Below are positions 1-64,000 of a DNA stretch of 64,000 bases, in pieces (the stretch's first letter is position 1; the number at the start of each line of letters is the position of its first letter). Under the pieces are notes generated by a model. It was not told the origin of the DNA, did no database searches, and worked only from the letters and a program-made list of their open reading frames with translations. Both the position numbers and the translations under genes were made by a program. This DNA comes from Microbacterium sp. 4R-513. GTDB taxonomy: Bacteria; Actinomycetota; Actinomycetes; Actinomycetales; Microbacteriaceae. The stretch covers positions 930,001-994,000 of the forward strand of contig NZ_CP049256.1 in the NCBI RefSeq assembly GCF_011046485.1, given 5' to 3'.

Positions 1-34
1 GTGAACAGGTTCGCGGTGCGGGAAGAGAGATTTG

Positions 35-1213
35 ATGCGGGTTGTCGCTCTGGGGGATGTCGGAGTCGTCGACGACATGATGCACATCGGCGATGAGGCG
101 ATGTTCCACGCCGCGCGCGATGAACTCGACGCCCGCGGCGCGACGCTCACGGCGGTCTCGTCCGCGCCGGCAGAGACGGCCTCGCGGTACGACATCGAGG
201 CCGTGCCCCGCATCCGCTTCGATGGACTCGATCGCGACGCGGCCGAGGCTCGGCTCGCCGCGGTGACCGGGTTCGCGGAAGGTCGTGACGCGCTCGCGAC
301 CGACGACACGGCAAGGGCGGTCGTGGATGCCGTGGCCCGCGCGGACGGCGTCCTCATCGCGGGCGGCGGGAACCTCGCTTCGACCTGGCCGCTGCACATC
401 TACGAGCGGGCGGCGCTCGCCGGCGTGGCCGCACGGCTGGGTCGGCCGGTCGTCGTCACGGGTCAGACGCTCGGACCCGATCTTCAGGGGCGAGACGTCG
501 AACTCGTTGCGGAACTGGTGCGTTCGGCACGCCTGGTCGGGGTACGCGAGTCCGCGTCGCAGCGGCTCGCCCGAACGCTCGGAGCGCCGGCGGTCAGGCT
601 CGGAGTGGACGATGCGTCGTTCGTCGGACCGGCCGAGCGCGACGACGCCGTCCACGACGGCGTGCTGGTGAGCCTGTCGCTCTCGCTGGGCGACGCCCCG
701 CGAGCCGAGACGGTCGAGCGGATCGCTGCTCTCGTGGATGCCGCCGCCGACGTCGCCTCCGGACCGGTGCGCTTCCACGCCCATTTCGGTGCGCTCAGGG
801 GTGGCGAGCCCCGCGGCGACGCCGTCCTCCACGAGGAGGTGCGCGCACGCATGCGCACTCCGTCGAGCGTCGTGCCGACAGGACACGTGCTGGGCGCGGC
901 ATCCCTCGCCCGCTCGTCCGCGCTGCTCATCACGGGCCGCTACCACCCGGCCGTGTTCGCCGCGGCGGCGGGGGTCCCCGTCGTCGGGCTCGTCACCAAT
1001 GAGTACACCGCCGTGAAGCAGCGGGGAGCGCTCGGGCACTGGGGACAGGATGCGACCGTGCCGATCACGGCCGCCCACACGGACGGCATCCCGCGGATGC
1101 AGGACCAGTGGCGGGATCGCGAGCGCATCGCCGCCGAGGCCCGTGCGCGTGCAACCCGGCACCGCGCCGAGTCGCGAGAGTGGTGGGATGCTGTCGCCGA
1201 AGCCCTGAGCTGA
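35..1213 (+). CDS. Polysaccharide pyruvyl transferase family protein
   Basis: The 392-residue product resembles the polysaccharide pyruvyl transferase family, whose members transfer pyruvate from phosphoenolpyruvate onto cell-surface sugars. The visible family features are an N-terminal alternating strand/helix fold opening with GDVGVVDDMMHIGDEAM, a glycine-rich GGGNL near residue 112, a GQTLGP segment near 148 and the C-terminal ITGRYHP motif near 300, the usual nucleotide-sugar side of the fold. I chose the ATG at 35 because a purine-rich GGAAGAGAG sits just upstream; a TTG one codon earlier is less likely. It stands alone at the window edge and no glycan genes adjoin it, so the real substrate is unknown. 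Assignment to the family is firm, the precise reaction is inferred. Confidence 0.75.
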   Translation: MRVVALGDVGVVDDMMHIGDEAMFHAARDELDARGATLTAVSSAPAETASRYDIEAVPRIRFDGLDRDAAEARLAAVTGFAEGRDALATDDTARAVVDAVARADGVLIAGGGNLASTWPLHIYERAALAGVAARLGRPVVVTGQTLGPDLQGRDVELVAELVRSARLVGVRESASQRLARTLGAPAVRLGVDDASFVGPAERDDAVHDGVLVSLSLSLGDAPRAETVERIAALVDAAADVASGPVRFHAHFGALRGGEPRGDAVLHEEVRARMRTPSSVVPTGHVLGAASLARSSALLITGRYHPAVFAAAAGVPVVGLVTNEYTAVKQRGALGHWGQDATVPITAAHTDGIPRMQDQWRDRERIAAEARARATRHRAESREWWDAVAEALS

Positions 1214-1298
1214 GAATCCTGCATAGGATCGACGAGGATTCACGGAGCCATCGAGAATACTCCGCTCCTGCAACACCACACACAAGGATGCGTCGCCC

Positions 1299-1835
1299 AT
1301 GGATTCGTTCCGTCCCGACAGCACGGAGCCCGTCGCCGGCAGCGCGGAGGCCGTCGATCGGTCACCGGCGGACTACCTCGCCCGCGCAGTCGACCTCGCC
1401 ACGCGGAATGTGAGCGCGCAGGGCGGACCCTTCGGCGCCATCATCGTGTCGGCCGACGGTCGGGTGTTCGAGGGGGTCAATCGGGTCACCGCCGACCTCG
1501 ACCCGACAGCGCACGCCGAGGTCTCGGCGATCCGTGCGGCGTGTCGAGGACTGGCGACCTTCGACCTCACGGGCGCGACGCTCTATTCCAGCTGCGAGCC
1601 CTGCCCGATGTGCCTGTCCTCATCCCTGTGGGCCCGCATCGAGAGGGTCTACTTCGCGGCGACCCGCAGCGACGCCGCCAACGCGGGCTTCGACGACGCG
1701 CTCTTCCACCGCTACTTCGAGGAGGGATCCGATGCGGGCGCGATCATGCCTGTGGTCGGAGTAGACCTCGGCGAGGGTCGTCCGGTCGAACCCTTCACGG
1801 CGTGGAACAGGTCGCTCTCGCGCATCGACTACTGA
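1299..1835 (+). CDS. Guanine deaminase-like nucleoside deaminase
   Basis: A cytidine-deaminase-fold enzyme of 178 residues that probably converts guanine to xanthine plus ammonia in the cytosol. The zinc site is complete: HAE at residues 72-74 gives the histidine ligand and catalytic glutamate, and PCPMC at 101-105 supplies both cysteines. The protein ends in a tyrosine, as bacterial guanine deaminases of the GuaD type tend to. The first 25 residues are an extension not needed by the fold. The gene converges on the xdhABC genes, which would oxidise the xanthine produced, and this context favours guanine over adenosine or cytosine. A tRNA-adenosine deaminase is less likely given the neighbours. 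Confidence 0.75.
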   Translation: MDSFRPDSTEPVAGSAEAVDRSPADYLARAVDLATRNVSAQGGPFGAIIVSADGRVFEGVNRVTADLDPTAHAEVSAIRAACRGLATFDLTGATLYSSCEPCPMCLSSSLWARIERVYFAATRSDAANAGFDDALFHRYFEEGSDAGAIMPVVGVDLGEGRPVEPFTAWNRSLSRIDY

Positions 1836-1894
1836 GCGGACGCTGCGCCTGCTCGCCGACCATGCTCGTCGAGCGCAGGCATCCGCTTCGGTGA

Positions 1895-2734
1895 TCAGGG
1901 ACGAGCGGATGCCGCGGGCGCCTGCACCTCGATGAGCTGAAGGATGCGCGCCGCGACGCTGACCGCGATCGCCGCGGGGTCCTTCGACGCGATGCCTGGG
2001 ATGCCGATCGGCGTGATGATGCGAGCGACGTCGTCGTCGGCGTGCCCCACCTCGCGAAGCTCCTTCCGGAAGCGCGCCCACTTGGATGTCGAGCCGATGA
2101 GTCCGATCGAGCCGAGTCGCGCGGTGCGCAGCGCCGTCTCGCAGATCGCGAGGTCTTCGGCGTGGTCGTGGGTCATGACGAGCACGTGCGTTCCGGTCGG
2201 GAGCCCTGCGAGACCGACCTCGGGCACGGGAAGTGTGTGCAGGACTACGGTCGCTACGGCGTCGGACAACAGCCCGCTCTCCCCCGGCACGCCGACGCGC
2301 TCGGGAGCCAGCATCGCCATGCGGGAATCGATCAGGTGGAGCTCGATGGGGTGCCTGCTGAGAATGCGCACGAGCTCGATGCCGACATGCCCGATGCCGA
2401 AGACGGCGACACTCGGCACCACGGGGACCGGCTCGAGCAGCATGGTGACCTCTCCTCCGCAGCACTGCACTCCGTACGCGGTCATCGACTTGTCGCTCAG
2501 CGTCAAGGTGAGCAGTTCGGGTTCGCCCGCTGAGGTCGCGAGCATCCGACGCGCCCGATCGATCGCGGTCGCCTCCAGATTGCCGCCACCGACCGTGCCG
2601 AAGACCGCGTCCGGGGAGACGACCATCTTCGCTCCGCCGTTGCGCGGCGCGTGACCGCGCACGATCGCCATCGTGACGATCACTGCGGGGGTCCGCCCAG
2701 CGCGAAGCTCCTGCGTGGCCTTCAACCAGTCCAT
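1895..2734 (-). CDS. xdhC: Xanthine dehydrogenase accessory protein XdhC
   Basis: XdhC-family chaperone (279 aa), which binds molybdenum cofactor, promotes its sulfuration and loads it into xanthine dehydrogenase. The N-terminal half carries GTVGGGNLEA and the paired cysteines of GVQCCGGEV; the C-terminal half is a Rossmann-like domain opening with VFGIGHVG. I placed the start at the ATG giving MDWLKATQEL, 13 bases after the xdhB stop; the open frame runs further upstream but only inside xdhB. It is the last gene of the xdhA-xdhB-xdhC unit, the order expected if the cofactor is inserted after the subunits are made. Confidence 0.9.
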   Translation of the reverse strand: MDWLKATQELRAGRTPAVIVTMAIVRGHAPRNGGAKMVVSPDAVFGTVGGGNLEATAIDRARRMLATSAGEPELLTLTLSDKSMTAYGVQCCGGEVTMLLEPVPVVPSVAVFGIGHVGIELVRILSRHPIELHLIDSRMAMLAPERVGVPGESGLLSDAVATVVLHTLPVPEVGLAGLPTGTHVLVMTHDHAEDLAICETALRTARLGSIGLIGSTSKWARFRKELREVGHADDDVARIITPIGIPGIASKDPAAIAVSVAARILQLIEVQAPAASARP

Positions 2735-2747
2735 ACGGGCTCCCGAG

Positions 2748-5138
2748 TCAGCCGCCGGTCGCCACAGGGGCCCGTTCGGGCTCGGGCACCGTGCCGCCCC
2801 CGGCGGCGTGGACGGCGGCCCGGGCGCTCTCGATCGCCCAGAACACGGCCTCTGGAGTCGCGGGTGAGCCGAGCTCGACGGTGCGGCCGCCCGGACCGAA
2901 TGCGGCGACCGCCTCGCGAAGCGCTTCTCGCGCGCTGAACGCGAGCATGACGGGGGGCTCACCCACTGCCTTCGAGCCGTAGACCGCACCGTCCTCCGTC
3001 GCCCGCTCGAACAGGCGCACCCGGAACTCGTCGGGCATCTCTGAGAAGCTCGGCAGCTTGTAGGTGCTCGCGGACGGGGTGAGGAGCCGCCCGCGACCAG
3101 GACCGTCGATGGTGTCCCATCGGAGGTCCTCGAGGGTGAGCCATCCGACGCCTTGCAGGTAGCCCCCTTCGATCTGGCCGATGTCGATCATGGGAGAGAG
3201 GGAGTCGCCCACGTCGTGGACGATGTCGACCCGGCGGAGCCGGTAGGCGCCTGTGAAGCCGTCGACCTCGACCTCGGTCGCGGCCGCGCCGTACGCGAAG
3301 TATTTGAACGGCTCGCCCTGCATCGCTTCGGGGTCCCAGTGCAGACCCTCGGTGCGGTAGAAGCCCGCCGCCCAGAGCTGCACACGCTCGAGGTAGGCCG
3401 CGTTCGCGACTTCGGCGAAAGCCAGGCGGTCGTCGCGTTCGCTCGGCCCGGTGACGTACCCTCCCTCGAAGCGGACGTCACGCTCGTCGACCCGCAGCAG
3501 ACGCCCGGCGACGTTCGCCATGCGCCCGCGGATCTGCTCGCACGCGTCTTTCACCGCGCCGCCGTTGAGGTCGGCGCTCGAGGACGCAGCGGTGGCGGAC
3601 GTATTGGGCACCTTGTCGGTGCGCGTCGGAGCAAGCCGCACCTGACGCAGTTCGAGGCCAAGGGCGGTGGCGGCGACCTGCAGCATCTTGGTGTGCAGAC
3701 CCTGGCCCATCTCGGTTCCGCCGTGGTTGATGAGCACGGAGCCGTCCTTGTAGACGTGGACGAGCGCGCCAGCCTGGTTGAACGCGGTGAAGTTGAACGA
3801 GATGCCGAACTTCACCGGCGTCATCGCGATCGCGCGCTTCACATGGACGTGCGTCGCGTTGAACGACGCGCACTCGGTCCGACGTGCATCCAGGTCGCTC
3901 TCCTGGCGGAGCTGCTCCCAGATCGCTTCGAGCCGTTCCGCGTGGCGCACCGGCTGGCCGTACGGCGTCGACTGGCCCGGTCGGTAGAAATTCTGCCGGC
4001 GCAGTGTCAGCGGATCGATGCCGAGCACGGGAGCGACGCGCCCGAGGATGTCCTCGATGAGGAACATGCCCTGCGGCCCGCCGAATCCCCGGAAGGCGGT
4101 CTGGGAGGTCTTATGCGTCTTCGCGACACGACCGCGGGCGAGCACGTTCGGGATCCAGTAGGCGTTGTCCACATGGCAGAGCGCGCGGCTGAGGACGGGC
4201 TCCGAGAGGTCGAGGCTCCAGCCGCCGTCGGACGTCAGCGTCGCCTCGAGCGCCTGGATCATGCCGTCGGCATCGAATCCCGCTTTCCAGACGATATGGA
4301 ACGGATGCCGCTTGCCGGTCATCGTGAGATCCTGCGTGCGGTTCAGGCGCAGACGCACCGGGCGGCCGGTGAGCTTGGCGCCGAGCGCGGCGATCGCGGC
4401 GAAGCCGTGCGGCTGCATCTCCTTCCCGCCGAAACCGCCACCCATGCGCAGCGACTGCACGGTGACCTCGCTGCTCGAAATGCCGAGCACGTGGGCGACG
4501 ATCTCCTGCGTCTCGGACGGGTGCTGCGTCGAGCACTGGATGAAGTACTGTCCCTCGGTGTCGCGGAGGGCGAGCGTGGCCTGCGTTTCGAGGTAGAAGT
4601 GCTCCTGGCCGCCGATCTCGGTCACGCCCTCGAAGACGTGTCGCGCGGCCGCCATCGCGGCGGCGGCGTCGCCCCGACGCAGAGTGCGGGGGATGCCCTG
4701 GAACGAGTCCGCGGCGATCGCCTCGGGAAGCGTGATGATCGAGGGGAGCGACTCGTACGCGACGTCGACCGCGGCGGCGCCGAGGCGCGCGGCCTCCGGA
4801 GTCTCACCGAGCACCCACGCGAGGGCGTGACCATGGAACATGGCCTCGCTCGGAAAGAGCGGCTCGTCGTCCTTGATGCCGGCGTCGTTCTTCCCGGGCA
4901 CGTCGGCCGCGGTCAGCACTCGCACCACGCCCGGCACCTCCAGTGCGGGCGATACGTCGATCCTGACTCTGGCGTGCGCCCGGGTGGATTGCACCGGCCA
5001 CGCCGTGAGCGCTCGCGCGGTGCTCGCCGCCACGTCGTCGGTGTACATCGCCGCACCGGTGACGTGCAGAGCAGCGCTCTCGTGGGCTGAGCTGCGGCCG
5101 ACTACCGGGTTCGGCGGGCGCTCGGCGAGCGAGCTCAC
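2748..5138 (-). CDS. xdhB: Xanthine dehydrogenase, molybdopterin-binding subunit
   Basis: Large catalytic subunit (796 aa) that oxidises hypoxanthine and xanthine to urate at a molybdopterin centre. Family signatures are in order: the ald_Xan_dh N-terminal domain, GGGFGGKE near residue 235 and FRGFGGPQG near 350 around the cofactor, EMGQGLHTK near 475, and VGEPPVML close to the C-terminus, which holds the glutamate that acts as catalytic base. The GTG start overlaps the xdhA stop as GTGA, so the two subunits are translationally coupled. Length is normal for XdhB-type subunits. The guanine deaminase next door supports a purine rather than a nicotinate or CO substrate. Confidence 0.93.
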   Translation of the reverse strand: MSSLAERPPNPVVGRSSAHESAALHVTGAAMYTDDVAASTARALTAWPVQSTRAHARVRIDVSPALEVPGVVRVLTAADVPGKNDAGIKDDEPLFPSEAMFHGHALAWVLGETPEAARLGAAAVDVAYESLPSIITLPEAIAADSFQGIPRTLRRGDAAAAMAAARHVFEGVTEIGGQEHFYLETQATLALRDTEGQYFIQCSTQHPSETQEIVAHVLGISSSEVTVQSLRMGGGFGGKEMQPHGFAAIAALGAKLTGRPVRLRLNRTQDLTMTGKRHPFHIVWKAGFDADGMIQALEATLTSDGGWSLDLSEPVLSRALCHVDNAYWIPNVLARGRVAKTHKTSQTAFRGFGGPQGMFLIEDILGRVAPVLGIDPLTLRRQNFYRPGQSTPYGQPVRHAERLEAIWEQLRQESDLDARRTECASFNATHVHVKRAIAMTPVKFGISFNFTAFNQAGALVHVYKDGSVLINHGGTEMGQGLHTKMLQVAATALGLELRQVRLAPTRTDKVPNTSATAASSSADLNGGAVKDACEQIRGRMANVAGRLLRVDERDVRFEGGYVTGPSERDDRLAFAEVANAAYLERVQLWAAGFYRTEGLHWDPEAMQGEPFKYFAYGAAATEVEVDGFTGAYRLRRVDIVHDVGDSLSPMIDIGQIEGGYLQGVGWLTLEDLRWDTIDGPGRGRLLTPSASTYKLPSFSEMPDEFRVRLFERATEDGAVYGSKAVGEPPVMLAFSAREALREAVAAFGPGGRTVELGSPATPEAVFWAIESARAAVHAAGGGTVPEPERAPVATGG

Positions 5139-6583
5139 GCCGAGACGTCCCTGGACTCGAGAAGTGTGGCGCTGTGCAGTTTGAGCAGCGCCCGGTTGAG
5201 CATCAGGGCGCGGTATGCGGCGCTCGCACGCTGGTCGGAGAGCGGCGCGCCCTCATTCCCGAGCACCTCGGCGGCCGAGCGCACCGTCGCGACATTCCAC
5301 GGTCGATCGATGAGTGCGTCCTCCGTTGCGAAGGCTCGGATCGGCGTCGCCGCGACTCCGCCCAGCCCGATCCGGGCCGCGGTGATGATCCCGTCCTCGA
5401 TGTCGACCGCGAAGCCGACCGCGACGCTCGAGATGTCATCGAACCGGCGCTTCGAGATCTTGTGGAACGCCGACACCCGGGCGAGGGGAAGCGGGATCCG
5501 GATGCCGAGGATGAGCTCGTCGGAGCGTCGCACCGTCTGCCGGTACCCGGTGAAGTACTCCGCGAGATCGACCTCGCGCTCTGTGTCCACCGAGACGAGC
5601 ACGACGCGGGCGCCGAGTGCGAGCAGCGCGGGTGCCGCATCGCCGATCGGAGACCCGGTGCCGAGGTTGCCGCCGAGGGTGGCGCGGTTGCGGATGAGTC
5701 GAGAGGCGAACTGCGGGAGGAGCTCGGCCAGCAGGGGTACCCGACCGTCGAGCCGGCGCTCCACGTCGGAGAGGGCCAGCGCGGCGCCGATCTCGATCGT
5801 CGAGTCTGAAATGGTCAGTGCGCGGAGCTCCTCGAGCTGCTCGATCGCCACGAGGAGCGGGTCGCGTCGTCCGTGGAGGTTCATTTCGACCCCGACGTCG
5901 GTCGAACCGGCGACGGGACGGGCGCTGGGGTTCTCACGCAGGAGGACGAGCGCATCGGGAAGGGTCGCCGGGCGCACGAAGCGCCCGCCGGCGGCTTCGA
6001 AGTCGGTGGGGAGCGGCGCGGGGGCCGGCGACTGCCGTCGGGCGGCGAGCTCGTCACTGGGTTCCGGGCTGCCGAGCGCATAGGCGGCGTCGCGGATCGG
6101 TCGGTAGCCCGTGCACCGGCACAGGTTGCCCCCCAGTGCGTGGAGGTCGAACCCGTTCGGCCCGTGGGCGGCGCTCACCTCGGGATGCTCGAGGGGAGCG
6201 CGATCTTCGCGGTAATACTCCGCGGCCATGCTGCAGGCGAAGCCGGGCGAACAGTAGCCGCACTGGGAGCCGCCGGCAGCGGCGAGCTTCTCCTGGACGG
6301 GGTGGAGCTGGTCGGGAGACCCCAGCCCCTCCGCCGTCACGATCTCCTGGCCGCTCATCGCACCGACGGGAACCAGGCATGCGTTGACCGCGGTCCATGC
6401 GGTACGGCCCCGCTCGTCGGGGGCTGCCACCATCACGGCGCACGCGCCGCACTCGCCTTCGGCGCATCCCTCTTTGCTTCCGGTGAGTCCGCTCAGGCGG
6501 AGCCACTCGAGCGCTGTCGTATGGGCGGTGATGCCCTCCAACAGGCGTCGCCGCCCGTTGACGGTCAGCGCGATGTCGTCCAT
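5135..6583 (-). CDS. xdhA: Xanthine dehydrogenase, Fe-S and FAD subunit
   Basis: Small subunit (482 aa) combining the two [2Fe-2S] clusters and the FAD domain that pass electrons from the molybdenum centre to NAD. The plant-ferredoxin cluster motif CAEGECGACAVM lies near residue 45; the second cluster has CGYCSPGF near 110 and CRCTGYRPI near 155; the FAD-binding domain begins near 195 with the ARPVAGSTDVG motif. The start giving MDDIALTVNG was chosen because AAGGAG lies eight bases upstream. It heads the xdhA-xdhB-xdhC operon with a four-base overlap into xdhB. Confidence 0.93.
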   Translation of the reverse strand: MDDIALTVNGRRRLLEGITAHTTALEWLRLSGLTGSKEGCAEGECGACAVMVAAPDERGRTAWTAVNACLVPVGAMSGQEIVTAEGLGSPDQLHPVQEKLAAAGGSQCGYCSPGFACSMAAEYYREDRAPLEHPEVSAAHGPNGFDLHALGGNLCRCTGYRPIRDAAYALGSPEPSDELAARRQSPAPAPLPTDFEAAGGRFVRPATLPDALVLLRENPSARPVAGSTDVGVEMNLHGRRDPLLVAIEQLEELRALTISDSTIEIGAALALSDVERRLDGRVPLLAELLPQFASRLIRNRATLGGNLGTGSPIGDAAPALLALGARVVLVSVDTEREVDLAEYFTGYRQTVRRSDELILGIRIPLPLARVSAFHKISKRRFDDISSVAVGFAVDIEDGIITAARIGLGGVAATPIRAFATEDALIDRPWNVATVRSAAEVLGNEGAPLSDQRASAAYRALMLNRALLKLHSATLLESRDVSA

Positions 6584-6712
6584 GGTCCGGCTCCTTGTTC
6601 TGAGAAGCCTAATTGTTCTTGCGATCGACGGTCCCGGGCGGAATGAGATCACTAGGGGGCGCAGGGATGTGCGGCGTGCAGCGACGATCCAGGTGTCGGG
6701 GACGAGGGTTCG

Positions 6713-7120
6713 TCAGGCGTCGAGCGCCTTGATGACCTCGTCCGGCGTGGCCTGCATGGGATGGGGCCCGGCGATGTCGAAGAACACGGCTTTGATCGCG
6801 TCGCCGTGCGCGCCGAGGAAGGCGCGCAGAGCGCCCGGCGACTGCAGCGCGACGGCCGGGGGGAGGGCTGCCGGCTTGTGCTGCGCGTCGCTGAACAGGA
6901 GGAGCGCGACGTCGCCCGTGTCGGGGTCGCGGTAGGTCCAGACCTCTCCGACGTCGAGCGGGTTGTCGCGGTCGCCCGGCTTCATGAGGGGCACGACGGT
7001 CGGGCCGTGGCGCAGGGCGAAGGCGACGGCGGCCATGTCCTGCGTCTGGAGAGCATCGGAGAGCGCCGTGTTTCGGAACTCCTCGGCCCCCGGCTTCTTC
7101 GCGCGCTTCTTCCCGGCCAT
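6713..7120 (-). CDS. SseB-like N-terminal domain protein
   Basis: A 135-residue cytosolic protein made of one SseB N-terminal-like domain. The basic start MAGKKRAKKPG is followed by a helix-rich stretch and then by short strands such as VVPLMKP, EVWTYRDPDTG and VALLLFSD, with a C-terminal DEVIKALDA helix. The molecular function of this widespread domain is unknown. The gene lies 33 bases after the GntR regulator gene on the same strand and could be co-transcribed with it, though nothing in the sequence ties it to amine catabolism. Confidence 0.6.
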   Translation of the reverse strand: MAGKKRAKKPGAEEFRNTALSDALQTQDMAAVAFALRHGPTVVPLMKPGDRDNPLDVGEVWTYRDPDTGDVALLLFSDAQHKPAALPPAVALQSPGALRAFLGAHGDAIKAVFFDIAGPHPMQATPDEVIKALDA

Positions 7121-7153
7121 CCCTCCACCCTAACCGCGAGCGGACGGCCGGCC

Positions 7154-7870
7154 TCAGGCGAGGAAGCCCCGCAACAGCGCCTCCGAGCCGGCCAGGTGCT
7201 CGAGGATCGCCGCCTCCGCGGCATCCGGTCGCCCCGCGAGGATCGCGGTCACGATGCGCTCGTGCTGCTCGTTCGAGTGCTCGATGTTGCGCGGCAGGAG
7301 CGGGAAGGTGTCGAGCCACGCGTTGACGCGCGCGCGGTTCTCAGCGACGAGGGCGACCACCGATGGGATGCCTGCGACCTCGGCAATCGTCAGGTGCAGG
7401 AGCGTGTCGAGCCGCCGGTACTCCTCCTCCTCTGCCGCCGATGCCTCTTCATGCCGGGCCCAGAGCTCGGCCCGCGCCTCGGGAGTGAGGGTGCGCTCAG
7501 CAGCGGCCCGGGCCGCCCCCGCCTCGAGCACCCGCCGAAGACCCAGGACGTCCTCGAGCTCGGCGGCCGGCACGACCACGGGCTCCGACGGGCGCGGGAG
7601 AGGATCGGCGACGAACGTCCCGCCGTAGCGACCGCGACGTCGCACCAGGAAGCCGGTGTCGGCGAGCTCGCGGATCGCTTCGCGCACCGTGTCGCGGCTC
7701 ACGGCGTAGAGCGCCGCGAGCTCGCGCTCGGGCGGCAGCGACTCCCCCGGCGCGACGACGCCCAGCCGGATCGTCTGCGCTATCCGAGCGACGGTGTCCT
7801 CGAGTGCATTGCTCTCGCGCACGGGCCGGTAGACGGCCCTCCGCACCTCCTCCAGGGGCGCCTCACTCAT
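7154..7870 (-). CDS. GntR-family (FadR subfamily) transcriptional regulator
   Basis: A 238-residue regulator. Residues about 15-80 form the winged helix-turn-helix (PPERELAALYAVSRDTVRE followed by AIRELADTGFLVRRR), and the remainder is the all-helical FCD ligand-binding domain, with histidines at the usual metal-binding places (LHLTIAEV, SNEQHERIV, LEHLAG). FCD members usually sense small carboxylates or acidic amides. The start giving MSEAPLEEV was preferred to an upstream one inside the spacer. It follows the SDR gene of the gamma-glutamylation cluster on the same strand and is the best candidate for its local regulator, possibly answering to a gamma-glutamylated intermediate; the ligand is inference. 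Confidence 0.85.
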   Translation of the reverse strand: MSEAPLEEVRRAVYRPVRESNALEDTVARIAQTIRLGVVAPGESLPPERELAALYAVSRDTVREAIRELADTGFLVRRRGRYGGTFVADPLPRPSEPVVVPAAELEDVLGLRRVLEAGAARAAAERTLTPEARAELWARHEEASAAEEEEYRRLDTLLHLTIAEVAGIPSVVALVAENRARVNAWLDTFPLLPRNIEHSNEQHERIVTAILAGRPDAAEAAILEHLAGSEALLRGFLA

Positions 7871-7984
7871 CGCCGCCTCCGGCACCGGGTACGAGCACAC
7901 TGAGACCGGCGCGCGACCGGCGCGGAACGAGGCATCCGACCGACGCAGTGGCAGGTCTCGACGGGTCGGTACACATGGGGAAGC

Positions 7985-8758
7985 TCAAAGGGGCGTGACG
8001 TAGGCGTTCGTGATGCCGCCGTCGACCACGAACGCGGTCGCCGTGATGAACGACGCGTCGTCCGAAGCGAGGAAGGCGACGGCGGCCGCCATCTCGTCCG
8101 GCTCGGCGAAGCGTCCCATCGGCACGTGGACGAGCCGGCGCTGCGCGCGCTCCGGGTCCTTGGCGAAGAGCTCCTGCAGCAGCGGAGTGTTGACGGGGCC
8201 AGGGCACAGCGCATTGACGCGGATGCCATGCCGCGCGAACTGCACGCCGAGCTCGCGGGTCATGGCGAGTACGCCGCCCTTCGACGCCGTGTACGAGATC
8301 TGCGACGTGGCCGAACCGAGCAGCGCGACGAACGACGCGGTGTTGACGATCGAGCCGCGCCCCTGCGGCACCATGTGTCTGAGCGCCGCACGGGAGCATA
8401 GGTAGACGCTCTTGAGATTCACGTCCTGCACGCGATCCCACGCGGGCAGCTCCGTCGTCTCGATGGAGTCGTCGTCGGCGGGGGAGATGCCGGCGTTGTT
8501 GAACGCGATGTCGAGGCGTCCGAACTGGTCGAAGACGCCGTCGAAGAGTTCGTCGACGGATGCCTCGTCCGCCACGTCGACGCGGCGGTACAGGCCACCC
8601 ACGTCGCCGGCCGCCTTCTCGCCCGTCGTCGGGTCGAGGTCCGCGATGACGACCGCGGCGCCCTCCGCCGCGAAGCGGCGCGCGGTCGCGAGCCCGATGC
8701 CCGAGGCACCGCCGGTGATGATCGCCACCCGATCCTTCAGTCGCTGCGTCAGATCCAT
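7985..8758 (-). CDS. SDR-family oxidoreductase (possible alcohol dehydrogenase of the amine pathway)
   Basis: Classical short-chain dehydrogenase of 257 aa. It has the cofactor motif TGGASGIG at residues 15-22, an acidic residue after strand beta-2 (ADLD) that favours NAD, the NNAG motif near 90, the catalytic YTASKGG near 160 and a PGPVNTP segment near 190. Classical members oxidise secondary or primary alcohols. It sits between the aldehyde dehydrogenase and the GntR regulator, though a strong hairpin separates it from the former. If the substrate is a gamma-glutamylated amino alcohol, this enzyme would supply the aldehyde for the next step. That role is inferred from position only. Confidence 0.8.
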   Translation of the reverse strand: MDLTQRLKDRVAIITGGASGIGLATARRFAAEGAAVVIADLDPTTGEKAAGDVGGLYRRVDVADEASVDELFDGVFDQFGRLDIAFNNAGISPADDDSIETTELPAWDRVQDVNLKSVYLCSRAALRHMVPQGRGSIVNTASFVALLGSATSQISYTASKGGVLAMTRELGVQFARHGIRVNALCPGPVNTPLLQELFAKDPERAQRRLVHVPMGRFAEPDEMAAAVAFLASDDASFITATAFVVDGGITNAYVTPL

Positions 8759-8784
8759 CGGCTGTTCATTCCTTCCTGGTGCAT

Positions 8785-8833
8785 GTCCCGAAATCGGCCG
8801 CTTGAGCGGCGCTCAAGCGGCCAACTTCGGGAC
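8785..8833. terminator. Large two-tier hairpin between SDR and aldehyde dehydrogenase genes
   Basis: A nearly perfect inverted repeat. The outer arms GTCCCGAA (8785-8792) and TTCGGGAC (8826-8833) pair over 8 bp. After a three-base internal bulge on each side, the inner arms GGCCGCTTGAGC (8796-8807) and GCTCAAGCGGCC (8811-8822) pair over 12 bp around a GGC loop. It lies 37 bases past the aldehyde dehydrogenase stop and 26 bases before the SDR start, both minus strand. A terminator or transcript-stabilising element is likely; no run of T follows. The two-tier shape also resembles dispersed palindromic repeats. Confidence 0.65.
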
Positions 8834-8869
8834 ACGGAAACGGGGGCTGGGACCGGGGATGCCATGGGC

Positions 8870-10231
8870 CTAGGCATCCGTCGCGAAGAAGACGTTCTTG
8901 GTCTCGGTGAAGTGCTCGGCGGCGTCCGGGCCGAGTTCGCGGCCGAGCCCCGACGCCTTCATCCCGCCGAACGGCGTCCAGTAGCGCACCGACGAGTGCG
9001 AGTTGACCGACAGCACGCCGCTCTTGACCCCGCGCGCGACGCGGACGGCGCGGCCGAGGTTCTCGGTCCAGAGCGAACCCGCGAGGCCGTAGATCGTGTC
9101 GTTCGCGAGGCGGATGGCATCGGCCTCGTCGTCGAACGGCAGCACGGCCAGGACAGGGCCGAACACCTCTTCCCGGGCGATGCGGTCCTCGCGCCCGGCG
9201 AGCACGACGGTCGGCGGGAACCAGAAGCCGTCGCCGCCGGGCGCCTCGCCCTGGAACGCGACCTCCGCGCCGTCGAGGAACCCGGCCACCGTCGACCGGT
9301 GCCCCGCCGAGATGAGGGGCCCCATCTCGGTCGTCTCGAGCGACGGATCTCCGACGCGCCAATCCCGCACGGCGGGCTCGAGCAGCTCGAGGAATCGGTC
9401 GTGCACGGACCGCTCGACGAGGATGCGGCTGCGCGCGCAGCAGTCCTGTCCGGCGTTGTCGAACACGGCGCCGGGTGCCGCAGCGGCCGCCTTCTCGAGG
9501 TCGGCATCGGCGAAGACGATGTTCGCGCTCTTCCCGCCGAGCTCGAGCGTCACAGGCTTGAGGCCTTGCGCGCATCCCGCGGCGACCGAGACTCCGACCT
9601 CGGTCGAGCCCGTGAACACAACCTTGCGCACGTCGGGGTGCGACACGAACCGCTGGCCGACGACCGACCCCGAACCGGTGATGACCGTGAGGAGACCCTC
9701 AGGAAGGCCGGCCCGTAGGGCGAGCTCGCCGATGCGCACGGCGGTGAGCGGGGTGAGCTCCGCGGGCTTCAGCACGACGGCATTGCCCGCGGCGAGCGCC
9801 GGCGCGAAGCCCCACGATGCGATCGTCATGGGGAAGTTCCACGGCACGATGATCCCGACCACGCCGTAGGGCTCGTGGAAGGTGACATCGAGCCCGCCGG
9901 CGACGGGGATCTGCTGTCCGCTCAGGCGCTCGGGCGCACCGGCGTAGAAGTTGAGCACCTGCGCGACATGGGATGCCTCCCACCGCGCGGAGCTGATCGG
10001 ATGCCCCGAATTCTGCACCTCGAGAGCGGCGAGCTCTTCGACATGGTCCTCGACGACCCGCGCGAACGCGCGCAGAGCATCGGCTCGGGCCACGGGAGCG
10101 AGAGACGCCCACGCGCGCTGCGCGACGACCGCGCGCGCGATGGCGTCGTCGACCTCCTCGACCGACGCCCGCGGCACCTCCTGGAAGGCCTGCCCCGTCG
10201 CGGGGTTGATGAGGGTGAAGGTGTCGGTCAT
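8870..10231 (-). CDS. NAD(P)-dependent aldehyde dehydrogenase
   Basis: A 453-residue aldehyde dehydrogenase. Visible motifs are VPWNFPM near residue 130, KPAELTPLTAVR near 155, the GSTEVG cofactor loop near 210, ELGGKSANIV near 232, and the active site GQDCC with Cys264 as the likely nucleophile. It ends with the usual PFGGMKASGLGRE segment. Its ATG overlaps the stop of the gamma-glutamyl hydrolase gene as ATGA, which indicates one transcript and a shared pathway. By analogy with PuuC it should oxidise a gamma-glutamylated aldehyde to the acid that the hydrolase then cleaves. The length is at the short end for the family but no motif is missing. Confidence 0.9.
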   Translation of the reverse strand: MTDTFTLINPATGQAFQEVPRASVEEVDDAIARAVVAQRAWASLAPVARADALRAFARVVEDHVEELAALEVQNSGHPISSARWEASHVAQVLNFYAGAPERLSGQQIPVAGGLDVTFHEPYGVVGIIVPWNFPMTIASWGFAPALAAGNAVVLKPAELTPLTAVRIGELALRAGLPEGLLTVITGSGSVVGQRFVSHPDVRKVVFTGSTEVGVSVAAGCAQGLKPVTLELGGKSANIVFADADLEKAAAAAPGAVFDNAGQDCCARSRILVERSVHDRFLELLEPAVRDWRVGDPSLETTEMGPLISAGHRSTVAGFLDGAEVAFQGEAPGGDGFWFPPTVVLAGREDRIAREEVFGPVLAVLPFDDEADAIRLANDTIYGLAGSLWTENLGRAVRVARGVKSGVLSVNSHSSVRYWTPFGGMKASGLGRELGPDAAEHFTETKNVFFATDA

Positions 10232-11055
10232 GCGACCGCCCCCGTCGGTCCGGGGCGTTTCGTCTCGCTCCGCTCGCTCAACGACCGAGACTTCGCCGCC
10301 GCGAAGACGGATGCCTCGGCCACGAGCCCCTCGAAGAGCCGCTTGTCCTCGGCATTCTCCTCGGGATGCCACTGCACCCCGACGACGTACCCCTCGCCCT
10401 CCGACTCGAACGCCTGCACGAGGCCGTCGTCCGTCGCAGCGACCGGAACGAGGCCCTCCCCGAGCCGGTCGATACCCTGGTGGTGGTAGCTGTGCACGTC
10501 GAAGGCGCCGGCTCCCAGCATCCCGGCCAGGCGCGAATTCGGGGCGACCTCGACGGTGTTCGTCGCGAACACGCCTCCGCCGATGCGGTACCGCTCGGTG
10601 CCGAGCGCCTCCGGAAGGTGCTGGTGCAGCGTCCCGCCCCGGGCGACGTTCACGAGCTGAAGCCCGCGGCAGATGGCGAGCACCGGCATCCGTCGCTCCT
10701 CCGCTCCTCGGAAGAGCGCGAGCTCCCACTCGTCGCGGTCCGCGCGTGACGGATCGGTGAGCGGATGCCGCTCCGCGCCGTAGAGCGCGGGATCGACGTC
10801 CAGTCCGCCGGTCAGGATGAGGCCGTCCAGGCCGTCGAGCACGGCGGCGGCCGCGGCATCCGTGTCGATCCCCGTCGCGGTGCCGCGCTGGGGCGGGAGG
10901 AGCACCGCGATGCCGCCGGCGTCGGTCACCGACGTGAAGTACTGCTGGGGCAGGAATGCGGCACGGACGTCCCAGACGCCCTGCTTCGCCTGCTCGAGAT
11001 AGGTCGTGAGGCCGATGACGGGCGTCCGGCCCGCGTCAGAGTCGTTCGAAACCAC
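10228..11055 (-). CDS. Class I glutamine amidotransferase-like gamma-glutamyl hydrolase (PuuD-type)
   Basis: Peptidase C26-type hydrolase of 275 aa. The nucleophile cysteine is in LAICRGLQL near residue 130 and the catalytic His-Glu pair in GVQWHPEE near 232; GLILTGGLDVDP near 80 is the usual substrate loop. PuuD-type enzymes cut the gamma-glutamyl amide and release glutamate plus the deglutamylated acid. The GTG start lies inside the last codons of the glutamine-synthetase-like gene (20-base overlap), and its stop overlaps the aldehyde dehydrogenase start. The three genes therefore form a tight ligase-hydrolase-dehydrogenase block. Purine or tryptophan amidotransferase roles are unlikely, because no synthase partner is adjacent. 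Confidence 0.87.
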   Translation of the reverse strand: MVSNDSDAGRTPVIGLTTYLEQAKQGVWDVRAAFLPQQYFTSVTDAGGIAVLLPPQRGTATGIDTDAAAAAVLDGLDGLILTGGLDVDPALYGAERHPLTDPSRADRDEWELALFRGAEERRMPVLAICRGLQLVNVARGGTLHQHLPEALGTERYRIGGGVFATNTVEVAPNSRLAGMLGAGAFDVHSYHHQGIDRLGEGLVPVAATDDGLVQAFESEGEGYVVGVQWHPEENAEDKRLFEGLVAEASVFAAAKSRSLSERSETKRPGPTGAVA

Positions 11056-12391
11056 GCACCCGCTCCCAGTCCGTCACCGCCGCATCGAAGGCCTCGACCT
11101 CGATGCGCGCTTGATTGAGATAGTGCTCGACCACTTCGTCGCCGAAGGCGGCGCGCGCGATCGCCGACTCGTCGAACAGGCGCGCCGCGTCGCGCAGCGT
11201 GGTCGGCAGGTGGTCCACGCCGGAGGTGTACGCGTTTCCGGCGAGCGGCTCGGGCAGCGGGAGCTCGTGCTCGACGCCGTGGAGCCCGCCGGCGATGATC
11301 GCGGCGATGCCGAGGTACGGGTTGACGTCGCCTCCGGGCACTCGGTTCTCGACGCGCAGGGACGATCCGTGCCCGATGACCCGCAGGGCGCAGGTGCGGT
11401 TGTCGAGGCCCCAGGCGACGCCGGTCGGCGCGAAGGATCCCCGGGCGTAGCGCTTGTAGGAGTTGATCGTGGGCGCGTAGAGCAGGGTGAACTCGCGGAG
11501 CGTCGCGAGGATGCCCGCGATCCAGTGCTCCATGAGGGGGCTGAATCCGTGTCCGCCGTCGCCTGCCATGACGGGCGTGCCGCCCTCATCGCGCAGTGAG
11601 AGGTGGATGTGGCAGCTGTTGCCCTCGCGCTCGTTGAACTTCGCCATGAACGTGATGGCCTTGCCGTGCTTGTCGGCGATGGCCTTCGCACCGTTCTTGT
11701 AGATCGTGTGCTGGTCCGCGGTCTCGAGCACCTCGGCGTAGCGGAAGGCGATCTCCTGCTGGCCGAGGTTGCACTCGCCCTTCACGCCCTCCGTGTAGAG
11801 GCCGGCGCCGTCCATCGAGAGACGGATGTCGCGCAGGAGCGGCTCGAGCCGCCCCGAGGCGAGGATGTCGTAGTCGACGTTGTAGTCGGTGGACGGCTTG
11901 AGGTCGCGGTAGCCCTTGGTCCAGGCATCCCGATACGTCTCATCGAAGACGATGAACTCGAGTTCTGTGCCCGAGTAGGCGACGAGACCCCGGTCGGCGA
12001 GGAGTGCGCGCTGGGTCTTCAGGATGTCGCGAGGCGACTGGACCACGGGCGCACCGCTCTCCCAACCGAGGTCTGCGATGACGAGAGCCGAACCGGGAAG
12101 CCAGGGGATGCGCCGGAGGGTGGCGGGGTCGGAGAGCAGCATCATGTCGCCGTATCCGGTCTCCCAGCTCGACATGGCGTAGCCGTCGACGGTGTTCATG
12201 TCGACATCCACCGAAAGGAGGTAGTTGCACGCCTCGGCGCCGTGTGGGAGCACCTCCTCCTGGAAGAGTCGGGCCGACACGCGCTTGCCGACGAGACGGC
12301 CCTGCGCGTCGGCGAAGGCCACGACGACGGTGTCGATGTCACCCGCCGCGATCGCCGCTTCGAGTTCCGACACGCTGAGGTTTCCCGGCAT
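11036..12391 (-). CDS. Glutamine synthetase-like gamma-glutamyl-amine ligase
   Basis: A 451-residue glutamine-synthetase-fold ligase that would join glutamate's gamma-carboxyl to an amine using ATP. Metal- and substrate-site motifs are present: TELEFIVFD near 145, GECNLGQQEI near 205, the HIHLSL strand near 265, GLDNRTCALRV near 335 and ENRVPGGDVNPY near 355. There is no adenylylation-loop tyrosine region like that of GlnA, and the neighbours are catabolic, so this is a GlnA3/GlnA4/PuuA-type enzyme, not the nitrogen-assimilating synthetase. Streptomyces GlnA4 acts on ethanolamine, GlnA3 on polyamines. The ethanolamine-type permease across the divergent promoter region makes ethanolamine the favoured substrate here, as an inference. 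Confidence 0.85.
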   Translation of the reverse strand: MPGNLSVSELEAAIAAGDIDTVVVAFADAQGRLVGKRVSARLFQEEVLPHGAEACNYLLSVDVDMNTVDGYAMSSWETGYGDMMLLSDPATLRRIPWLPGSALVIADLGWESGAPVVQSPRDILKTQRALLADRGLVAYSGTELEFIVFDETYRDAWTKGYRDLKPSTDYNVDYDILASGRLEPLLRDIRLSMDGAGLYTEGVKGECNLGQQEIAFRYAEVLETADQHTIYKNGAKAIADKHGKAITFMAKFNEREGNSCHIHLSLRDEGGTPVMAGDGGHGFSPLMEHWIAGILATLREFTLLYAPTINSYKRYARGSFAPTGVAWGLDNRTCALRVIGHGSSLRVENRVPGGDVNPYLGIAAIIAGGLHGVEHELPLPEPLAGNAYTSGVDHLPTTLRDAARLFDESAIARAAFGDEVVEHYLNQARIEVEAFDAAVTDWERVRGFERL

Positions 12392-12543
12392 CCGTCACCC
12401 TCCCCTGGAGTGCTCGCCGGTGGTGGCGCGCTCGTCCACCCTAACCAGCAAGTTGCGTCCAAAGGTAGACACAGCCAACCAATAAGGCCACAATCTTGCG
12501 CAAGGCGCATCCCCCGCGCCGCACCCGAGCGCACGGAGGAAGC
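12392..12543. promoter_or_regulatory. Divergent control region between ligase and permease genes
   Basis: These 152 bases separate the minus-strand gamma-glutamylation genes from the plus-strand permease. They hold a perfect 10-bp palindrome, CTTGCGCAAG, at 12495-12504 and a locally AT-richer stretch around 12470-12495 where promoters could lie. The permease ribosome-binding site ACGGAGGAAG is at its right edge. No -35/-10 pair stands out. The palindrome is a candidate operator, but I see no second copy near the other genes of the cluster. Confidence 0.4.
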
Positions 12544-14088
12544 ATGGCAGAGTCGAGGAGCGAGGCCCGGAAGGTCGCCGGGGCGACATATAACCGCGCC
12601 GGCCAGGGCTATTTCGAGAAACGGACGCTTCAGCGGTCCGCCGGCGTGTGGGGCCTCTGGGGTCTCGCGGTCGCCGCGGTGATCTCGGGCGACTTCTCCG
12701 GGTGGAACTTCGGCATCGACTTCGCGGGATTCGGCGGCATGCTCATCGCCTTCGCGATCCTCGTGCTCATGTACTACGGCATGATCTTCTCGATCGGCGA
12801 GATGGCGGCTGCGATGCCGCACACGGGCGGGGCGTACTCGTTCGCACGATCGGCCATGGGGCCGTGGGGCGGTCTCGTCACCGGGGCGGCCGAGACGATC
12901 GAGTACGTCGCGACCACGGCCGTCATCGTCTACTTCTCGGCGTCGTACGCCGATGCCATCACCAGTGAGCTCCTCGGGATCTCGCTTCCGGGATGGGTGT
13001 GGTGGATCATCCTCTACGTCGCCTTCATCGCGCTCAACGCGGCGGGCGCCAACATCTCGTTCAAGTTCGCGATCGTCGTCTCGATCATCTCGATCGGCAT
13101 CATCCTCGTCTTCTCGGCGATGGCGATCTTCTCGGGAGCCTTCTCGTGGGACGCCCTGTGGGACATCGTCCCGGATGCCGGCCAGTCGGCGTTCCTCCCG
13201 CACGGCGTCCTCCCGATCCTCTTCGCCCTGCCGTTCGCGATGTGGTTCTTCCTCGGCATCGAGGAGCTGCCGCTCGCCGCAGAGGAGTCGCACGATCCGG
13301 TCCGGGACATCCCTCGAGCGGGTTTCTGGGCACGCGGCACGCTGATCGTGACGGGCCTCCTGGTGCTGTTCCTCAACACCGGCGTGCTCGGCGCAGAGGC
13401 GACGGGGGTGGCGGCCGAGCCGCTCCTCGACGGCTTCCGCGCGATCGTCGGCGACGGCGCGGCGGCGGTGCTGGCGCTCTTCGCACTGGTCGGGCTACTC
13501 GCCTCGCTGCAGGGCATCATGTTCGCCTACGGCCGCAACATGTACTCGCTCTCGCGAGCGGGCTACTACCCGCGCTTCCTTTCGCTCACCGGCAAGCGCA
13601 AGACCCCGTGGGTCGCGCTCGTCGTGGGAGCGGTCATCGGCTTCATCGCGCTCGTAGCTCTCGACACGATCGCCGCGCTCAACGAGGGAGCGGGAGCGGT
13701 GGCGGGAGCCATCGTCCTCAACATCGCGGTGTGGGGCGCGGTGCTCGCGTACCTCCTGCAGATGGTGTCGTTCATCATCCTGCGCCGGAAGTACCCGAAC
13801 GCCGAACGCCCCTACCTGAGCCCGTGGGGCGTGCCCGGCGCCGTCGTCGCCGCGGTCATCGCCGCGCTCATCTTCGTCGGGTTCCTGCTCAACCCGACGT
13901 TCCTTCCCGCGATCATCGCGATCGGCATCGTGTACCTGGTCATCCTCGTCGGCTTCGCGCTCTACTTCCGCCATCGTCTCGTGCTCTCCCCGGAGGAGGA
14001 GTACGCCCTCTCGGGCGGCCACCATGGCGACCCGCAGACCGAGGGCTACGACGCGATGGAGGGTGAGGTCTTCGACGGCAAGCCGTGA
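12544..14088 (+). CDS. APC-family permease, ethanolamine permease type
   Basis: An integral membrane transporter of 514 aa with about 12 hydrophobic segments, of the amino acid/polyamine/organocation superfamily. The early sequence VISGDFSGWNFG and the mid-protein FFLGIEELPLAAEES resemble bacterial ethanolamine permeases more than amino-acid or putrescine carriers. The C-terminal 45 residues are hydrophilic and acidic and should be cytoplasmic. The start giving MAESRSEARK was chosen because GGAGG lies six bases upstream. It is divergent from the gamma-glutamyl ligase operon and would import its substrate. Substrate choice rests on resemblance and context. Confidence 0.8.
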   Translation: MAESRSEARKVAGATYNRAGQGYFEKRTLQRSAGVWGLWGLAVAAVISGDFSGWNFGIDFAGFGGMLIAFAILVLMYYGMIFSIGEMAAAMPHTGGAYSFARSAMGPWGGLVTGAAETIEYVATTAVIVYFSASYADAITSELLGISLPGWVWWIILYVAFIALNAAGANISFKFAIVVSIISIGIILVFSAMAIFSGAFSWDALWDIVPDAGQSAFLPHGVLPILFALPFAMWFFLGIEELPLAAEESHDPVRDIPRAGFWARGTLIVTGLLVLFLNTGVLGAEATGVAAEPLLDGFRAIVGDGAAAVLALFALVGLLASLQGIMFAYGRNMYSLSRAGYYPRFLSLTGKRKTPWVALVVGAVIGFIALVALDTIAALNEGAGAVAGAIVLNIAVWGAVLAYLLQMVSFIILRRKYPNAERPYLSPWGVPGAVVAAVIAALIFVGFLLNPTFLPAIIAIGIVYLVILVGFALYFRHRLVLSPEEEYALSGGHHGDPQTEGYDAMEGEVFDGKP

Positions 14089-14329
14089 CAACCTGGCAGG
14101 GGGGATGGGGCCGGGTGCTGGGGGCGCCCGGCCCTTGATCTACGCGCGCAGCGATGCGGATGAGAGATCCGTGAATTCCTCGCTCTCCCGCCGGAAAGAG
14201 AGGACCGTGAAGAGAAGAGCGGCCGTCGCGGCCGCGGGGGAGGAAACGGACGGCAGCGGCCCGGGCAGTGCCCCCGCCTTCGGACCGCGTCCGGCGCTCG
14301 ACTCGGCGGGAGCGCAAGAGGAGCCCATC

Positions 14330-14677
14330 ATGGGCAGATTCACGTATGAGAACTCGGTGCGGATCGAGTTCGAAGACCGATTGCTGTATCACCTGCAGAT
14401 GGTCATCGGAACGAAGCTCCGGCGGAGCGAGTCGTTCTTCTTCAGCTGGCGCGACGACCCCAGTCTCGGTGACGGCCGCACGAGCGTCTGGCTGCATTCG
14501 AACTGCGCGATGGCGTTCAAGTACTACGGCAGTCGGCAGCCGCAGTTGAACCGGCAGTGGCTCGAGGCTCTCGCGTACACCGCCAACCAGCAGACCGGTC
14601 TCTACGTCGTTCCCGAGCCCACCGCGGGCGACGCCGCCACGACCCATCACGAGGAGATGACAGCCGCGTTCGGATGA
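14330..14677 (+). CDS. Small conserved Microbacteriaceae protein (DUF7882-like)
   Basis: A 115-residue protein starting MGRFTYENSVRIEFEDRLL behind a good AAGAGGAG ribosome-binding site. The pattern of a short beta strand, HLQMVIGTKLRRSESFFFSW, then GRTSVWLH and FKYYGSRQPQLNRQW is that of small proteins found in many Microbacterium genomes, often in several copies and commonly mislabelled ATP-dependent DNA ligase. No ligase lysine motif is present here. Function is unknown. The open frame extends 100 codons upstream, but that part has low-complexity shadow composition. Confidence 0.7.
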   Translation: MGRFTYENSVRIEFEDRLLYHLQMVIGTKLRRSESFFFSWRDDPSLGDGRTSVWLHSNCAMAFKYYGSRQPQLNRQWLEALAYTANQQTGLYVVPEPTAGDAATTHHEEMTAAFG

Positions 14678-14729
14678 TCCGTGACCGGCGGTGCTTCGTC
14701 CACGCTCGCCGACCCGACCCCGCGGCCGG

Positions 14730-15437
14730 TCAGTAGAGGATGATCTGCTTCGAGCCCGTGGCCGGGATGCCGCCGATCTCGACGGTCACGTGGTACGACG
14801 CGCCGCCCGCCGGCGCGACCGGACGATTGCCCGTATCGCACGTCGAGACCGACGAACGCGTGCGGTCCCATGTCAGGGGTGCGGCGCTCGACACGCTCTG
14901 ACCCGCTGCGAGCGTGACGATCATGTCGCTCGGCTCGGTCTGGCAGTCGGTCGATCGCCACCATACGTCGTCGCCGCTCGTGATGGTGAAGACCTGCGTC
15001 GTCGTTCCGACGTTGAGCGTGCAGTCCGCGGCGCCTGCATTCGTGAGCTTGATCGAGAGCTGCGGGTTCTGACCGGCCTGGTAGGTGTCGGCATCCGTCA
15101 CCGCCTCCACGAGGACGGCGCTCGAAAGGCACGGCTTGGCCGTTCCCGTCGCGGCGGGCGTCGGCGTCTCGGTCGGAGTCGTCTCGGAGCTCGGAGTCGG
15201 CGTCGGGGTGGGAGTCGGCGTCGGGGTGGGACTCGGCGTGGGGGTGGACGAAGCGGAGTGCGACGCCGTCGGGGACGGAGCGGCGGCGAGGGCGAGCCCG
15301 CGCCACGGCTGCGCGACCAGCAGCCAGGCGGTGATTCCGGCCACGAGGAGCACGGCGATGATGACCGCGAGCCGACGGCGTCGGTAGACGGCCGCCGAGT
15401 GGGCGCGCCGACGCGTCGTCGTGCTCGTTCGGGTCAT
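14730..15437 (-). CDS. Membrane-anchored secreted protein with Pro/Thr linker
   Basis: A 235-residue protein with a basic N-terminus, one transmembrane segment (about residues 23-43), a long Ser/Pro/Thr linker (about 52-95) and a C-terminal beta-rich domain of roughly 130 residues containing three cysteines that could pair outside the cell. The layout fits a type II anchored extracellular domain resembling DUF4232-type modules. Function is unknown. It stands between unrelated genes and has no evident operon partner. Confidence 0.65.
   Translation of the reverse strand: MTRTSTTTRRRAHSAAVYRRRRLAVIIAVLLVAGITAWLLVAQPWRGLALAAAPSPTASHSASSTPTPSPTPTPTPTPTPTPSSETTPTETPTPAATGTAKPCLSSAVLVEAVTDADTYQAGQNPQLSIKLTNAGAADCTLNVGTTTQVFTITSGDDVWWRSTDCQTEPSDMIVTLAAGQSVSSAAPLTWDRTRSSVSTCDTGNRPVAPAGGASYHVTVEIGGIPATGSKQIILY
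15196..15248. repeat. 18-bp tandem repeat encoding the Pro/Thr linker
   Basis: Two exact copies of GTCGGCGTCGGGGTGGGA (15196-15213 and 15214-15231) are followed by a degenerate third copy. On the coding strand they give alternating Thr-Pro residues. Such arrays change length by slippage without breaking the frame, so the linker length may vary between strains. Confidence 0.75.
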
Positions 15438-15567
15438 GACTCCAGGCTAAGCGCGTCCCCTGAGAGTCACCGTCGCGAACCGCCCGGCTGAAGGTTGCAG
15501 AGCGCCGGGCCCACGCGCCCGCCCGGCGCCGTCCGGCCGCGGTCCGCGAACCCCGGGGCATCGGGGG

Positions 15568-16071
15568 TCAGAGCTGCTTGAGCATCCGGGTGTTGCCCAG
15601 GGTGTTCGGCTTGACGTGCGCGAGGTCGAGGAACTCCGCAACGCCCTCATCGGGCGACCGCACGAGCTGCGAGTACACGTCGGGGTCGACGACCTGCTCC
15701 CCGATGGGCGCGAACCCGCGCCGCGTGAAGAAGTCGACCTCGAAGGTGAGGCAGAACAGGCGGGTGAGCCCGAGCGTGCGCGCCTGCTCTTCCAGCCCTT
15801 CGACGATCGCCCGGCCGACTCCGTGCTGCAGCCACTCGTCGACGACGATGAGCGTGCGGATCTCGCCGAGGTCCTCCCACATCACGTGGAGTGCGCCGCA
15901 GCCGATGAGCCGGCCGCCGTCATCCTCGGCGACCAGGAACTGCTGCACCGACTCGTAGAGCACGACGATGTCTTTGCCGAGCAGGATCCGCCGCTGCACG
16001 AACGGCTCCAGGATCTCCTGGATCCCCCGCACATCGGCCGTCCGGGCCGGGCGCACACGGAAGGAGGTCAC
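15568..16071 (-). CDS. argA: N-acetylglutamate synthase-like GNAT acetyltransferase
   Basis: A 167-residue GNAT enzyme resembling the stand-alone amino-acid N-acetyltransferases of actinobacteria (ArgA of Mycobacterium), which make N-acetylglutamate for arginine synthesis. The acetyl-CoA loop is HGVGRAIVEGL near residue 85, preceded by the GEIRTLIVVDEWL strand and followed by LTRLFCLTFEVDFFTRRGF. It lacks the amino-acid-kinase domain of classical NAGS, as expected for this short form. It is a single gene upstream of nothing obviously arginine-related. Confidence 0.72.
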   Translation of the reverse strand: MTSFRVRPARTADVRGIQEILEPFVQRRILLGKDIVVLYESVQQFLVAEDDGGRLIGCGALHVMWEDLGEIRTLIVVDEWLQHGVGRAIVEGLEEQARTLGLTRLFCLTFEVDFFTRRGFAPIGEQVVDPDVYSQLVRSPDEGVAEFLDLAHVKPNTLGNTRMLKQL

Positions 16072-16104
16072 GGATCAAGCCTAGGCGCAACACACCGTCG
16101 GACG

Positions 16105-16138
16105 ACGAAGAGCGGATGCCGCAGCATCCGCTCTTCGT
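16105..16138. terminator. Intrinsic terminator downstream of clpC
   Basis: A perfect 15-bp stem: ACGAAGAGCGGATGC (16105-16119) pairs with GCATCCGCTCTTCGT (16124-16138) around a CGCA loop. It lies 28 bases beyond the clpC stop and also just upstream of the acetyltransferase gene, so it isolates clpC from its minus-strand neighbour. Confidence 0.8.
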
Positions 16139-16165
16139 TCGTTCAGCGCCCGAGGGCGCAGGGTC

Positions 16166-18691
<2,526 letters not shown>

Positions 18692-18828
18692 CGCTTTTCC
18701 TCCGGGACGCACTGCGTACGGATGTACTCCGGGCGTCTTACAAACGAGGGTAACGATCGACCGGATGCCGCAAGCCGCTGTTCGCCGTGGGCATAGCGCC
18801 CCGCCACCTTGCGTCACACTCGCTCAAC

Positions 18829-18865
18829 CCATATCGTTTCTCGATAACAATGTTTATCGATATGG
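18829..18865 (+). promoter_or_regulatory. Nested AT-rich inverted repeat before the DUF2975/XRE pair
   Basis: An outer repeat CCATATCG (18829-18836) / CGATATGG (18858-18865) encloses an inner repeat TCGATAA (18841-18847) / TTATCGA (18854-18860) with a CAATGT centre. The element is far more AT-rich than its surroundings and ends nine bases before the ATG at 18875. It also overlaps the likely promoter, because -10-like TATCGATAT lies within it. An autoregulatory operator for the XRE protein two genes downstream is the natural reading. Confidence 0.7.
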
Positions 18866-18874
18866 GGTATCGCG

Positions 18875-19618
18875 ATGGATCCGCTGACCGCCAACCTGGT
18901 CATCCTCGTGCCGGCCGCCGCCATCACCGCCGCCTTCGCGTTCGTGATCCTCTGGCGCCGCGGCGACGGCGGTGGCACGACCGGACTCAGCCGAGCCGAG
19001 TCGTGGGTCGTCTCGATCATCGGGGGCCTGGCGATCCTCAACGCCCTGTCCTGCGCCATCGGCCTCTTCAGCAACGCGGCCTGGATCTTCGACGTCGAGC
19101 CCTTCCGCGTGTCCGGATTGAAGTATTCAGGGGCGACGGCTCCTGAGCGACTGGCGGGCGTCGACCACGTCGCGGCGAGCGGCTACGAGTCGGCGTGGGC
19201 CGAGGTCATGGGCCTCCCCGATGCGTCGCGATGGCTCTTCTACCTCGAGATCGCGCTCCCTCTCATCAGCGTGCTCGCGGTCAGCGTCGTCGTCGCCTGG
19301 CTCTCGTTCACCCTCGTGCGGGACCGGCCGTTCGTGCGCGCCTTCCCCATCGGGATCGGCATCACGGCGATCGCCGTCATGGTGGGCGGTCTCGGCTCGC
19401 AGCTCGCCGCTGCCATGGCGCGATCGTCCGTCGTGGAGTACCTGGGTGCCGACGCCCTCGTCGCGGACGACACGACGACCCCGGCAACAGAGTCGTTCGC
19501 GTGGTTCAGTCTTCAGCTCGACCTGGCACCGGTCGGCGCCGCGCTCGCGCTCATGCTCGTGGCGGCGGCGTTCCAGATCGGCACGCGCATGCAGCGCGAC
19601 ACCGAGGCGCTGGTGTGA
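18875..19618 (+). CDS. Four-helix membrane protein (DUF2975-like)
   Basis: A 247-residue membrane protein with hydrophobic segments near residues 6-27, 45-70, 125-150, 160-185 and 215-235. The first starts right at the N-terminus, so four or five passes are plausible, with an extracytoplasmic loop of about 50 residues after the second. Size, topology and the tightly linked small XRE regulator match DUF2975 membrane proteins, which usually occur with such regulators. No biochemical function is known. Its stop overlaps the regulator start as GTGA. Confidence 0.65.
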   Translation: MDPLTANLVILVPAAAITAAFAFVILWRRGDGGGTTGLSRAESWVVSIIGGLAILNALSCAIGLFSNAAWIFDVEPFRVSGLKYSGATAPERLAGVDHVAASGYESAWAEVMGLPDASRWLFYLEIALPLISVLAVSVVVAWLSFTLVRDRPFVRAFPIGIGITAIAVMVGGLGSQLAAAMARSSVVEYLGADALVADDTTTPATESFAWFSLQLDLAPVGAALALMLVAAAFQIGTRMQRDTEALV

Positions 19619-19845
19619 CTCCCGCCGAAGACGAGGGCCCCTCGGGAGTCCACTGCCGCCTCGACGAGCTCCTCGAGGAGCGCGGCATGACCCTCACCTC
19701 CCTGTCGCAGCTCGTCGGCGTCTCGGTCGTGAACCTGTCGGTCCTCAAGAACGACCGGGCACGAGCCATCCGATATTCGACGCTGTCGGCGATCTGCCGC
19801 GCACTCGACTGCGAGATCGGCGACCTCCTCGTCCGCGCCGACTGA
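19615..19845 (+). CDS. Small XRE/Cro-family transcriptional regulator
   Basis: A 76-residue protein that is essentially one helix-turn-helix domain: LDELLEERGMTLTSLSQLVG, then VVNLSVLKNDRARAI and LSAICRALDCEIGDLLV, the classic compact XRE fold seen in YozG-like regulators. Translation starts at a GTG overlapping the stop of the membrane protein gene, so the two are coupled. It probably binds the nested palindrome at 18829-18865 and controls the pair. Confidence 0.8.
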   Translation: MTPAEDEGPSGVHCRLDELLEERGMTLTSLSQLVGVSVVNLSVLKNDRARAIRYSTLSAICRALDCEIGDLLVRAD

Positions 19846-19993
19846 CCCCGCGCCGCGCGCACGCCTCCCCCGAGACATCCCCTCCCCCCTTGCCGCGGCC
19901 GAGCGGCGTGCTGTGGAGTTTCGCCCGCGGAGAACGGTGGGTGCCGCGGGTGGGTGCGCGCACATTGCCGCGGGTGAAGGCAGAGGATCCGGC

Positions 19994-20960
19994 TCAGCGC
20001 GAGGAGGCTTGCGCCAGTGCGCGACGCACCCGCCCGCAGAGGGCCGGTCGGTCTTGGAAGACTTCACGCTTCGTGACCCGGATGACTCTCCACCCCGCTT
20101 CGGCCAACCGGTCGTACCGTGCGAGATCGCGCGCCCACTGCTCCGGCTCCAGGAGGTGGTGCTCCCCCCTCGTACTCGATGGCGATCTTGAACGCCGGGT
20201 AGGCGAGATCGACCCGCGCGATCCAGTGGCCGTCGTGGAGGACGTCGAAGTTCGGCGCGGGCGCGGGAAGCCCGTCATCGATCAGCGCTAGTCGCATCCA
20301 GGTCTCCGGCCTCGAGGAGGATCCCGTGCATATGCGAGGCAGCGCTCGCCGGAGCGCTCCGATGCCCACCCGCCGCCCCGCCGAGACGGCCAGGCCGAGT
20401 TGAGCGATGGTCCCGAGCGCCGGCGGATCATCGGTATGCCTCGGCACACGCACGATCGCGTCCCCGACCGCGATGAGGTCGTACGGGTCGGTCAGCACGG
20501 CCCCGAGCATCGCCCAGGTCGATGCCGGGCTGGCGACGCGCAGGCCGCTCCCTTCGTGGATCTGCGCATGCGCGAGCCGCTCGGCGACCTCATGGCCGCG
20601 CACCCGCGGGCTTCCGGGGCCGCGCCGGGGAGCGAAGACCGCGACGTCGAGGACAGCCGGCGTGAGCACCCTCCTCGGAAGCGGCAGTCCCCAGATGACC
20701 GCGGCCGTCGTGTGGCTGAAGAACTGGTGGGGCGTCATGCAGTGGGCGAACTGCGCTGCGAGTTCCAGGATGCGCTGCTCAGCAGCATCCGAACCCCCGG
20801 TGTCGCTTTCCCCTGCGTGTCGGCGCAGCACCCGGACTCCGTGGAAGGGCCGATCGAGGTCGCGGGCCCGAAGGCGGGATCTCGAGACTCCCGAACCGAT
20901 CGCCTCGGACGTCGAGAAGACCGGACCCAGTGTCGAAGGAAGGATGCCACGCCGCGTCAC
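19994..20960 (-). pseudogene. Frameshifted DUF559-type endonuclease-like protein
   Basis: Reading from 20960, about 264 codons encode a protein with an N-terminal AbiEi-like winged segment and a later IARVDLAYPAFKIAIEYEG strand. The frame then shifts in a run of six C on the plus strand (20164-20169). The neighbouring frame continues seamlessly with GEHHLLEPEQWARDLARYD, then WRVIRVTKREVF, and stops at 19994. The joined product of about 322 aa matches the layout of actinobacterial proteins with a C-terminal very-short-patch-repair-like (DUF559) nuclease domain. Removing one G from the run restores the frame. Either the gene is inactive or the base count in the run is wrong. As written, the first frame ends at 20064. 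Confidence 0.8.
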
Positions 20961-21272
20961 GCGCCGAGCCTGGCACCGCCTTCAGCCACGCCCGCGCCCG
21001 AAGCCGGCTCTGTGGACTCTCCCACCCGCCACGCCTGCTGTGCAGGAGCCCCCGCGCCGCGCGCCTGCCCCGCGGCATCCTGCGTGTCCTCCTCCGCGCA
21101 ACACGCGCGTCGCCGCGGGCGAGCGTTGCTCGGATCTGCTCAACCGCGGCGAATTGCGGGTGCCGGCGGCGGGAGCCAGCCAATTGCCGCGGGGCAACTC
21201 CGCGGGGCCTCCCGGGGGCGAGGCGAGGCAGGCCACAGGGTCGCCGCGGGGGCGAGGCGCGGGGCAACCCAG
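20961..21272. other. Gene-free spacer leading into the repeat array
   Basis: About 310 bases with no credible gene. Frames are open on both strands only because of high GC; their translations are Arg/Pro/Ala-rich and carry no domain. Toward its right end the text becomes repetitive (GGCGAGGCGAGGC, GGCGAGGCGCGGGG), grading into the 34-bp array. A promoter for the frameshifted gene may lie near 20961-21000 but none is evident. Confidence 0.6.
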
Positions 21273-21442
21273 GAAGCGAGGCGCGGGAAGGGATCCGGGA
21301 TGCCTCGAAGCGAGGCGCGGGAAGGGATCCGGGATGCCTCGAAGCGAGGCGCGCGAAGGGATCCGGGATGCCTCGAAGCGAGGCGCGGGAAGGGATCCGG
21401 GATGCCTCGAAGCGAGGCGCGGGAAGGGACCCGGGATGCCTC
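21273..21442. repeat. Five tandem copies of a 34-bp hairpin-forming unit
   Basis: Five head-to-tail units begin at 21273, 21307, 21341, 21375 and 21409. Each starts GAAGCGAGGCGCGGGAAGGG and ends ATCCGGGATGCCTC. Units 1, 2 and 4 are identical; unit 3 has one G-to-C change (GCGCG), unit 5 one T-to-C change (GACCC). Across each junction GCCTCG-AAG-CGAGGC makes a 6-bp stem with a three-base loop. Since 34 is not a multiple of three, the array is not a coding repeat. It lies directly beyond the terminator of the lipoprotein gene. Confidence 0.9.
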
Positions 21443-21459
21443 GGGGCGAGGCATCCCGG
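21431..21459. terminator. Terminator hairpin of the duplicated-domain lipoprotein gene
   Basis: A perfect 13-bp stem: CCGGGATGCCTCG (21431-21443) pairs with CGAGGCATCCCGG (21447-21459) around GGG. It is 18 bases beyond the lipoprotein stop. Its left arm is the end of the last 34-bp repeat unit, suggesting that the array arose by duplication next to, or from, this hairpin. Confidence 0.8.
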
Positions 21460-21476
21460 ATCTCGAAGACCGAGGG

Positions 21477-22214
21477 TCAGGAGGCGTTGGTGCCGTAGAT
21501 CGGGACCTTGACGTTGTCGTACTGGTCGCCCGTCAGGACGAGCTCGACGTTCGAGCTCTCCTTCAGGTCGTTGACCGACGCGACCTGGGCGCGCGGCGCC
21601 ATGTCCATCGTGCACATCTGGTTGGCGGGAGGCGTCTGGTACGTCACCGTGACCTGCGCGGGTCCGGTCGCGGCGACATCCTGGATCACCGGCACGCAGC
21701 CCGACGAGCCCCACGTGAGGATCACGAACTGGCCGGCAGTGGTCGCCCAGCCCGCGCTCGGGTTGTAGTCGGTCTCGCCGCCGGGCTTGAGGCCCTTGAC
21801 GCCGACGAGCTCCACCTCGCCGTAGTAGTCGTCGCCCGAGACCTGGATCTGCAGGTCGTCGGCGGGGTCGACGTCTGACGGCACCCCGACGAGCGTCACG
21901 CGCGGAACCAGGTCGGTCGTGCAGGGCTTCGCGGCCTCGGGAGCGACCAGCGTCACCTGGAGCACGCCGTCGTCGTCGAGCTTCGGCTCGTCCGCGACGG
22001 GCACGCACGTCGAGCTGCCGAGGGTGACGAGTCCGATCATGCGGCCGTTGTCGAGCCAGGCGGCTCCGAGGTCGGGATCGGCCTCAACCGTCGGCGACGA
22101 GGACTTCGTCGGCGCGGGCGTCGCGGCGCCCCCGGAGGTGGTCGCACAGCCGGTGAGCAGCAGGCCGGCCAGGGCGAGTGCCCCTACCCCGGCGAGAACG
22201 GAACGAGGTGACAT
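21477..22214 (-). CDS. Secreted lipoprotein with an internal domain duplication
   Basis: A 245-residue lipoprotein: signal peptide ending in the lipobox LLTGC (Cys about 23), a Thr/Pro/Ser linker to residue 45, and then two similar beta-rich modules. Module one contains GSSTCVPV and PCTTDLVPR, module two GSSGCVPV and MCTMDMAPR at matching spacing, so each has a probable disulfide. No enzyme motif is visible. The protein should be tethered outside the membrane; the function is unknown. Confidence 0.75.
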   Translation of the reverse strand: MSPRSVLAGVGALALAGLLLTGCATTSGGAATPAPTKSSSPTVEADPDLGAAWLDNGRMIGLVTLGSSTCVPVADEPKLDDDGVLQVTLVAPEAAKPCTTDLVPRVTLVGVPSDVDPADDLQIQVSGDDYYGEVELVGVKGLKPGGETDYNPSAGWATTAGQFVILTWGSSGCVPVIQDVAATGPAQVTVTYQTPPANQMCTMDMAPRAQVASVNDLKESSNVELVLTGDQYDNVKVPIYGTNAS

Positions 22215-22346
22215 GAGCGTGCCTTTCGACGAGGAATGCCTCGCGTCGCACGTGCCCCGGCGGTCGGCAGGTCAATCATGGCCCAGCGACCCTGAGGGAA
22301 CCCGGAAGGATCGATAACACGCTGGTCACGAAACTTCGAAGCCGCC

Positions 22347-23813
22347 TCACTGGAGCGCGGAAGTGAGCCTGGCAAGATTGTCGAGCACCGTGGAGCGAAG
22401 CGGCTGCTTCTCCCATTCTTCGAGGGTGAGCTCGCGGCTCAGATCGCGGTAGTGCTGCTCGACCTGGCGCATCTCGCGGATGAACTCCTCGCCGCGCACG
22501 AGCATCGAGATCTCCATGTTGAGGCCGAACGAGCGCATGTCCATGTTGCTCGACCCGATGATGGCGACCTCGTCGTCGATCGTCATCGACTTCGAGTGCA
22601 GGATGAACGGCTTCCGGTACATCCAGATCTTCACTCCCGCGCGCAGGAGCACCTCGTAATAGCTGCGCTGGGCGTGATATACGACCGCCTGGTCGCCCTC
22701 CTCCGAGACGAACAGCTCCACCTGCAGTCCCCGGTGGCATGCCGTCGTGATGGCGTTGAGGAGGGCCTCGTCGGGCACGAAGTACGGGCTCACAACGATG
22801 ACCTTGCGCTGCGCGTAGTACATGAGGCCGAGGAACAGGCGCAGATTGTTCTCGAACTCGAATCCCGGACCTGACGGGATGATCTGGCAGTCGAGGTCGC
22901 CGGGCCCCGTCGTCACGTCGAAGAGGTCGATCTCATCGGTGAGCACCTCGTCGGTCTCGCTGTACCAGTCCGACAAGAAGACGGCATTGATGGATGCCAC
23001 GACCGGCCCCTCGACGCGGACCATGAGGTCGACCCAGTGCAGCCCCCGCTTGATGTTCCGGCGCAGGTTGTAGGTGGAATCCGTGACGTTCTGCGATCCC
23101 ATGAAGGCGACCAGCCCGTCGACGACGAGCAGCTTGCGGTGGTTGCGCAGGTCGGGCCGCTGGTACTTGCCCTTGAACGGCTGCACCGGAAGCATCAAGT
23201 ACCACTGCGCGCCCATCGCGTCGAGGCGGCGCAGCGTCTTGCGGTAGTACGGCTTGCCGCGGTTCGCCCAATGGTCGAGGAGAACGCGCACCGTGACGCC
23301 TCGGGCCGCGACCTCTTCCAGCGCCCGGAAGAAGTTGTCGGTCGAGGCATCCGTCTGCAGGATGTAGAACTCGACGTGCACGTACCGCTGGGCCTGGCGG
23401 ATGGCGTCGGCCATGTTGTCGAGGCTCACCTGGTAGTCCGAGATGAGGTGCGCGCCGTTGTCGCCGGCGAGCGGCATGGCGCCGAGGTTGCGGTTGAGGG
23501 TGACCAGCGAGGTGAACCACTCGGGCGCATTCGGCCGGTAGGTGCCGAAGTCGAGGTGCGCGCTCGTGTCGTGGATGTAGTCGTTGATCCGCTCCTGCTT
23601 GCGCCGGCGCTTGCGCGGCAGACGGGGGTTGCCGATGAGCAGGAACAGCAGCACGCCGATCAGCGGGATGAAGTAGATCGCGAGCAGCCAGGCCGTCGCG
23701 GAGGTCGGACGACGGTTGCGCGGGACGAAGATGATCGCCAGCACGCGGACCGTGAGATCGAAGAGGAAGACGAGGATCAGCCACCAGGACGCGTCGAACG
23801 TGACGGTGATCAC
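22347..23813 (-). CDS. cls: Cardiolipin synthase, phospholipase D family
   Basis: A 488-residue membrane enzyme that condenses two phosphatidylglycerol molecules into cardiolipin. Two transmembrane segments occupy residues about 8-30 and 40-60 (the PLDc_N region). Two HKD motifs follow: HRKLLVVDGLVAFMGSQN near 228 and HSKSMTIDDEVAIIGSSN near 405. Length and order match Cls of Gram-positive bacteria. The gene stands alone, 132 bases downstream of the divergently unrelated lipoprotein start. Confidence 0.92.
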   Translation of the reverse strand: MITVTFDASWWLILVFLFDLTVRVLAIIFVPRNRRPTSATAWLLAIYFIPLIGVLLFLLIGNPRLPRKRRRKQERINDYIHDTSAHLDFGTYRPNAPEWFTSLVTLNRNLGAMPLAGDNGAHLISDYQVSLDNMADAIRQAQRYVHVEFYILQTDASTDNFFRALEEVAARGVTVRVLLDHWANRGKPYYRKTLRRLDAMGAQWYLMLPVQPFKGKYQRPDLRNHRKLLVVDGLVAFMGSQNVTDSTYNLRRNIKRGLHWVDLMVRVEGPVVASINAVFLSDWYSETDEVLTDEIDLFDVTTGPGDLDCQIIPSGPGFEFENNLRLFLGLMYYAQRKVIVVSPYFVPDEALLNAITTACHRGLQVELFVSEEGDQAVVYHAQRSYYEVLLRAGVKIWMYRKPFILHSKSMTIDDEVAIIGSSNMDMRSFGLNMEISMLVRGEEFIREMRQVEQHYRDLSRELTLEEWEKQPLRSTVLDNLARLTSALQ

Positions 23814-23879
23814 CCCGGAAGCCCCCTCATCGCCCGCCGACCGGCGGCGGTGTGCCCAGCGTAGTGCCCGGCCCGGACG

Positions 23880-24074
23880 TCAACGGGGTGCGTCGCTCGC
23901 GGCATCCGTCGCCGGCAGGCCCCGCTTGGCACGCTGCTCGGCTTCGATGCGCGCGTAAACGCGACGCTCGGTGCGGTCCGCGCGGAGGATGCTGCGCAGG
24001 ATGAAGAAGAAGAGGGCGCTGACGACGACGGTCGGAATCAGCGACCAGAAGACGGCGACCCAGTAGTTCTCCAC
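23880..24074 (-). CDS. Small single-pass membrane protein
   Basis: A 64-residue protein, GTG start, with one transmembrane helix (about residues 4-24, YWVAVFWSLIPTVVVSALFF) and a basic cytoplasmic tail (RADRTERRVYARIEAEQRAK). Small proteins of this shape are common next to cls or DUF4192 genes in Microbacteriaceae. No Shine-Dalgarno sequence is convincing, and the frame stays open far upstream only as a shadow of the opposite-strand gene. Function unknown. Confidence 0.55.
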   Translation of the reverse strand: MENYWVAVFWSLIPTVVVSALFFFILRSILRADRTERRVYARIEAEQRAKRGLPATDAASDAPR

Positions 24075-24218
24075 ACGACCAGGATACCCGGGCGGGATGC
24101 GGTCTCCCGGGCCCGCTTCGCTGCGGCCTCTCCTCCCCATCCCGGCATTCGGCGGGCATCTCTCCTCAGCCGACGCCTGGGCCGTTCTCGCGACCGCCTG
24201 CACGCGACGCTCGGACGC

Positions 24219-25343
24219 ATGACCACCATCGTGAGAGCCGCCGGTGCGGCCCAGTTCCTCGCTCTCGTGCCGCGCATGCTCGGCTATCGCCCGACGCGCA
24301 GCCTCGTCCTCATCCCCTTCGCCGGTTCCCGCAGCCTCGGTGCCATGCGGCTCGACCTCCCCGACCACGACGCCGACGTCGACGCGTTGGCGGCGACCTT
24401 CGTCGGCATGGTGTGCCGTCTCCCCGACGCCGATGCGCTCACCGCCGTCGTGTACACCGACGAAGCCTTCGGAGATCGGATGCCTCGCGCCGCCCTCGCG
24501 ACGGCGCTCGGGTATCGCGCCGACGAGTGCGGCCTGCGCCTCGTCGACGCCCTGTGCGTCGGCGCGGATGCGTGGGGGTCGTACCTCGACGTCGACCTTC
24601 CGCCGGGTGGCCGGCCGATCGCCGACCTGGGCGATGAGCCGCCGGGGGCCGAGCACCTCGCGGTCGCCGACGGCGATCAGAGCTCCGGCGCGGAGCTCGA
24701 CGCATCCGACCCCGCCGAATGCGAGGCTGTGGACGCCGCGCTGCGCAATCTCGCCGACGCCGTCGACCTCCTGTGCGGGACGGATGCCGGAGCCGCAGCA
24801 GCCGATGACGGCGCGCGGGTGGATCCGCACGCGCTGTCGGCGGTGTGCGCGCTCGACGACCTTCCGACCCTCTTCGAGGAGGCGCTCACATGGGACGCCG
24901 CCGACCTCCCGCCGTACGACATCGCCGTGATGGTCTGGTGCCTCGCGCGTCCCGCGCTCCGCGACATCGCGCTCGTCGAGTGGTGCGGCGGGCTCGACGC
25001 CGGCGACGAGGCATTCGACGCGCAGTTGCGGTGGGAAGCCGGTGAGGAGTATCCGGCCCACCTCGCGATGCACATGTGGGGCGAGGGCGAGCGTCCAGAG
25101 CCTCGACGGCTCGAGCAGGCGCTCGCGCTGGCTCGCCGCGTCGCCGCGTCAGCGCCGGAGCCGCTCCGGCCGGGGCCGCTCGCGACCTGCGCGTGGCTGT
25201 CGTGGGCGCTGGGCCGCTCGACGCACGCCGAGCGGTATGCCGTCCAGGCGTGCGAGATCGAGCCCGAGCACGGGCTCGCCGAGATCGTCCGCTCGTTCGT
25301 GCACGCGGGACATCTGCCGGACTGGGCCTTCCGGCCGCGATGA
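24219..25343 (+). CDS. DUF4192 domain-containing protein
   Basis: A 374-residue actinobacterial protein of unknown function. The signature start is present: MTTIVRAAGAAQFLALVPRM followed by LGYRPTRSLVLIPFAGSR, then a DALTAVVYTDE strand and a C-terminal helical half ending in a tetratricopeptide-like stretch (LATCAWLSWALGRSTHAERY). It converges on lysS, with 20 bases between the stops. Confidence 0.85.
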   Translation: MTTIVRAAGAAQFLALVPRMLGYRPTRSLVLIPFAGSRSLGAMRLDLPDHDADVDALAATFVGMVCRLPDADALTAVVYTDEAFGDRMPRAALATALGYRADECGLRLVDALCVGADAWGSYLDVDLPPGGRPIADLGDEPPGAEHLAVADGDQSSGAELDASDPAECEAVDAALRNLADAVDLLCGTDAGAAAADDGARVDPHALSAVCALDDLPTLFEEALTWDAADLPPYDIAVMVWCLARPALRDIALVEWCGGLDAGDEAFDAQLRWEAGEEYPAHLAMHMWGEGERPEPRRLEQALALARRVAASAPEPLRPGPLATCAWLSWALGRSTHAERYAVQACEIEPEHGLAEIVRSFVHAGHLPDWAFRPR

Positions 25344-25363
25344 ACGGACGGAGGTGGATGCCG

Positions 25364-26902
25364 CTACTTGACGAGCGGGAAGAGGATGGTCTCGCGGATG
25401 CCGAGGCCCGTAAGCGCCATCAGCAGTCGGTCGATGCCCATGCCCATGCCGCCCATCGGCGGCATGCCGTGCTCCATCGCCCGGAGGAACTCGTTGTCGA
25501 TGCGCATCGCCTCGAGGTCGCCGCGAGCGGCGAGCTTCGCCTGCTCCTCGAACCGCTCCCGCTGGATCACCGGGTCGATGAGCTCGGAGTACCCCGTCGC
25601 GAGCTCGAAGCCGCGAACATAGAGGTCCCACTTCTCGACGACACCCGCGATCGAGCGGTGCTCGCGCACGAGGGGGCTGGTGTCGACCGGGAAGTCCATG
25701 ACGAACGTCGGACGTGTCAGGCTCGGCTTGACGAAGTGCTCCCAGAGCTCCTCCACGAGCTTGCCGTGCGTCGCGTGGGGCGGCACCTCGACGCCCTCCG
25801 ACTCCGCGAAGGCGAGCAGCTCGTCGAGCGACGTCTCGGGCGTGACGTGGCGACCGGATGCCTCGGACAGCGAGCCGTACATCGAGATCCGGTCCCACTC
25901 GCCCCCGAGGTCGTACACGGTGCCGTCGGCCCAGGTCACGGTCGTCGACCCGGCGACGGCGACAGCCGCGTTCTGGATGAGCTCCTGCGTGAGGTCGGCG
26001 ATGCCGTTGTAGTCGGAGTACGCCTGGTAGGCCTCGAGCATCGCGAACTCGGGGCTGTGAGTCGAGTCCGCGCCCTCGTTGCGGAAGTTGCGGTTGATCT
26101 CGAACACCCGCTCCAGCCCGCCGACGACGGCGCGCTTGAGGAAGAGCTCCGGGGCGATGCGCAGGTACAGGTCGGTGTCGAACGCGTTGGACTTCGTGAT
26201 GAACGGCCGTGCGCTCGCTCCACCGTGCTGCACCTGCAGCATGGGCGTCTCGACCTCGAGGAAGCCGTGGCTCGTGAACGTCTCGCGCAGGCTCGCGTTG
26301 GTCTTGGCGCGGGCGACCACCGTCTCGCGGGCACGGTCCCGCACGATCAGGTCGAGGAAGCGGCTGCGGACGCGGCTCTCCTCGCTGAGCTCCGAGTACA
26401 TGTTCGGCAGCGGCAGGATCGCCTTCGAGGCGATCGCCCAATCGGCGACCATGATCGACAGCTCGCCACGACGGCTCGAGATGACCTCGCCCCGCACATA
26501 CACGTGGTCGCCGAGGTCGACGAGGTCCTTCCACTCCTGAAGCGACTCCTCGCCGACACCCGCCAGCGACACCATCGCCTGGATGCGGCTGCCGTCACCG
26601 GCCTGGAGAGTCGCGAAGCACAGCTTGCCGGTGTTGCGGCTGAAAACGATGCGGCCCGCGACGGCGGCCGTCACGCCCGTCTCGGCACCGGCTTCGAGGT
26701 CGCCGAAGCGCTCGCGGAGGTCGGGGATCGTGTCGGTGACGGGGACCGAGACGGGGTACGCACCGCCCGAGGCATCCGTCCGCTCGGCGATGAGGCGCTC
26801 GCGCTTGGCCATCCGGACGGCCTTCTGCTCGAAGACGTCCTCGTCGGGGATCGCGTCGTCTGCGGCTGCCGCGGGCACGGCGGGTGCGGTGGTATCGGTC
26901 AT
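25364..26902 (-). CDS. lysS: Lysyl-tRNA synthetase, class II
   Basis: Charges tRNA-Lys with lysine. The 512-residue protein has the N-terminal OB-fold anticodon domain (about residues 65-180) and a class II catalytic core, with motif 2 FRNEGADSTHSPEF near 285 and motif 3 GMGMGIDRLLMALTG near 490. An extra acidic N-terminus of about 20 residues precedes the usual start. It lies downstream of the DUF2520 gene on the same strand, with a 90-base gap. Confidence 0.96.
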   Translation of the reverse strand: MTDTTAPAVPAAAADDAIPDEDVFEQKAVRMAKRERLIAERTDASGGAYPVSVPVTDTIPDLRERFGDLEAGAETGVTAAVAGRIVFSRNTGKLCFATLQAGDGSRIQAMVSLAGVGEESLQEWKDLVDLGDHVYVRGEVISSRRGELSIMVADWAIASKAILPLPNMYSELSEESRVRSRFLDLIVRDRARETVVARAKTNASLRETFTSHGFLEVETPMLQVQHGGASARPFITKSNAFDTDLYLRIAPELFLKRAVVGGLERVFEINRNFRNEGADSTHSPEFAMLEAYQAYSDYNGIADLTQELIQNAAVAVAGSTTVTWADGTVYDLGGEWDRISMYGSLSEASGRHVTPETSLDELLAFAESEGVEVPPHATHGKLVEELWEHFVKPSLTRPTFVMDFPVDTSPLVREHRSIAGVVEKWDLYVRGFELATGYSELIDPVIQRERFEEQAKLAARGDLEAMRIDNEFLRAMEHGMPPMGGMGMGIDRLLMALTGLGIRETILFPLVK

Positions 26903-26992
26903 CGCGGGGGGCTCCTTGGAAGTCGCCGTCCAGTCTATCGGCGGCCTCCTGAGCGCCCTCGGAGAGCGGACCGGGACGATCCGCGAGCGGGC

Positions 26993-27706
26993 TCAGCCGT
27001 CCAGCGGCTCCACCACAGGGCCTGCGCCCGCAGAGCCGGCCTCCGTGAGGGCGTGATCGATCGTGGAGTGCACGAGGGCCGACAGGTATGAGCCCGGATG
27101 CGGCACTCCCGCCCCACGCAGAAGGTCGGCCGCCTGCCTCACGATCGAGCGCGAGAACTCGGTCGAGATGGCTATCGCCTCCGCGTAGGCGGCGCGATCG
27201 TCCTCTCCGATCACCACCGGCTCGCAGCCCAGTTCGACCGCCAGGGCCTGCGCGATCGGCAGGACGGCAGGAGGTGCCGTGACGGCGGCATAGGCGTTCG
27301 CCAGCTGGCGGAGGTCGACGGACGTGCCGGTGAAGGCGATGGCCGGGTGCACCGCGAGCGGGATCACGCCGCGCGCGACAGCGGGGGCGAGCACCCCGGT
27401 GCCGTACGAGGCATCCGTGTGCAGCACGAGCTGACCCGCCTGCCACGCGCCGACTTCGGCGAGGCCCGAGACGAGCCCGGGCAGCTCCTCGCGGGGCACG
27501 GCGACGATCACCAGCTCGCTGCGCCGGAGGATCTCGAGCACGTCGAGCACCGGCAGGCCGGGAAGGATGGCCTCCACCCGCTCCGCATCCGCTCCGGCCG
27601 TGATCCCGGTGAGGGCGTGGCCGGCTCCCGCGAGGGCGGCGCCGATGACCGGGCCCACCTTCCCCGCACCAACGATGCCCACGCCGAGACGTCCGGCCTT
27701 GGTCAT
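26993..27706 (-). CDS. Rossmann-like/DUF2520 oxidoreductase-type protein
   Basis: A 237-residue two-domain protein: an N-terminal NAD(P)-binding fold opening with VGIVGAGKVGPVIGAAL and a C-terminal helical DUF2520 domain containing HPAIAFTGT. The family looks like ketopantoate or pyrroline reductases but has no proven reaction. AGGAG lies six bases before the ATG, which overlaps the stop of the preceding PH-domain gene as ATGA. In mycobacteria this gene is followed by panC and panD, but here lysS follows directly. Confidence 0.82.
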   Translation of the reverse strand: MTKAGRLGVGIVGAGKVGPVIGAALAGAGHALTGITAGADAERVEAILPGLPVLDVLEILRRSELVIVAVPREELPGLVSGLAEVGAWQAGQLVLHTDASYGTGVLAPAVARGVIPLAVHPAIAFTGTSVDLRQLANAYAAVTAPPAVLPIAQALAVELGCEPVVIGEDDRAAYAEAIAISTEFSRSIVRQAADLLRGAGVPHPGSYLSALVHSTIDHALTEAGSAGAGPVVEPLDG

Positions 27707-29352
27707 GCGATCTCCTCCGCCCAGCGGTGGGAACGGTCGACGGATGCCGCGTGCACGGCGCCGGCCTCGGCATCCGCGAACAGATCGAGCGCGGCGTCGC
27801 GATCGATCGCTCCCACGCCCGCGTACACGGGACCGAGCACAGTGTGGGCGCGCGCGCTCACGACACGGGTGAGCCGGTCGAGAGGGCCCTGGTGGAGCGC
27901 AATGCTCTGCATGCGCGCGAGGGGCACGAGCGCCAGCTTGCGCCAGATGAAGCCGCGGCGGAGGAGAAGGGCGTCGGGCGTCAGCCGGAAGCCGTTCCGG
28001 CGCCACGAGAGCGGACGCAGGAACCACGCGCGGCGGGGCGTGTTCATGAACGAGTCGTCCTCTTCGGGACCGAGCATGCCCTGCCGGACGACGAGCGGCC
28101 ACTCGTTGGGAGGCACCCCCGGAAGCAGGAGGCGCAGCACCCGCTCGACGTCGTCCGTCGTGCCGACAGGGAGGACCGTCGTGAACTGGTCGTTCGAGTT
28201 GTCGCTCAGGCTGCGGCCCGTCAGCCGGTTGATGCGGATCGTCCACCACCCGAAGCCCCGCCACAGGATCGACTGCGCGATCTCGACGGCGTGCACTCGT
28301 CCCGGCGGGACGATCTCGGTGATGGTAGTGAGGAGTCCGAACGTGATGCGCACGCCGTCCGGCGTCGGCGCGATCGAGTACCTCAGGGAGCGGAGGATCG
28401 AGCGGATCCAGTACGCCACGAAGCCGATGATGGTCGGCACCATCGCGAAGAGGATCCACGGCGATCCGACCGACGACCCGACCGCGATCGCCGCGATGCC
28501 GAGGACGAGGAACACCGTCGCCGGACTGATGACATGCGACACGAGGAGCCGGAGGACCGGGATGTCGACGACCGACTCGGGCACCGGAACGGGTGCCTCG
28601 TCGCCCTCGATGAGCCCCGTGATGCCCCGCGACACGGTCTGGCTGATCGCGCCGACGCGGGAGAGGGCGACGTCGCCTCCCGCCTGCGCGGCCGCTTCGG
28701 CGAGCCGGCGACCGGAGGCCAGTCGCAGGATGTCCGCCCGGACGGCCTCGGCATTGGTCGTGGAGAGGTACTCGAGCTTGACATTGGCATCGGTGCCGGC
28801 GCCCACGACTTCGAGCTTCGCCATCCCGAGCAGGCGAGCGAGCATGGGCCGCGTGAGGTTGACGCCCTGGACGCGGTCGAGGGGCGCGCGCCGCTGCGTC
28901 CGGAAGAGGATCCCGCTGCGCACCTCGACGTCGTCCCCCGTGATGCGGAACGTGTGGAACCGCCACGAGAGGTAGAAGATCACGATGAGCGCGATGAGCA
29001 CGCCGAGGACGACGAGCCCCGCCGCCAGATACAGGTTGTTCGCGACGATGAAGTCGATGGGGTCGCCCGACCCCTCGAACTCCTCCAGCTCGTCCGCGGG
29101 GATGCCGGGCGCGAAGATCTCCAGGAAGAGGAAGATCAGCCGGTCGCGGAGGTTCGCGATGACGATGCCGATCACGACGACGAGGAACAGCCCGCCGCGC
29201 AGGAGCGGGGTCAGGGGGTGCAGCCGGTGCCACTCGCCGTCGCTCAGCGGCGAGCGCACAAGCGCCTGCGGCGGCGCGGGGGACGCGGCATCCGTCGACG
29301 ACACCGCCGGCGGGCCGGGCGTCGCGCCGATGGGAACGGGGCTGTCGGTCAC
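27703..29352 (-). CDS. Multi-pass membrane protein with bacterial PH-like domains (YdbT type)
   Basis: A 549-residue membrane protein with three bPH2-like segments (about residues 95-190, 320-410 and 455-530), each a beta-rich stretch such as RSGILFRTQRRAPLDRVQGV, separated by paired transmembrane helices near 55-100 and 265-315. Proteins of this build are usually encoded beside a smaller single-PH partner, as here. The GTG start overlaps the partner's stop (GTGA). Function is unknown; a membrane-stress or secretion accessory role has been suggested for the family. Confidence 0.8.
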   Translation of the reverse strand: MTDSPVPIGATPGPPAVSSTDAASPAPPQALVRSPLSDGEWHRLHPLTPLLRGGLFLVVVIGIVIANLRDRLIFLFLEIFAPGIPADELEEFEGSGDPIDFIVANNLYLAAGLVVLGVLIALIVIFYLSWRFHTFRITGDDVEVRSGILFRTQRRAPLDRVQGVNLTRPMLARLLGMAKLEVVGAGTDANVKLEYLSTTNAEAVRADILRLASGRRLAEAAAQAGGDVALSRVGAISQTVSRGITGLIEGDEAPVPVPESVVDIPVLRLLVSHVISPATVFLVLGIAAIAVGSSVGSPWILFAMVPTIIGFVAYWIRSILRSLRYSIAPTPDGVRITFGLLTTITEIVPPGRVHAVEIAQSILWRGFGWWTIRINRLTGRSLSDNSNDQFTTVLPVGTTDDVERVLRLLLPGVPPNEWPLVVRQGMLGPEEDDSFMNTPRRAWFLRPLSWRRNGFRLTPDALLLRRGFIWRKLALVPLARMQSIALHQGPLDRLTRVVSARAHTVLGPVYAGVGAIDRDAALDLFADAEAGAVHAASVDRSHRWAEEIA

Positions 29353-29975
29353 AGTCCGGTCCGGCGGCTCTCGGCCACCGCGACGAGGTGGTCGCGCAGC
29401 GTCTCGGCCGTCGTCTGCTCCAGGCCCGGGATCGTGACGCCGGTCGTGGCGGCGGCCGTGACGAACTTGAGCTGTGCGATGCCGAAGCCGCGGTCGAGGG
29501 GTCCGTGAGTGATGTCGACGAGCTGCATGCGGCCGTAGGGGACGGCCACCATGCGCTGCCAGAGGATGCCGCGGCGGAACACGAGGTCGTCGTCGCGCAG
29601 CTGATAGCCGATCGCCCTCAGTTGACGGGGGAGGATCGCCATCGTCCAGATCAGGATGACCGCGACGATGCCGCCGGGGATGAGTGCCCAGGGCTGATGA
29701 AGCACGAGGCTGAGCACGGCGACCACGACGGCGACGAGCAGCAGCACCGTGCCCGACGAGATGAGCTGGACCCACAGGTACTTGCGCGAGATCTGGTGCC
29801 AGACGCCCTGCGCGAGGTCGAGGCGATTGGCCGAGCGAGGCTCCACGAGCCGCGTGTAGGTGCCCTGGTCGAGGGATGCCGGGGCGCCGTCCGATGCGAC
29901 TGCGTCAGCGTCAGCGACGGCGTCAGTGCGAGTGGGCGTCGAATCCGGGACCGGGGTCGCCGGGTTGTTCGTCAT
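29349..29975 (-). CDS. Small bacterial PH-domain membrane protein (YdbS type)
   Basis: A 208-residue protein with an acidic, probably flexible first 40 residues, two transmembrane helices (about 70-90 and 95-115) and one bPH2 domain beginning YQLRDDDLVFRRGILWQ and continuing VAVPYGRMQLVDITHGPLDR. It is the partner of the larger protein encoded next, overlapping it by four bases. Its own 5' end overlaps the DUF3180 gene by 53 bases. Confidence 0.8.
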   Translation of the reverse strand: MTNNPATPVPDSTPTRTDAVADADAVASDGAPASLDQGTYTRLVEPRSANRLDLAQGVWHQISRKYLWVQLISSGTVLLLVAVVVAVLSLVLHQPWALIPGGIVAVILIWTMAILPRQLRAIGYQLRDDDLVFRRGILWQRMVAVPYGRMQLVDITHGPLDRGFGIAQLKFVTAAATTGVTIPGLEQTTAETLRDHLVAVAESRRTGL

Positions 29976-30414
29976 CGTCGTCCTTCCGGATGGTGCAGAG
30001 ATGCTCGGCGATCAGGCCCGCGGCGACGAGCAGCGCGCCGCTCACGATGGTCACGATCACCGCTCCCCACGAGCCTAGCGAGGGGGTCACGGGGCGGGTC
30101 AGCAGGAAGAGCGAGAGGCCGCCGCCCAACCCCGCGAAGACCGCGCCGACGATGCTCGAGGCCTTGGCGAGCATCGCGATGCGCAGCGCCCGGAACGGAT
30201 TGACGGGCGTGCCCGCCGAGCCGCGCGTCGCACGCCGGATCGGCAGGGCGAGCAGCACGACGAAGACTCCGAGCAGCACGAGGAGGATCGGAAGCGAGAT
30301 GCTCGGGATGAACGTCGGGCGGCCCGCGGCCGTCAGCACCTGGTCGACGATGAACCCCGTGGCGACGCCGATCGCGACCGAGAGGACGAGGGCGGCCGGT
30401 CCGGTGCGCTTCAC
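29923..30414 (-). CDS. DUF3180 membrane protein
   Basis: A 163-residue protein with four predicted transmembrane helices arranged as two hairpins and a hydrophilic Asp/His-containing C-terminus. Position directly after folK and the opening KRTGPAALVLSVAIGVATGF match DUF3180, a family conserved at this place in actinobacteria. The GTG start overlaps the folK stop (GTGA). No function is known. Confidence 0.78.
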   Translation of the reverse strand: MKRTGPAALVLSVAIGVATGFIVDQVLTAAGRPTFIPSISLPILLVLLGVFVVLLALPIRRATRGSAGTPVNPFRALRIAMLAKASSIVGAVFAGLGGGLSLFLLTRPVTPSLGSWGAVIVTIVSGALLVAAGLIAEHLCTIRKDDDDEQPGDPGPGFDAHSH

Positions 30415-30944
30415 GAGACCTCCCGCAGTCGCGCCAGGAGGTCGGCGACCCGGCCGCGCCCGGGCAGCTCGGCGTGGGGATCGATCGCCAGCCACGGCGC
30501 GAGGACGAAGTCGCGCTCAGCCGCACGCGGATGCGGCAGGAGCAGCCTCGGGTCGTCGCTCACGACGTCTCCGTAGGAGATGAGATCGAGGTCGAGAGTG
30601 CGATCACCCCATCGCTCGCGGCGCTCGCGGCCGTGCTTCGCCTCGATCGCGTGCAGGTAGGAGAGCAGCACGGAAGGGGCGAGCCGCGTCGTGACGATGG
30701 CCACGGTGTTGAGGTAGGCGGGAGCCGAGGCATCCGGTCCGTCGAGCTTGAGCGCGACCGACTCGATGATGTCGGCCGCGCGCACCTCGTCGACGAGCGG
30801 CAGGGCCCCGAGCTCCGCGACCGCGCGGCGGAGGGTCGCGACGCGATCGCCCAAGTTGGCGCCCAGGGCGACGACGGCGCGCACCGGCTCCCGGCCCGTG
30901 GGCGAGGTGTCGCCCTGGAAGCCCTGGGCGAGGCGGCGGTTCAC
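30411..30944 (-). CDS. folK: 6-hydroxymethyl-7,8-dihydropterin pyrophosphokinase
   Basis: HPPK of 177 aa transfers pyrophosphate from ATP to 6-hydroxymethyl-dihydropterin in folate synthesis. It carries the ALGANLGDR start motif near residue 25, the signature WGDRTLDLDLI near 115 and PHPRAAERDFVLAPW near 138. The GTG start overlaps the folB stop as GTGA. An N-terminal extension of about 20 residues precedes the conserved fold, so an internal start is possible. Confidence 0.92.
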   Translation of the reverse strand: MNRRLAQGFQGDTSPTGREPVRAVVALGANLGDRVATLRRAVAELGALPLVDEVRAADIIESVALKLDGPDASAPAYLNTVAIVTTRLAPSVLLSYLHAIEAKHGRERRERWGDRTLDLDLISYGDVVSDDPRLLLPHPRAAERDFVLAPWLAIDPHAELPGRGRVADLLARLREVS

Positions 30945-31315
30945 ACGCCCACCCGCCCGCGGTGCACGGTCACCGCGACGTCGCCGAACGGCACGGCGAT
31001 CGGGGCGGACGGCTTGTGCACCGTCACTTTGGCGACCTGCACGAGCTCGTTGGCGAGGATCGCGTCCGCGATGCGGCCCGCGAGGGCCTCGAGGAGGTCG
31101 ACCGGCTCGCCCGAGACGATCGCCGCGATCTGCTCGGCCAGCTCGCCGTAGTGGACGGTGTCGGCGACGTCGTCGGTCTCGGCGGCCTTGCGCAGTGGCA
31201 GGTGCAGCGTGACGTCGACGACGAACTCCTGGCCGTCGCGCTTCTCCTCGGCGTACACGCCGTGGTGGCCGAACGCCCGGATGCCGGTGAGGGTGATCTC
31301 GTCTAGGAAGTCCAT
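30941..31315 (-). CDS. folB: Dihydroneopterin aldolase
   Basis: A 124-residue aldolase that splits dihydroneopterin to hydroxymethyl-dihydropterin and glycolaldehyde. The family features ITLTGIRAFGHHGVY (with the catalytic-site His pair) and VHYGELAEQI are present, ending in VTVHKPSAP with the general-base lysine. The start MDFLDEITL lies within the 3' end of folP (13-base overlap), showing translational coupling in the folE-folP-folB-folK run. Confidence 0.93.
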   Translation of the reverse strand: MDFLDEITLTGIRAFGHHGVYAEEKRDGQEFVVDVTLHLPLRKAAETDDVADTVHYGELAEQIAAIVSGEPVDLLEALAGRIADAILANELVQVAKVTVHKPSAPIAVPFGDVAVTVHRGRVGV

Positions 31316-32124
31316 CGGGCTCCACTCTCCCAGGCGTCGGCGACCTTGAGCGCATCGACGGTCGCGGCCACGTCGTGGACGCGCACGCCCCACGCACCGG
31401 ACCGGGCGGCGAGCACGCTCGTCACCGCCGTCGCGAGGTCACGGCGCCCGACGGATGCCTCTTCCTCATCCGGCTCGAGGGTCTCGGCCAGGAACCGCTT
31501 GCGGCTCGTTCCGACGAGCACGCGCGGCCCCATCCCCGAGATCCGGGGAAGGCCGTGGAGTACGGCCCAGTTCTGCCGGCCCTTCTTGCCGAAGCCGATG
31601 CCCGGATCGACGATCACGCGGGACGGCGCGATCCCCGCCGCCGCGGCGGCTTCGACCCGCGTCGAGAGCTCGGTCACCACCTCGGTGACGATGTCGCCGT
31701 AGTCGGCCCGCGCGTACATGTCGGAGGAGTAGCCGCGCCAGTGCTGCAGCACGATGTCGGCGTCCGTGCCCGCGATCGCGGAGAGCATGTCGGGGTCCGA
31801 GAGCCCGCCCGACACGTCGTTGACGATCCGCGCACCGGCGCCGACGGCGGCGAGCGCGGTCGAGGAGTTCATCGTGTCGATGCTGACCGGGACGCCGGCC
31901 TCGACGAGAGCTCGCACGACGGGGAGCACACGCTCCTGCTCGACGGCGGGGTCGACCCGCTCGGCACCGGGGCGCGTCGACTCTCCGCCGACGTCGAGGA
32001 TCGCGGCGCCGTGACTTCGCAGCATCAGGCCGTGGGCGATGGCAGCGTCGGCGGCGAGGAAGCGCCCGCCGTCGCTGAACGAGTCGGGCGTGACGTTCAC
32101 GATGCCCATGACGAGGCAGCTCAT
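31303..32124 (-). CDS. folP: Dihydropteroate synthase
   Basis: TIM-barrel enzyme of 273 aa joining hydroxymethyl-dihydropterin pyrophosphate to p-aminobenzoate; the target of sulfonamides. Motifs in order: GIVNVTPDSFSDGG near residue 7, GGESTRPGA near 42, SIDTMN near 80, NDVSGG near 100 and DPGIGFGKK near 175. The start MSCLVMG was chosen because it lies just before the first strand. It follows folE by 14 bases. Confidence 0.95.
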   Translation of the reverse strand: MSCLVMGIVNVTPDSFSDGGRFLAADAAIAHGLMLRSHGAAILDVGGESTRPGAERVDPAVEQERVLPVVRALVEAGVPVSIDTMNSSTALAAVGAGARIVNDVSGGLSDPDMLSAIAGTDADIVLQHWRGYSSDMYARADYGDIVTEVVTELSTRVEAAAAAGIAPSRVIVDPGIGFGKKGRQNWAVLHGLPRISGMGPRVLVGTSRKRFLAETLEPDEEEASVGRRDLATAVTSVLAARSGAWGVRVHDVAATVDALKVADAWESGARWTS

Positions 32125-32138
32125 GTCGCGCTCGGCCC

Positions 32139-32729
32139 TCAGTCCCGGCCAGCGCCGATGAGTGCGATGAGCTCGGCGCGGGCGGCGGGCTCGGCCAGTT
32201 CTCCGCGCGCGGCGATCGTGACGGTGGATGCCTCGCGCTGACGCTCCCCGCGCATCGTGACGCATCCGTGGGTCGCCTCGAGCACGACGAGCACCCCCCG
32301 CGTGTCGAGGGCGTCGGCGATCGCGTCGGCGATCTGCTCGCCGAGGCGCTCCTGCACCTGCGGCCGCGCCGCGAGCACGTCGACGACCTTGGGCAGCGCC
32401 CCGAGCCCGACAACCTTGTCGCCGGGGAGGTAGGCGATGTGCGCCTTACCCCGGAACAGCAAGAGGTGGTGCTCGCAGACGGACCGGAAGTGGATGTCGC
32501 GGAGCATGACGGCACCGGAGGCCGAGGTCTCGGGCGCCGGCCCGTGCGAGATCGAGATGGTGTGCTGCAGGGGGGCCGAGGCATCCTCCCCCACACCCGC
32601 GAAGAACTCCGCGTAGGCGTCGGCGACCCGCTGCGGGGTCGCCTTCAGCCCCGGGCGATCGGGGTCCTCCCCGATCGCCTCGAGGAGCTCGCGGACGAGC
32701 GCAGCGACGCGCTCACGGTCGACGGCCAT
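32139..32729 (-). CDS. folE: GTP cyclohydrolase I
   Basis: First enzyme of folate synthesis (196 aa), converting GTP to dihydroneopterin triphosphate. Zinc ligands appear in SVCEHHLLLF near residue 85 and GCVTMRG near 155, with the signature KVVGLGALPKVVD between them. The frame begins MAVDRERVAALV directly after ftsH (nine bases), so ftsH and the fol genes probably share a transcript. Confidence 0.96.
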   Translation of the reverse strand: MAVDRERVAALVRELLEAIGEDPDRPGLKATPQRVADAYAEFFAGVGEDASAPLQHTISISHGPAPETSASGAVMLRDIHFRSVCEHHLLLFRGKAHIAYLPGDKVVGLGALPKVVDVLAARPQVQERLGEQIADAIADALDTRGVLVVLEATHGCVTMRGERQREASTVTIAARGELAEPAARAELIALIGAGRD

Positions 32730-32738
32730 GGGCCGAGC

Positions 32739-34742
<2,004 letters not shown>

Positions 34743-34887
34743 GGTGCGGGCGGCGCCCGTTCCCTTCGTCGGCGAGCCGACGCCACGCAAGCGCACTTGC
34801 GGCGACGGTGGATTCAGGGTATCGCGGGCGGACTATGCCTCTCCTGTGCATTCGCCCACGGCGTACACGGAGGGGGTGGCCGGCGCG

Positions 34888-35439
34888 TCAGGCGTAGACG
34901 TGCGGAGCGAGCACCGCGACGTCGCGGAGGTTGCGGTACTTCTCGGCGTAGTCGAGGCCGTACCCGATGACGAACTCGTTCGGGATCTCGAACCCGACAT
35001 AGCGGCAGGGGACGTGGACCTTCGCGGCCTCGGGCTTGCGGAGGAGGGCGAACACCTCGACGGATGCCGCACCCCGCGACGCGAAGTTCTCGAGGAGCCA
35101 GCTCAGGGTCAGACCCGAATCGATGATGTCTTCGACGATCAGGACGTGCTTGTCGTGGATGTCGGTGTCGAGGTCTTTGCGGATCTGCACGACGCCGCTG
35201 GACTTCGTGCCGGCGCCGTAGGACGAGACGGCCATCCAGTCCATCGGGACGGCGACGGGCAGCGCCCGCGAGAAGTCGGCCATCACCATGACGGCGCCCT
35301 TCAGGACTCCGACGAGGATGAGCTCTTTCCCCTCGTAATCGGCGGCGACCTGCGCCGCGATCTCGATGAGCTTCTCCTGGATCTGCTCCTCGGTGACGAG
35401 GACGTCGCTGATATCGCTCTGGATGTCGGCCGCGCGCAT
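34888..35439 (-). CDS. hpt: Hypoxanthine phosphoribosyltransferase
   Basis: Purine salvage enzyme (183 aa) making IMP or GMP from hypoxanthine or guanine plus PRPP. The PRPP loop LIVEDIIDSGLTLSWL lies near residue 105, and the flexible-loop SSYGAGTKSSG near 75. It sits between tilS and ftsH, a placement conserved across actinobacteria. Confidence 0.95.
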   Translation of the reverse strand: MRAADIQSDISDVLVTEEQIQEKLIEIAAQVAADYEGKELILVGVLKGAVMVMADFSRALPVAVPMDWMAVSSYGAGTKSSGVVQIRKDLDTDIHDKHVLIVEDIIDSGLTLSWLLENFASRGAASVEVFALLRKPEAAKVHVPCRYVGFEIPNEFVIGYGLDYAEKYRNLRDVAVLAPHVYA

Positions 35440-35469
35440 GGCACGAGTCTAGGGCGGCTCGGCTCCGGA

Positions 35470-36465
35470 TCAGTGCGCGGTGAACTCCAGCCGTGCGCCG
35501 GTGCGGCGGGCCCGGCATGCGGGCAGATCGATGGGCCCCTGCCCGTTCCAGTCGGTCACGAGCCGCGCGACCTCGAGCGTCTGCACCCGGGTGAGGCTCG
35601 CGCCGAACTCCGCGGCGACCACGTGCCGGATGATCCGGTGCCGCAGCGCCGGCGGGTTCGCCGCGAGCGCGGGCACCGACACGGAGATCCCCGCCTCGGC
35701 ATGCTCGACGATGTCCTCGATCGTCTCGTCGATCATCTCGTCGAAGGCCTCGGCATCCTCGCGCAGCTGCTCGGCCGTACGCGCCAGCGCCTCCGCGATC
35801 CCCGGGCCCAGCTCGGCTTCGAGCACGGGCAGGACCCGGCTGCGCACACGGACGCGCGCGAACGAGGCGTCCTCGTTCTGCGGGTCGTCCCACGGGACGA
35901 GCTCCTCCGCCGCACACGCGGCCCGCGTGGTCGCGCGATGCAGCCCGAGAAGCGGTCGCAGGAGCGCGATGCCGTCGGCGAGCTGCGAGACGGGTGCCAT
36001 GCCCTGCAAGCTCGCCGCCCCCGACCCCCGCGCGAGTCCCAGCAGGACCGTCTCGGCCTGGTCGTCGAGCGTGTGGCCGGTCAGGACTGCCGTCGCCCGA
36101 AGGACGGATGCCTCGTCCCTCAGCGCCGCATACCGTGCGGCGCGCGCGGCGGCCTCCGGCCCGCCGTCCGAGCCGACGCGGACCCGGACGATCCGCGGCT
36201 CGATCCCGAGAGCCCGTGCCTGCGCGGCCGCGGCGGCCGCGGCATCCGTCGATCCCGCCTGCAGTCCGTGGTCGATCGTGACCGACACGGCGGTCAACCC
36301 GGCCTTGGGCGCCTCGAACGCCGTCGCCGCAGCGAGCGCGAGCGAATCGGCGCCGCCCGACAGCGCGACGACGACCGTCGCACCGGCGGGCATGCCGGCG
36401 AGGGCCGCGCGCACGGCGCGACGCGTCTGCGCGACGGCGGGGTCGAGGCCTGGTCGATGGGTCAC
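35470..36465 (-). CDS. tilS: tRNA(Ile)-lysidine synthase
   Basis: Modifies the wobble cytidine of tRNA-Ile(CAU) to lysidine, so that it reads AUA. The 331-residue protein has the PP-loop VVALSGGADSLA near residue 30, GHTLDDQAETVLLGL near 130 and a helical substrate-binding half. The GTG start giving VTHRPGLDP was chosen by distance to the PP-loop. It is short compared with the Escherichia coli enzyme, as usual in actinobacteria. Confidence 0.93.
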   Translation of the reverse strand: MTHRPGLDPAVAQTRRAVRAALAGMPAGATVVVALSGGADSLALAAATAFEAPKAGLTAVSVTIDHGLQAGSTDAAAAAAAQARALGIEPRIVRVRVGSDGGPEAAARAARYAALRDEASVLRATAVLTGHTLDDQAETVLLGLARGSGAASLQGMAPVSQLADGIALLRPLLGLHRATTRAACAAEELVPWDDPQNEDASFARVRVRSRVLPVLEAELGPGIAEALARTAEQLREDAEAFDEMIDETIEDIVEHAEAGISVSVPALAANPPALRHRIIRHVVAAEFGASLTRVQTLEVARLVTDWNGQGPIDLPACRARRTGARLEFTAH

Positions 36466-36622
36466 GGCACCACGGTACTGCGCGGGTTCGGCGCGTTTCG
36501 TCCCGGTCGCTTCGCTTCCTCGCTCAGGGGCCGGTCGTCGAGCGAGCGACGCAGACGAAACGCGCTGACCTCGCCCGACTAGGCTTGTCGCGGCATTCCC
36601 ACGTCTTCTTAAGGAGTCCCCC

Positions 36623-37156
36623 ATGGGCGCGTACGACGCCGTCATCGAGATCCCGCGCAACAGCAAGATCAAGTACGAGGTCGACCACGGCACCGGGCGC
36701 GTGTTCCTCGACCGCATCCTCTACACGCCGATGGGCTACCCCACCAACTACGGCTTCTTCGAGAACACCCTCGGCGAGGACGGCGACCCGCTCGACGTGC
36801 TCGTGCTGCTCGACCACGACCTGCAGCCGGGGATCCTCGCGTCGGTGCGCCCGGTCGGCGTGCTGAAGATGAGCGACGAGGCTGGAGGCGACGACAAGGT
36901 CGTCGCGGTGCTCGCCAAGGATCCGCGCTGGTCGCACATCCAGGACGTCGACGACATCCCCGAGTACACCCAGAAGGAGATCACGCACTTCTTCGAGCAC
37001 TATAAGGACCTCGAGCCCGGCAAGTGGGTCAAGGTCGACGAGTGGGCGGGCGCCGCCGAGGCGGAGCGCCTGGTCGGCGAGGCCTTCGACCGCTTCAAGG
37101 AGCACGAGGGCCAGACCGCCACGCAGGGTGAGGGCGAAGCGCCCAACACGCTCTGA
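36623..37156 (+). CDS. ppa: Inorganic pyrophosphatase, family I
   Basis: Hydrolyses pyrophosphate to drive biosynthetic reactions (177 aa). It has the family signature [10 protein letters not shown] at about residues 53-62 with the metal-binding aspartates, and the substrate-binding [15 protein letters not shown] near the start. AAGGAG lies before the ATG. Convergent with the M23 peptidase gene, with a shared terminator between them. The C-terminal 15 residues are a family-variable tail. Confidence 0.96.
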
Positions 37157-37170
37157 GACGGAGCTTTCGA

Positions 37171-37198
37171 GGGGGCGGATGCCGCGGCATCCGCCCCC
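37171..37198. terminator. Bidirectional terminator between ppa and the M23 peptidase
   Basis: A perfect 28-base palindrome: GGGGGCGGATGCC (37171-37183) pairs with GGCATCCGCCCCC (37186-37198), and the central GC is itself self-complementary. It lies between converging stops at 37156 and 37235, so it can serve both genes. Confidence 0.85.
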
Positions 37199-37234
37199 TT
37201 CGTCGTTCGGGGGATGCCGCGACCCGCGTCGGCG

Positions 37235-38581
37235 TCAGACCGAGATGCCCCGATCGGCCATGAACGGGATCGGGTTGGTCGGGTTGCCGTTGATGTAGAC
37301 CTCGAAGTGCACGTGGCAGCCGAAGGAGTTGCCGGTGTTGCCCTCGTAGGCGATGACCTGGCCGGAGTTCACCCACTGCCCGCTGCGGACGAGGATGCCG
37401 CCGTTCTGGATGTGGCCGTACCCCGTGCCGACCCCGCCGCCGTGGTCGAGCTTGATGTAGTTGCCGTAGCCGCCGTTCGGGCCGGCATAGCGGACGGTGC
37501 CGCTGTTGGCGGCGTAGATGGCCGATCCGCAGCCGGATGCGAGATCCACGCCGTAGTGGAAGCCGGTCGAGCAGTAGCCGTTGCCGCACTGGACGGATCG
37601 CGGGCCGTAGCCCGACGTCTGCCAGCCCGACGACGGGCGGGACCATCCGGACGCGACGACGGATCCGCCGCTGCCTCCCCCGCCGCTCTGCGCGGCAGCC
37701 GCCGCCTTGGCTGCGGCCTCGGCAGCCGCCCTCGCCGCGGCCTCCGCGGCCGCCTTGCGCGCGGCCTCGACACCCGCCTGGTAGTCGGCGAGGGTCTTGG
37801 CGGTGGTGTCCTGAAGAGCGGCGAGCTGAGCCTGGAGCTCACCGAGGTGCGTCTGCTGCGCCTCGAGAGCAGCCTGCGCCGCGTCGGCGGCCGCCTGCGC
37901 CTCGTTCATCTTCTGCTCGGCGAGCTGCTGCAGCCGGTCACGCTCATCCCGGGCGACGACCGCCTGATCGCTGAGGCTCTGCGCGGCATCCCGGGCGGTG
38001 ATGGCGTCGGCGTAGACGGCCTGGTTGCGGCCGATGAGCTGGTCCATCGTCCCGAGGCGGGCGAGAAGGTCGTCGGCGCTGGCGGCGGAGCCGGCGAAGA
38101 AGAGCTGCAGCGACGTGTCTTCGCCGCCGTTGCGATAGAGCTGCGCGGCGACGCGGCCGGCCTTGTTCGCGGCATCCAATGCCTTCGTAGCCTGGTCGTC
38201 GGCCTGGGACTGCAGCTGATCGGCGCGCTGCGCCGCATCGAAGTAGTCCTGCTGCGCCTGATAGAACTCGGCGGCGCGCGCCTCGGCCTCGGCCTGAGTG
38301 CGGGCGACCTCGCTGGTGAGGCTGTCGATGAGGCCCTGGATCTTCTGGACCTCTTGCGCCTTGGCCGCCTCGTTCGCGCGTGCGGCCTGGACGTCGTCCC
38401 ACGAGGGGTAGTCGGCGGCGAAGGCGGGGGGCAGGAGCGGCCCCGCGACCGCGGCGATGCCGACGAGCCCGATGACTCCGAGACCGAGCGCCGTGCGCCG
38501 GTCGACCGAGGGCCAGAGGGCGCGACGCTCTCGTGGAGTCGGCGCACAGCCGCAATCCACAAGGGCGTGATCCTGCTCCAC
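37235..38581 (-). CDS. Secreted coiled-coil M23 peptidase (peptidoglycan hydrolase)
   Basis: A 448-residue exported protein. After a 25-residue basic leader, a hydrophobic signal segment (about 27-55, GLGVIGLVGIAAVAGPLLP) is cut near FAADYP. A long Ala/Gln-rich coiled coil runs from about 60 to 290, then a Gly/Ser linker, then a LytM/M23 domain: the zinc-site motif GFHYGVDLA near 355 and HVHFEVY near 425. The layout is that of NlpD/EnvC-like or RipA-partner hydrolases. GGAGG lies before the GTG start. Confidence 0.85.
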   Translation of the reverse strand: MEQDHALVDCGCAPTPRERRALWPSVDRRTALGLGVIGLVGIAAVAGPLLPPAFAADYPSWDDVQAARANEAAKAQEVQKIQGLIDSLTSEVARTQAEAEARAAEFYQAQQDYFDAAQRADQLQSQADDQATKALDAANKAGRVAAQLYRNGGEDTSLQLFFAGSAASADDLLARLGTMDQLIGRNQAVYADAITARDAAQSLSDQAVVARDERDRLQQLAEQKMNEAQAAADAAQAALEAQQTHLGELQAQLAALQDTTAKTLADYQAGVEAARKAAAEAAARAAAEAAAKAAAAAQSGGGGSGGSVVASGWSRPSSGWQTSGYGPRSVQCGNGYCSTGFHYGVDLASGCGSAIYAANSGTVRYAGPNGGYGNYIKLDHGGGVGTGYGHIQNGGILVRSGQWVNSGQVIAYEGNTGNSFGCHVHFEVYINGNPTNPIPFMADRGISV

Positions 38582-38814
38582 GCTGATCCTCCCAGGTCGG
38601 ACAACTCTTTTCACACTAGCAACATGGGTCACAGGCGCAAGAGGTCGTCTCGTTCCATGGTGCATCCGATCCGTCGGATCCGCACTCTTTATCCTGCGCG
38701 CCGCCGGCGCCGTCATCCACACCGACGCGCCCTCGATTGGCGGTTTCGATCTCGATCTCGTATGCTTGAGCGTCGGTAAGCGTGAGCGCCGGGCGGTGAG
38801 CCGGGGGTTCATCC

Positions 38815-38887
38815 GGCCCCATCGTTTAGCGGCCTAGGACGCCGCCCTTTCACGGCGGTAGCACGGGTTCGAATCCCGTTGGGGTCA
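38815..38887 (+). tRNA. tRNA-Glu (anticodon TTC)
   Basis: Complete cloverleaf of 73 bases: acceptor GGCCCCA pairs with TGGGGTC, the anticodon stem CCGCC/GGCGG closes the loop CTTTCAC with TTC at 38849-38851, and the T arm reads CGGGTTCGAATCCCG. The CCA end is not fully encoded. First of three clustered plus-strand tRNAs. Confidence 0.95.
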
Positions 38888-38915
38888 CCCAAGCCGAACA
38901 CAATTTAATAAGCAT

Positions 38916-38989
38916 GGCCCTGTAGCGCAGTTGGTTAGCGTGCCGCCCTGTCACGGCGGAGGTCGCGGGTTCAAGTCCCGTCAGGGTCG
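38916..38989 (+). tRNA. tRNA-Asp (anticodon GTC)
   Basis: Cloverleaf of 74 bases: acceptor GGCCCTG/CAGGGTC with G discriminator, anticodon loop CTGTCAC with GTC at 38950-38952, T arm CGGGTTCAAGTCCCG. It follows tRNA-Glu by 28 bases, a conserved Glu-Asp-Phe order in actinobacteria. Confidence 0.95.
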
Positions 38990-39001
38990 CTCCGTGCGAC
39001 G

Positions 39002-39031
39002 GGCCCTTTGGTTTCAGAGGGCCTTTCGTCT
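39002..39031 (+). terminator. Terminator after tRNA-Glu/Asp
   Basis: GGCCCT (39002-39007) pairs with AGGGCC (39018-39023) and is followed by TTTCGTCT. A weak hairpin GGATGCC-TC-GGCATCC follows at 39042-39057, just before tRNA-Phe. Confidence 0.6.
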
Positions 39032-39063
39032 AGGACGCGACGGATGCCTCGGCATCCCCGCGC

Positions 39064-39136
39064 GGCTCTGTAGCTCAGTTGGTAGAGCGTTCGACTGAAA
39101 ATCGAAAGGTCACCGGATCGATGCCGGTCGGAGCCA
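39064..39136 (+). tRNA. tRNA-Phe (anticodon GAA)
   Basis: Cloverleaf of 73 bases: acceptor GGCTCTG/CGGAGCC, anticodon stem TTCGA/TCGAA with GAA at 39097-39099, and a T arm with the variant TCGATGC loop. Confidence 0.95.
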
Positions 39137-39163
39137 CAAGGGTGATCGTTACAATCACCCCAG

Positions 39164-39197
39164 AAACCCTCGCGTAGCTTCTACATCGCGGGGGTTT
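39164..39197 (+). terminator. Terminator after tRNA-Phe
   Basis: AAACCCTCGCG (39164-39174) pairs with CGCGGGGGTTT (39187-39197) with one G-T wobble, followed by CGTCTTT. A smaller GGGTGAT/ATCACCC hairpin lies directly before it at 39140-39160. Confidence 0.7.
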
Positions 39198-39334
39198 CGT
39201 CTTTCCCCCGCTTCGGCCTTTCCTCCCCTGCCTCGGCTCCCCCGCTTCGGGCTTTCCTCCGGCCGCCCGCAGCGCTACCGTGACACCACCAGCGCAACCC
39301 GGTCCCGCAGGCACGTCGGCGAGAGGACCATTCC

Positions 39335-40300
39335 ATGTCGAGCCCTCGGGCGCCGCGCTGGAGCATCCCGCTTCCCGACCTCACCGGGCAGCGCGCCGTC
39401 GTCACCGGCGCGAGCGACGGGGTCGGCGTCGAGATCGCACGCGGGCTCGCTGCCGCCGGCGCCGATGTCGTCTTGCCGGTGCGCAACCGCGCCAAGGGCG
39501 AGCGGGCGGTCGCGGGCATCCGAGCCGATACGCCCGGTGCCTCGCTCAGCCTGGTCGACCTCGACCTGTCGGACCTGGCCTCGGTGGCCGCGGCTGGGGA
39601 CGCGCTGCTCGCGGCGGCGATTCCGATCCGGGTCCTCGTCCTCAACGCGGGCATGATCGCGCTGAGCGACCCGGTGCGCCGCACGAGTGTCGACGGGTTC
39701 GAGCTGCACTTCCAAACCAACCATCTGGGCCATGTCGCCCTCGTCGCCCAGATCCTCCCGCTCCTGCGCGCGGGTGCGGCCCGAGTGACGGTGCAGAGCA
39801 GCCTCGCGGCGCGCTACCACCGGGTGCGGTGGGACGATCTACAGCTGGAGCGCGGCTACTCGGCGCTCCGGGCCTACGGGTCGTCGAAGGTCGCGCTGAG
39901 CCTGTTCGCCTTCGAGCTCGGTCGACGCAGCGTCGCGGGCGACTGGGGCATCACGACCAACGTCTCGCATCCCGGCATCGCGATCACCAACATCGCCCCC
40001 GCCGTGCTGCTCGAGAGCCGTAGCCGCGGCGCGCGCATCGGCCGCCGCGTCATGGAGGCCGGGGTGGGCGGAACGCCGGCCGAGGCATCCCTCCCCGCCC
40101 TCTTCGCCGCCGCGTCGGCGGATGCCGTTCGCGGAGCGTTCTACGGACCCGGCGGCTTCCTCGGCCTGCAGGGGCCGCCGCGCCGGCAGCGCCCCTACCG
40201 GAGCATCGTCGACGCCGGGGAGGCTGCGCGCGTCTGGGACGTCTCGCAGCAGCTCGCGGGCGTGCGATTCGAAGGGCCGCGCGCCGGCGCGAGCAGCTGA
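39335..40300 (+). CDS. SDR-family oxidoreductase (retinol dehydrogenase-like)
   Basis: A 321-residue short-chain dehydrogenase with the cofactor motif TGASDGVGVE near residue 30, an Arg after beta-2 (VRNRAKGE) that favours NADP, NAGMIAL near 105, and the catalytic segment ending YGSSKVALS near 185 (YxxxK). Such proteins are often labelled WW-domain or retinol dehydrogenase-like; the true substrate is unknown. Monocistronic, placed right after the tRNA cluster. Confidence 0.8.
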   Translation: MSSPRAPRWSIPLPDLTGQRAVVTGASDGVGVEIARGLAAAGADVVLPVRNRAKGERAVAGIRADTPGASLSLVDLDLSDLASVAAAGDALLAAAIPIRVLVLNAGMIALSDPVRRTSVDGFELHFQTNHLGHVALVAQILPLLRAGAARVTVQSSLAARYHRVRWDDLQLERGYSALRAYGSSKVALSLFAFELGRRSVAGDWGITTNVSHPGIAITNIAPAVLLESRSRGARIGRRVMEAGVGGTPAEASLPALFAAASADAVRGAFYGPGGFLGLQGPPRRQRPYRSIVDAGEAARVWDVSQQLAGVRFEGPRAGASS

Positions 40301-40439
40301 GGCTCGGCGCGCGGTGATGTGAAGGAGCCGGCCCCTTCCCGCCTCTCACCCTTGTGCGGGCTGTGTGCTCGGCGCACTCTGGTAGTCGGGGAATCGGGGA
40401 GCGTCGTCTCCGCGCTCGTGCTCGACGCGGCGACGTCAT

Positions 40440-41357
40440 ATGGCCGAAGCCGGGGGCGCCATGGATCGAGACACAACATCCAAGTCTCGAGGTGGCGGTG
40501 CGCCCGTCTGGCGTCGCGTCGGCATCTGGGGCCTGGCGACTTTGGGAGCCGCCTTCGTCGGCCTGGCTGCGACAGCACTCTGGCAGGGTGCGGGCGATTG
40601 GATCGCCGGTCTCACTGCCGGGGGCCCACTCGTCAAGGTGCGTGTCGACGAAGCGCCGAGCATGGATGACGTCAGCATCCCTCACGACGAGTCGCTCTCT
40701 CGGGCCGACCTCGATCGGCTCTCGGTCATGGATGTCGAGGACGCTGACGCCTGGCTTGAGGAGTACCGGAGCGGTGTGCCGAGCTCCGAACGGAGCGTCG
40801 CGCTGACCCTGACCGGCAATCGGCCGGATCCCGTGCGGGTCATGGATATGAAGGTGCAGAGCGCCTGCCATCCCCCGGATCGGGGCACGCTCGTGGTGAA
40901 CGTGGAGGGTCGCGGCGGAGGATCGGACTCCGAGCACATGATCGTGTATCCCGAGGAAGACGATCATGGCCCCTTCCTCTTCACCGCCGGCGCTCCGACC
41001 CACTACTTCCCGGCCCGCACGATCTCGCTCGAGCAGGGCGAACAGGTGGTGGTCGTCATCGACATCGAGCCCGGCCGCGACGGCATGGACTGGGAAGACC
41101 CGGCGAGCACCCGGGTCTGCGACGTCCGGCTCGGGCTGAAGATCATGAACGGAGACACCGAGGTCGAGGAACCGGTCCCCGGATCGTTCAGCGTCATGGA
41201 TGTCGAGCCCCACGCGGCGTATGGGAGCTACGGTGCGATCTATGTGGGCACGGGCATGTGCAATGCCTTCTATAAAGCGGACGACGGCTGGGATGGAACG
41301 GACGTCAGCGAGGTCTGCGGTGCCCGCAACGTAGACTTCGGCATACGCGGAGAATGA
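40440..41357 (+). CDS. Membrane-anchored protein of unknown function
   Basis: A 305-residue protein with a basic start, one transmembrane helix (about 30-50, WGLATLGAAFVGLAATALW) and a large extracytoplasmic domain with four cysteines, rich in acidic residues and beta strands. I do not recognise the family. A second ATG 21 bases downstream (MDRDTTSK) is an equally good start; neither has a clear ribosome-binding site. Base composition is slightly less GC-biased than its neighbours, which may reflect recent arrival. Confidence 0.6.
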   Translation: MAEAGGAMDRDTTSKSRGGGAPVWRRVGIWGLATLGAAFVGLAATALWQGAGDWIAGLTAGGPLVKVRVDEAPSMDDVSIPHDESLSRADLDRLSVMDVEDADAWLEEYRSGVPSSERSVALTLTGNRPDPVRVMDMKVQSACHPPDRGTLVVNVEGRGGGSDSEHMIVYPEEDDHGPFLFTAGAPTHYFPARTISLEQGEQVVVVIDIEPGRDGMDWEDPASTRVCDVRLGLKIMNGDTEVEEPVPGSFSVMDVEPHAAYGSYGAIYVGTGMCNAFYKADDGWDGTDVSEVCGARNVDFGIRGE

Positions 41358-41407
41358 GGGCTGAGGCGCCGCCGAACCGCGGCGAGCCGGCGGGGGGTTC
41401 CTGCGGG

Positions 41408-41878
41408 CTAGCCGGCTGACGATCCGGTGAGACCGTCGAAGAAGCGGGACTTCGCGTGTTCGACGTCTCCCCCGGCGCGCTTGAGCGCGTTGTAAGCGGC
41501 GCGGGCGGCGGCATCCGTCCGCATGCGATCCCAGGACGTCGTGAACCGGTGATCGTGCTCGGAGCCCACCACCGTCAGCGCGATGCCGATCGGCGGTTGC
41601 GCGTCGCGCTCGAAGGTTGCGAACGATCCCGTCCAGATGTCGAGGTGCACCGGACGGTAGCGCGGGACGAGCGCCTGCTTCGCGAGCTCGAACTCGGCCG
41701 GTTGCACTCGGAGGTGCAGATCGATGTCGCCCTTCGTCACAAGTCCCTCCAGGCTGCTGCCGCCGGTGAGACCCAGAACGCCCGGAACGCCCGCCTTCGC
41801 GAGCGCCTCCTGTTCCCGCGCCAGGATGCCTCGTGCCTGGGCGACCGAGTCCGCCGTCGTCAGCCGCCAGTCGGGCAC
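41408..41878 (-). CDS. GrpB-like nucleotidyltransferase-fold protein
   Basis: A 156-residue protein with the minimal nucleotidyltransferase signature GLTGGSSLEGLVTKGDIDLH (about residues 36-55): a GGSS turn then an aspartate pair two apart. A HLDIW strand follows near 78, and a helical tail with AYNALKRAGG. This is the build of GrpB/UPF0157 and related proteins, whose reaction is unsettled. It lies 22 bases after the PhyH gene start region on the same strand. Confidence 0.6.
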   Translation of the reverse strand: MPDWRLTTADSVAQARGILAREQEALAKAGVPGVLGLTGGSSLEGLVTKGDIDLHLRVQPAEFELAKQALVPRYRPVHLDIWTGSFATFERDAQPPIGIALTVVGSEHDHRFTTSWDRMRTDAAARAAYNALKRAGGDVEHAKSRFFDGLTGSSAG

Positions 41879-41900
41879 TGCTCCCCTCCCCGGGGCGAGG

Positions 41901-42803
41901 TCAGGCCTCGCCCATCATGAGGCCCTCGATCGAGTGCTTCTGGACGATCGGCTCGAGCTCGTCGACGACGGGGCACACGAGGTGGCGTCGCACGCGCTCG
42001 GGCAGCTGCTCGTAGAAGCCGCGGGTGACCGCCATGTCGTGGTGCTCCGCATTGCCGGCGCCGGGCGCATCCACGCCGAGGACGAGGACGGGGCGCGCAC
42101 GATCGGACGTGTTCGCCGTGCCGCGGTGGATCGTCAGCGCCGAGCGCACCGAGATGTCGCCGCGCTGCGGGTACTTGCGGACCGCGAGCTCATGGAAGCG
42201 GGGATAGAGCGACTTGTCGGGGAACATTTCGTGCTCGAAGTTCTCGGGGAGGTCCCACTGCGTCGTCGGCGCGATCTCGAACGGGCCCATGTCCTCGGTC
42301 GTGTCGACGGCGGTGACGTTGAAGGCGAGAGACGTGAGGCGCCCCGTCTCGCGCGTCTCGTCGGGCATCGGGAAGTCGCGGTGGAACGGCTGATCCTTCG
42401 CGCCCGGGTTGGGCACATCGAACCCGAGCTCGATGATCTGGTAGTCCGGGCCGAGGACGGCCTCGCAGACGCCGCGAACCCAGGGGTGGTCGACGAGGTC
42501 GAGCCAGCCCCGCATCTGCTCGGGGTGGATCTCGACGTAATGCCGCTTCGGGCCCCGGCCCACGGCCCCGCCTTCACGGCCGAGGGCGTCCTGGTACGCG
42601 ACCTCGATGTCCTCGCGCAGCGCGTCGGCCCACTCGGGCGTGAATGCGCCCTTGCGGCCGTCGATGCCGTCGCCGTAGAGCGCCGTCACCGTCTTCGCGA
42701 TGTCGGGGTCGAGTCCGTCCGTCTCGATGGGTGCCGGGGTGGCCCGGGGCACATCGTCGGTCTGGGTGGTCGCCGGGATCGTCCCGGGCACTTCGTCGTG
42801 CAT
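41901..42803 (-). CDS. Phytanoyl-CoA dioxygenase (PhyH) family protein
   Basis: A 300-residue Fe(II)/2-oxoglutarate-dependent oxygenase. The iron triad is visible as H-x-D in FHRDFPMPD near residue 140 and the distal His in ALTIHRG near 225; the downstream Arg (RARPVLVLG) should bind 2-oxoglutarate. The family hydroxylates lipids, ectoine and many small molecules, so the substrate cannot be named. The gene starts 28 bases after the GH2 stop and probably shares its LacI-controlled transcript, hinting at action on the same carbohydrate or aglycone. Confidence 0.8.
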   Translation of the reverse strand: MHDEVPGTIPATTQTDDVPRATPAPIETDGLDPDIAKTVTALYGDGIDGRKGAFTPEWADALREDIEVAYQDALGREGGAVGRGPKRHYVEIHPEQMRGWLDLVDHPWVRGVCEAVLGPDYQIIELGFDVPNPGAKDQPFHRDFPMPDETRETGRLTSLAFNVTAVDTTEDMGPFEIAPTTQWDLPENFEHEMFPDKSLYPRFHELAVRKYPQRGDISVRSALTIHRGTANTSDRARPVLVLGVDAPGAGNAEHHDMAVTRGFYEQLPERVRRHLVCPVVDELEPIVQKHSIEGLMMGEA

Positions 42804-42831
42804 GTGTCGTCTCCTCGGTGTCTCTGGTGGA

Positions 42832-44640
42832 TCAGCGGCCCGTGATGGCGCGCCGGATGCGCTCGATCGGGATCTTCGGCTCGCGCGCCTCGGTCAGGAG
42901 GCCGTTGGTCTCCTGGAGGGTGTCGGTGAGCTGGGTGTAGCAGAAGCCCTGCAGGGCACGGCTGTCGTGGACGGCGCCCATAAGCCCCTCCAGGCGCTCG
43001 GCGAAGTCGTCGCCGCTCGAGGCGGTGGAGTAGCCCCAGGCATGGTCGTGGGCGTCGACGTCGTACGAGATGCCGCCGAACTCGGTCAGCATGACGGGCT
43101 TGTCGTCGACATCGCCCGAGAGGATCAGGCGCCGGCCGGCCGGGCCGGCGGTGCGGATCATCCGGTCGACGGCGGCGCGGTCCGCATACCGCTCGCGCAT
43201 GATGTCGGGATCGGCCTCGTAGTCGTGGATCGCGACGATGTCGGTGTCGACCTGCTCCCAGCCGTCGTTCGACACGACGGGGCGCGTCGGGTCGAGCGCC
43301 TTCGTGAGGTCGACGAGCGACCGTGCGTAGTGCTGCATCCGCGCGTCGGAGGCGATGTGCTGGACCCCCCAGCTCTCGTTGAGAGGAACCCAGGCCACGA
43401 TCGACGGGTGCGAGAAGTCCCTGCGCACGATGTCGAGCCACTCGCGGACCATGCGCTCGACGGCGGTGGTGGAGTACTCGAAGGCGGCCGGAGCCTCGCC
43501 CCAGACGAGGATGCCGAGACGATCCGCCCAGTACAGGAAGCGCGGGTCCTCGAACTTCTGGTGGACGCGGGTCGCGTTGAACCCGAGGTCCTTGATGAGC
43601 TGCGCCTCGGCGCGCAGGGCGTCGGCCGACGGCGCGGCGAGGTGGGACTCGGGCCAGTACCCCTGATTGAGCACCGAGCGAAGGTAGTAGGGCCGGTCGT
43701 TCAGCCAGAAGGCGTTCTGCCCGACGTGCACCGTGCGCAGTCCGAGGTAGGACTGGACGGCGTCGTCGCCCACCCGCACGTCGGCGTCGACGAGCCGCGG
43801 ATGCTCGGGCGACCACAGCAGCTGCTCGTAGCCCTGGCCGTTGCCCAGCAGGGGCACGGGGAGTGAGACCGTGACCGAGGCCCGGTCCGTCGAGGTCGTC
43901 ACCTCGCCCAGAACCTTTCCTCCGAACGCGAGCCGGATGCTCACGGCCACCGGCTCGGCGGGCACGCGCGAGAGGTCGAGTCGCGCCGAGACCGTCGCGG
44001 CGTGGACGTCCGTCACCCAGTGGACCGAACGGACCGAGACCGGCTCGACGGCCTCGAGCCAGACCGGCTGCCAGATGCCGCTCGTGCGGTGGTACCAGAT
44101 GACGTGCGGGTGCTCGAGCCAGTCCTGCTTGCCGCGAGGCTGCTCGACGTCCTCGGGGTCGTCCTCGACGCGGACGACGATCGAGTGCGTCTCCCGCTCG
44201 TGAAGGGCCTCGGTGATGTCGATGGCGAAGGGGGTGTGCCCGCCCTCGTGCGCGCCGACGAACGACCCGTCGATCCAGATCCGGCTGCGGTAGTCGACGG
44301 CGCCGAAGTGGAGGAGGATGCGCGATCCCTCGCGACGGCCCGCCGCCTCGAGCTCGGCTGCGCCGAAGCCGCGCTGGTACCAGACGACGCGGTGATGCGC
44401 CGTCTCACCGACCCCTGAAGCCGCCGATTCCGGGGGGAACGGGACGACGATCGTGCCGGCCAGCGACTCGCGCTCGAACCACCGCTCCTCGAGCCCGATG
44501 TCGGAATCATCGTGCTGGAAGGACCACTGGCCGCAGAGATCGGACCAGTGCTCGCGCACGAGCTGCGGGCGGGGGTATCCGGCCGGCACTTCGCGCGGGC
44601 CGGACCGGTTCAGGTCGTCGTCGAACATACCGACCAGCAT
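42832..44640 (-). CDS. Glycoside hydrolase family 2 protein
   Basis: A 602-residue cytosolic glycosidase of the beta-galactosidase/glucuronidase/mannosidase family: jelly-roll sugar-binding domain (about 15-190), Ig-like domain (about 195-300) and TIM barrel. The acid/base Glu422 lies in VPLNESWG and the nucleophile Glu520 in LTEFGG. It lacks the C-terminal domains of LacZ. No signal peptide, so it acts on imported oligosaccharide. A second ATG four codons in (MFDDDLN) is a possible start; no clear ribosome-binding site precedes either. A LacI operator lies just upstream. Confidence 0.87.
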   Translation of the reverse strand: MLVGMFDDDLNRSGPREVPAGYPRPQLVREHWSDLCGQWSFQHDDSDIGLEERWFERESLAGTIVVPFPPESAASGVGETAHHRVVWYQRGFGAAELEAAGRREGSRILLHFGAVDYRSRIWIDGSFVGAHEGGHTPFAIDITEALHERETHSIVVRVEDDPEDVEQPRGKQDWLEHPHVIWYHRTSGIWQPVWLEAVEPVSVRSVHWVTDVHAATVSARLDLSRVPAEPVAVSIRLAFGGKVLGEVTTSTDRASVTVSLPVPLLGNGQGYEQLLWSPEHPRLVDADVRVGDDAVQSYLGLRTVHVGQNAFWLNDRPYYLRSVLNQGYWPESHLAAPSADALRAEAQLIKDLGFNATRVHQKFEDPRFLYWADRLGILVWGEAPAAFEYSTTAVERMVREWLDIVRRDFSHPSIVAWVPLNESWGVQHIASDARMQHYARSLVDLTKALDPTRPVVSNDGWEQVDTDIVAIHDYEADPDIMRERYADRAAVDRMIRTAGPAGRRLILSGDVDDKPVMLTEFGGISYDVDAHDHAWGYSTASSGDDFAERLEGLMGAVHDSRALQGFCYTQLTDTLQETNGLLTEAREPKIPIERIRRAITGR

Positions 44641-44646
44641 GACGGA

Positions 44647-44664
44647 AATCTACAGCGCTGTAAA
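44647..44664 (-). promoter_or_regulatory. LacI-type operator upstream of the GH2 gene
   Basis: The perfect 12-bp palindrome TACAGCGCTGTA (44651-44662) lies in the 27 bases between the regulator stop and the GH2 start. On the minus strand it continues to AGCGCTGTAGATT, a 13-base string found again in the same orientation before the ABC importer operon. A CG-centred palindrome is typical of LacI operators. Confidence 0.85.
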
Positions 44665-44667
44665 CTC

Positions 44668-45678
44668 TCAGATCTCGGGAGCGCTCTCGCGGAACACGAT
44701 GCGGTGCGGGGCGAGCTCATGACGTCCCATCCCGTCGTACCCCTCGATGCGCTCGACGAGCATCTCGAGCGCGCGTTCGACGAGCGCCGGGAGGTCCGGT
44801 GCGACCGTCGTGATGCTCGGATACGTCACGGCGGTGATGCCGATGTTGTCCCAGCCGATGATCGCGATGTCGTCGGGCACCCGCAGGCCGCGCTCCTGCA
44901 CGGCACGCAGCGCGCCGATGGCGGCGAGGTCGTCGCGGCAGAAGAGCGCGTCGACGCGGATCCCCTCGTCGAGCGCCGCGCCGACCGCACGGGCGTTCTC
45001 GAGCGCTGAGACCTCACGAGCGGGGATGAGGAGCGAGGGCTCGGGCGCCAGACCCGCCTCCTCGATCGCGTGCTGGTAGCCGGCGATGCGCAGCCGCGAC
45101 GTGTTCGAGAGGCCGCCGGCCTCATGCCCGACGAAGCCCACGCGCCGGCGCCCCATAGCGATCAGGTGCGTCGTCGCCTCGGCGGCGGCGGCGCCGTTGT
45201 CGATCATGACCCGGTCCATCGTGAGCGGCGCGGCCGCCTCGCCCAGGAGGACGATCGGCACGTCGCCGCGGTGGCGGGCGACCTCCGTCGACGACATGAC
45301 GCTCGGCTGGAAGAGGAACCCGTCCACCAGTCCGGCCTCGGAGCTCGCGACGACCTCCCGCTCCCCCTCGAGCGTTCCATCGGTCTCCTCGAGGATCAGC
45401 CGGTAGCCGAAGCGCTGCGTGCTGCGCGAGCTCTTCCGTGCCAGTTCAGCGAAGTAGGGCACTCCCACATCGGCGAAGGCCAGCGCGATGAGTCCACTGC
45501 GACCGGTGGCGAGACGTCGCCCCATGACGTTCGGACGGTAGCCGAGCTCGTCGATCGCGTTCTGCACGGCGGTGCGGGTCTTGGCGCTGACATGCGCGTA
45601 ATTGCGCACCACGTTGGAGACCGTCTTCATCGAGACGCCCGCGTGATCAGCGACATCTTGGAGAGTGACTCCAGCCAT
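44668..45678 (-). CDS. LacI-family transcriptional regulator
   Basis: A 336-residue repressor: N-terminal helix-turn-helix TLQDVADHAGVSMKTVSNVV, hinge around residues 46-60, then a periplasmic-binding-protein-like sugar domain with VDALFCRDDLAAIGAL and IIGWDNI. GGGAGG lies eight bases before the ATG. It is divergent from the ABC importer and upstream of the GH2 gene, and the matching palindromes at both places make it the evident controller of this regulon. Confidence 0.92.
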   Translation of the reverse strand: MAGVTLQDVADHAGVSMKTVSNVVRNYAHVSAKTRTAVQNAIDELGYRPNVMGRRLATGRSGLIALAFADVGVPYFAELARKSSRSTQRFGYRLILEETDGTLEGEREVVASSEAGLVDGFLFQPSVMSSTEVARHRGDVPIVLLGEAAAPLTMDRVMIDNGAAAAEATTHLIAMGRRRVGFVGHEAGGLSNTSRLRIAGYQHAIEEAGLAPEPSLLIPAREVSALENARAVGAALDEGIRVDALFCRDDLAAIGALRAVQERGLRVPDDIAIIGWDNIGITAVTYPSITTVAPDLPALVERALEMLVERIEGYDGMGRHELAPHRIVFRESAPEI

Positions 45679-45730
45679 CGCACCTCCCGTATCCAAGTCG
45701 GACGAGACCACCCTAGTCACGCCAAGGGGC

Positions 45731-45760
45731 TTGACAGTAGAATTTCTAGCGCTGTAGATT
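45731..45760 (+). promoter_or_regulatory. Promoter with LacI operator for the sugar importer operon
   Basis: A consensus -35 TTGACA (45731-45736) stands 18 bases from the -10-like TAGATT (45755-45760). The operator core AGCGCTGTAGATT (45748-45760) covers the spacer end and the -10, so bound repressor would block polymerase. The start codon of the importer lies 78 bases downstream. The site is 70 bases from the divergent regulator gene and could control that as well. Confidence 0.8.
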
Positions 45761-45838
45761 CTCGCGGACAAGGCGATGGGTCAAGAGGTCGCGTCTGACC
45801 CAGACGTGATGGGCCCACACTCAAAGGAGAGCGATCAC

Positions 45839-47143
45839 ATGAAGAAGGCGTTCGTTCGGGCACTCGGCATCGCAGCGGCGGTGGGGCTCGGAGTAGCGCT
45901 CACCGGTTGCGGCGGTTCGTCGGGCACCACCGGCACCGTCTCTGGCGACGGCGAGTACGACGGCCCCAAGGTCGATATCACGTTCTGGCACGGCTGGACG
46001 GGTGGCGCAGCGCCCACCCTCGTGCCGAAGCTGATCGAGAAGTTCAACTCGGAGCACGACAACATCGTGGTCAAGAACGTGCCCCAGGAATGGGGTGACA
46101 TCGCGGCCAAGATGCCCCTCGCCATCAAGGCGGGCAAGGGACCCGACGTCGCGGTGCTGCACGGCGACGACCTCGCGACCTATGCGGCGCAGAAGCTCCT
46201 GCTCAATGCCGACGACATCGTCAAGGGACTCGGCTACAGCGCCGACGACTTCCCTCCGGGTGTCTACGAGGCGGGCGACTACAAGGGGACGCAGTACGCG
46301 ATCCCGTGGAGCGTCACCCCGCTCGGCCTGTTCGTCAACAAGGAGGTCCTGAGCCAGGCCGGCATCACCGACATCCCGACGGATCAGGAGTCGTACACTG
46401 CGGCTCTCGAGGCCCTCAAGGGCGTGGGCATCCAGGGTGAGTGGGTGGACGGCTACGTCTTCACCGGCACTTTCGAGTTCGAGAGCCTGCTGTGGCAGTT
46501 CGGCGGCGACCTCTACAACGAGGACGTCACCGAGGCGACCTTCAACTCCGACGCCGGCGTCCAGGCGCTGACGTGGATGACCGACCTCATCAAGGACGGC
46601 TACAGCCCCGCCAACGTCGCGCAGGACGGCAACATCAAGGCCCTCCTCGCCGGTCAGACCGCATTCAACTGGAACGGCGTCTGGCAGACGACGAACAGCG
46701 CGTTCGCCGACCTCGACTGGGCTGCGGCTCCCGTGCCCCAGATCGGCACCGAGAAGGCCGTCTGGTCGAGCTCCACGCACTGGGTCTTCCCCGCGAACAA
46801 GGGCCAGGACAAGAACAAGACGGCCGCGGCCGCGACGTTCGTCAAGTGGATGAACGACAACTCGGCCGGGTGGGCCGAGACCGGTGAGCTGCCCGCCGCG
46901 AACGACGTGCGCAACGACCCGACGCTCGTGCAGAACTACCCCAACCTGCAGCCCTTCATGGACGAGCTCGAGTACGCCCACTACGAGACCGTCTCCCCCG
47001 GCATCGCCGAGGCGAACGCCCTCATCACCACCGCGATCAACGAGGCCCTCAACGGCAAGAAGACGCCCCAGGAAGCGCTCGACGACGCCGCGAAGAAGGC
47101 CGACCAGATCCTGAAGCAGAACCAGGCGAAGTACGGTGGCTGA
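45839..47143 (+). CDS. ABC transporter sugar-binding lipoprotein
   Basis: Extracellular solute-binding protein family 1 (434 aa). Signal peptide with lipobox ALTGC (Cys about 24), Gly/Ser linker, then a mature domain opening VDITFWHGWTGG, with the family's KGPDVAVLHGDD near 105 and LLAGQTAFNWNGVW near 265. The clade binds oligosaccharides. AAGGAG precedes the ATG at good spacing. First gene of a three-gene importer under LacI control. Confidence 0.92.
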   Translation: MKKAFVRALGIAAAVGLGVALTGCGGSSGTTGTVSGDGEYDGPKVDITFWHGWTGGAAPTLVPKLIEKFNSEHDNIVVKNVPQEWGDIAAKMPLAIKAGKGPDVAVLHGDDLATYAAQKLLLNADDIVKGLGYSADDFPPGVYEAGDYKGTQYAIPWSVTPLGLFVNKEVLSQAGITDIPTDQESYTAALEALKGVGIQGEWVDGYVFTGTFEFESLLWQFGGDLYNEDVTEATFNSDAGVQALTWMTDLIKDGYSPANVAQDGNIKALLAGQTAFNWNGVWQTTNSAFADLDWAAAPVPQIGTEKAVWSSSTHWVFPANKGQDKNKTAAAATFVKWMNDNSAGWAETGELPAANDVRNDPTLVQNYPNLQPFMDELEYAHYETVSPGIAEANALITTAINEALNGKKTPQEALDDAAKKADQILKQNQAKYGG

Positions 47144-48119
47144 GATCGTCACCACCCCCGCCGTGGCTCCCCAGCGTGAGAACGCTGGGGAGTCCGGCGG
47201 GACTCCCGCCAACAGGGCGCGTGGAGGCCGGCGTCGCACGCTGATCGCCTACCTGTTCCTCGCGCCCTTCCTGATCCTCTTCCTGACCTTCGTCGTCGCA
47301 CCGGCGGTCTTCGGCCTCTGGATCAGCGTCACGGACTACAGCCCCTTCAGCGACGTCCAGAACTTCGTCGGGCTGCAGAACTACATCGCGCTGTTCGACC
47401 CGAACAGCACCTTCTCGGGCGACTTCTGGCAGTCGATGGGCGCCACGGCGATCTTCGTGATCCTCTCCGTGCCCTGCCTCGTGCTCATCCCGCTCGGGAT
47501 CGCGCTGCTGCTCAACCGCAAGATCCGGGCCGCGGCGACCTTCCGCACCGTCTTCTTCGCGCCCTACGTTCTGGGCGTCGCCGTCATCGGCGTCATCTGG
47601 GGCTACATCCTCGACACGCAGTCGGGCATCCTGAACCACCTGCTCGGCCTCATCGGCCTCCCCGATGAGATCCCGTGGACGGTCAACGTGCCGTGGGTGT
47701 GGGTCACGCTCGTCGGTGTCACGGTGTGGTGGACGATGGGCCTGAACACCGTCATCTTCTTGGCGGGACTGAAGGGGATCAACGGCGATCTCTACGAGGC
47801 CGCCGCCCTCGACGGCGCCGGCCCGTGGCGGAGCTTCACGTCGGTCACGATCCCCGGACTCCGGCCGGTGATGCTGTTCATCACGACGACGACGGTGCTC
47901 GCGAGCGCGAACATGTTCGGTCAGTCGTATCTGCTGACGGCCGGCGGCCCCGGCAACACGACGCGGACGGCGATCATGTACATCGCCGACCAGGGTCTGT
48001 CGCAGAACAACATGGCGCCCGCCGCGGCCATGAGCTACATCCTGTTCGCCTTCCTCGCGGTGATCAGCTTCGTCAACTTCCGCTTCCAGCGCGAGCGCGT
48101 CGAGAGGACCGTCGCATGA
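47136..48119 (+). CDS. ABC transporter permease, MalF/UgpA type
   Basis: A 327-residue inner-membrane permease with six helices and the EAA loop EAAALDGAGPWRSFTSVTIP near residue 225 that contacts the ATPase. An N-terminal tail of about 30 residues precedes helix 1. The GTG start overlaps the binding-protein gene by eight bases. Confidence 0.92.
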   Translation: MAEIVTTPAVAPQRENAGESGGTPANRARGGRRRTLIAYLFLAPFLILFLTFVVAPAVFGLWISVTDYSPFSDVQNFVGLQNYIALFDPNSTFSGDFWQSMGATAIFVILSVPCLVLIPLGIALLLNRKIRAAATFRTVFFAPYVLGVAVIGVIWGYILDTQSGILNHLLGLIGLPDEIPWTVNVPWVWVTLVGVTVWWTMGLNTVIFLAGLKGINGDLYEAAALDGAGPWRSFTSVTIPGLRPVMLFITTTTVLASANMFGQSYLLTAGGPGNTTRTAIMYIADQGLSQNNMAPAAAMSYILFAFLAVISFVNFRFQRERVERTVA

Positions 48120-49009
48120 CCACCACGGCGATCCCCGAGACCCGGCAGCAGACGACGACGGTGCCCGAGAAGCGCAAGCCCTCAGGCCGCCGCATCGCGG
48201 GCACGACCGTGCTGTACATCGTGCTCGGCATCCTGGCGCTCATCATCATCCTGCCGCTCATCTGGATGCTCATCACGTCGTTCAAGACGGATGCCGACGC
48301 CGTGCGCAACCCGTACGGCTGGCCGAATCCGTTCTCGACGGAGGCGTACACGACGCTGCTCACAAGCGGCGAGCAGCCGATCTTCCTGTGGCTGTGGAAC
48401 AGCTTCGCCGCCGCGACCATCCAGACGATCCTGATCCTCGTCACGGCCTCGATGGGCGCCTACGCCCTGGCGCGCATGGAGTTCGCGGGGAAGAAGATCG
48501 TCTTCGGCGTCATCATCTCGACGCTGCTCGTGCCGCCGGTCGTGTTCCTCATCCCGAACTACCTGATCGTGCAGAACCTCGGATGGCTCGACACGCTGCT
48601 CGCGATCACGGTGCCGGGGGCGGCCGGAGCATTCGGGATCTTCTTCCTGAGGCAGTTCTTCGTGGCGCTCCCGGTCGAGATCGAGGAGGCCGCCCGCATG
48701 GACGGCGCGGGCGAGTTCCGCATCTTCCTGCAGGTCGTGCTGCCCCTGGCCCGCCCGGCGCTCGCGACGCTCGCCGTGCTGTCGTTCCTCAACAACTGGA
48801 ACGACTTCCTCTGGCCGGTCTACGTGCTGCTCTCGCCCGAGAACATGACGCTCCAGCCAGGCCTCGCGATGCTGCAGGGCGCGTACCGCACGCACTTCGC
48901 GATCGTGATGGCCGGCGCGGTGATCGCCTCGGTGCCGGTGCTGATCCTCTTCGGCATCGCGCAGAAGCAGATCGTCGAGTCCGTCGCGGGAGCGGCCGTC
49001 AAGGGCTGA
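48116..49009 (+). CDS. ABC transporter permease, MalG/UgpE type
   Basis: The second permease (297 aa, six helices), with the EAA loop EEAARMDGAGEFRIFLQVVL near residue 195. It starts ATGA-coupled to the first. No ATPase gene is present in the cluster, as is usual for actinobacterial sugar importers that share one MsiK-type ATPase encoded elsewhere. Confidence 0.92.
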   Translation: MTTTAIPETRQQTTTVPEKRKPSGRRIAGTTVLYIVLGILALIIILPLIWMLITSFKTDADAVRNPYGWPNPFSTEAYTTLLTSGEQPIFLWLWNSFAAATIQTILILVTASMGAYALARMEFAGKKIVFGVIISTLLVPPVVFLIPNYLIVQNLGWLDTLLAITVPGAAGAFGIFFLRQFFVALPVEIEEAARMDGAGEFRIFLQVVLPLARPALATLAVLSFLNNWNDFLWPVYVLLSPENMTLQPGLAMLQGAYRTHFAIVMAGAVIASVPVLILFGIAQKQIVESVAGAAVKG

Positions 49010-49817
49010 TCTGAGTGTGCGGGCGCGCCGGGCGATCGGAGTCGACCAGTCCGAGCTCGTAGGCGATGAGCGCGGCCGAGACGCGGTCGCGCACCCCGAT
49101 CTTGCGGTAGACGTGCTCGAGATGCTTCTCGACCGTCCGCGGCGACACACCCAGCTCGCGGGCTGCAGCCTGAGCGCTGCTCCCGCCCGCGATGAGACGA
49201 AGGACGGCGAGCTCCCTCCCCGAGAGGGAGCTCGCCAGTTCCTCCGGCACCGCCCGCGCCGCGAGGATCTCCGCCTGCCTCTGCAGTGACGTGAACATCC
49301 GCTGCAGGAAGCGGGCGAGCTCGAGATCGTCGTCGGTGAAATCCAGGCCGGGCCGGCAGACGACGACCGCCTGGTGCTCGATGCCGCGCACCAGCATCGG
49401 GATCGACAGCTGCTGCTCCGCCCGGAGTCCCCGCAGCAGGTCGTAGACCTCGTGTGTCTGCCAGGCGTCCAGGAAGCGCGGCGGTACGCGTCCGACGGAC
49501 TGCGGGGCGGTGTCACCCGTGCGCGCGTACCACTGGAGCAGCGGGTGGTAGTCGAACAGCTCGAAGTCGAGCACCCGGAAGAGCTCTGCGATGGCTCGAT
49601 TCGCCTCGTGCGAGTCGGGATCCGTCGCAGACCACCCGTAGCCACGTACCGTCACGCGGCCCTCCTTGTCACGGAGGTTCGACGTCGCCATCCGCGCATC
49701 GAAGCTCGACAGGACGCTGTCGCGCAGGTCGTCGAGGGGCACTTCGACGATCGGCCGCTGCAGCACTTCCGCGGTGATGAGGAACCAATCCGCAAGTCTT
49801 CTGTCGAGCGAAGACAT
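48999..49817 (-). CDS. LuxR-type helix-turn-helix regulator
   Basis: A 272-residue regulator. The C-terminal LuxR domain is clear: LSGRELAVLRLIAGGSSAQA then ELGVSPRTVEKHLEHVYRKI. The preceding 200 residues form a sensor-like domain that I do not recognise; it may be GAF-like. Its last 11 bases overlap the end of the permease gene in convergent orientation. Alternative start at 49844. No link to the sugar regulon is evident beyond adjacency. Confidence 0.78.
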   Translation of the reverse strand: MSSLDRRLADWFLITAEVLQRPIVEVPLDDLRDSVLSSFDARMATSNLRDKEGRVTVRGYGWSATDPDSHEANRAIAELFRVLDFELFDYHPLLQWYARTGDTAPQSVGRVPPRFLDAWQTHEVYDLLRGLRAEQQLSIPMLVRGIEHQAVVVCRPGLDFTDDDLELARFLQRMFTSLQRQAEILAARAVPEELASSLSGRELAVLRLIAGGSSAQAAARELGVSPRTVEKHLEHVYRKIGVRDRVSAALIAYELGLVDSDRPARPHTQISP

Positions 49818-49874
49818 GGCAACACGGTAGTCCGCCTCATGCACCGTGACTACGGGGCTCCGCGTTCGACCAGG

Positions 49875-50180
49875 TCAGCGCGCGATGGCACCAGGCGGGC
49901 TCTGGGGGAGGAGCAGCGACCCGAGCAGCTGCCCCGGCCGGGGTTCCCTCTCGGGCAGCTGCCGCCGGGCGCAGACCACGGCGTACCCGCCGGCATGCGC
50001 CAGCCCGCACACGACGCCGCCCTGCGTCGGCCCGTCGCCGGCGCGAGGCTCGGCATCGGCGCCGACCGCGGAGCCCATGAGCGCCGGAAGAAGGGCCAGG
50101 GAGAGGATGGCGGCGCGGGACGTCCCTCGCACTGCGCGCCCCCGAGCGTGCAGCGCATCCCGCGAACCTGATCCGTCCAT
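49875..50180 (-). CDS. Small putative secreted protein
   Basis: A 101-residue product with a twin-Arg-containing basic start, hydrophobic core (about 25-42, AILSLALLPALMGSAVGADA) and a short mature part with two cysteines (VVCGLAH, VVCARRQL). GGGGAG lies before the ATG. The composition is GC-shadow-like in its last third, so it may not be a real gene. Confidence 0.45.
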   Translation of the reverse strand: MDGSGSRDALHARGRAVRGTSRAAILSLALLPALMGSAVGADAEPRAGDGPTQGGVVCGLAHAGGYAVVCARRQLPEREPRPGQLLGSLLLPQSPPGAIAR

Positions 50181-50294
50181 GCCATCATCTCCCCGGCATC
50201 CGCCCTCCCTGTGGGCGGTGAATCGCCTCCAGGATGGCGCGGGTGCCGCCGACGGCAAATACGTGGAACTACGCAGGATGCCGCGGCCCGGCGG

Positions 50295-51443
50295 TCAGCG
50301 GGACGGCCACTGCCACGGCGGCTCGTCGAGGCTCCCCTGACCGACGACCTTCGTCTCGCCGGTCGTCTTCTCGAGTTCGGCGACGGCCGCGCCGGCCCGG
50401 CGGAGCGCGCCGACGATCGGCTCGGCGTGGGACACGACGATGACCTGCGAGTGCTCGGAGGCATCGACGACGAGGCGCGCGAGCGGGGGCAGCAGGTCGG
50501 GATGGAGGCTCGTCTCGGGCTCGTTGAGCACGACGAGACCCGCGGGGCGAGGCGACAGGAGCGCGGCGACCCACACCAGGTAGCGCAGTGTGCCGTCGGA
50601 GAGCTCGGCGGCACGGAGAGGCCGGAGGAGATCGGGCTGCGAGATCGCGAGCTCGAAGCGGCCCTCGCTCTCCGTGACGGTGACGCGGCTCCCGGGAAAC
50701 GCCTCGTCGATCGCGGCGTCCAGCCGCTCGGCGACGCCGAGTTCACGGATCGTCTGGATCGCGGAGGCGAGGTCGCGGGCATCGGCCGACAGCACGGGCG
50801 TCCGCGTGCCGATCTCGGCCGACCGGGCCGGGGCGGCGGAATCGGTGCGCACGTGGTCGTAGAAGCGCCAGCCGCGCAGCACGGCGCGCACGGCCCGCAC
50901 CTCCGGCGAGTCGACCTCGTCGAGCATGCTCTCCCACGAGGCGAGCCGGCGATCGAGCGGCTCCCACGCACCGCTCTCGCGGAGCCTCACCTGAGGCCCC
51001 CGTCTTTCGGCGAGCGCCGTCGCCGGCCGGAGCGTCGCGCCGTGCCACACCGCCTCGGCCTTGATCTCGGGGTCGCGTCCGAACATCGAGGTCTTGTCGG
51101 GCAGCGGGAGTCCCAGGTCGACCGCATATCCGAAGTCGTCGCTCGCGAACCCCATCCGGAGTGCGACGGGGCCGCTTCTCACGAGACCCTGCGCCGGCGC
51201 GCGGCCTGCCGCGACCTCCCGCCCGAGCACCTCGGGCCCCGCCCACAAGGTCGACGGGAGCCCGCCCTCCCGGGCGAGCGCGGTGACCGCACCGTCGCGG
51301 CCGGCCGCGGCGAGGAGTCTCAGCGCGCGGTACAGACTCGACTTGCCGCTGCCGTTGGGACCGGTGACGACCGTCACCCGGTCGAGTCCGAGCCGCAGCC
51401 GCCGGATCGAGCGGTACCCGTCGATCGCCAGCGCAGTCAGCAC
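50295..51443 (-). CDS. AAA-family ATPase (SMC-like, DUF2813/OLD-related)
   Basis: A 382-residue ATPase with Walker A GPNGSGKSSLYRAL near residue 25, an ABC-like LSDGTLRYLVWVAAL signature near 290, Walker B GLVVLNEPETSLHP near 312 and a switch His in VVSHAEPI. It is the compact class of RecF/SMC-type ATPases often annotated as ATP-binding protein of unknown function; some act in defence or repair. No TOPRIM or effector domain is attached and no partner gene is adjacent. Confidence 0.8.
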   Translation of the reverse strand: MLTALAIDGYRSIRRLRLGLDRVTVVTGPNGSGKSSLYRALRLLAAAGRDGAVTALAREGGLPSTLWAGPEVLGREVAAGRAPAQGLVRSGPVALRMGFASDDFGYAVDLGLPLPDKTSMFGRDPEIKAEAVWHGATLRPATALAERRGPQVRLRESGAWEPLDRRLASWESMLDEVDSPEVRAVRAVLRGWRFYDHVRTDSAAPARSAEIGTRTPVLSADARDLASAIQTIRELGVAERLDAAIDEAFPGSRVTVTESEGRFELAISQPDLLRPLRAAELSDGTLRYLVWVAALLSPRPAGLVVLNEPETSLHPDLLPPLARLVVDASEHSQVIVVSHAEPIVGALRRAGAAVAELEKTTGETKVVGQGSLDEPPWQWPSR

Positions 51444-51495
51444 GGGCGCCAGTCTAGGCAGAGGCGTCGACACGGGCGGGGGACGAGGCATCCGT

Positions 51496-51523
51496 CGTCA
51501 CAGATCGGGATGCCGCCCGGTCA
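51496..51523 (+). promoter_or_regulatory. ECF41-type promoter before the sigma factor remnant
   Basis: CGTCACA (51496-51502) followed after 15 bases by CGGTCA (51518-51523), close to the published ECF41 pattern TGTCACA/CGTC. The flanks match the promoter at 52703 closely: both read CGTCACAGAT, and both read CCGGTCA then CCCTT. Fits autoregulation of the sigma gene 118 bases downstream. Confidence 0.7.
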
Positions 51524-51641
51524 ACCCTTGCGAAGGGCTCGCGCATGCGCGACCGGCGGAAGGGATTTCTGTGGAAAGTGTTGCCACGGGCGCGAAACAG
51601 AGGATGATCGGAGCCGCCCCCGTTCCGATGACCACCGCCGC

Positions 51642-52282
51642 ATGATGCACGACGAACCCGAATCGCCGCGCACGGACGACGACCTGGCGTCCGCTGCCGC
51701 GGTGTTCGCCGACTCCCGGCGGCGGCTCTTCGGTATCGCCTACCGCATGCTCGGGAGCGTCGCGGATGCCGAGGACGTCGTCCAGGAGGCGTGGATCCGG
51801 TGGCAGGGGGTCGATCGCCGGGGGGTCGTCGAGCCGGCGGCTTTTCTCGCGCGCCAGCTCGTGAGCCGTGCACGCAAGCATCTCGCGACCGGTCGGCGAG
51901 CGGAGGTCGCGGCATCCGAGCAGCGGCGGCTGCTCGACGCGTTCCTGCTCGCCGCGCAGCGGGGGATGTCGAGGCTCTCGAAGCGCTCTTCGCCGACGAT
52001 GTGGTGAGCTACACCGACGGCAACGGCGTGAAGCTCGCGGCGCGCATCCCGGTCGCCGGGCGCGAGCGCGTCGCGAAGTTCATCGCGGCCTTCGCGCACC
52101 ACTTCTGGAATGGCAAGACGATCGACCGCGTCGAGGTCAACGGGCAGCCCGCCGCCGCGCTCACCGAGAACGGGCGCGTCACCACGGCGGTCACCCTCAC
52201 GGCCTCTCGCGACGGCATCCTCCAGCTCCTGTGGATCATGGCTCCCGAGAAGCTGCGGCATGTGACCGGCGGAGGAGCATGA
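51642..52282 (+). pseudogene. Decayed ECF41 (SigJ-type) sigma factor
   Basis: The first part reads FGIAYRMLGSVADAEDVVQE, the sigma region 2 of ECF41 factors, up to EPAAFLA. It then jumps in frame straight to RQLVSRARKHL, the far end of region 4. About 100 residues holding the rest of region 2 and most of region 4 are missing. A second lesion follows: after LLAAQRG the frame is lost at 51967-51971 (one base short), and the neighbouring frame continues with VEALEALFADDVVSYTDGNG, the SnoaL-like C-terminal domain, to 52282. The protein cannot recognise promoters in this form. An alternative start lies at 51645. Confidence 0.85.
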
Positions 52283-52701
52283 GACGACGCCCCCGCGCGA
52301 CCTGGCCCCTGCGCGCACGAACCGACCCCCGGTCGCTCATGCGGCGCCAGCGCCTCGCCGTCCGCGCACTCGCGTACGCGTGCGACGAGCGCGACTTCTC
52401 GCGGCTCGTGCGCGTGCTGCATCCCGATGCGACGCTCTATGTCGACAGCGGCGGCCGGGTGCGCGCACCCCTCGAGCCCGTCGGCGGCCGAGCGCGGATC
52501 GTCGACATGCTCGTGCGGTTCCTCGACGCGCACCCCGAAGCTGTCGCCGTCGAGTGCCCCGTCAACGGCGAACCCGGCATCGCGCTGCACACCGGCCACG
52601 ACATCGTCGGCGTCGTGACGGTCGGCCTCCGCGCGGAGCGGATCTCGCGCGTGTGGCTCGTGGTCAATCCCGACAAGCTGCGCGCCTGGAACGCGCACTG
52701 A
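52279..52701 (+). CDS. SnoaL-like/NTF2-fold protein
   Basis: A 140-residue protein whose core (LAVRALAYACDERDFSRLVR, then LHPDATLYVDSGG) is an NTF2/SnoaL-like cone similar to the C-terminal domain of ECF41 sigma factors. GGAGGA precedes the ATG, which overlaps the stop of the sigma remnant (ATGA), so it belongs to the same unit. It might modulate the sigma factor or be a duplicated tail domain; no catalytic residues are certain. Confidence 0.7.
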   Translation: MRRRPRATWPLRARTDPRSLMRRQRLAVRALAYACDERDFSRLVRVLHPDATLYVDSGGRVRAPLEPVGGRARIVDMLVRFLDAHPEAVAVECPVNGEPGIALHTGHDIVGVVTVGLRAERISRVWLVVNPDKLRAWNAH

Positions 52702-52702
52702 C

Positions 52703-52730
52703 CGTCACAGATGCGCTCGCCATCCGGTCA
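52703..52730 (+). promoter_or_regulatory. ECF41-type promoter before the oxidoreductase remnant
   Basis: CGTCACA (52703-52709) and CGGTCA (52725-52730), again 15 bases apart, with flanks nearly the same as the sigma-gene promoter. It lies 50 bases before the ATG of the NmrA-like gene, the classical target of ECF41 factors. Confidence 0.72.
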
Positions 52731-52779
52731 TCCCTTCGAGGCGCCGCTTCCGCGGCGACCGATGCGAAAGGGAAGAGAC

Positions 52780-53280
52780 ATGGCAAAGATCGTCGTCATC
52801 GGCGGAACGGGACTCATCGGATCGAAGGTGGTCGCCAAGCTGACGGAGCAGGGCCACGAGGCCGTCGCGGCCTCGCCGAACACGGGGGTGGACTCGATCA
52901 CCGGCGAGGGCCTCGCCCAGGCGCTCGACGGGGCGCAGGTCCTCGTCGACGTCTCCAACTCGCCGTCCTTCGAAGAGAGCGCCGTGCTGGACTTCTTCAC
53001 CACCTCGACGAACAACCTCATCGCGGCGGAGAGGGCCGCAGGAGTCGGACACCACGTCGCGCTGACCATCGTCGGCACGAACCGTCCGCAGAGCATCCCC
53101 TACTTCCGCGCCAAGGTCGCGCAGGAGAAGCTCATCCGCGAGTCGGGCATCCCCTTCTCGCTCGTGCACGCGACGCAGTTCTTCGAGTTCGACGACCTCA
53201 CGCTCGTACCCGTCGAGGGGGCCTCGGTCTTCGAGACGACCCTCGCCGAGTGGCTGCCGGCGAACCCGCCTCGCGGGTAG
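52780..53280 (+). pseudogene. Internally deleted NmrA-like NAD(P)-binding oxidoreductase
   Basis: Reads as a normal SDR-a/NmrA protein from VVIGGTGLIGSKVV to FSLVHATQFFEF (about residue 138), then switches in frame to DDLTLVPVEGASVFETTLAEW, the C-terminal end of the family. About 75 residues of the substrate domain are missing; the whole is 166 aa against an expected 240-250. The frame is open, so a short protein may be made, but it should not fold around a substrate. Adjacent to the equally damaged ECF41 factor. Confidence 0.78.
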
Positions 53281-53473
53281 TCGCGAGCGCCACAGGTTCC
53301 TGCGAGCGCCGCGTCGATCGGCGGGGCGCTCGCAGGGAGCTGGGGCGGTCGGCGCGGCATCCACCACCCGCCTGCGCCTTCGCAATCCGGCGCCCGCCTT
53401 CGCCTATCATTTCGCACAGGCGGATCGTTCATGGGGCTGAACGAGCCGCAGTCGACAGGGGGTTCACGCGGCC

Positions 53474-54634
53474 ATGAGTTCCGACGGTTCCGCGGGCGCA
53501 CCTCGACGCCCCTCGAAGCGCGTGCGGCGTCGCCGCTTCCTCGCGGTGCTGATCGCCATACTCGTCGTGATCGGCGGGACTGCTGCGGCCATCACCGCGA
53601 TCGCGTTGACGAGGACGACGGATGCCTCGGCCGCCCCCTCGCCGACGCCTACGGCGACACCCGTCCCCACGCCGACTCCGACGCCTCTCACGCCGTCGGA
53701 GCAGCTGCTGGCCTCGACCCAGGATCCGAACGCCTGCGCGGTGAGCTTCGAGGGGGACGGGATCTCGGATGCGCCGCAGCTCCAGACGCAGGGCGCCCTC
53801 TACAGCGCCCTGCCGATCCCTTCGCGCGACGGGTCGGTGTTCGCCGGGTGGTACGCGACTCCGGCGGACGCGGCATCCTTCAACATCCCGGCTCGCATCA
53901 ACGGGTCGGAGCTCGTCGCGTGCACCCAGCAGCAGATCACCCTGTACGGGTCGTGGAAGACGCCTGAGGAGAACGCGGCGGAGAACGCCCGCATCCCGAT
54001 CATGATGTACCACCAGTTCACCGCGAACCCGGCCGGCGAGAGCGGATGGCTGCGGGGCAACTACGCGTACATCGGCGACTTCGACGCCCACATGAATCAC
54101 ATCGCGACGGGCGGCTTCTACCTGCCGACGTGGGACGAGCTGAGCGCCTTCATCGACGCGCGGCTGTGGCTGCCTAACCACTCCGTCATCATCACCGACG
54201 ACGATGCGGACCAGTCGTGGTTCGATCTCGCGGCCCCGGTCGTCGACAGGTACAAGCTGCTCGCCACCTCATTCATGATCACGGCGTACCGGCAGGATCC
54301 GCCGCCTAACCCCTACGTGCTCCGCCGCTCGCACACCCACGACATGCACAAGGCGGGGGCCAACGGCGAGGGCGAGATGGTCAATCTCACCGCCGAGCAG
54401 ATCGCCGCGGACATGGAGACCTCGGCGCAGGTGCTCGGCGTCAAGGAGGTCATGGCGTACCCCTACGGGCATTACAACGAGACCTCGAAGGAAGGCCTGC
54501 GTCTGGCCGGCTTCGAGATGGCTCGGACGATCGAGCCCGGCTACGTCACGATCGGCACGGACAAGCTCGCGCTGCCGGTCCAGCGGATCAACTACGGGAT
54601 GGGAGTCGACGCCGTCGCCAGGCTGATCGGCTGA
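53474..54634 (+). CDS. Membrane-anchored polysaccharide deacetylase
   Basis: A 386-residue protein: transmembrane anchor (about 23-45), Ser/Pro/Thr linker to 75, an InlB-like small repeat (about 90-155, FAGWYATPAD) and a NodB deacetylase domain with ITDDDAD near 240 in place of the usual TFDDG, SHTHDMH near 280 with the metal His pair, and AYPYGHY near 330. It could deacetylate surface glycans made by the following exopolysaccharide locus, or peptidoglycan. The triple Asp is unusual. Confidence 0.82.
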   Translation: MSSDGSAGAPRRPSKRVRRRRFLAVLIAILVVIGGTAAAITAIALTRTTDASAAPSPTPTATPVPTPTPTPLTPSEQLLASTQDPNACAVSFEGDGISDAPQLQTQGALYSALPIPSRDGSVFAGWYATPADAASFNIPARINGSELVACTQQQITLYGSWKTPEENAAENARIPIMMYHQFTANPAGESGWLRGNYAYIGDFDAHMNHIATGGFYLPTWDELSAFIDARLWLPNHSVIITDDDADQSWFDLAAPVVDRYKLLATSFMITAYRQDPPPNPYVLRRSHTHDMHKAGANGEGEMVNLTAEQIAADMETSAQVLGVKEVMAYPYGHYNETSKEGLRLAGFEMARTIEPGYVTIGTDKLALPVQRINYGMGVDAVARLIG

Positions 54635-54831
54635 CTGCGCCCCGCGGGCGAATTCGCGGGGCCCATACCGGAACCGATTAACGCAAGTCAAATCGGGGGC
54701 GAACAATCTCTTCCCTTCCGCGTGCACCGGAGGTACAGTGGCGTTGCGCAAGGGGCTTGGGAACCCTTTAGTGTCCGGCACACCCGGTCGGATCAGCGCA
54801 TCTGGGGACGCTGGACGTCGTCGATGTCGTC

Positions 54832-54843
54832 GACGTGCACGTC
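54832..54843. promoter_or_regulatory. Palindrome in the leader of the exopolysaccharide locus
   Basis: The 12-bp perfect palindrome GACGTGCACGTC ends 40 bases before the sugar transferase start. It sits in a stretch of near-repeats (GGACGTCGTCGATGTCGTCG), within a 249-base gene-free upstream region that should hold the locus promoter. Candidate operator. Confidence 0.45.
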
Positions 54844-54883
54844 TGACTTGGGGTAGAGGAATGTCTATCGGGGACGCACAGCC

Positions 54884-56452
54884 GTGCGCACGGTGGACCG
54901 CGGCCTGAAGCTGGCCGTAAAGGGTGCGGCGTCGCCAATGGGCGCCGAAGCGGAGACCCGAATTCCGCTTCGGCGCTCGGCGACGACCGCCCCGCGGCCA
55001 GCCAATCTGCCCGCGGCCATCGCGCCGCGTAGTCAGCCTTCGCTCGAGCGAAGGCATCTTTGGGAGCGCCGGTATCGGCGTCGTCTCGTCATCACCGACG
55101 CCTTCGCCGTGATCGCGGCCACCGTCACGACGGCGAGCCTCGACATGCCGAGCTTCTCGCTCACGTCCGTCGCGGGCGCGGCCCGCGTCGCGGTGCCGGT
55201 CATGGTCGCGTGGCTCGTGCTCCTGTGGCTCGGCCGCACCCGCGAGCCCGGCATCCTCGGGTCGGGTGCCGCCGAGTACAAGCGCGTCGCCCACGCGACG
55301 GGCTTCGCCTTCGGCATCGTCGCGATCCTCTTCGTCTTCTTCCAGCTCGACGGACTGCGTCTGCAGCTGGCGATCGCGCTGCCCGCCGGGCTCGTCGCTC
55401 TGCTCGTCGACCGCTGGCTGTGGCGCAAGCGCCTCATCAGCGAACGCAAGCACGGTGACTGCGTCTCGCGCGCGATCGTCGCCGGCACGAGGCAGGACGT
55501 CGAGTACGTCATCGGCAACCTCGTGCGCGACCCGCACCACTGCTACCGCGTCATCGCCGTGACGACGGACGGCAGCGCGCCGATCGTGGTCGACGGGCGG
55601 TCGTACCCCGTCGTCGGACCGATCCAATCGACCGCCGACCAGACCCGGCTCTCGGGGGCTGACGCCATCATCGTGGCGAGCATCCCGGAGGGCGACCGCG
55701 ACTTCCTTCGGCGGCTCAGCTGGCAGCTGGAGGGAGCCGCCGCAGAGATGGTCGTCTGCAGCAGGCTGACAGAGGTCGCCGGGCCCCGCATCTCCCTCAC
55801 GCCGCTCGACGGCCTGCCGCTCATCCAGGTCAAGATCCCCGAGTTCGAGGGTGGGGTCCACGCCTTCAAGAGGGCCTTCGACCTCGTCTTCGCAAGCCTC
55901 GCGCTCCTCCCGATCCTGATCGTCCTGCCCTTCATCGCCCTCGCGATCCGGCTCGACTCGCCAGGACCGGTGTTCTTCCGGCAGACCCGCGTGGGTCGTG
56001 ACGGCGGGTACTTCCAGATCTTCAAGTTCCGCACGATGCGCGCCGACGCCGAGTCGCAGCTCGAGCTGCTGCGCGCGGGCAACGAGGGTGCCGGTCCGCT
56101 CTTCAAGCTGCGGCACGACCCGCGCGTCACACGCGTAGGGGCCCTCCTGCGCAAGTACTCGCTCGACGAGCTGCCCCAGTTCTTCAACGTGCTGCGCGGC
56201 GAGATGAGCGTCGTCGGGCCGCGTCCTCCGCTTCCGCGGGAGGTCCTCGACTACGACGGCACGGTGAGCCGCCGGCTGTACATCCGGCCCGGCATCACGG
56301 GGCTCTGGCAGGTCAGCGGCCGCAGCGATCTCTCCTGGGAGGAGAGTGTGCGCCTCGACCTGCGCTACGTCGAGAACTGGTCCCTCACGTCGGACCTCAT
56401 GATCATGTGGCGCACCGCCCGGGTCATGGTCGCTCCGAAGGGGGCGTACTGA
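54884..56452 (+). CDS. Polyprenyl-phosphate sugar-1-phosphate transferase (WbaP/ExoY type)
   Basis: A 522-residue membrane enzyme that starts glycan assembly by moving a hexose-1-phosphate from a nucleotide sugar to undecaprenyl phosphate. It has four N-terminal helices (about 65-175), a CoA-binding-like domain (about 200-300), a fifth helix (about 330-355), and the bacterial sugar transferase domain with FFRQTRVGRDG, FKFRTMRADAE, LRKYSLDELPQFFNVLRGEM and VVGPRPPLP. The GTG start is tentative; an in-frame ATG 18 codons on (MGAEAETR) is possible. Confidence 0.92.
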   Translation: MRTVDRGLKLAVKGAASPMGAEAETRIPLRRSATTAPRPANLPAAIAPRSQPSLERRHLWERRYRRRLVITDAFAVIAATVTTASLDMPSFSLTSVAGAARVAVPVMVAWLVLLWLGRTREPGILGSGAAEYKRVAHATGFAFGIVAILFVFFQLDGLRLQLAIALPAGLVALLVDRWLWRKRLISERKHGDCVSRAIVAGTRQDVEYVIGNLVRDPHHCYRVIAVTTDGSAPIVVDGRSYPVVGPIQSTADQTRLSGADAIIVASIPEGDRDFLRRLSWQLEGAAAEMVVCSRLTEVAGPRISLTPLDGLPLIQVKIPEFEGGVHAFKRAFDLVFASLALLPILIVLPFIALAIRLDSPGPVFFRQTRVGRDGGYFQIFKFRTMRADAESQLELLRAGNEGAGPLFKLRHDPRVTRVGALLRKYSLDELPQFFNVLRGEMSVVGPRPPLPREVLDYDGTVSRRLYIRPGITGLWQVSGRSDLSWEESVRLDLRYVENWSLTSDLMIMWRTARVMVAPKGAY

Positions 56453-56791
56453 CATGACGACCAAGACCGGAGCGACACGTGCGGACGCCGTGTGCGTCGG
56501 CGTCCGCACGCGTTCGCTCTCCGTTTCCATCCACACCTCCGGCGGTCACCGCGCCGGCCCGAATGCTTCACGATCCTGCGCCGCCCGCCCGCACCTAACC
56601 GCGGTGCCCATCTGGTCAGCCCCAGTCCGGACATGGCACCGCATGTGTTTCGCCCCCAACAGCGGGCGGGTGGCGCAGCCTTTCCCACGGCGGAGGGGTG
56701 CCCTGGGGCGCACCCTCGCGATGCCGGACGCTCCGCGGAACGTGACGCCGTCCGCGGCGGCGCGCTCTCGATCCTGAAAGGACATCGCACG
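56453..56791 (+). other. Gene-free spacer with terminator hairpin in the exopolysaccharide locus
   Basis: 339 bases without a convincing gene. A hairpin GTGCGGACGCC (56479-56489)/GGCGTCCGCAC (56499-56509) gives an 11-bp perfect stem shortly after the transferase stop, so transcription probably ends here and restarts. The rest shows no clear promoter. A small ATG frame at 56454 has shadow-like Arg/Ser composition. Confidence 0.6.
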
Positions 56792-57940
56792 GTGGCCTCG
56801 ACAGTCCGCATCCTCGGCACCCATGGGGTGCCGGCGAACTACGGCGGGTTCGAGACCGCCGCCGAGAACATCGCCCTGCACCTGCGGGACCGGGGCTGGT
56901 CCGTCGACGTGTACTGCCAGCTCCCGGGGGTCGGGCGCACGAAGAACGACGAATGGAACGGCATCGCCCGCACGCTGATCCACGAGCCGAAGGAGGGATG
57001 GCGCGGAACCGCCGCGTTCGACCTCACCTCCATCCGGCACGCGATGGCGATGCATCGACCCGGCGACGTGTGGCTCACCTTCGGCTACAACACCGGCGTG
57101 TACGACGTGCTGCCACGGCTGCGCGGCATCCCGAACGTCATCAACATGGACGGGATGGAGTGGACCCGCAAGCGCTGGGGTCCTCTCAAGCAGGGGATCC
57201 TGCTGGGCAACGAGCGGTGCGCGGGCTGGGTCGGCGATGTGCTGATCGCCGATCACCCCGTCATCGCCGAGTATCTGCAGCGGCACTTCGGCCGCCGGCG
57301 GGTGCAGACGATCACCTACGGCGCCCATGAGGTCACGCGGGCGGCGACGGATGCCGCGACCGAGCTCGGTCTCACGCCCGGCCGGTACGGGATCGTGGTG
57401 TGCCGGCCCATCCCCGAGAACTCGGTGCTCGAGATCGTCCGCGCCTGGTCGGCCGAGGTGCGCGGCATGCCGATCGTCGTCGTCGGGCCGTACGGACCGG
57501 ACGACGCCTACCAGGCCCAGGTGATGGCTGCGGCCTCCGCGGAGGTGGTGTTCCCGGGAGCGATCTTCGACCAGGAACGCCTGCGGTCGCTGCGCTTCCA
57601 CGCGGCCGTCTACGTGCACGGCCACACGGTGGGCGGCACCAACCCTTCGCTCGTCGAGGCGATGGCGGCCGGAAACCCCGTCATCGCCCACGACAACCGC
57701 TACAACCGCTGGGTGGCGGGCGGCGAGAACGCATACTTCACCGACACCGAGAGCCTCCGCCGCGTACTGCGCGGCGTGCTCTCGGACGAGGACCGGCGGC
57801 GCCGCATGGGGGCGGCCAGCCGTCGGCGGTTCCGCGATGAGTTCACGTGGTCGCGGATCGGCGGGCAGTACGAGCAGGCGCTGCTCGGCGCGCTCGAGCG
57901 CCGAGGACACGTGCCGCAGAGGATAGGGGCGAACGCATGA
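56792..57940 (+). CDS. Glycosyltransferase, GT4-like (DUF1972 rhamnosyltransferase type)
   Basis: A 382-residue glycosyltransferase beginning RILGTHGVPANYGGFETAAE, the DUF1972 N-terminal signature found in rhamnosyl/galactosyl transferases of capsule loci, with an EX7E-like NPSLVEAMAAGNPV near residue 290. The GTG start follows AAAGGA. Its stop overlaps the next gene as ATGA. Confidence 0.87.
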   Translation: MASTVRILGTHGVPANYGGFETAAENIALHLRDRGWSVDVYCQLPGVGRTKNDEWNGIARTLIHEPKEGWRGTAAFDLTSIRHAMAMHRPGDVWLTFGYNTGVYDVLPRLRGIPNVINMDGMEWTRKRWGPLKQGILLGNERCAGWVGDVLIADHPVIAEYLQRHFGRRRVQTITYGAHEVTRAATDAATELGLTPGRYGIVVCRPIPENSVLEIVRAWSAEVRGMPIVVVGPYGPDDAYQAQVMAAASAEVVFPGAIFDQERLRSLRFHAAVYVHGHTVGGTNPSLVEAMAAGNPVIAHDNRYNRWVAGGENAYFTDTESLRRVLRGVLSDEDRRRRMGAASRRRFRDEFTWSRIGGQYEQALLGALERRGHVPQRIGANA

Positions 57941-59049
57941 TCGATGTCGCAGTGGTGGGTCTCGGGAAGATGGGGCTGTCGCATCTGGCGATGGTGCGGG
58001 CGCACCCCGAGGTCCGGGTCGTGGGGGTCTGCGATGCGACGGGGTATCTACTCGACATCCTCTCCAAGTACACGGGTGTGCGGACCTTCAAGGACCTCGA
58101 CCGGATGCTGGACGAGGCCAAGCCGCAGGCGCTCATCGTCGCGACGCCGACGCACCTGCACTCCGGCATGATCCAGTCCGCGCTCGAGCGAGGCATCCAC
58201 GTGTTCTGCGAGAAGCCGCTCGTGATCGACCCGGCCCAGAGCGCGGTTCTGACGGATGCCGCGGCAGCCCGGGGCCTCGTCACCCAGGTCGGGTATCACA
58301 ACCGCTTCGTCGGCGCGTTCCGCGAGGTGCAGCGACTTCTCGAGGCGGGGGCGATCGGGGCCGTCAACACGACCCTCGCCGAGGCCTACGGGCCCGTCGT
58401 GCTCAAGCCGGCTGGTCACACATGGCGGAGCCAGCGCGCGACCGGCGGCGGATGCCTCTACGACTACGCCGCCCACCCGCTGAACCTCCTCACGTGGTAC
58501 CTCGGCGCGCCGGAGTCCGTGAGCGGGAGTCAGCTGACCAGCATCTTCTCGGCGAACATCGACGACGCCGTCGCGAGCACGCTGCACTACCCCGGCGGAA
58601 CGGCGCAGATCGTCGCGAACTGGGCGGACGAGTCGCAGCGGAAGATGACGACCAAGATCACTCTGTGGGGCACGCACGGCCGGATCTACGCCGACCGGCA
58701 GGAGATCCAGGTGTATCTGCGCGACACCGCCCCGATCCCCGAGGGGTACCGGGCGGGATGGAACGTCCGCTACACGACGGAGCTCACCGAGGCGCCGTGG
58801 TTCTATCTGCGCGGCGAGGAGTACAGCACGCAGCTCGACTCCTTCATCCGCCGCGTGATCGACGGCGCGATCGAGGGCGAGAACGACTTCGCCTCGGCGG
58901 CCGTGACCGACCGGGTCATCGCCATGATCAGCGAGGATGCCTCGCGCGTCGGCGCGCGGCTCACGCGCGAGGGCGCCGCGGCGCGGCAGGCGCCGGCTCC
59001 GAGACGCGGGATCAGCGCCGCGTTCCGCGCACTGAGGGCGGGGGCCTGA
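57937..59049 (+). CDS. Gfo/Idh/MocA-family sugar oxidoreductase
   Basis: A 370-residue NAD(P)-dependent oxidoreductase: Rossmann domain with VAVVGLGKMGLSHL, the family EKPLVID near residue 91 with the catalytic lysine, and a C-terminal beta-sheet domain with YDYAAHPLNLLTW near 182. In such loci it commonly makes an amino- or keto-sugar nucleotide (WlbA-like). ATGA-coupled to the upstream glycosyltransferase and two bases from the next gene. Confidence 0.88.
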   Translation: MIDVAVVGLGKMGLSHLAMVRAHPEVRVVGVCDATGYLLDILSKYTGVRTFKDLDRMLDEAKPQALIVATPTHLHSGMIQSALERGIHVFCEKPLVIDPAQSAVLTDAAAARGLVTQVGYHNRFVGAFREVQRLLEAGAIGAVNTTLAEAYGPVVLKPAGHTWRSQRATGGGCLYDYAAHPLNLLTWYLGAPESVSGSQLTSIFSANIDDAVASTLHYPGGTAQIVANWADESQRKMTTKITLWGTHGRIYADRQEIQVYLRDTAPIPEGYRAGWNVRYTTELTEAPWFYLRGEEYSTQLDSFIRRVIDGAIEGENDFASAAVTDRVIAMISEDASRVGARLTREGAAARQAPAPRRGISAAFRALRAGA

Positions 59050-59051
59050 CG

Positions 59052-59942
59052 ATGACCACCACCGCCACGCGGACCATGGACCGGCTCCTGTTCGGCGACA
59101 ACCAGTTCTTCGGCGTCAACCACATGTCGGAAGAGAAGGCGCGCGCGCAGCAGATCCGGTTCCAGGACGTCGACGCCATCATGCAGGTGATCGACGCCGC
59201 CTACGACGAGGGCGTTCGCACGTTCATGTGCACGACGCACGACCGCATCGCCGAGGTCTGCGATCGCGTCCGCTCGAACCCGCAGCGGTACGCCGGCATG
59301 TCGTTCTTCCCGTGCATGCCGTACGCGCACAAGTACGCCAATGCGGTGACGGATGACGGATTCCTCGGCGCCATCCGTCGATTCCTTCCCGACGAGGGCC
59401 TCCTCGACAGCATCGCGCGCGGAGCGTCCTCGCTCGCGCGCAAAGACATCGAGGGCGTGTCGACCCTGCTCGTCGACGCGGAGCTCAAGATGTTCTCGGG
59501 CCTCCAGACCCCCGTCATCTGGATGCAGAACGTCGTGGTGGATCTCCTCTCCGGGCTCGGCTTCACCGACGCGCTGCGCATCTTCGCTGATCACGTGCGG
59601 GCCCGCTACAACGCGGAGCCGGGGTTCATCACGATGAACCTTCCGCGCGTGCTCGACGATCTCGATCGCGCCGGCGTCGAGAACCCCCTCGTCTGCTCCA
59701 ACATCAACAAGCTGGGCTTCCGCATGTCGGGCGGGGTCGATGCGTACCGCGAGGCGATGGAGAAGCGGCCCTTCCGCGCCGTGGCCATGTCGGTCTTCGC
59801 GAGCGGAGCGCTCCCGCCCCGCGAGGCCGTGGAGTGGGTCTGCGGTCTGCCGAACCTCGAGTCCATCGTGTTCGGGGCCTCGAGCCGGGCGAACATCGCC
59901 TCGACCGTGGCCCTCGTCGACGAGTACTGGCCGGAGCGGTGA
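59052..59942 (+). CDS. Unrecognised 296-aa protein of the exopolysaccharide locus
   Basis: Starts MTTTATRTMDRLLFGDNQFFGV and alternates strands and helices in the manner of a TIM barrel (GVRTFMCTTHDR, CMPYAHKYANAVTD, NPLVCSNINKLGFRMSGG, VFGASSRANI). The first and last of these recall aldo/keto reductases or cofactor-free aldolases, but I cannot place the family and no catalytic Tyr/Lys pair is evident. It lies two bases after the Gfo/Idh/MocA gene and one base before the next glycosyltransferase gene, so it almost certainly serves the same sugar. Confidence 0.7.
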   Translation: MTTTATRTMDRLLFGDNQFFGVNHMSEEKARAQQIRFQDVDAIMQVIDAAYDEGVRTFMCTTHDRIAEVCDRVRSNPQRYAGMSFFPCMPYAHKYANAVTDDGFLGAIRRFLPDEGLLDSIARGASSLARKDIEGVSTLLVDAELKMFSGLQTPVIWMQNVVVDLLSGLGFTDALRIFADHVRARYNAEPGFITMNLPRVLDDLDRAGVENPLVCSNINKLGFRMSGGVDAYREAMEKRPFRAVAMSVFASGALPPREAVEWVCGLPNLESIVFGASSRANIASTVALVDEYWPER

Positions 59943-59943
59943 C

Positions 59944-61158
59944 ATGCCCGCCGGGACGGAAGCATCCGCGCGACCGCGGACGGTGGTGATCGCCAATCCC
60001 TCGGCCGACCTCTACGGCTCCGACCGCATGATGCTCGAGGCCGTGCGGGGCCTCGCCCCGCGCGGCTGGCGCACCGTCGTGACGTGCTCGGTCGACGGCC
60101 CCCTCGTGCCGCTCCTGCGCTCCGCCGGCGCAGAGGTCGTGGTGCTCCCCGCCCCCGTCATCCGCAAGAGCATCCTGAGCGTCGGAGGGATGCTGTCGCT
60201 CCTGCGAGACATCGTCGTGCAGGTGCCTCGCATGCGGCGACTCCTGCGCGATGTCGCACCCGATGTGGTGCTCGTCAACACCGTGACCGTGCCGTTCTGG
60301 ACCCTCGTCGCCCGCGCCTTCCGGCAGCCGGCGATCGTCTACGTCCACGAGGCGGAGGCCGGGCTCTCCCGTCCGGCACGCGTCATGCTCACCGCGCCCC
60401 TCGCCCTCGCGAACGGCGTGATCTTCAACTCCGAGACCAGCCGACGGGTCTCGGGCTCCGCCGGACCGGATCGGGGAGGTCGGACGATCGTCGTGCCGAA
60501 CGGCGTCGCGGGCCCCGCGGACCGCCGACCGCCACGGGAGCGGGTGACCGGCGCATTCCGCATCGTCTACGTGGGCCGGCTGTCGCCGCGCAAGGGCACC
60601 GACCTCGTCGTCCGGGCCGCGGCTCTGCTGCGCGATGCGGGCATCGACCCCCAGGTCGAGATCGTCGGCTCGGTCTTCCCCGGCTACGAGTGGTACGAGG
60701 CGGAGCTGCGCGCGCTCGTCGCGGAGCTCGGCCTGGAGTCGCACGTGCGCTTCTCCGGCTTCCGCGAGACGGTGTGGCCCGCGTACGCGGCGGCGGACGT
60801 GGCCGTCGTCCCCTCCCGGCTGGACGAATCCTTCGGGAACGTCGTGATCGAGGCCCTCCTCAGCGAACGCCCCGTCGTGGTCGCCGATCACACCGGACTG
60901 ACGGAGGCGGCGGCCGGATTCTCCGCGGCCGTCCGCGTCACTCCCGACGATGCCGAGGCCCTCGCGTCCGGCCTCCGTCGCATCCACGACGACTGGGACG
61001 AGTACCGGCGGCGAGCGCACGCCGACGCGCTGCGCGCGGGCCGCGAATTCAGCACCACCCGGTTCCACGACCGACTGGCGGATGCGCTCCAGCAGCACGT
61101 CGCTCCCCCGCGCCGCGCGACGACAAGGGATCGGCAATGGACGCCGGCACTCGACTGA
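59944..61158 (+). CDS. Glycosyltransferase family 4 protein
   Basis: A 404-residue GT4 enzyme: N-terminal acceptor domain with NPSADLYGSDRMMLEAV, and a nucleotide-sugar domain beginning FRIVYVGRLSPRKGTDLVVR near 205, with the EX7E motif in ESFGNVVIEALLSERPVVVAD near 305. One base separates it from the previous stop; the coupling continues the 56792-61158 operon. Confidence 0.9.
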   Translation: MPAGTEASARPRTVVIANPSADLYGSDRMMLEAVRGLAPRGWRTVVTCSVDGPLVPLLRSAGAEVVVLPAPVIRKSILSVGGMLSLLRDIVVQVPRMRRLLRDVAPDVVLVNTVTVPFWTLVARAFRQPAIVYVHEAEAGLSRPARVMLTAPLALANGVIFNSETSRRVSGSAGPDRGGRTIVVPNGVAGPADRRPPRERVTGAFRIVYVGRLSPRKGTDLVVRAAALLRDAGIDPQVEIVGSVFPGYEWYEAELRALVAELGLESHVRFSGFRETVWPAYAAADVAVVPSRLDESFGNVVIEALLSERPVVVADHTGLTEAAAGFSAAVRVTPDDAEALASGLRRIHDDWDEYRRRAHADALRAGREFSTTRFHDRLADALQQHVAPPRRATTRDRQWTPALD

Positions 61159-61319
61159 AGAAGGCGCATCCGAAACCGACAGGTGCGGATCGGCGCGCGA
61201 GGATCTATGCTTTGCCCACTGGGGATCGTGTCACTTGGGAATTGGCACGGCGAATGCGCACCGTCGCGCGGAGCGCAGGGTCCTCCCCGCACTCGAAGTA
61301 TGGGGATTGGACAATCGTC

Positions 61320-61980
61320 ATGATTGTTCGCGCGTGCGCTCTGTTCGCTGCCACGGTGCTCTGCATCGGCCTGGCAGCCTGCTCCGCCGAGCCCGCGTCC
61401 CAGGCCGGCGCGCCGGCGCATCCGTCGGCATCGGCGTCGGCACCGGCATCCCCCCCACTCCACCGCTTCCCCGGCCCCCGAGCCGACCGCGTCGGCGTCC
61501 GCGCCTCCCACGACCGCCGATCCGGACCAGCCCGTCCCGAAGGTGGGCCGCGCCGGAGTCACCACGGCCCCGGCCCAGAAGGCCGAGCCGGCGGCGCCCT
61601 CGGATCCCGTCGCCTATCCGGACGGCGTGTCGGTGCGGATCACCGACGTGTCGTTCGCCGAGGAGACGGCGAAGGGCCCGGGAAGCTTCCCCGGCCGCGC
61701 CTTCGCCCGCCTCAGCCTGGAGCTGACGAACGGGTCGTCCGACCCCATCGACCTCGGGACGTCCGTCCTGACGCTGCTCGACAAGAGCGGCACCCCCGTC
61801 CAGCCCGTCTACGCGGACGAGGCGGACGTGCACGACTTCGCCGGGACGCTGAGCCCCGGCGGCAAGGCGACCGCCGTGTACGCCTTCGCGGTCCCCGACG
61901 ACTCGAAGTCGCAGATCACGCTGGTGGTCGACTTCGACGCGGCCCACACATCAGCCGTCTTCCGCGGAGGCCTCGAGTGA
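61320..61980 (+). pseudogene. Frameshifted secreted lipoprotein
   Basis: The ATG at 61320 opens a lipoprotein signal MIVRACALFAATVLCIGLAA with lipobox LAACS, then an Ala/Pro/Ser linker. The frame is broken in a run of seven C (61450-61456). The frame one base over continues the linker and then a beta-rich domain, VSVRITDVSFAEETAKGPG up to DFDAAHTSAVFRGGLE, ending at 61980, a DUF4352-like immunoglobulin fold. Removing one C restores a single 219-residue protein. Confidence 0.8.
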
Positions 61981-62038
61981 CATGCCTCCCGTGACCGTCC
62001 TTCCCACGCACAGCGCACCGACGACAAGAGGACTCCTC

Positions 62039-64000
62039 ATGCCCGGAATCATCCGCGACCGGATGGGGGTCTCCTCCCGTCGCATCACCGCTTCGCTCGT
62101 CGCCGTGGCGATGATCGTCGCCACGCTGGCCCTCGTGGTCGTCCCCTCGGGCCGGGCCGCTGCGGCCGATCCCCCGGCGCTGCCCGACACGGTCACGACC
62201 GACGTGCTGCCGACGTGGCAGATCAACGGCGTCGTGTGGAGCCAGGCGGTCGTCGGCAACACGGTGTACGTCACCGGCAGCTTCACCAAGGCGCGGCCGC
62301 CGGGGGTCGCTGTGGGAGGTGCCGGCGAGATCGATGCGCAGAACATCTTCGCCTTCGACATCACGACGGGCAACCCGATCCCGAACTTCACGCACTCCCT
62401 CGACGCCCAGGGCCTCGTCGTTCGCGCCGCGCCGGACGGCAAGACGGTCTACTTCGGCGGCGACTTCACCACGGTCGACGGACAGGCGCGCTCCCACGTC
62501 GCGGCGTTCGACGTCGCGACGGGTGCGCTCGTCTCGTGGGCGCCCCGCACCGACGGCCAGGTGCGCGGCTTCGCCTTCTCGGGCAGCACCGTCTACGTCG
62601 GCGGCAACTTCCGCTCGAGCGGCGGTCAGCCGCGCACGGAGCTCGCCGCCTGGGACACGACCACCGGCACACTGACGGCCTGGGCACCGGTCGCGGCGGG
62701 CGACGGCTTCGTCTGGGACATGGTCTCCAGTCCCGACCGCTCCCGCGTGATCATCGCCGGGTCGTTCACGCAGCTGAACGGCCAGACGGCGTACGGCATG
62801 GGATCGCTGGATGCCGCGACGGGCAACGCGATGCCGTGGGCAGCCGTCAGCACCATCAAAACGGCCGGCCTCAACGGGGCGATCTCGAGCCTCAGCACCG
62901 ACGGCACGCAGGTCTTCGGCACCGGATACGCCTTCGGCGCCGGGGCATCCTTCGAGGGCACCTTCGCCGCCGATCCGTACACCGGGAAGATCAACTGGAT
63001 CAACGACTGCCTCGGCGACACGTACTCGAGCTTCCCCCAGGGCCAGGTCCTGTACTCGGTCGGCCACCGCCACGACTGCACGGTCGTGGGCGGCTTCCCC
63101 GACACGAGCCCGCGGTCGCGCTGGCAGAAGGCGACGGCCGAGCCGACGTTCCCGGTCGGGACCATCACGACGAAGGACGCGTACGGCTGGGACTTCACCG
63201 GCAACGCCTACGCGGGGCTCCTGCACTGGTACCCCGATCTGGAGTTCGGCAGCTACACCGACGCCCGGCAGGCCGCATGGTCGGTGACCGGCAACTCCGA
63301 CTACATCGTGCTCGGCGGCGAATTCCCGAAGGTCAACACGACGGCGCAGCAGGGCCTGGTCCGCTTCGCGCGTCGCCCGATCTCGCCGCACGCCGTCGCG
63401 CCGATCAACAGCACGGCGTTCACACCCGCTCCGTACTCGAACGAGGCCGGCACCGTCCGCGTCCCGTTCAGCAGCGTGTGGGACCGCGACAACACGGCGA
63501 TCACGTACGACGTCTTCCGCAGCCCCGCGACGAAGATCGCGACCTTCACCCGCAATGACAGCGAGTTCTGGCGGCTCCCGAGCCTCAGCATCACCGACAC
63601 CGGCCAGACGCCGGGTGCGCAGGTGCGCTACCAGGTGAGGGCGAAGGATGCCGACGGCAACGTGCAGTGGAGCGCCTGGTCGCCGTACATCACGGTGTCG
63701 GGGGCCGCGGCATCCACCTACCGGACGGCGGTGCGCGCAAGCGCGCCCACGCACTACTGGCGCCTCGGCGAGACCTTGGGCACGAAGCTGTACGACGACG
63801 TCGGGGATGCACCCGGCACGCTCCTGAGCCTCACGCTCGGCGCGAGCGGCGCGCTCACGAACGACGTCGACGCCGCCGTCACCTCGGCGGGCGGCAGCAA
63901 CCCGCGCATGACGACGACCGACAGCGAGTCGACCACCGCCGCCACCTCGGTCGAGGCGTGGGTCAAGACGACGAGCACCCGCGGCGGCCGCATCGTCGGG
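62039..64000 (+). CDS. Large secreted beta-propeller/LamG protein, cut by the window end
   Basis: Open from ATG 62039 to the last base (654 codons, no stop). A signal peptide (about 16-45, LVAVAMIVATLALVVVPSGR, cut near AAAADPP) leads into repeated propeller blades, each with a pattern like VYVTGSFTK, VYFGGDFTTVDGQ, VYVGGNFRSSGGQ and VIIAGSFTQLNGQ. A fibronectin-like segment (about 455-560) follows, then the beginning of a LamG/concanavalin-like domain, SAPTHYWRLGETLGTKLYD. It probably binds or decorates the surface glycan. Confidence 0.85.
   Translation, partial: MPGIIRDRMGVSSRRITASLVAVAMIVATLALVVVPSGRAAAADPPALPDTVTTDVLPTWQINGVVWSQAVVGNTVYVTGSFTKARPPGVAVGGAGEIDAQNIFAFDITTGNPIPNFTHSLDAQGLVVRAAPDGKTVYFGGDFTTVDGQARSHVAAFDVATGALVSWAPRTDGQVRGFAFSGSTVYVGGNFRSSGGQPRTELAAWDTTTGTLTAWAPVAAGDGFVWDMVSSPDRSRVIIAGSFTQLNGQTAYGMGSLDAATGNAMPWAAVSTIKTAGLNGAISSLSTDGTQVFGTGYAFGAGASFEGTFAADPYTGKINWINDCLGDTYSSFPQGQVLYSVGHRHDCTVVGGFPDTSPRSRWQKATAEPTFPVGTITTKDAYGWDFTGNAYAGLLHWYPDLEFGSYTDARQAAWSVTGNSDYIVLGGEFPKVNTTAQQGLVRFARRPISPHAVAPINSTAFTPAPYSNEAGTVRVPFSSVWDRDNTAITYDVFRSPATKIATFTRNDSEFWRLPSLSITDTGQTPGAQVRYQVRAKDADGNVQWSAWSPYITVSGAAASTYRTAVRASAPTHYWRLGETLGTKLYDDVGDAPGTLLSLTLGASGALTNDVDAAVTSAGGSNPRMTTTDSESTTAATSVEAWVKTTSTRGGRIVG

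Follow-up and report, generated by a model that had tools for sequence, protein, structure and literature searches.

A GlnA4-type gamma-glutamylation gene cluster in Microbacterium sp. 4R-513, probably serving ethanolamine, and its predicted operator

Gene organization and conservation of the locus

We analyzed a window of 64,000 nucleotides (the whole stretch of DNA under study, positions 930,001 to 994,000 of contig NZ_CP049256.1) from Microbacterium sp. 4R-513. Six genes were found side by side. An APC permease gene on the plus strand (12544–14088; the ATG at 12544 is a likelier start than the TTG at 12496) is divergent from a block on the minus strand. This block comprises a glutamine-synthetase-like ligase of the GlnA4 type (11036–12391), a peptidase C26/glutamine-amidotransferase-like hydrolase (10228–11055), an aldehyde dehydrogenase (8870–10231), a short-chain dehydrogenase (SDR, 7985–8758) and a GntR/FCD regulator (7154–7870 with an ATG start, or up to 7900 with a GTG start). 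Ligase and hydrolase genes overlap by 20 bases and hydrolase and aldehyde dehydrogenase genes by 4 bases, while gaps of 111 and 114 bases separate the aldehyde dehydrogenase from the SDR and the SDR from the regulator. Both the contiguity of the six genes and the gene-to-gene overlap, as put forward in a preliminary description of this DNA, are thus borne out.

Gene calls together with NCBIfam and Pfam models revealed no PuuB-like gene in the block, and PuuE is likewise absent from it. The linkage of these genes was counted in 80 named relatives and in a separate Mycobacterium set of 60 loci, 56 of which were usable for the SDR. The SDR is linked to the ligase in 78/80 named relatives, with the contigs of the remaining two ending first, and in all 56 usable Mycobacterium loci. 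A PuuB match was found in none of the 80 named and none of the 60 Mycobacterium loci; a permease lies near the ligase in 55/80 named relatives. Because the same set recurs in relatives, it does not represent a chance neighbourhood.

Protein families and Streptomyces counterparts

The ligase matches the family model PF00120 with 318.2 bits. The hydrolase covers the whole profile PF07722 (215 bits) and reaches 98.3 of 266 bits with the PuuD model; the aldehyde dehydrogenase scores 513.8 bits with PF00171 and 358.5 of 850 bits with the PuuC model. For the SDR, the match to NF004713/PRK06057 (482.3 bits) exceeds the cut-off of 404, the model being named 3-oxoacyl-ACP reductase. The regulator carries both PF00392 (65.8 bits) and PF07729 (60.5 bits). 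The permease was suggested to look like an ethanolamine carrier; its best NCBIfam model is the ethanolamine permease TIGR00908, but the score of 326.5 bits stays under the cut-off of 381.75.

The nearest described arrangement is the Streptomyces GlnA4 locus SCO1610–SCO1615 (PMC6529630). Here, the SDR would correspond to SCO1611, the aldehyde dehydrogenase to SCO1612, the regulator to EpuRI (SCO1614) and the hydrolase to orf5/SCO1615. One of the two published SCO1612 primers matches the aldehyde dehydrogenase gene at 9505 with 2 mismatches, and of four published SCO1614 primers, only the one located at 7390 in the regulator gene (3 mismatches) gives a useful match. Across three named Streptomyces loci, the genes corresponding to SCO1612, glnA4 and SCO1614 each contain a match to one or more of their published primers with at most 3 mismatches.

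Phylogenetic placement of the ligase

GlnA4 is the gamma-glutamylethanolamide synthetase of Streptomyces. In a tree of 27 rows, in which the GlnA4 row was anchored by exact matches of two published glnA4 primers, the Microbacterium ligase falls inside a 13-row clade (97/92) together with this row, and PuuA lies outside a 19-row clade (100/98). The ligase groups neither with PuuA nor with the GlnA3-like row, so that the alignment against GlnA3, GlnA4 and PuuA proposed in the preliminary description places it with GlnA4; no grouping with polyamine enzymes was seen. Its identity to three named Streptomyces ligases amounts to 65–68%. A phenylalanine at the E327 flap position was considered as a mark of GlnA4 and dropped, since rows outside the GlnA4 clade bear it too.

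These data also bear on a rival reading, in which putrescine or another polyamine would be degraded as in the Puu pathway and the gene for the flavin amine oxidase would lie elsewhere in the genome. Three of the enzymes, the ligase, the hydrolase and the aldehyde dehydrogenase, are indeed of the same families as PuuA, PuuD and PuuC of the E. coli Puu system, but the cluster described here lacks PuuB and PuuE, and its ligase sits in another clade. With the gamma-glutamylputrescine synthetase model NF045547, the ligase scores 185.9 bits, far below the cut-off of 650. The preliminary description had stated PuuB to be missing, and this holds for the locus; elsewhere in the genome one clear PuuB-like gene is present, encoding a DAO-family protein at position 2,141,463 with 36% identity to PuuB, besides three weak matches. 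However, no polyamine genes were recognized in 16 kb around this gene (translations judged by eye), and the best models of its product, aminophosphonate and pipecolate oxidase, are both far below cut-off. This isolated, poorly fitting gene is therefore an improbable candidate for the missing partner. Given the tree, the model scores and the linkage, with no PuuB match in either set of relatives and the SDR linked wherever the contig reaches, the putrescine route is very improbable and was rejected.

Proposed route for ethanolamine

We consider it very likely that the locus is a GlnA4-type gamma-glutamylation cluster for ethanolamine. This mechanism is supported by the position of the ligase in the GlnA4 clade, by its linkage to an SDR instead of PuuB, and by published work. 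For Streptomyces coelicolor only, the GlnA4 reaction to gamma-glutamylethanolamide has been published, and deletion of glnA4 caused a growth defect on ethanolamine.

Alongside the gene order, protein families, ligase clade, linkage and conserved palindrome established directly here, we infer transport and the three steps that follow the ligase. The permease would import ethanolamine, which the ligase would join to glutamate at the expense of ATP, yielding gamma-glutamylethanolamide. The SDR, in place of PuuB, would oxidize the alcohol of this compound to the aldehyde, and its tight association with GlnA4 supports the SDR as the proposed second step. The aldehyde dehydrogenase would convert the gamma-glutamyl aldehyde to gamma-glutamylglycine, from which the C26 hydrolase would release glutamate and glycine. 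The sequence of intermediates outlined in the preliminary description, from ethanolamine to glutamate plus glycine, is thus supported by clade, linkage and literature. The released glycine might enter the glycine cleavage system, whose P-protein (glycine decarboxylase) is encoded in the same genome. EutB (PF06751) gave no match in this genome; among 14 control genomes it matched in E. coli alone.

The same chemistry could act on a different amino alcohol with a primary hydroxyl group (3-aminopropanol or alaninol, for example) or on several of them. An alcohol and an aldehyde dehydrogenase would suit any such compound, and genes for a PuuE-like aminotransferase and a PuuC-like aldehyde dehydrogenase lie near two Microbacterium loci (L052 and L053). 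However, Streptomyces GlnA4, with a Km for ethanolamine of 0.47 mM, was reported to be ethanolamine-specific among the compounds tested, and the top transporter model is an ethanolamine permease. We thus regard a different natural substrate as unlikely.

A conserved palindrome as predicted operator

Between ligase and permease genes, the palindrome AWWGGT-N11-ACCWWT occupies positions 12461–12483, and the 64 kb window contains no second exact match to this pattern. The palindrome, with a spacer of 10 or 11 bases, occurs upstream of the ligase in 50/80 regions and almost never in shuffles; it was not found in the three named Streptomyces loci. In Mycobacterium, 40 of 42 loci with a GntR gene carry it, as against 1 of 28 without. 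In a sign test on independent pairs, restricted to supported branches, four pairs agree, none disagrees and one shows no difference (median p 0.125), the number of independent events being too small for p 0.05 to be reached. A Fisher p-value calculated for this association is accordingly no fair probability. A perfect palindrome in the permease–ligase gap, CTTGCGCAAG, was dropped as operator candidate because it occurs in only 1/46 gaps.

From this pattern, the palindrome at 12461–12483 is likely the operator of the GntR protein, which would repress the set through it. In Streptomyces, EpuRI is described as a repressor that binds the glnA4 promoter region (PMC6529630, PMC8998196), so the lack of the palindrome from the three Streptomyces loci speaks against this assignment. 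No EpuRI operator was found among the papers listed: section 11 of PMC6529630 gives none, and the terms "binding motif", "operator" and "palindrom" occur 0 times in the main text of PMC8998196. On balance, we favor a model for Microbacteriaceae and Mycobacteriaceae in which an EpuRI-type GntR protein represses ethanolamine gamma-glutamylation, with the palindrome as its operator. Repressor and site are missing together from several mycobacterial lineages that retain the enzymes, so that the pathway may there be free of such control and possibly recycle internal ethanolamine. A literature search found no paper on Rv2858c together with Rv2859c. If right, the predicted operator would allow a cheap regulon search and a sequence-based prediction of which bacteria control the pathway.

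Relation to known systems

The preliminary description had presented the full enzyme set in one locus as a contrast to Streptomyces. This is incorrect, because these genes had already been depicted together in a single Streptomyces locus by Krysenko et al. 2019 (PMC6529630), who also proposed the same intermediates. The shared genes are short-chain dehydrogenase, aldehyde dehydrogenase, glnA4, regulator and glutamine amidotransferase, with a putative transporter in several species; the SDR, aldehyde dehydrogenase, amidotransferase-type hydrolase, regulator and permease combined in the present locus match the legend of Figure 2 of that paper. The cluster is an ordinary example of a route already proposed in Streptomyces, with another gene order, and this route is now placed in Microbacterium and its kin. 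The conserved palindrome is a new detail of the otherwise published route. While the permease here is followed across the divergent region by ligase, hydrolase, aldehyde dehydrogenase, SDR and GntR, the named Streptomyces loci have the GntR gene divergent to the ligase, with aldehyde dehydrogenase and SDR after the ligase. In the two of these loci where a hydrolase gene was seen (L116 and L124), it is located on the opposite side; the L124 permease is 40% identical to the one described here.

Outside actinobacteria, Phaeobacter sp. MED193 (PMC10132767) and Chromohalobacter salexigens (cited in PMC6529630) are described as sharing ligase, alcohol and aldehyde dehydrogenation and gamma-glutamylglycine hydrolysis. 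In Phaeobacter, proteins predicted for ethanolamine gamma-glutamylation are reported to rise on phosphatidylethanolamine (PMC10132767). At Aminobacter and Ruegeria loci, an iron-containing alcohol dehydrogenase and an enzyme of the N-formylglutamate amidohydrolase type replace SDR and C26 hydrolase.

An Arthrobacter plasmid copy has amidase, inositol-phosphatase-like and choline-kinase-like genes alongside. Amidase, phosphatase and choline kinase were dropped as a general ethanolamine source, as they exceed 60 bits in 0/80, 0/80 and 1/80 loci, respectively. Among six plasmid loci inspected, two pair an iron alcohol dehydrogenase with a related ligase, and one of these adjoins bhcABCD.

Gene block and identity of the ligase

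The genome carrying the window is a single contig of 3.91 Mb. The layout of the block agrees with the preliminary description: the permease gene (12544–14088) lies on the plus strand, and the genes for the ligase (11036–12391), C26 hydrolase (10228–11055), aldehyde dehydrogenase (8870–10231), SDR (7985–8758) and GntR regulator (7154–7870) lie on the minus strand, with overlaps of 20 bases between ligase and hydrolase and 4 bases between hydrolase and aldehyde dehydrogenase. That description read the block as a route for ethanolamine gamma-glutamylation and saw novelty in its complete enzyme set. The reading proved right, but the novelty claim did not stand, since the intermediates and the full locus appear in the available excerpts of PMC6529630. 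There, Streptomyces GlnA4 forms gamma-glutamylethanolamide and is repressed by EpuRI (SCO1614), glnA4 deletion abolishes growth on ethanolamine, SCO1611, SCO1612 and SCO1615 are the proposed enzymes of later steps, and the Figure 2 legend gives the whole gene set. A parallel predicted protein set of Phaeobacter goes up on phosphatidylethanolamine, according to excerpts of PMC10132767.

The closest relatives of the ligase were from Microbacterium, with up to 94% identity (best 120 of 8000 scored candidates). Its own genome holds three glutamine synthetase domain matches, the window ligase included; one of the other two exceeds the TIGR00653 cut-off and is of GlnA1 type, and the other scores below it and clusters with a GlnA2-like row. 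A tree of 27 rows places the window ligase in a 13-row clade (support 97/92) with Streptomyces rows, among them one (G182, locus L018) to which both published glnA4 primers match without mismatch. Outside a 19-row clade (100/98) fall E. coli PuuA, the rows for GlnA1 and GlnA2 and a third enzyme of the same Streptomyces genome. Several terminal branches are long, and the precise position of PuuA is uncertain. We take the rows of this Streptomyces genome to be GlnA1, GlnA2 and GlnA3 from gene positions together with tree grouping. The GlnA3 label is unsure, because W occupies the E327 flap position of the row so named, where Streptomyces GlnA3 has Thr in the excerpts of PMC8998196. The window ligase has F here, as described for GlnA4, a residue also borne by five tree rows outside the GlnA4 clade. 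With the gamma-glutamylputrescine synthetase model, the window ligase scored 185.9 bits, where the cut-off is 650.

Distribution and linkage of the pathway genes

Ligase relatives were found in 58/197 genomes of the phylum (E ≤ 1e-60) and 62/149 of the family (E ≤ 1e-150), own genome included in both; two other genomes of its genus in the family survey had none at the latter threshold. A further genus had them in 151/198 genomes; we take it to be Mycobacterium, as two contigs share ligase DNA with named Mycobacterium loci.

We scored linkage (match > 60 bits, ≤ 8 kb from the ligase) in the best 80 of 593 ligase relatives, which are close ones (65–92% identical). Aldehyde dehydrogenase and hydrolase were each linked in 79 loci, SDR in 78, GntR in 69 and permease in 55; in both loci lacking the SDR, the sequence stops within 1.5 kb of the ligase on its downstream side. 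E. coli PuuB and the Aminobacter iron alcohol dehydrogenase were linked in 0/80. Rarer neighbours were PuuP-like (3), PuuC-like (3), PuuE-like (2) and PuuA-like (1) proteins, and two loci held a second ligase-like gene. Among 56 usable Mycobacterium loci, SDR and hydrolase were present in all and aldehyde dehydrogenase in 55, and neither PuuB nor the iron alcohol dehydrogenase matched in any of the 60 loci fetched. Some pathway-gene matches were broken into pieces in two loci of relatives (L053, 9554–13017; L103, 10143–11387), a pattern as from frameshifts or sequencing errors.

Elsewhere in the own genome, four PuuB matches were found. The best (36% identity, residues 21–391, E 2.4e-32) is an isolated DAO-family protein (G000:C1:2141463-2142584), and the other three are weak (E 1.7e-5 to 8.8e-4). 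The top models for the DAO-family protein, aminophosphonate oxidoreductase and L-pipecolate oxidase, both score far below their cut-offs, and by eye no polyamine genes were seen in the surrounding 16 kb. EutB was not found in this genome; the glycine cleavage P-protein is encoded.

Past the GntR gene, the minus strand of the window carries molybdopterin dehydrogenase subunits (2748–5138 and 5135–6652) and what we take to be an XdhC-like reading frame (within 1895–2989), perhaps with a role in purine catabolism. A 135-aa reading frame (6713–7120) separating these dehydrogenase genes from the GntR gene matched nothing in Pfam or NCBIfam at E ≤ 0.001.

Anchoring to the Streptomyces locus

Ten loci of Streptomyces type, including three named ones, were compared with eight published primer pieces. 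When the best match at any position of the locus was taken for each of the 80 primer-locus pairs, 50 pairs had ≤ 3 mismatches; the reverse primers for SCO1612 and glnA4 were the only two to reach this in 10/10 loci (0–2 mismatches), and the SCO1614 start piece did so in 0/10. By eye, the counterparts of SCO1612, glnA4 and SCO1614 in every named locus each contain a match with ≤ 3 mismatches to at least one of their own primers. Three pieces could be placed in the window: the SCO1612 reverse primer in the aldehyde dehydrogenase gene (2 mismatches), one SCO1614 primer in the GntR gene (3) and the glnA4 reverse primer in the ligase gene (5); the remaining five pieces had no useful match.

A predicted operator upstream of the ligase

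The part of this work that deserves a bench test is an operator prediction. Comparison of 46 permease-ligase gaps first suggested a paired half-site, AWWGGT-N10/11-ACCWWT, which occurs in the window at 12461–12483 as the single site in the whole 64 kb. EpuRI gel shifts cover eight promoter regions, glnA4's included, in the excerpts of PMC8998196.

We scanned 80 regions (the window and 79 loci; L107, too short, was excluded), each extending at most 350 bases upstream from the ligase. The palindrome was found with spacing 10 in 28 regions, 11 in 23 and 9 in one, and at no other spacing from 4 to 18; in dinucleotide-keeping shuffles, the mean number of regions for each spacing lay between 0.00 and 0.03, a comparison that is no independent test, as the motif was picked after viewing many of these sequences. 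Spacings 10 and 11 combined cover 50/80 regions; the exact palindrome is missing in 30, including the three named Streptomyces loci and two of Microbacterium (L048, L054).

A fresh sample comprised 60 loci of the genus taken as Mycobacterium, four of which were left out; the search for the GntR gene reached as far as 6.5 kb downstream and roughly 0.5 kb upstream. The palindrome was present in 30/32 loci with a GntR gene versus 1/24 without. Both GntR-bearing exceptions have a one-mismatch site, and the lone site-bearing locus counted as lacking GntR shows a match to it that reaches just 84 bits and may be a remnant. On the ligase tree, GntR requires a minimum of 6 changes and the site 7; of five independent pairs on supported branches, too few to reach significance, four agree, none disagrees and one shows no difference. 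With 14 named loci added, the site occurs in 40/42 loci with GntR versus 1/28 without, an association not explained by the permease, which is missing in 11 of these 14 named loci.

Variant loci on plasmids

We opened six plasmid loci of ligase relatives. An Arthrobacter conjugative plasmid encodes the ligase together with a hydrolase, an aldehyde dehydrogenase and an SDR whose annotation is 3-oxoacyl-ACP reductase. In Aminobacter pAA03 and in Ruegeria, the ligase is accompanied by an aldehyde dehydrogenase, an iron alcohol dehydrogenase and an enzyme of the N-formylglutamate-amidohydrolase type. In Aminobacter aminovorans pAA03 (L040, 8172–18354), this set directly precedes the beta-hydroxyaspartate cycle genes bhcABCD, an arrangement consistent with glycine or glyoxylate as the product; the cycle is a possible sink for the C2 product.

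The settings in Paenarthrobacter, Paraburkholderia and Rhodococcus differ, so not all ligase relatives belong to the ethanolamine pathway. On the Paenarthrobacter sp. YJN-5 plasmid (L041, 6177–19341), a related ligase is grouped with an aldehyde dehydrogenase and a class III aminotransferase, in two copies of opposite direction near an IS21 element; this set perhaps acts on a different amine substrate.
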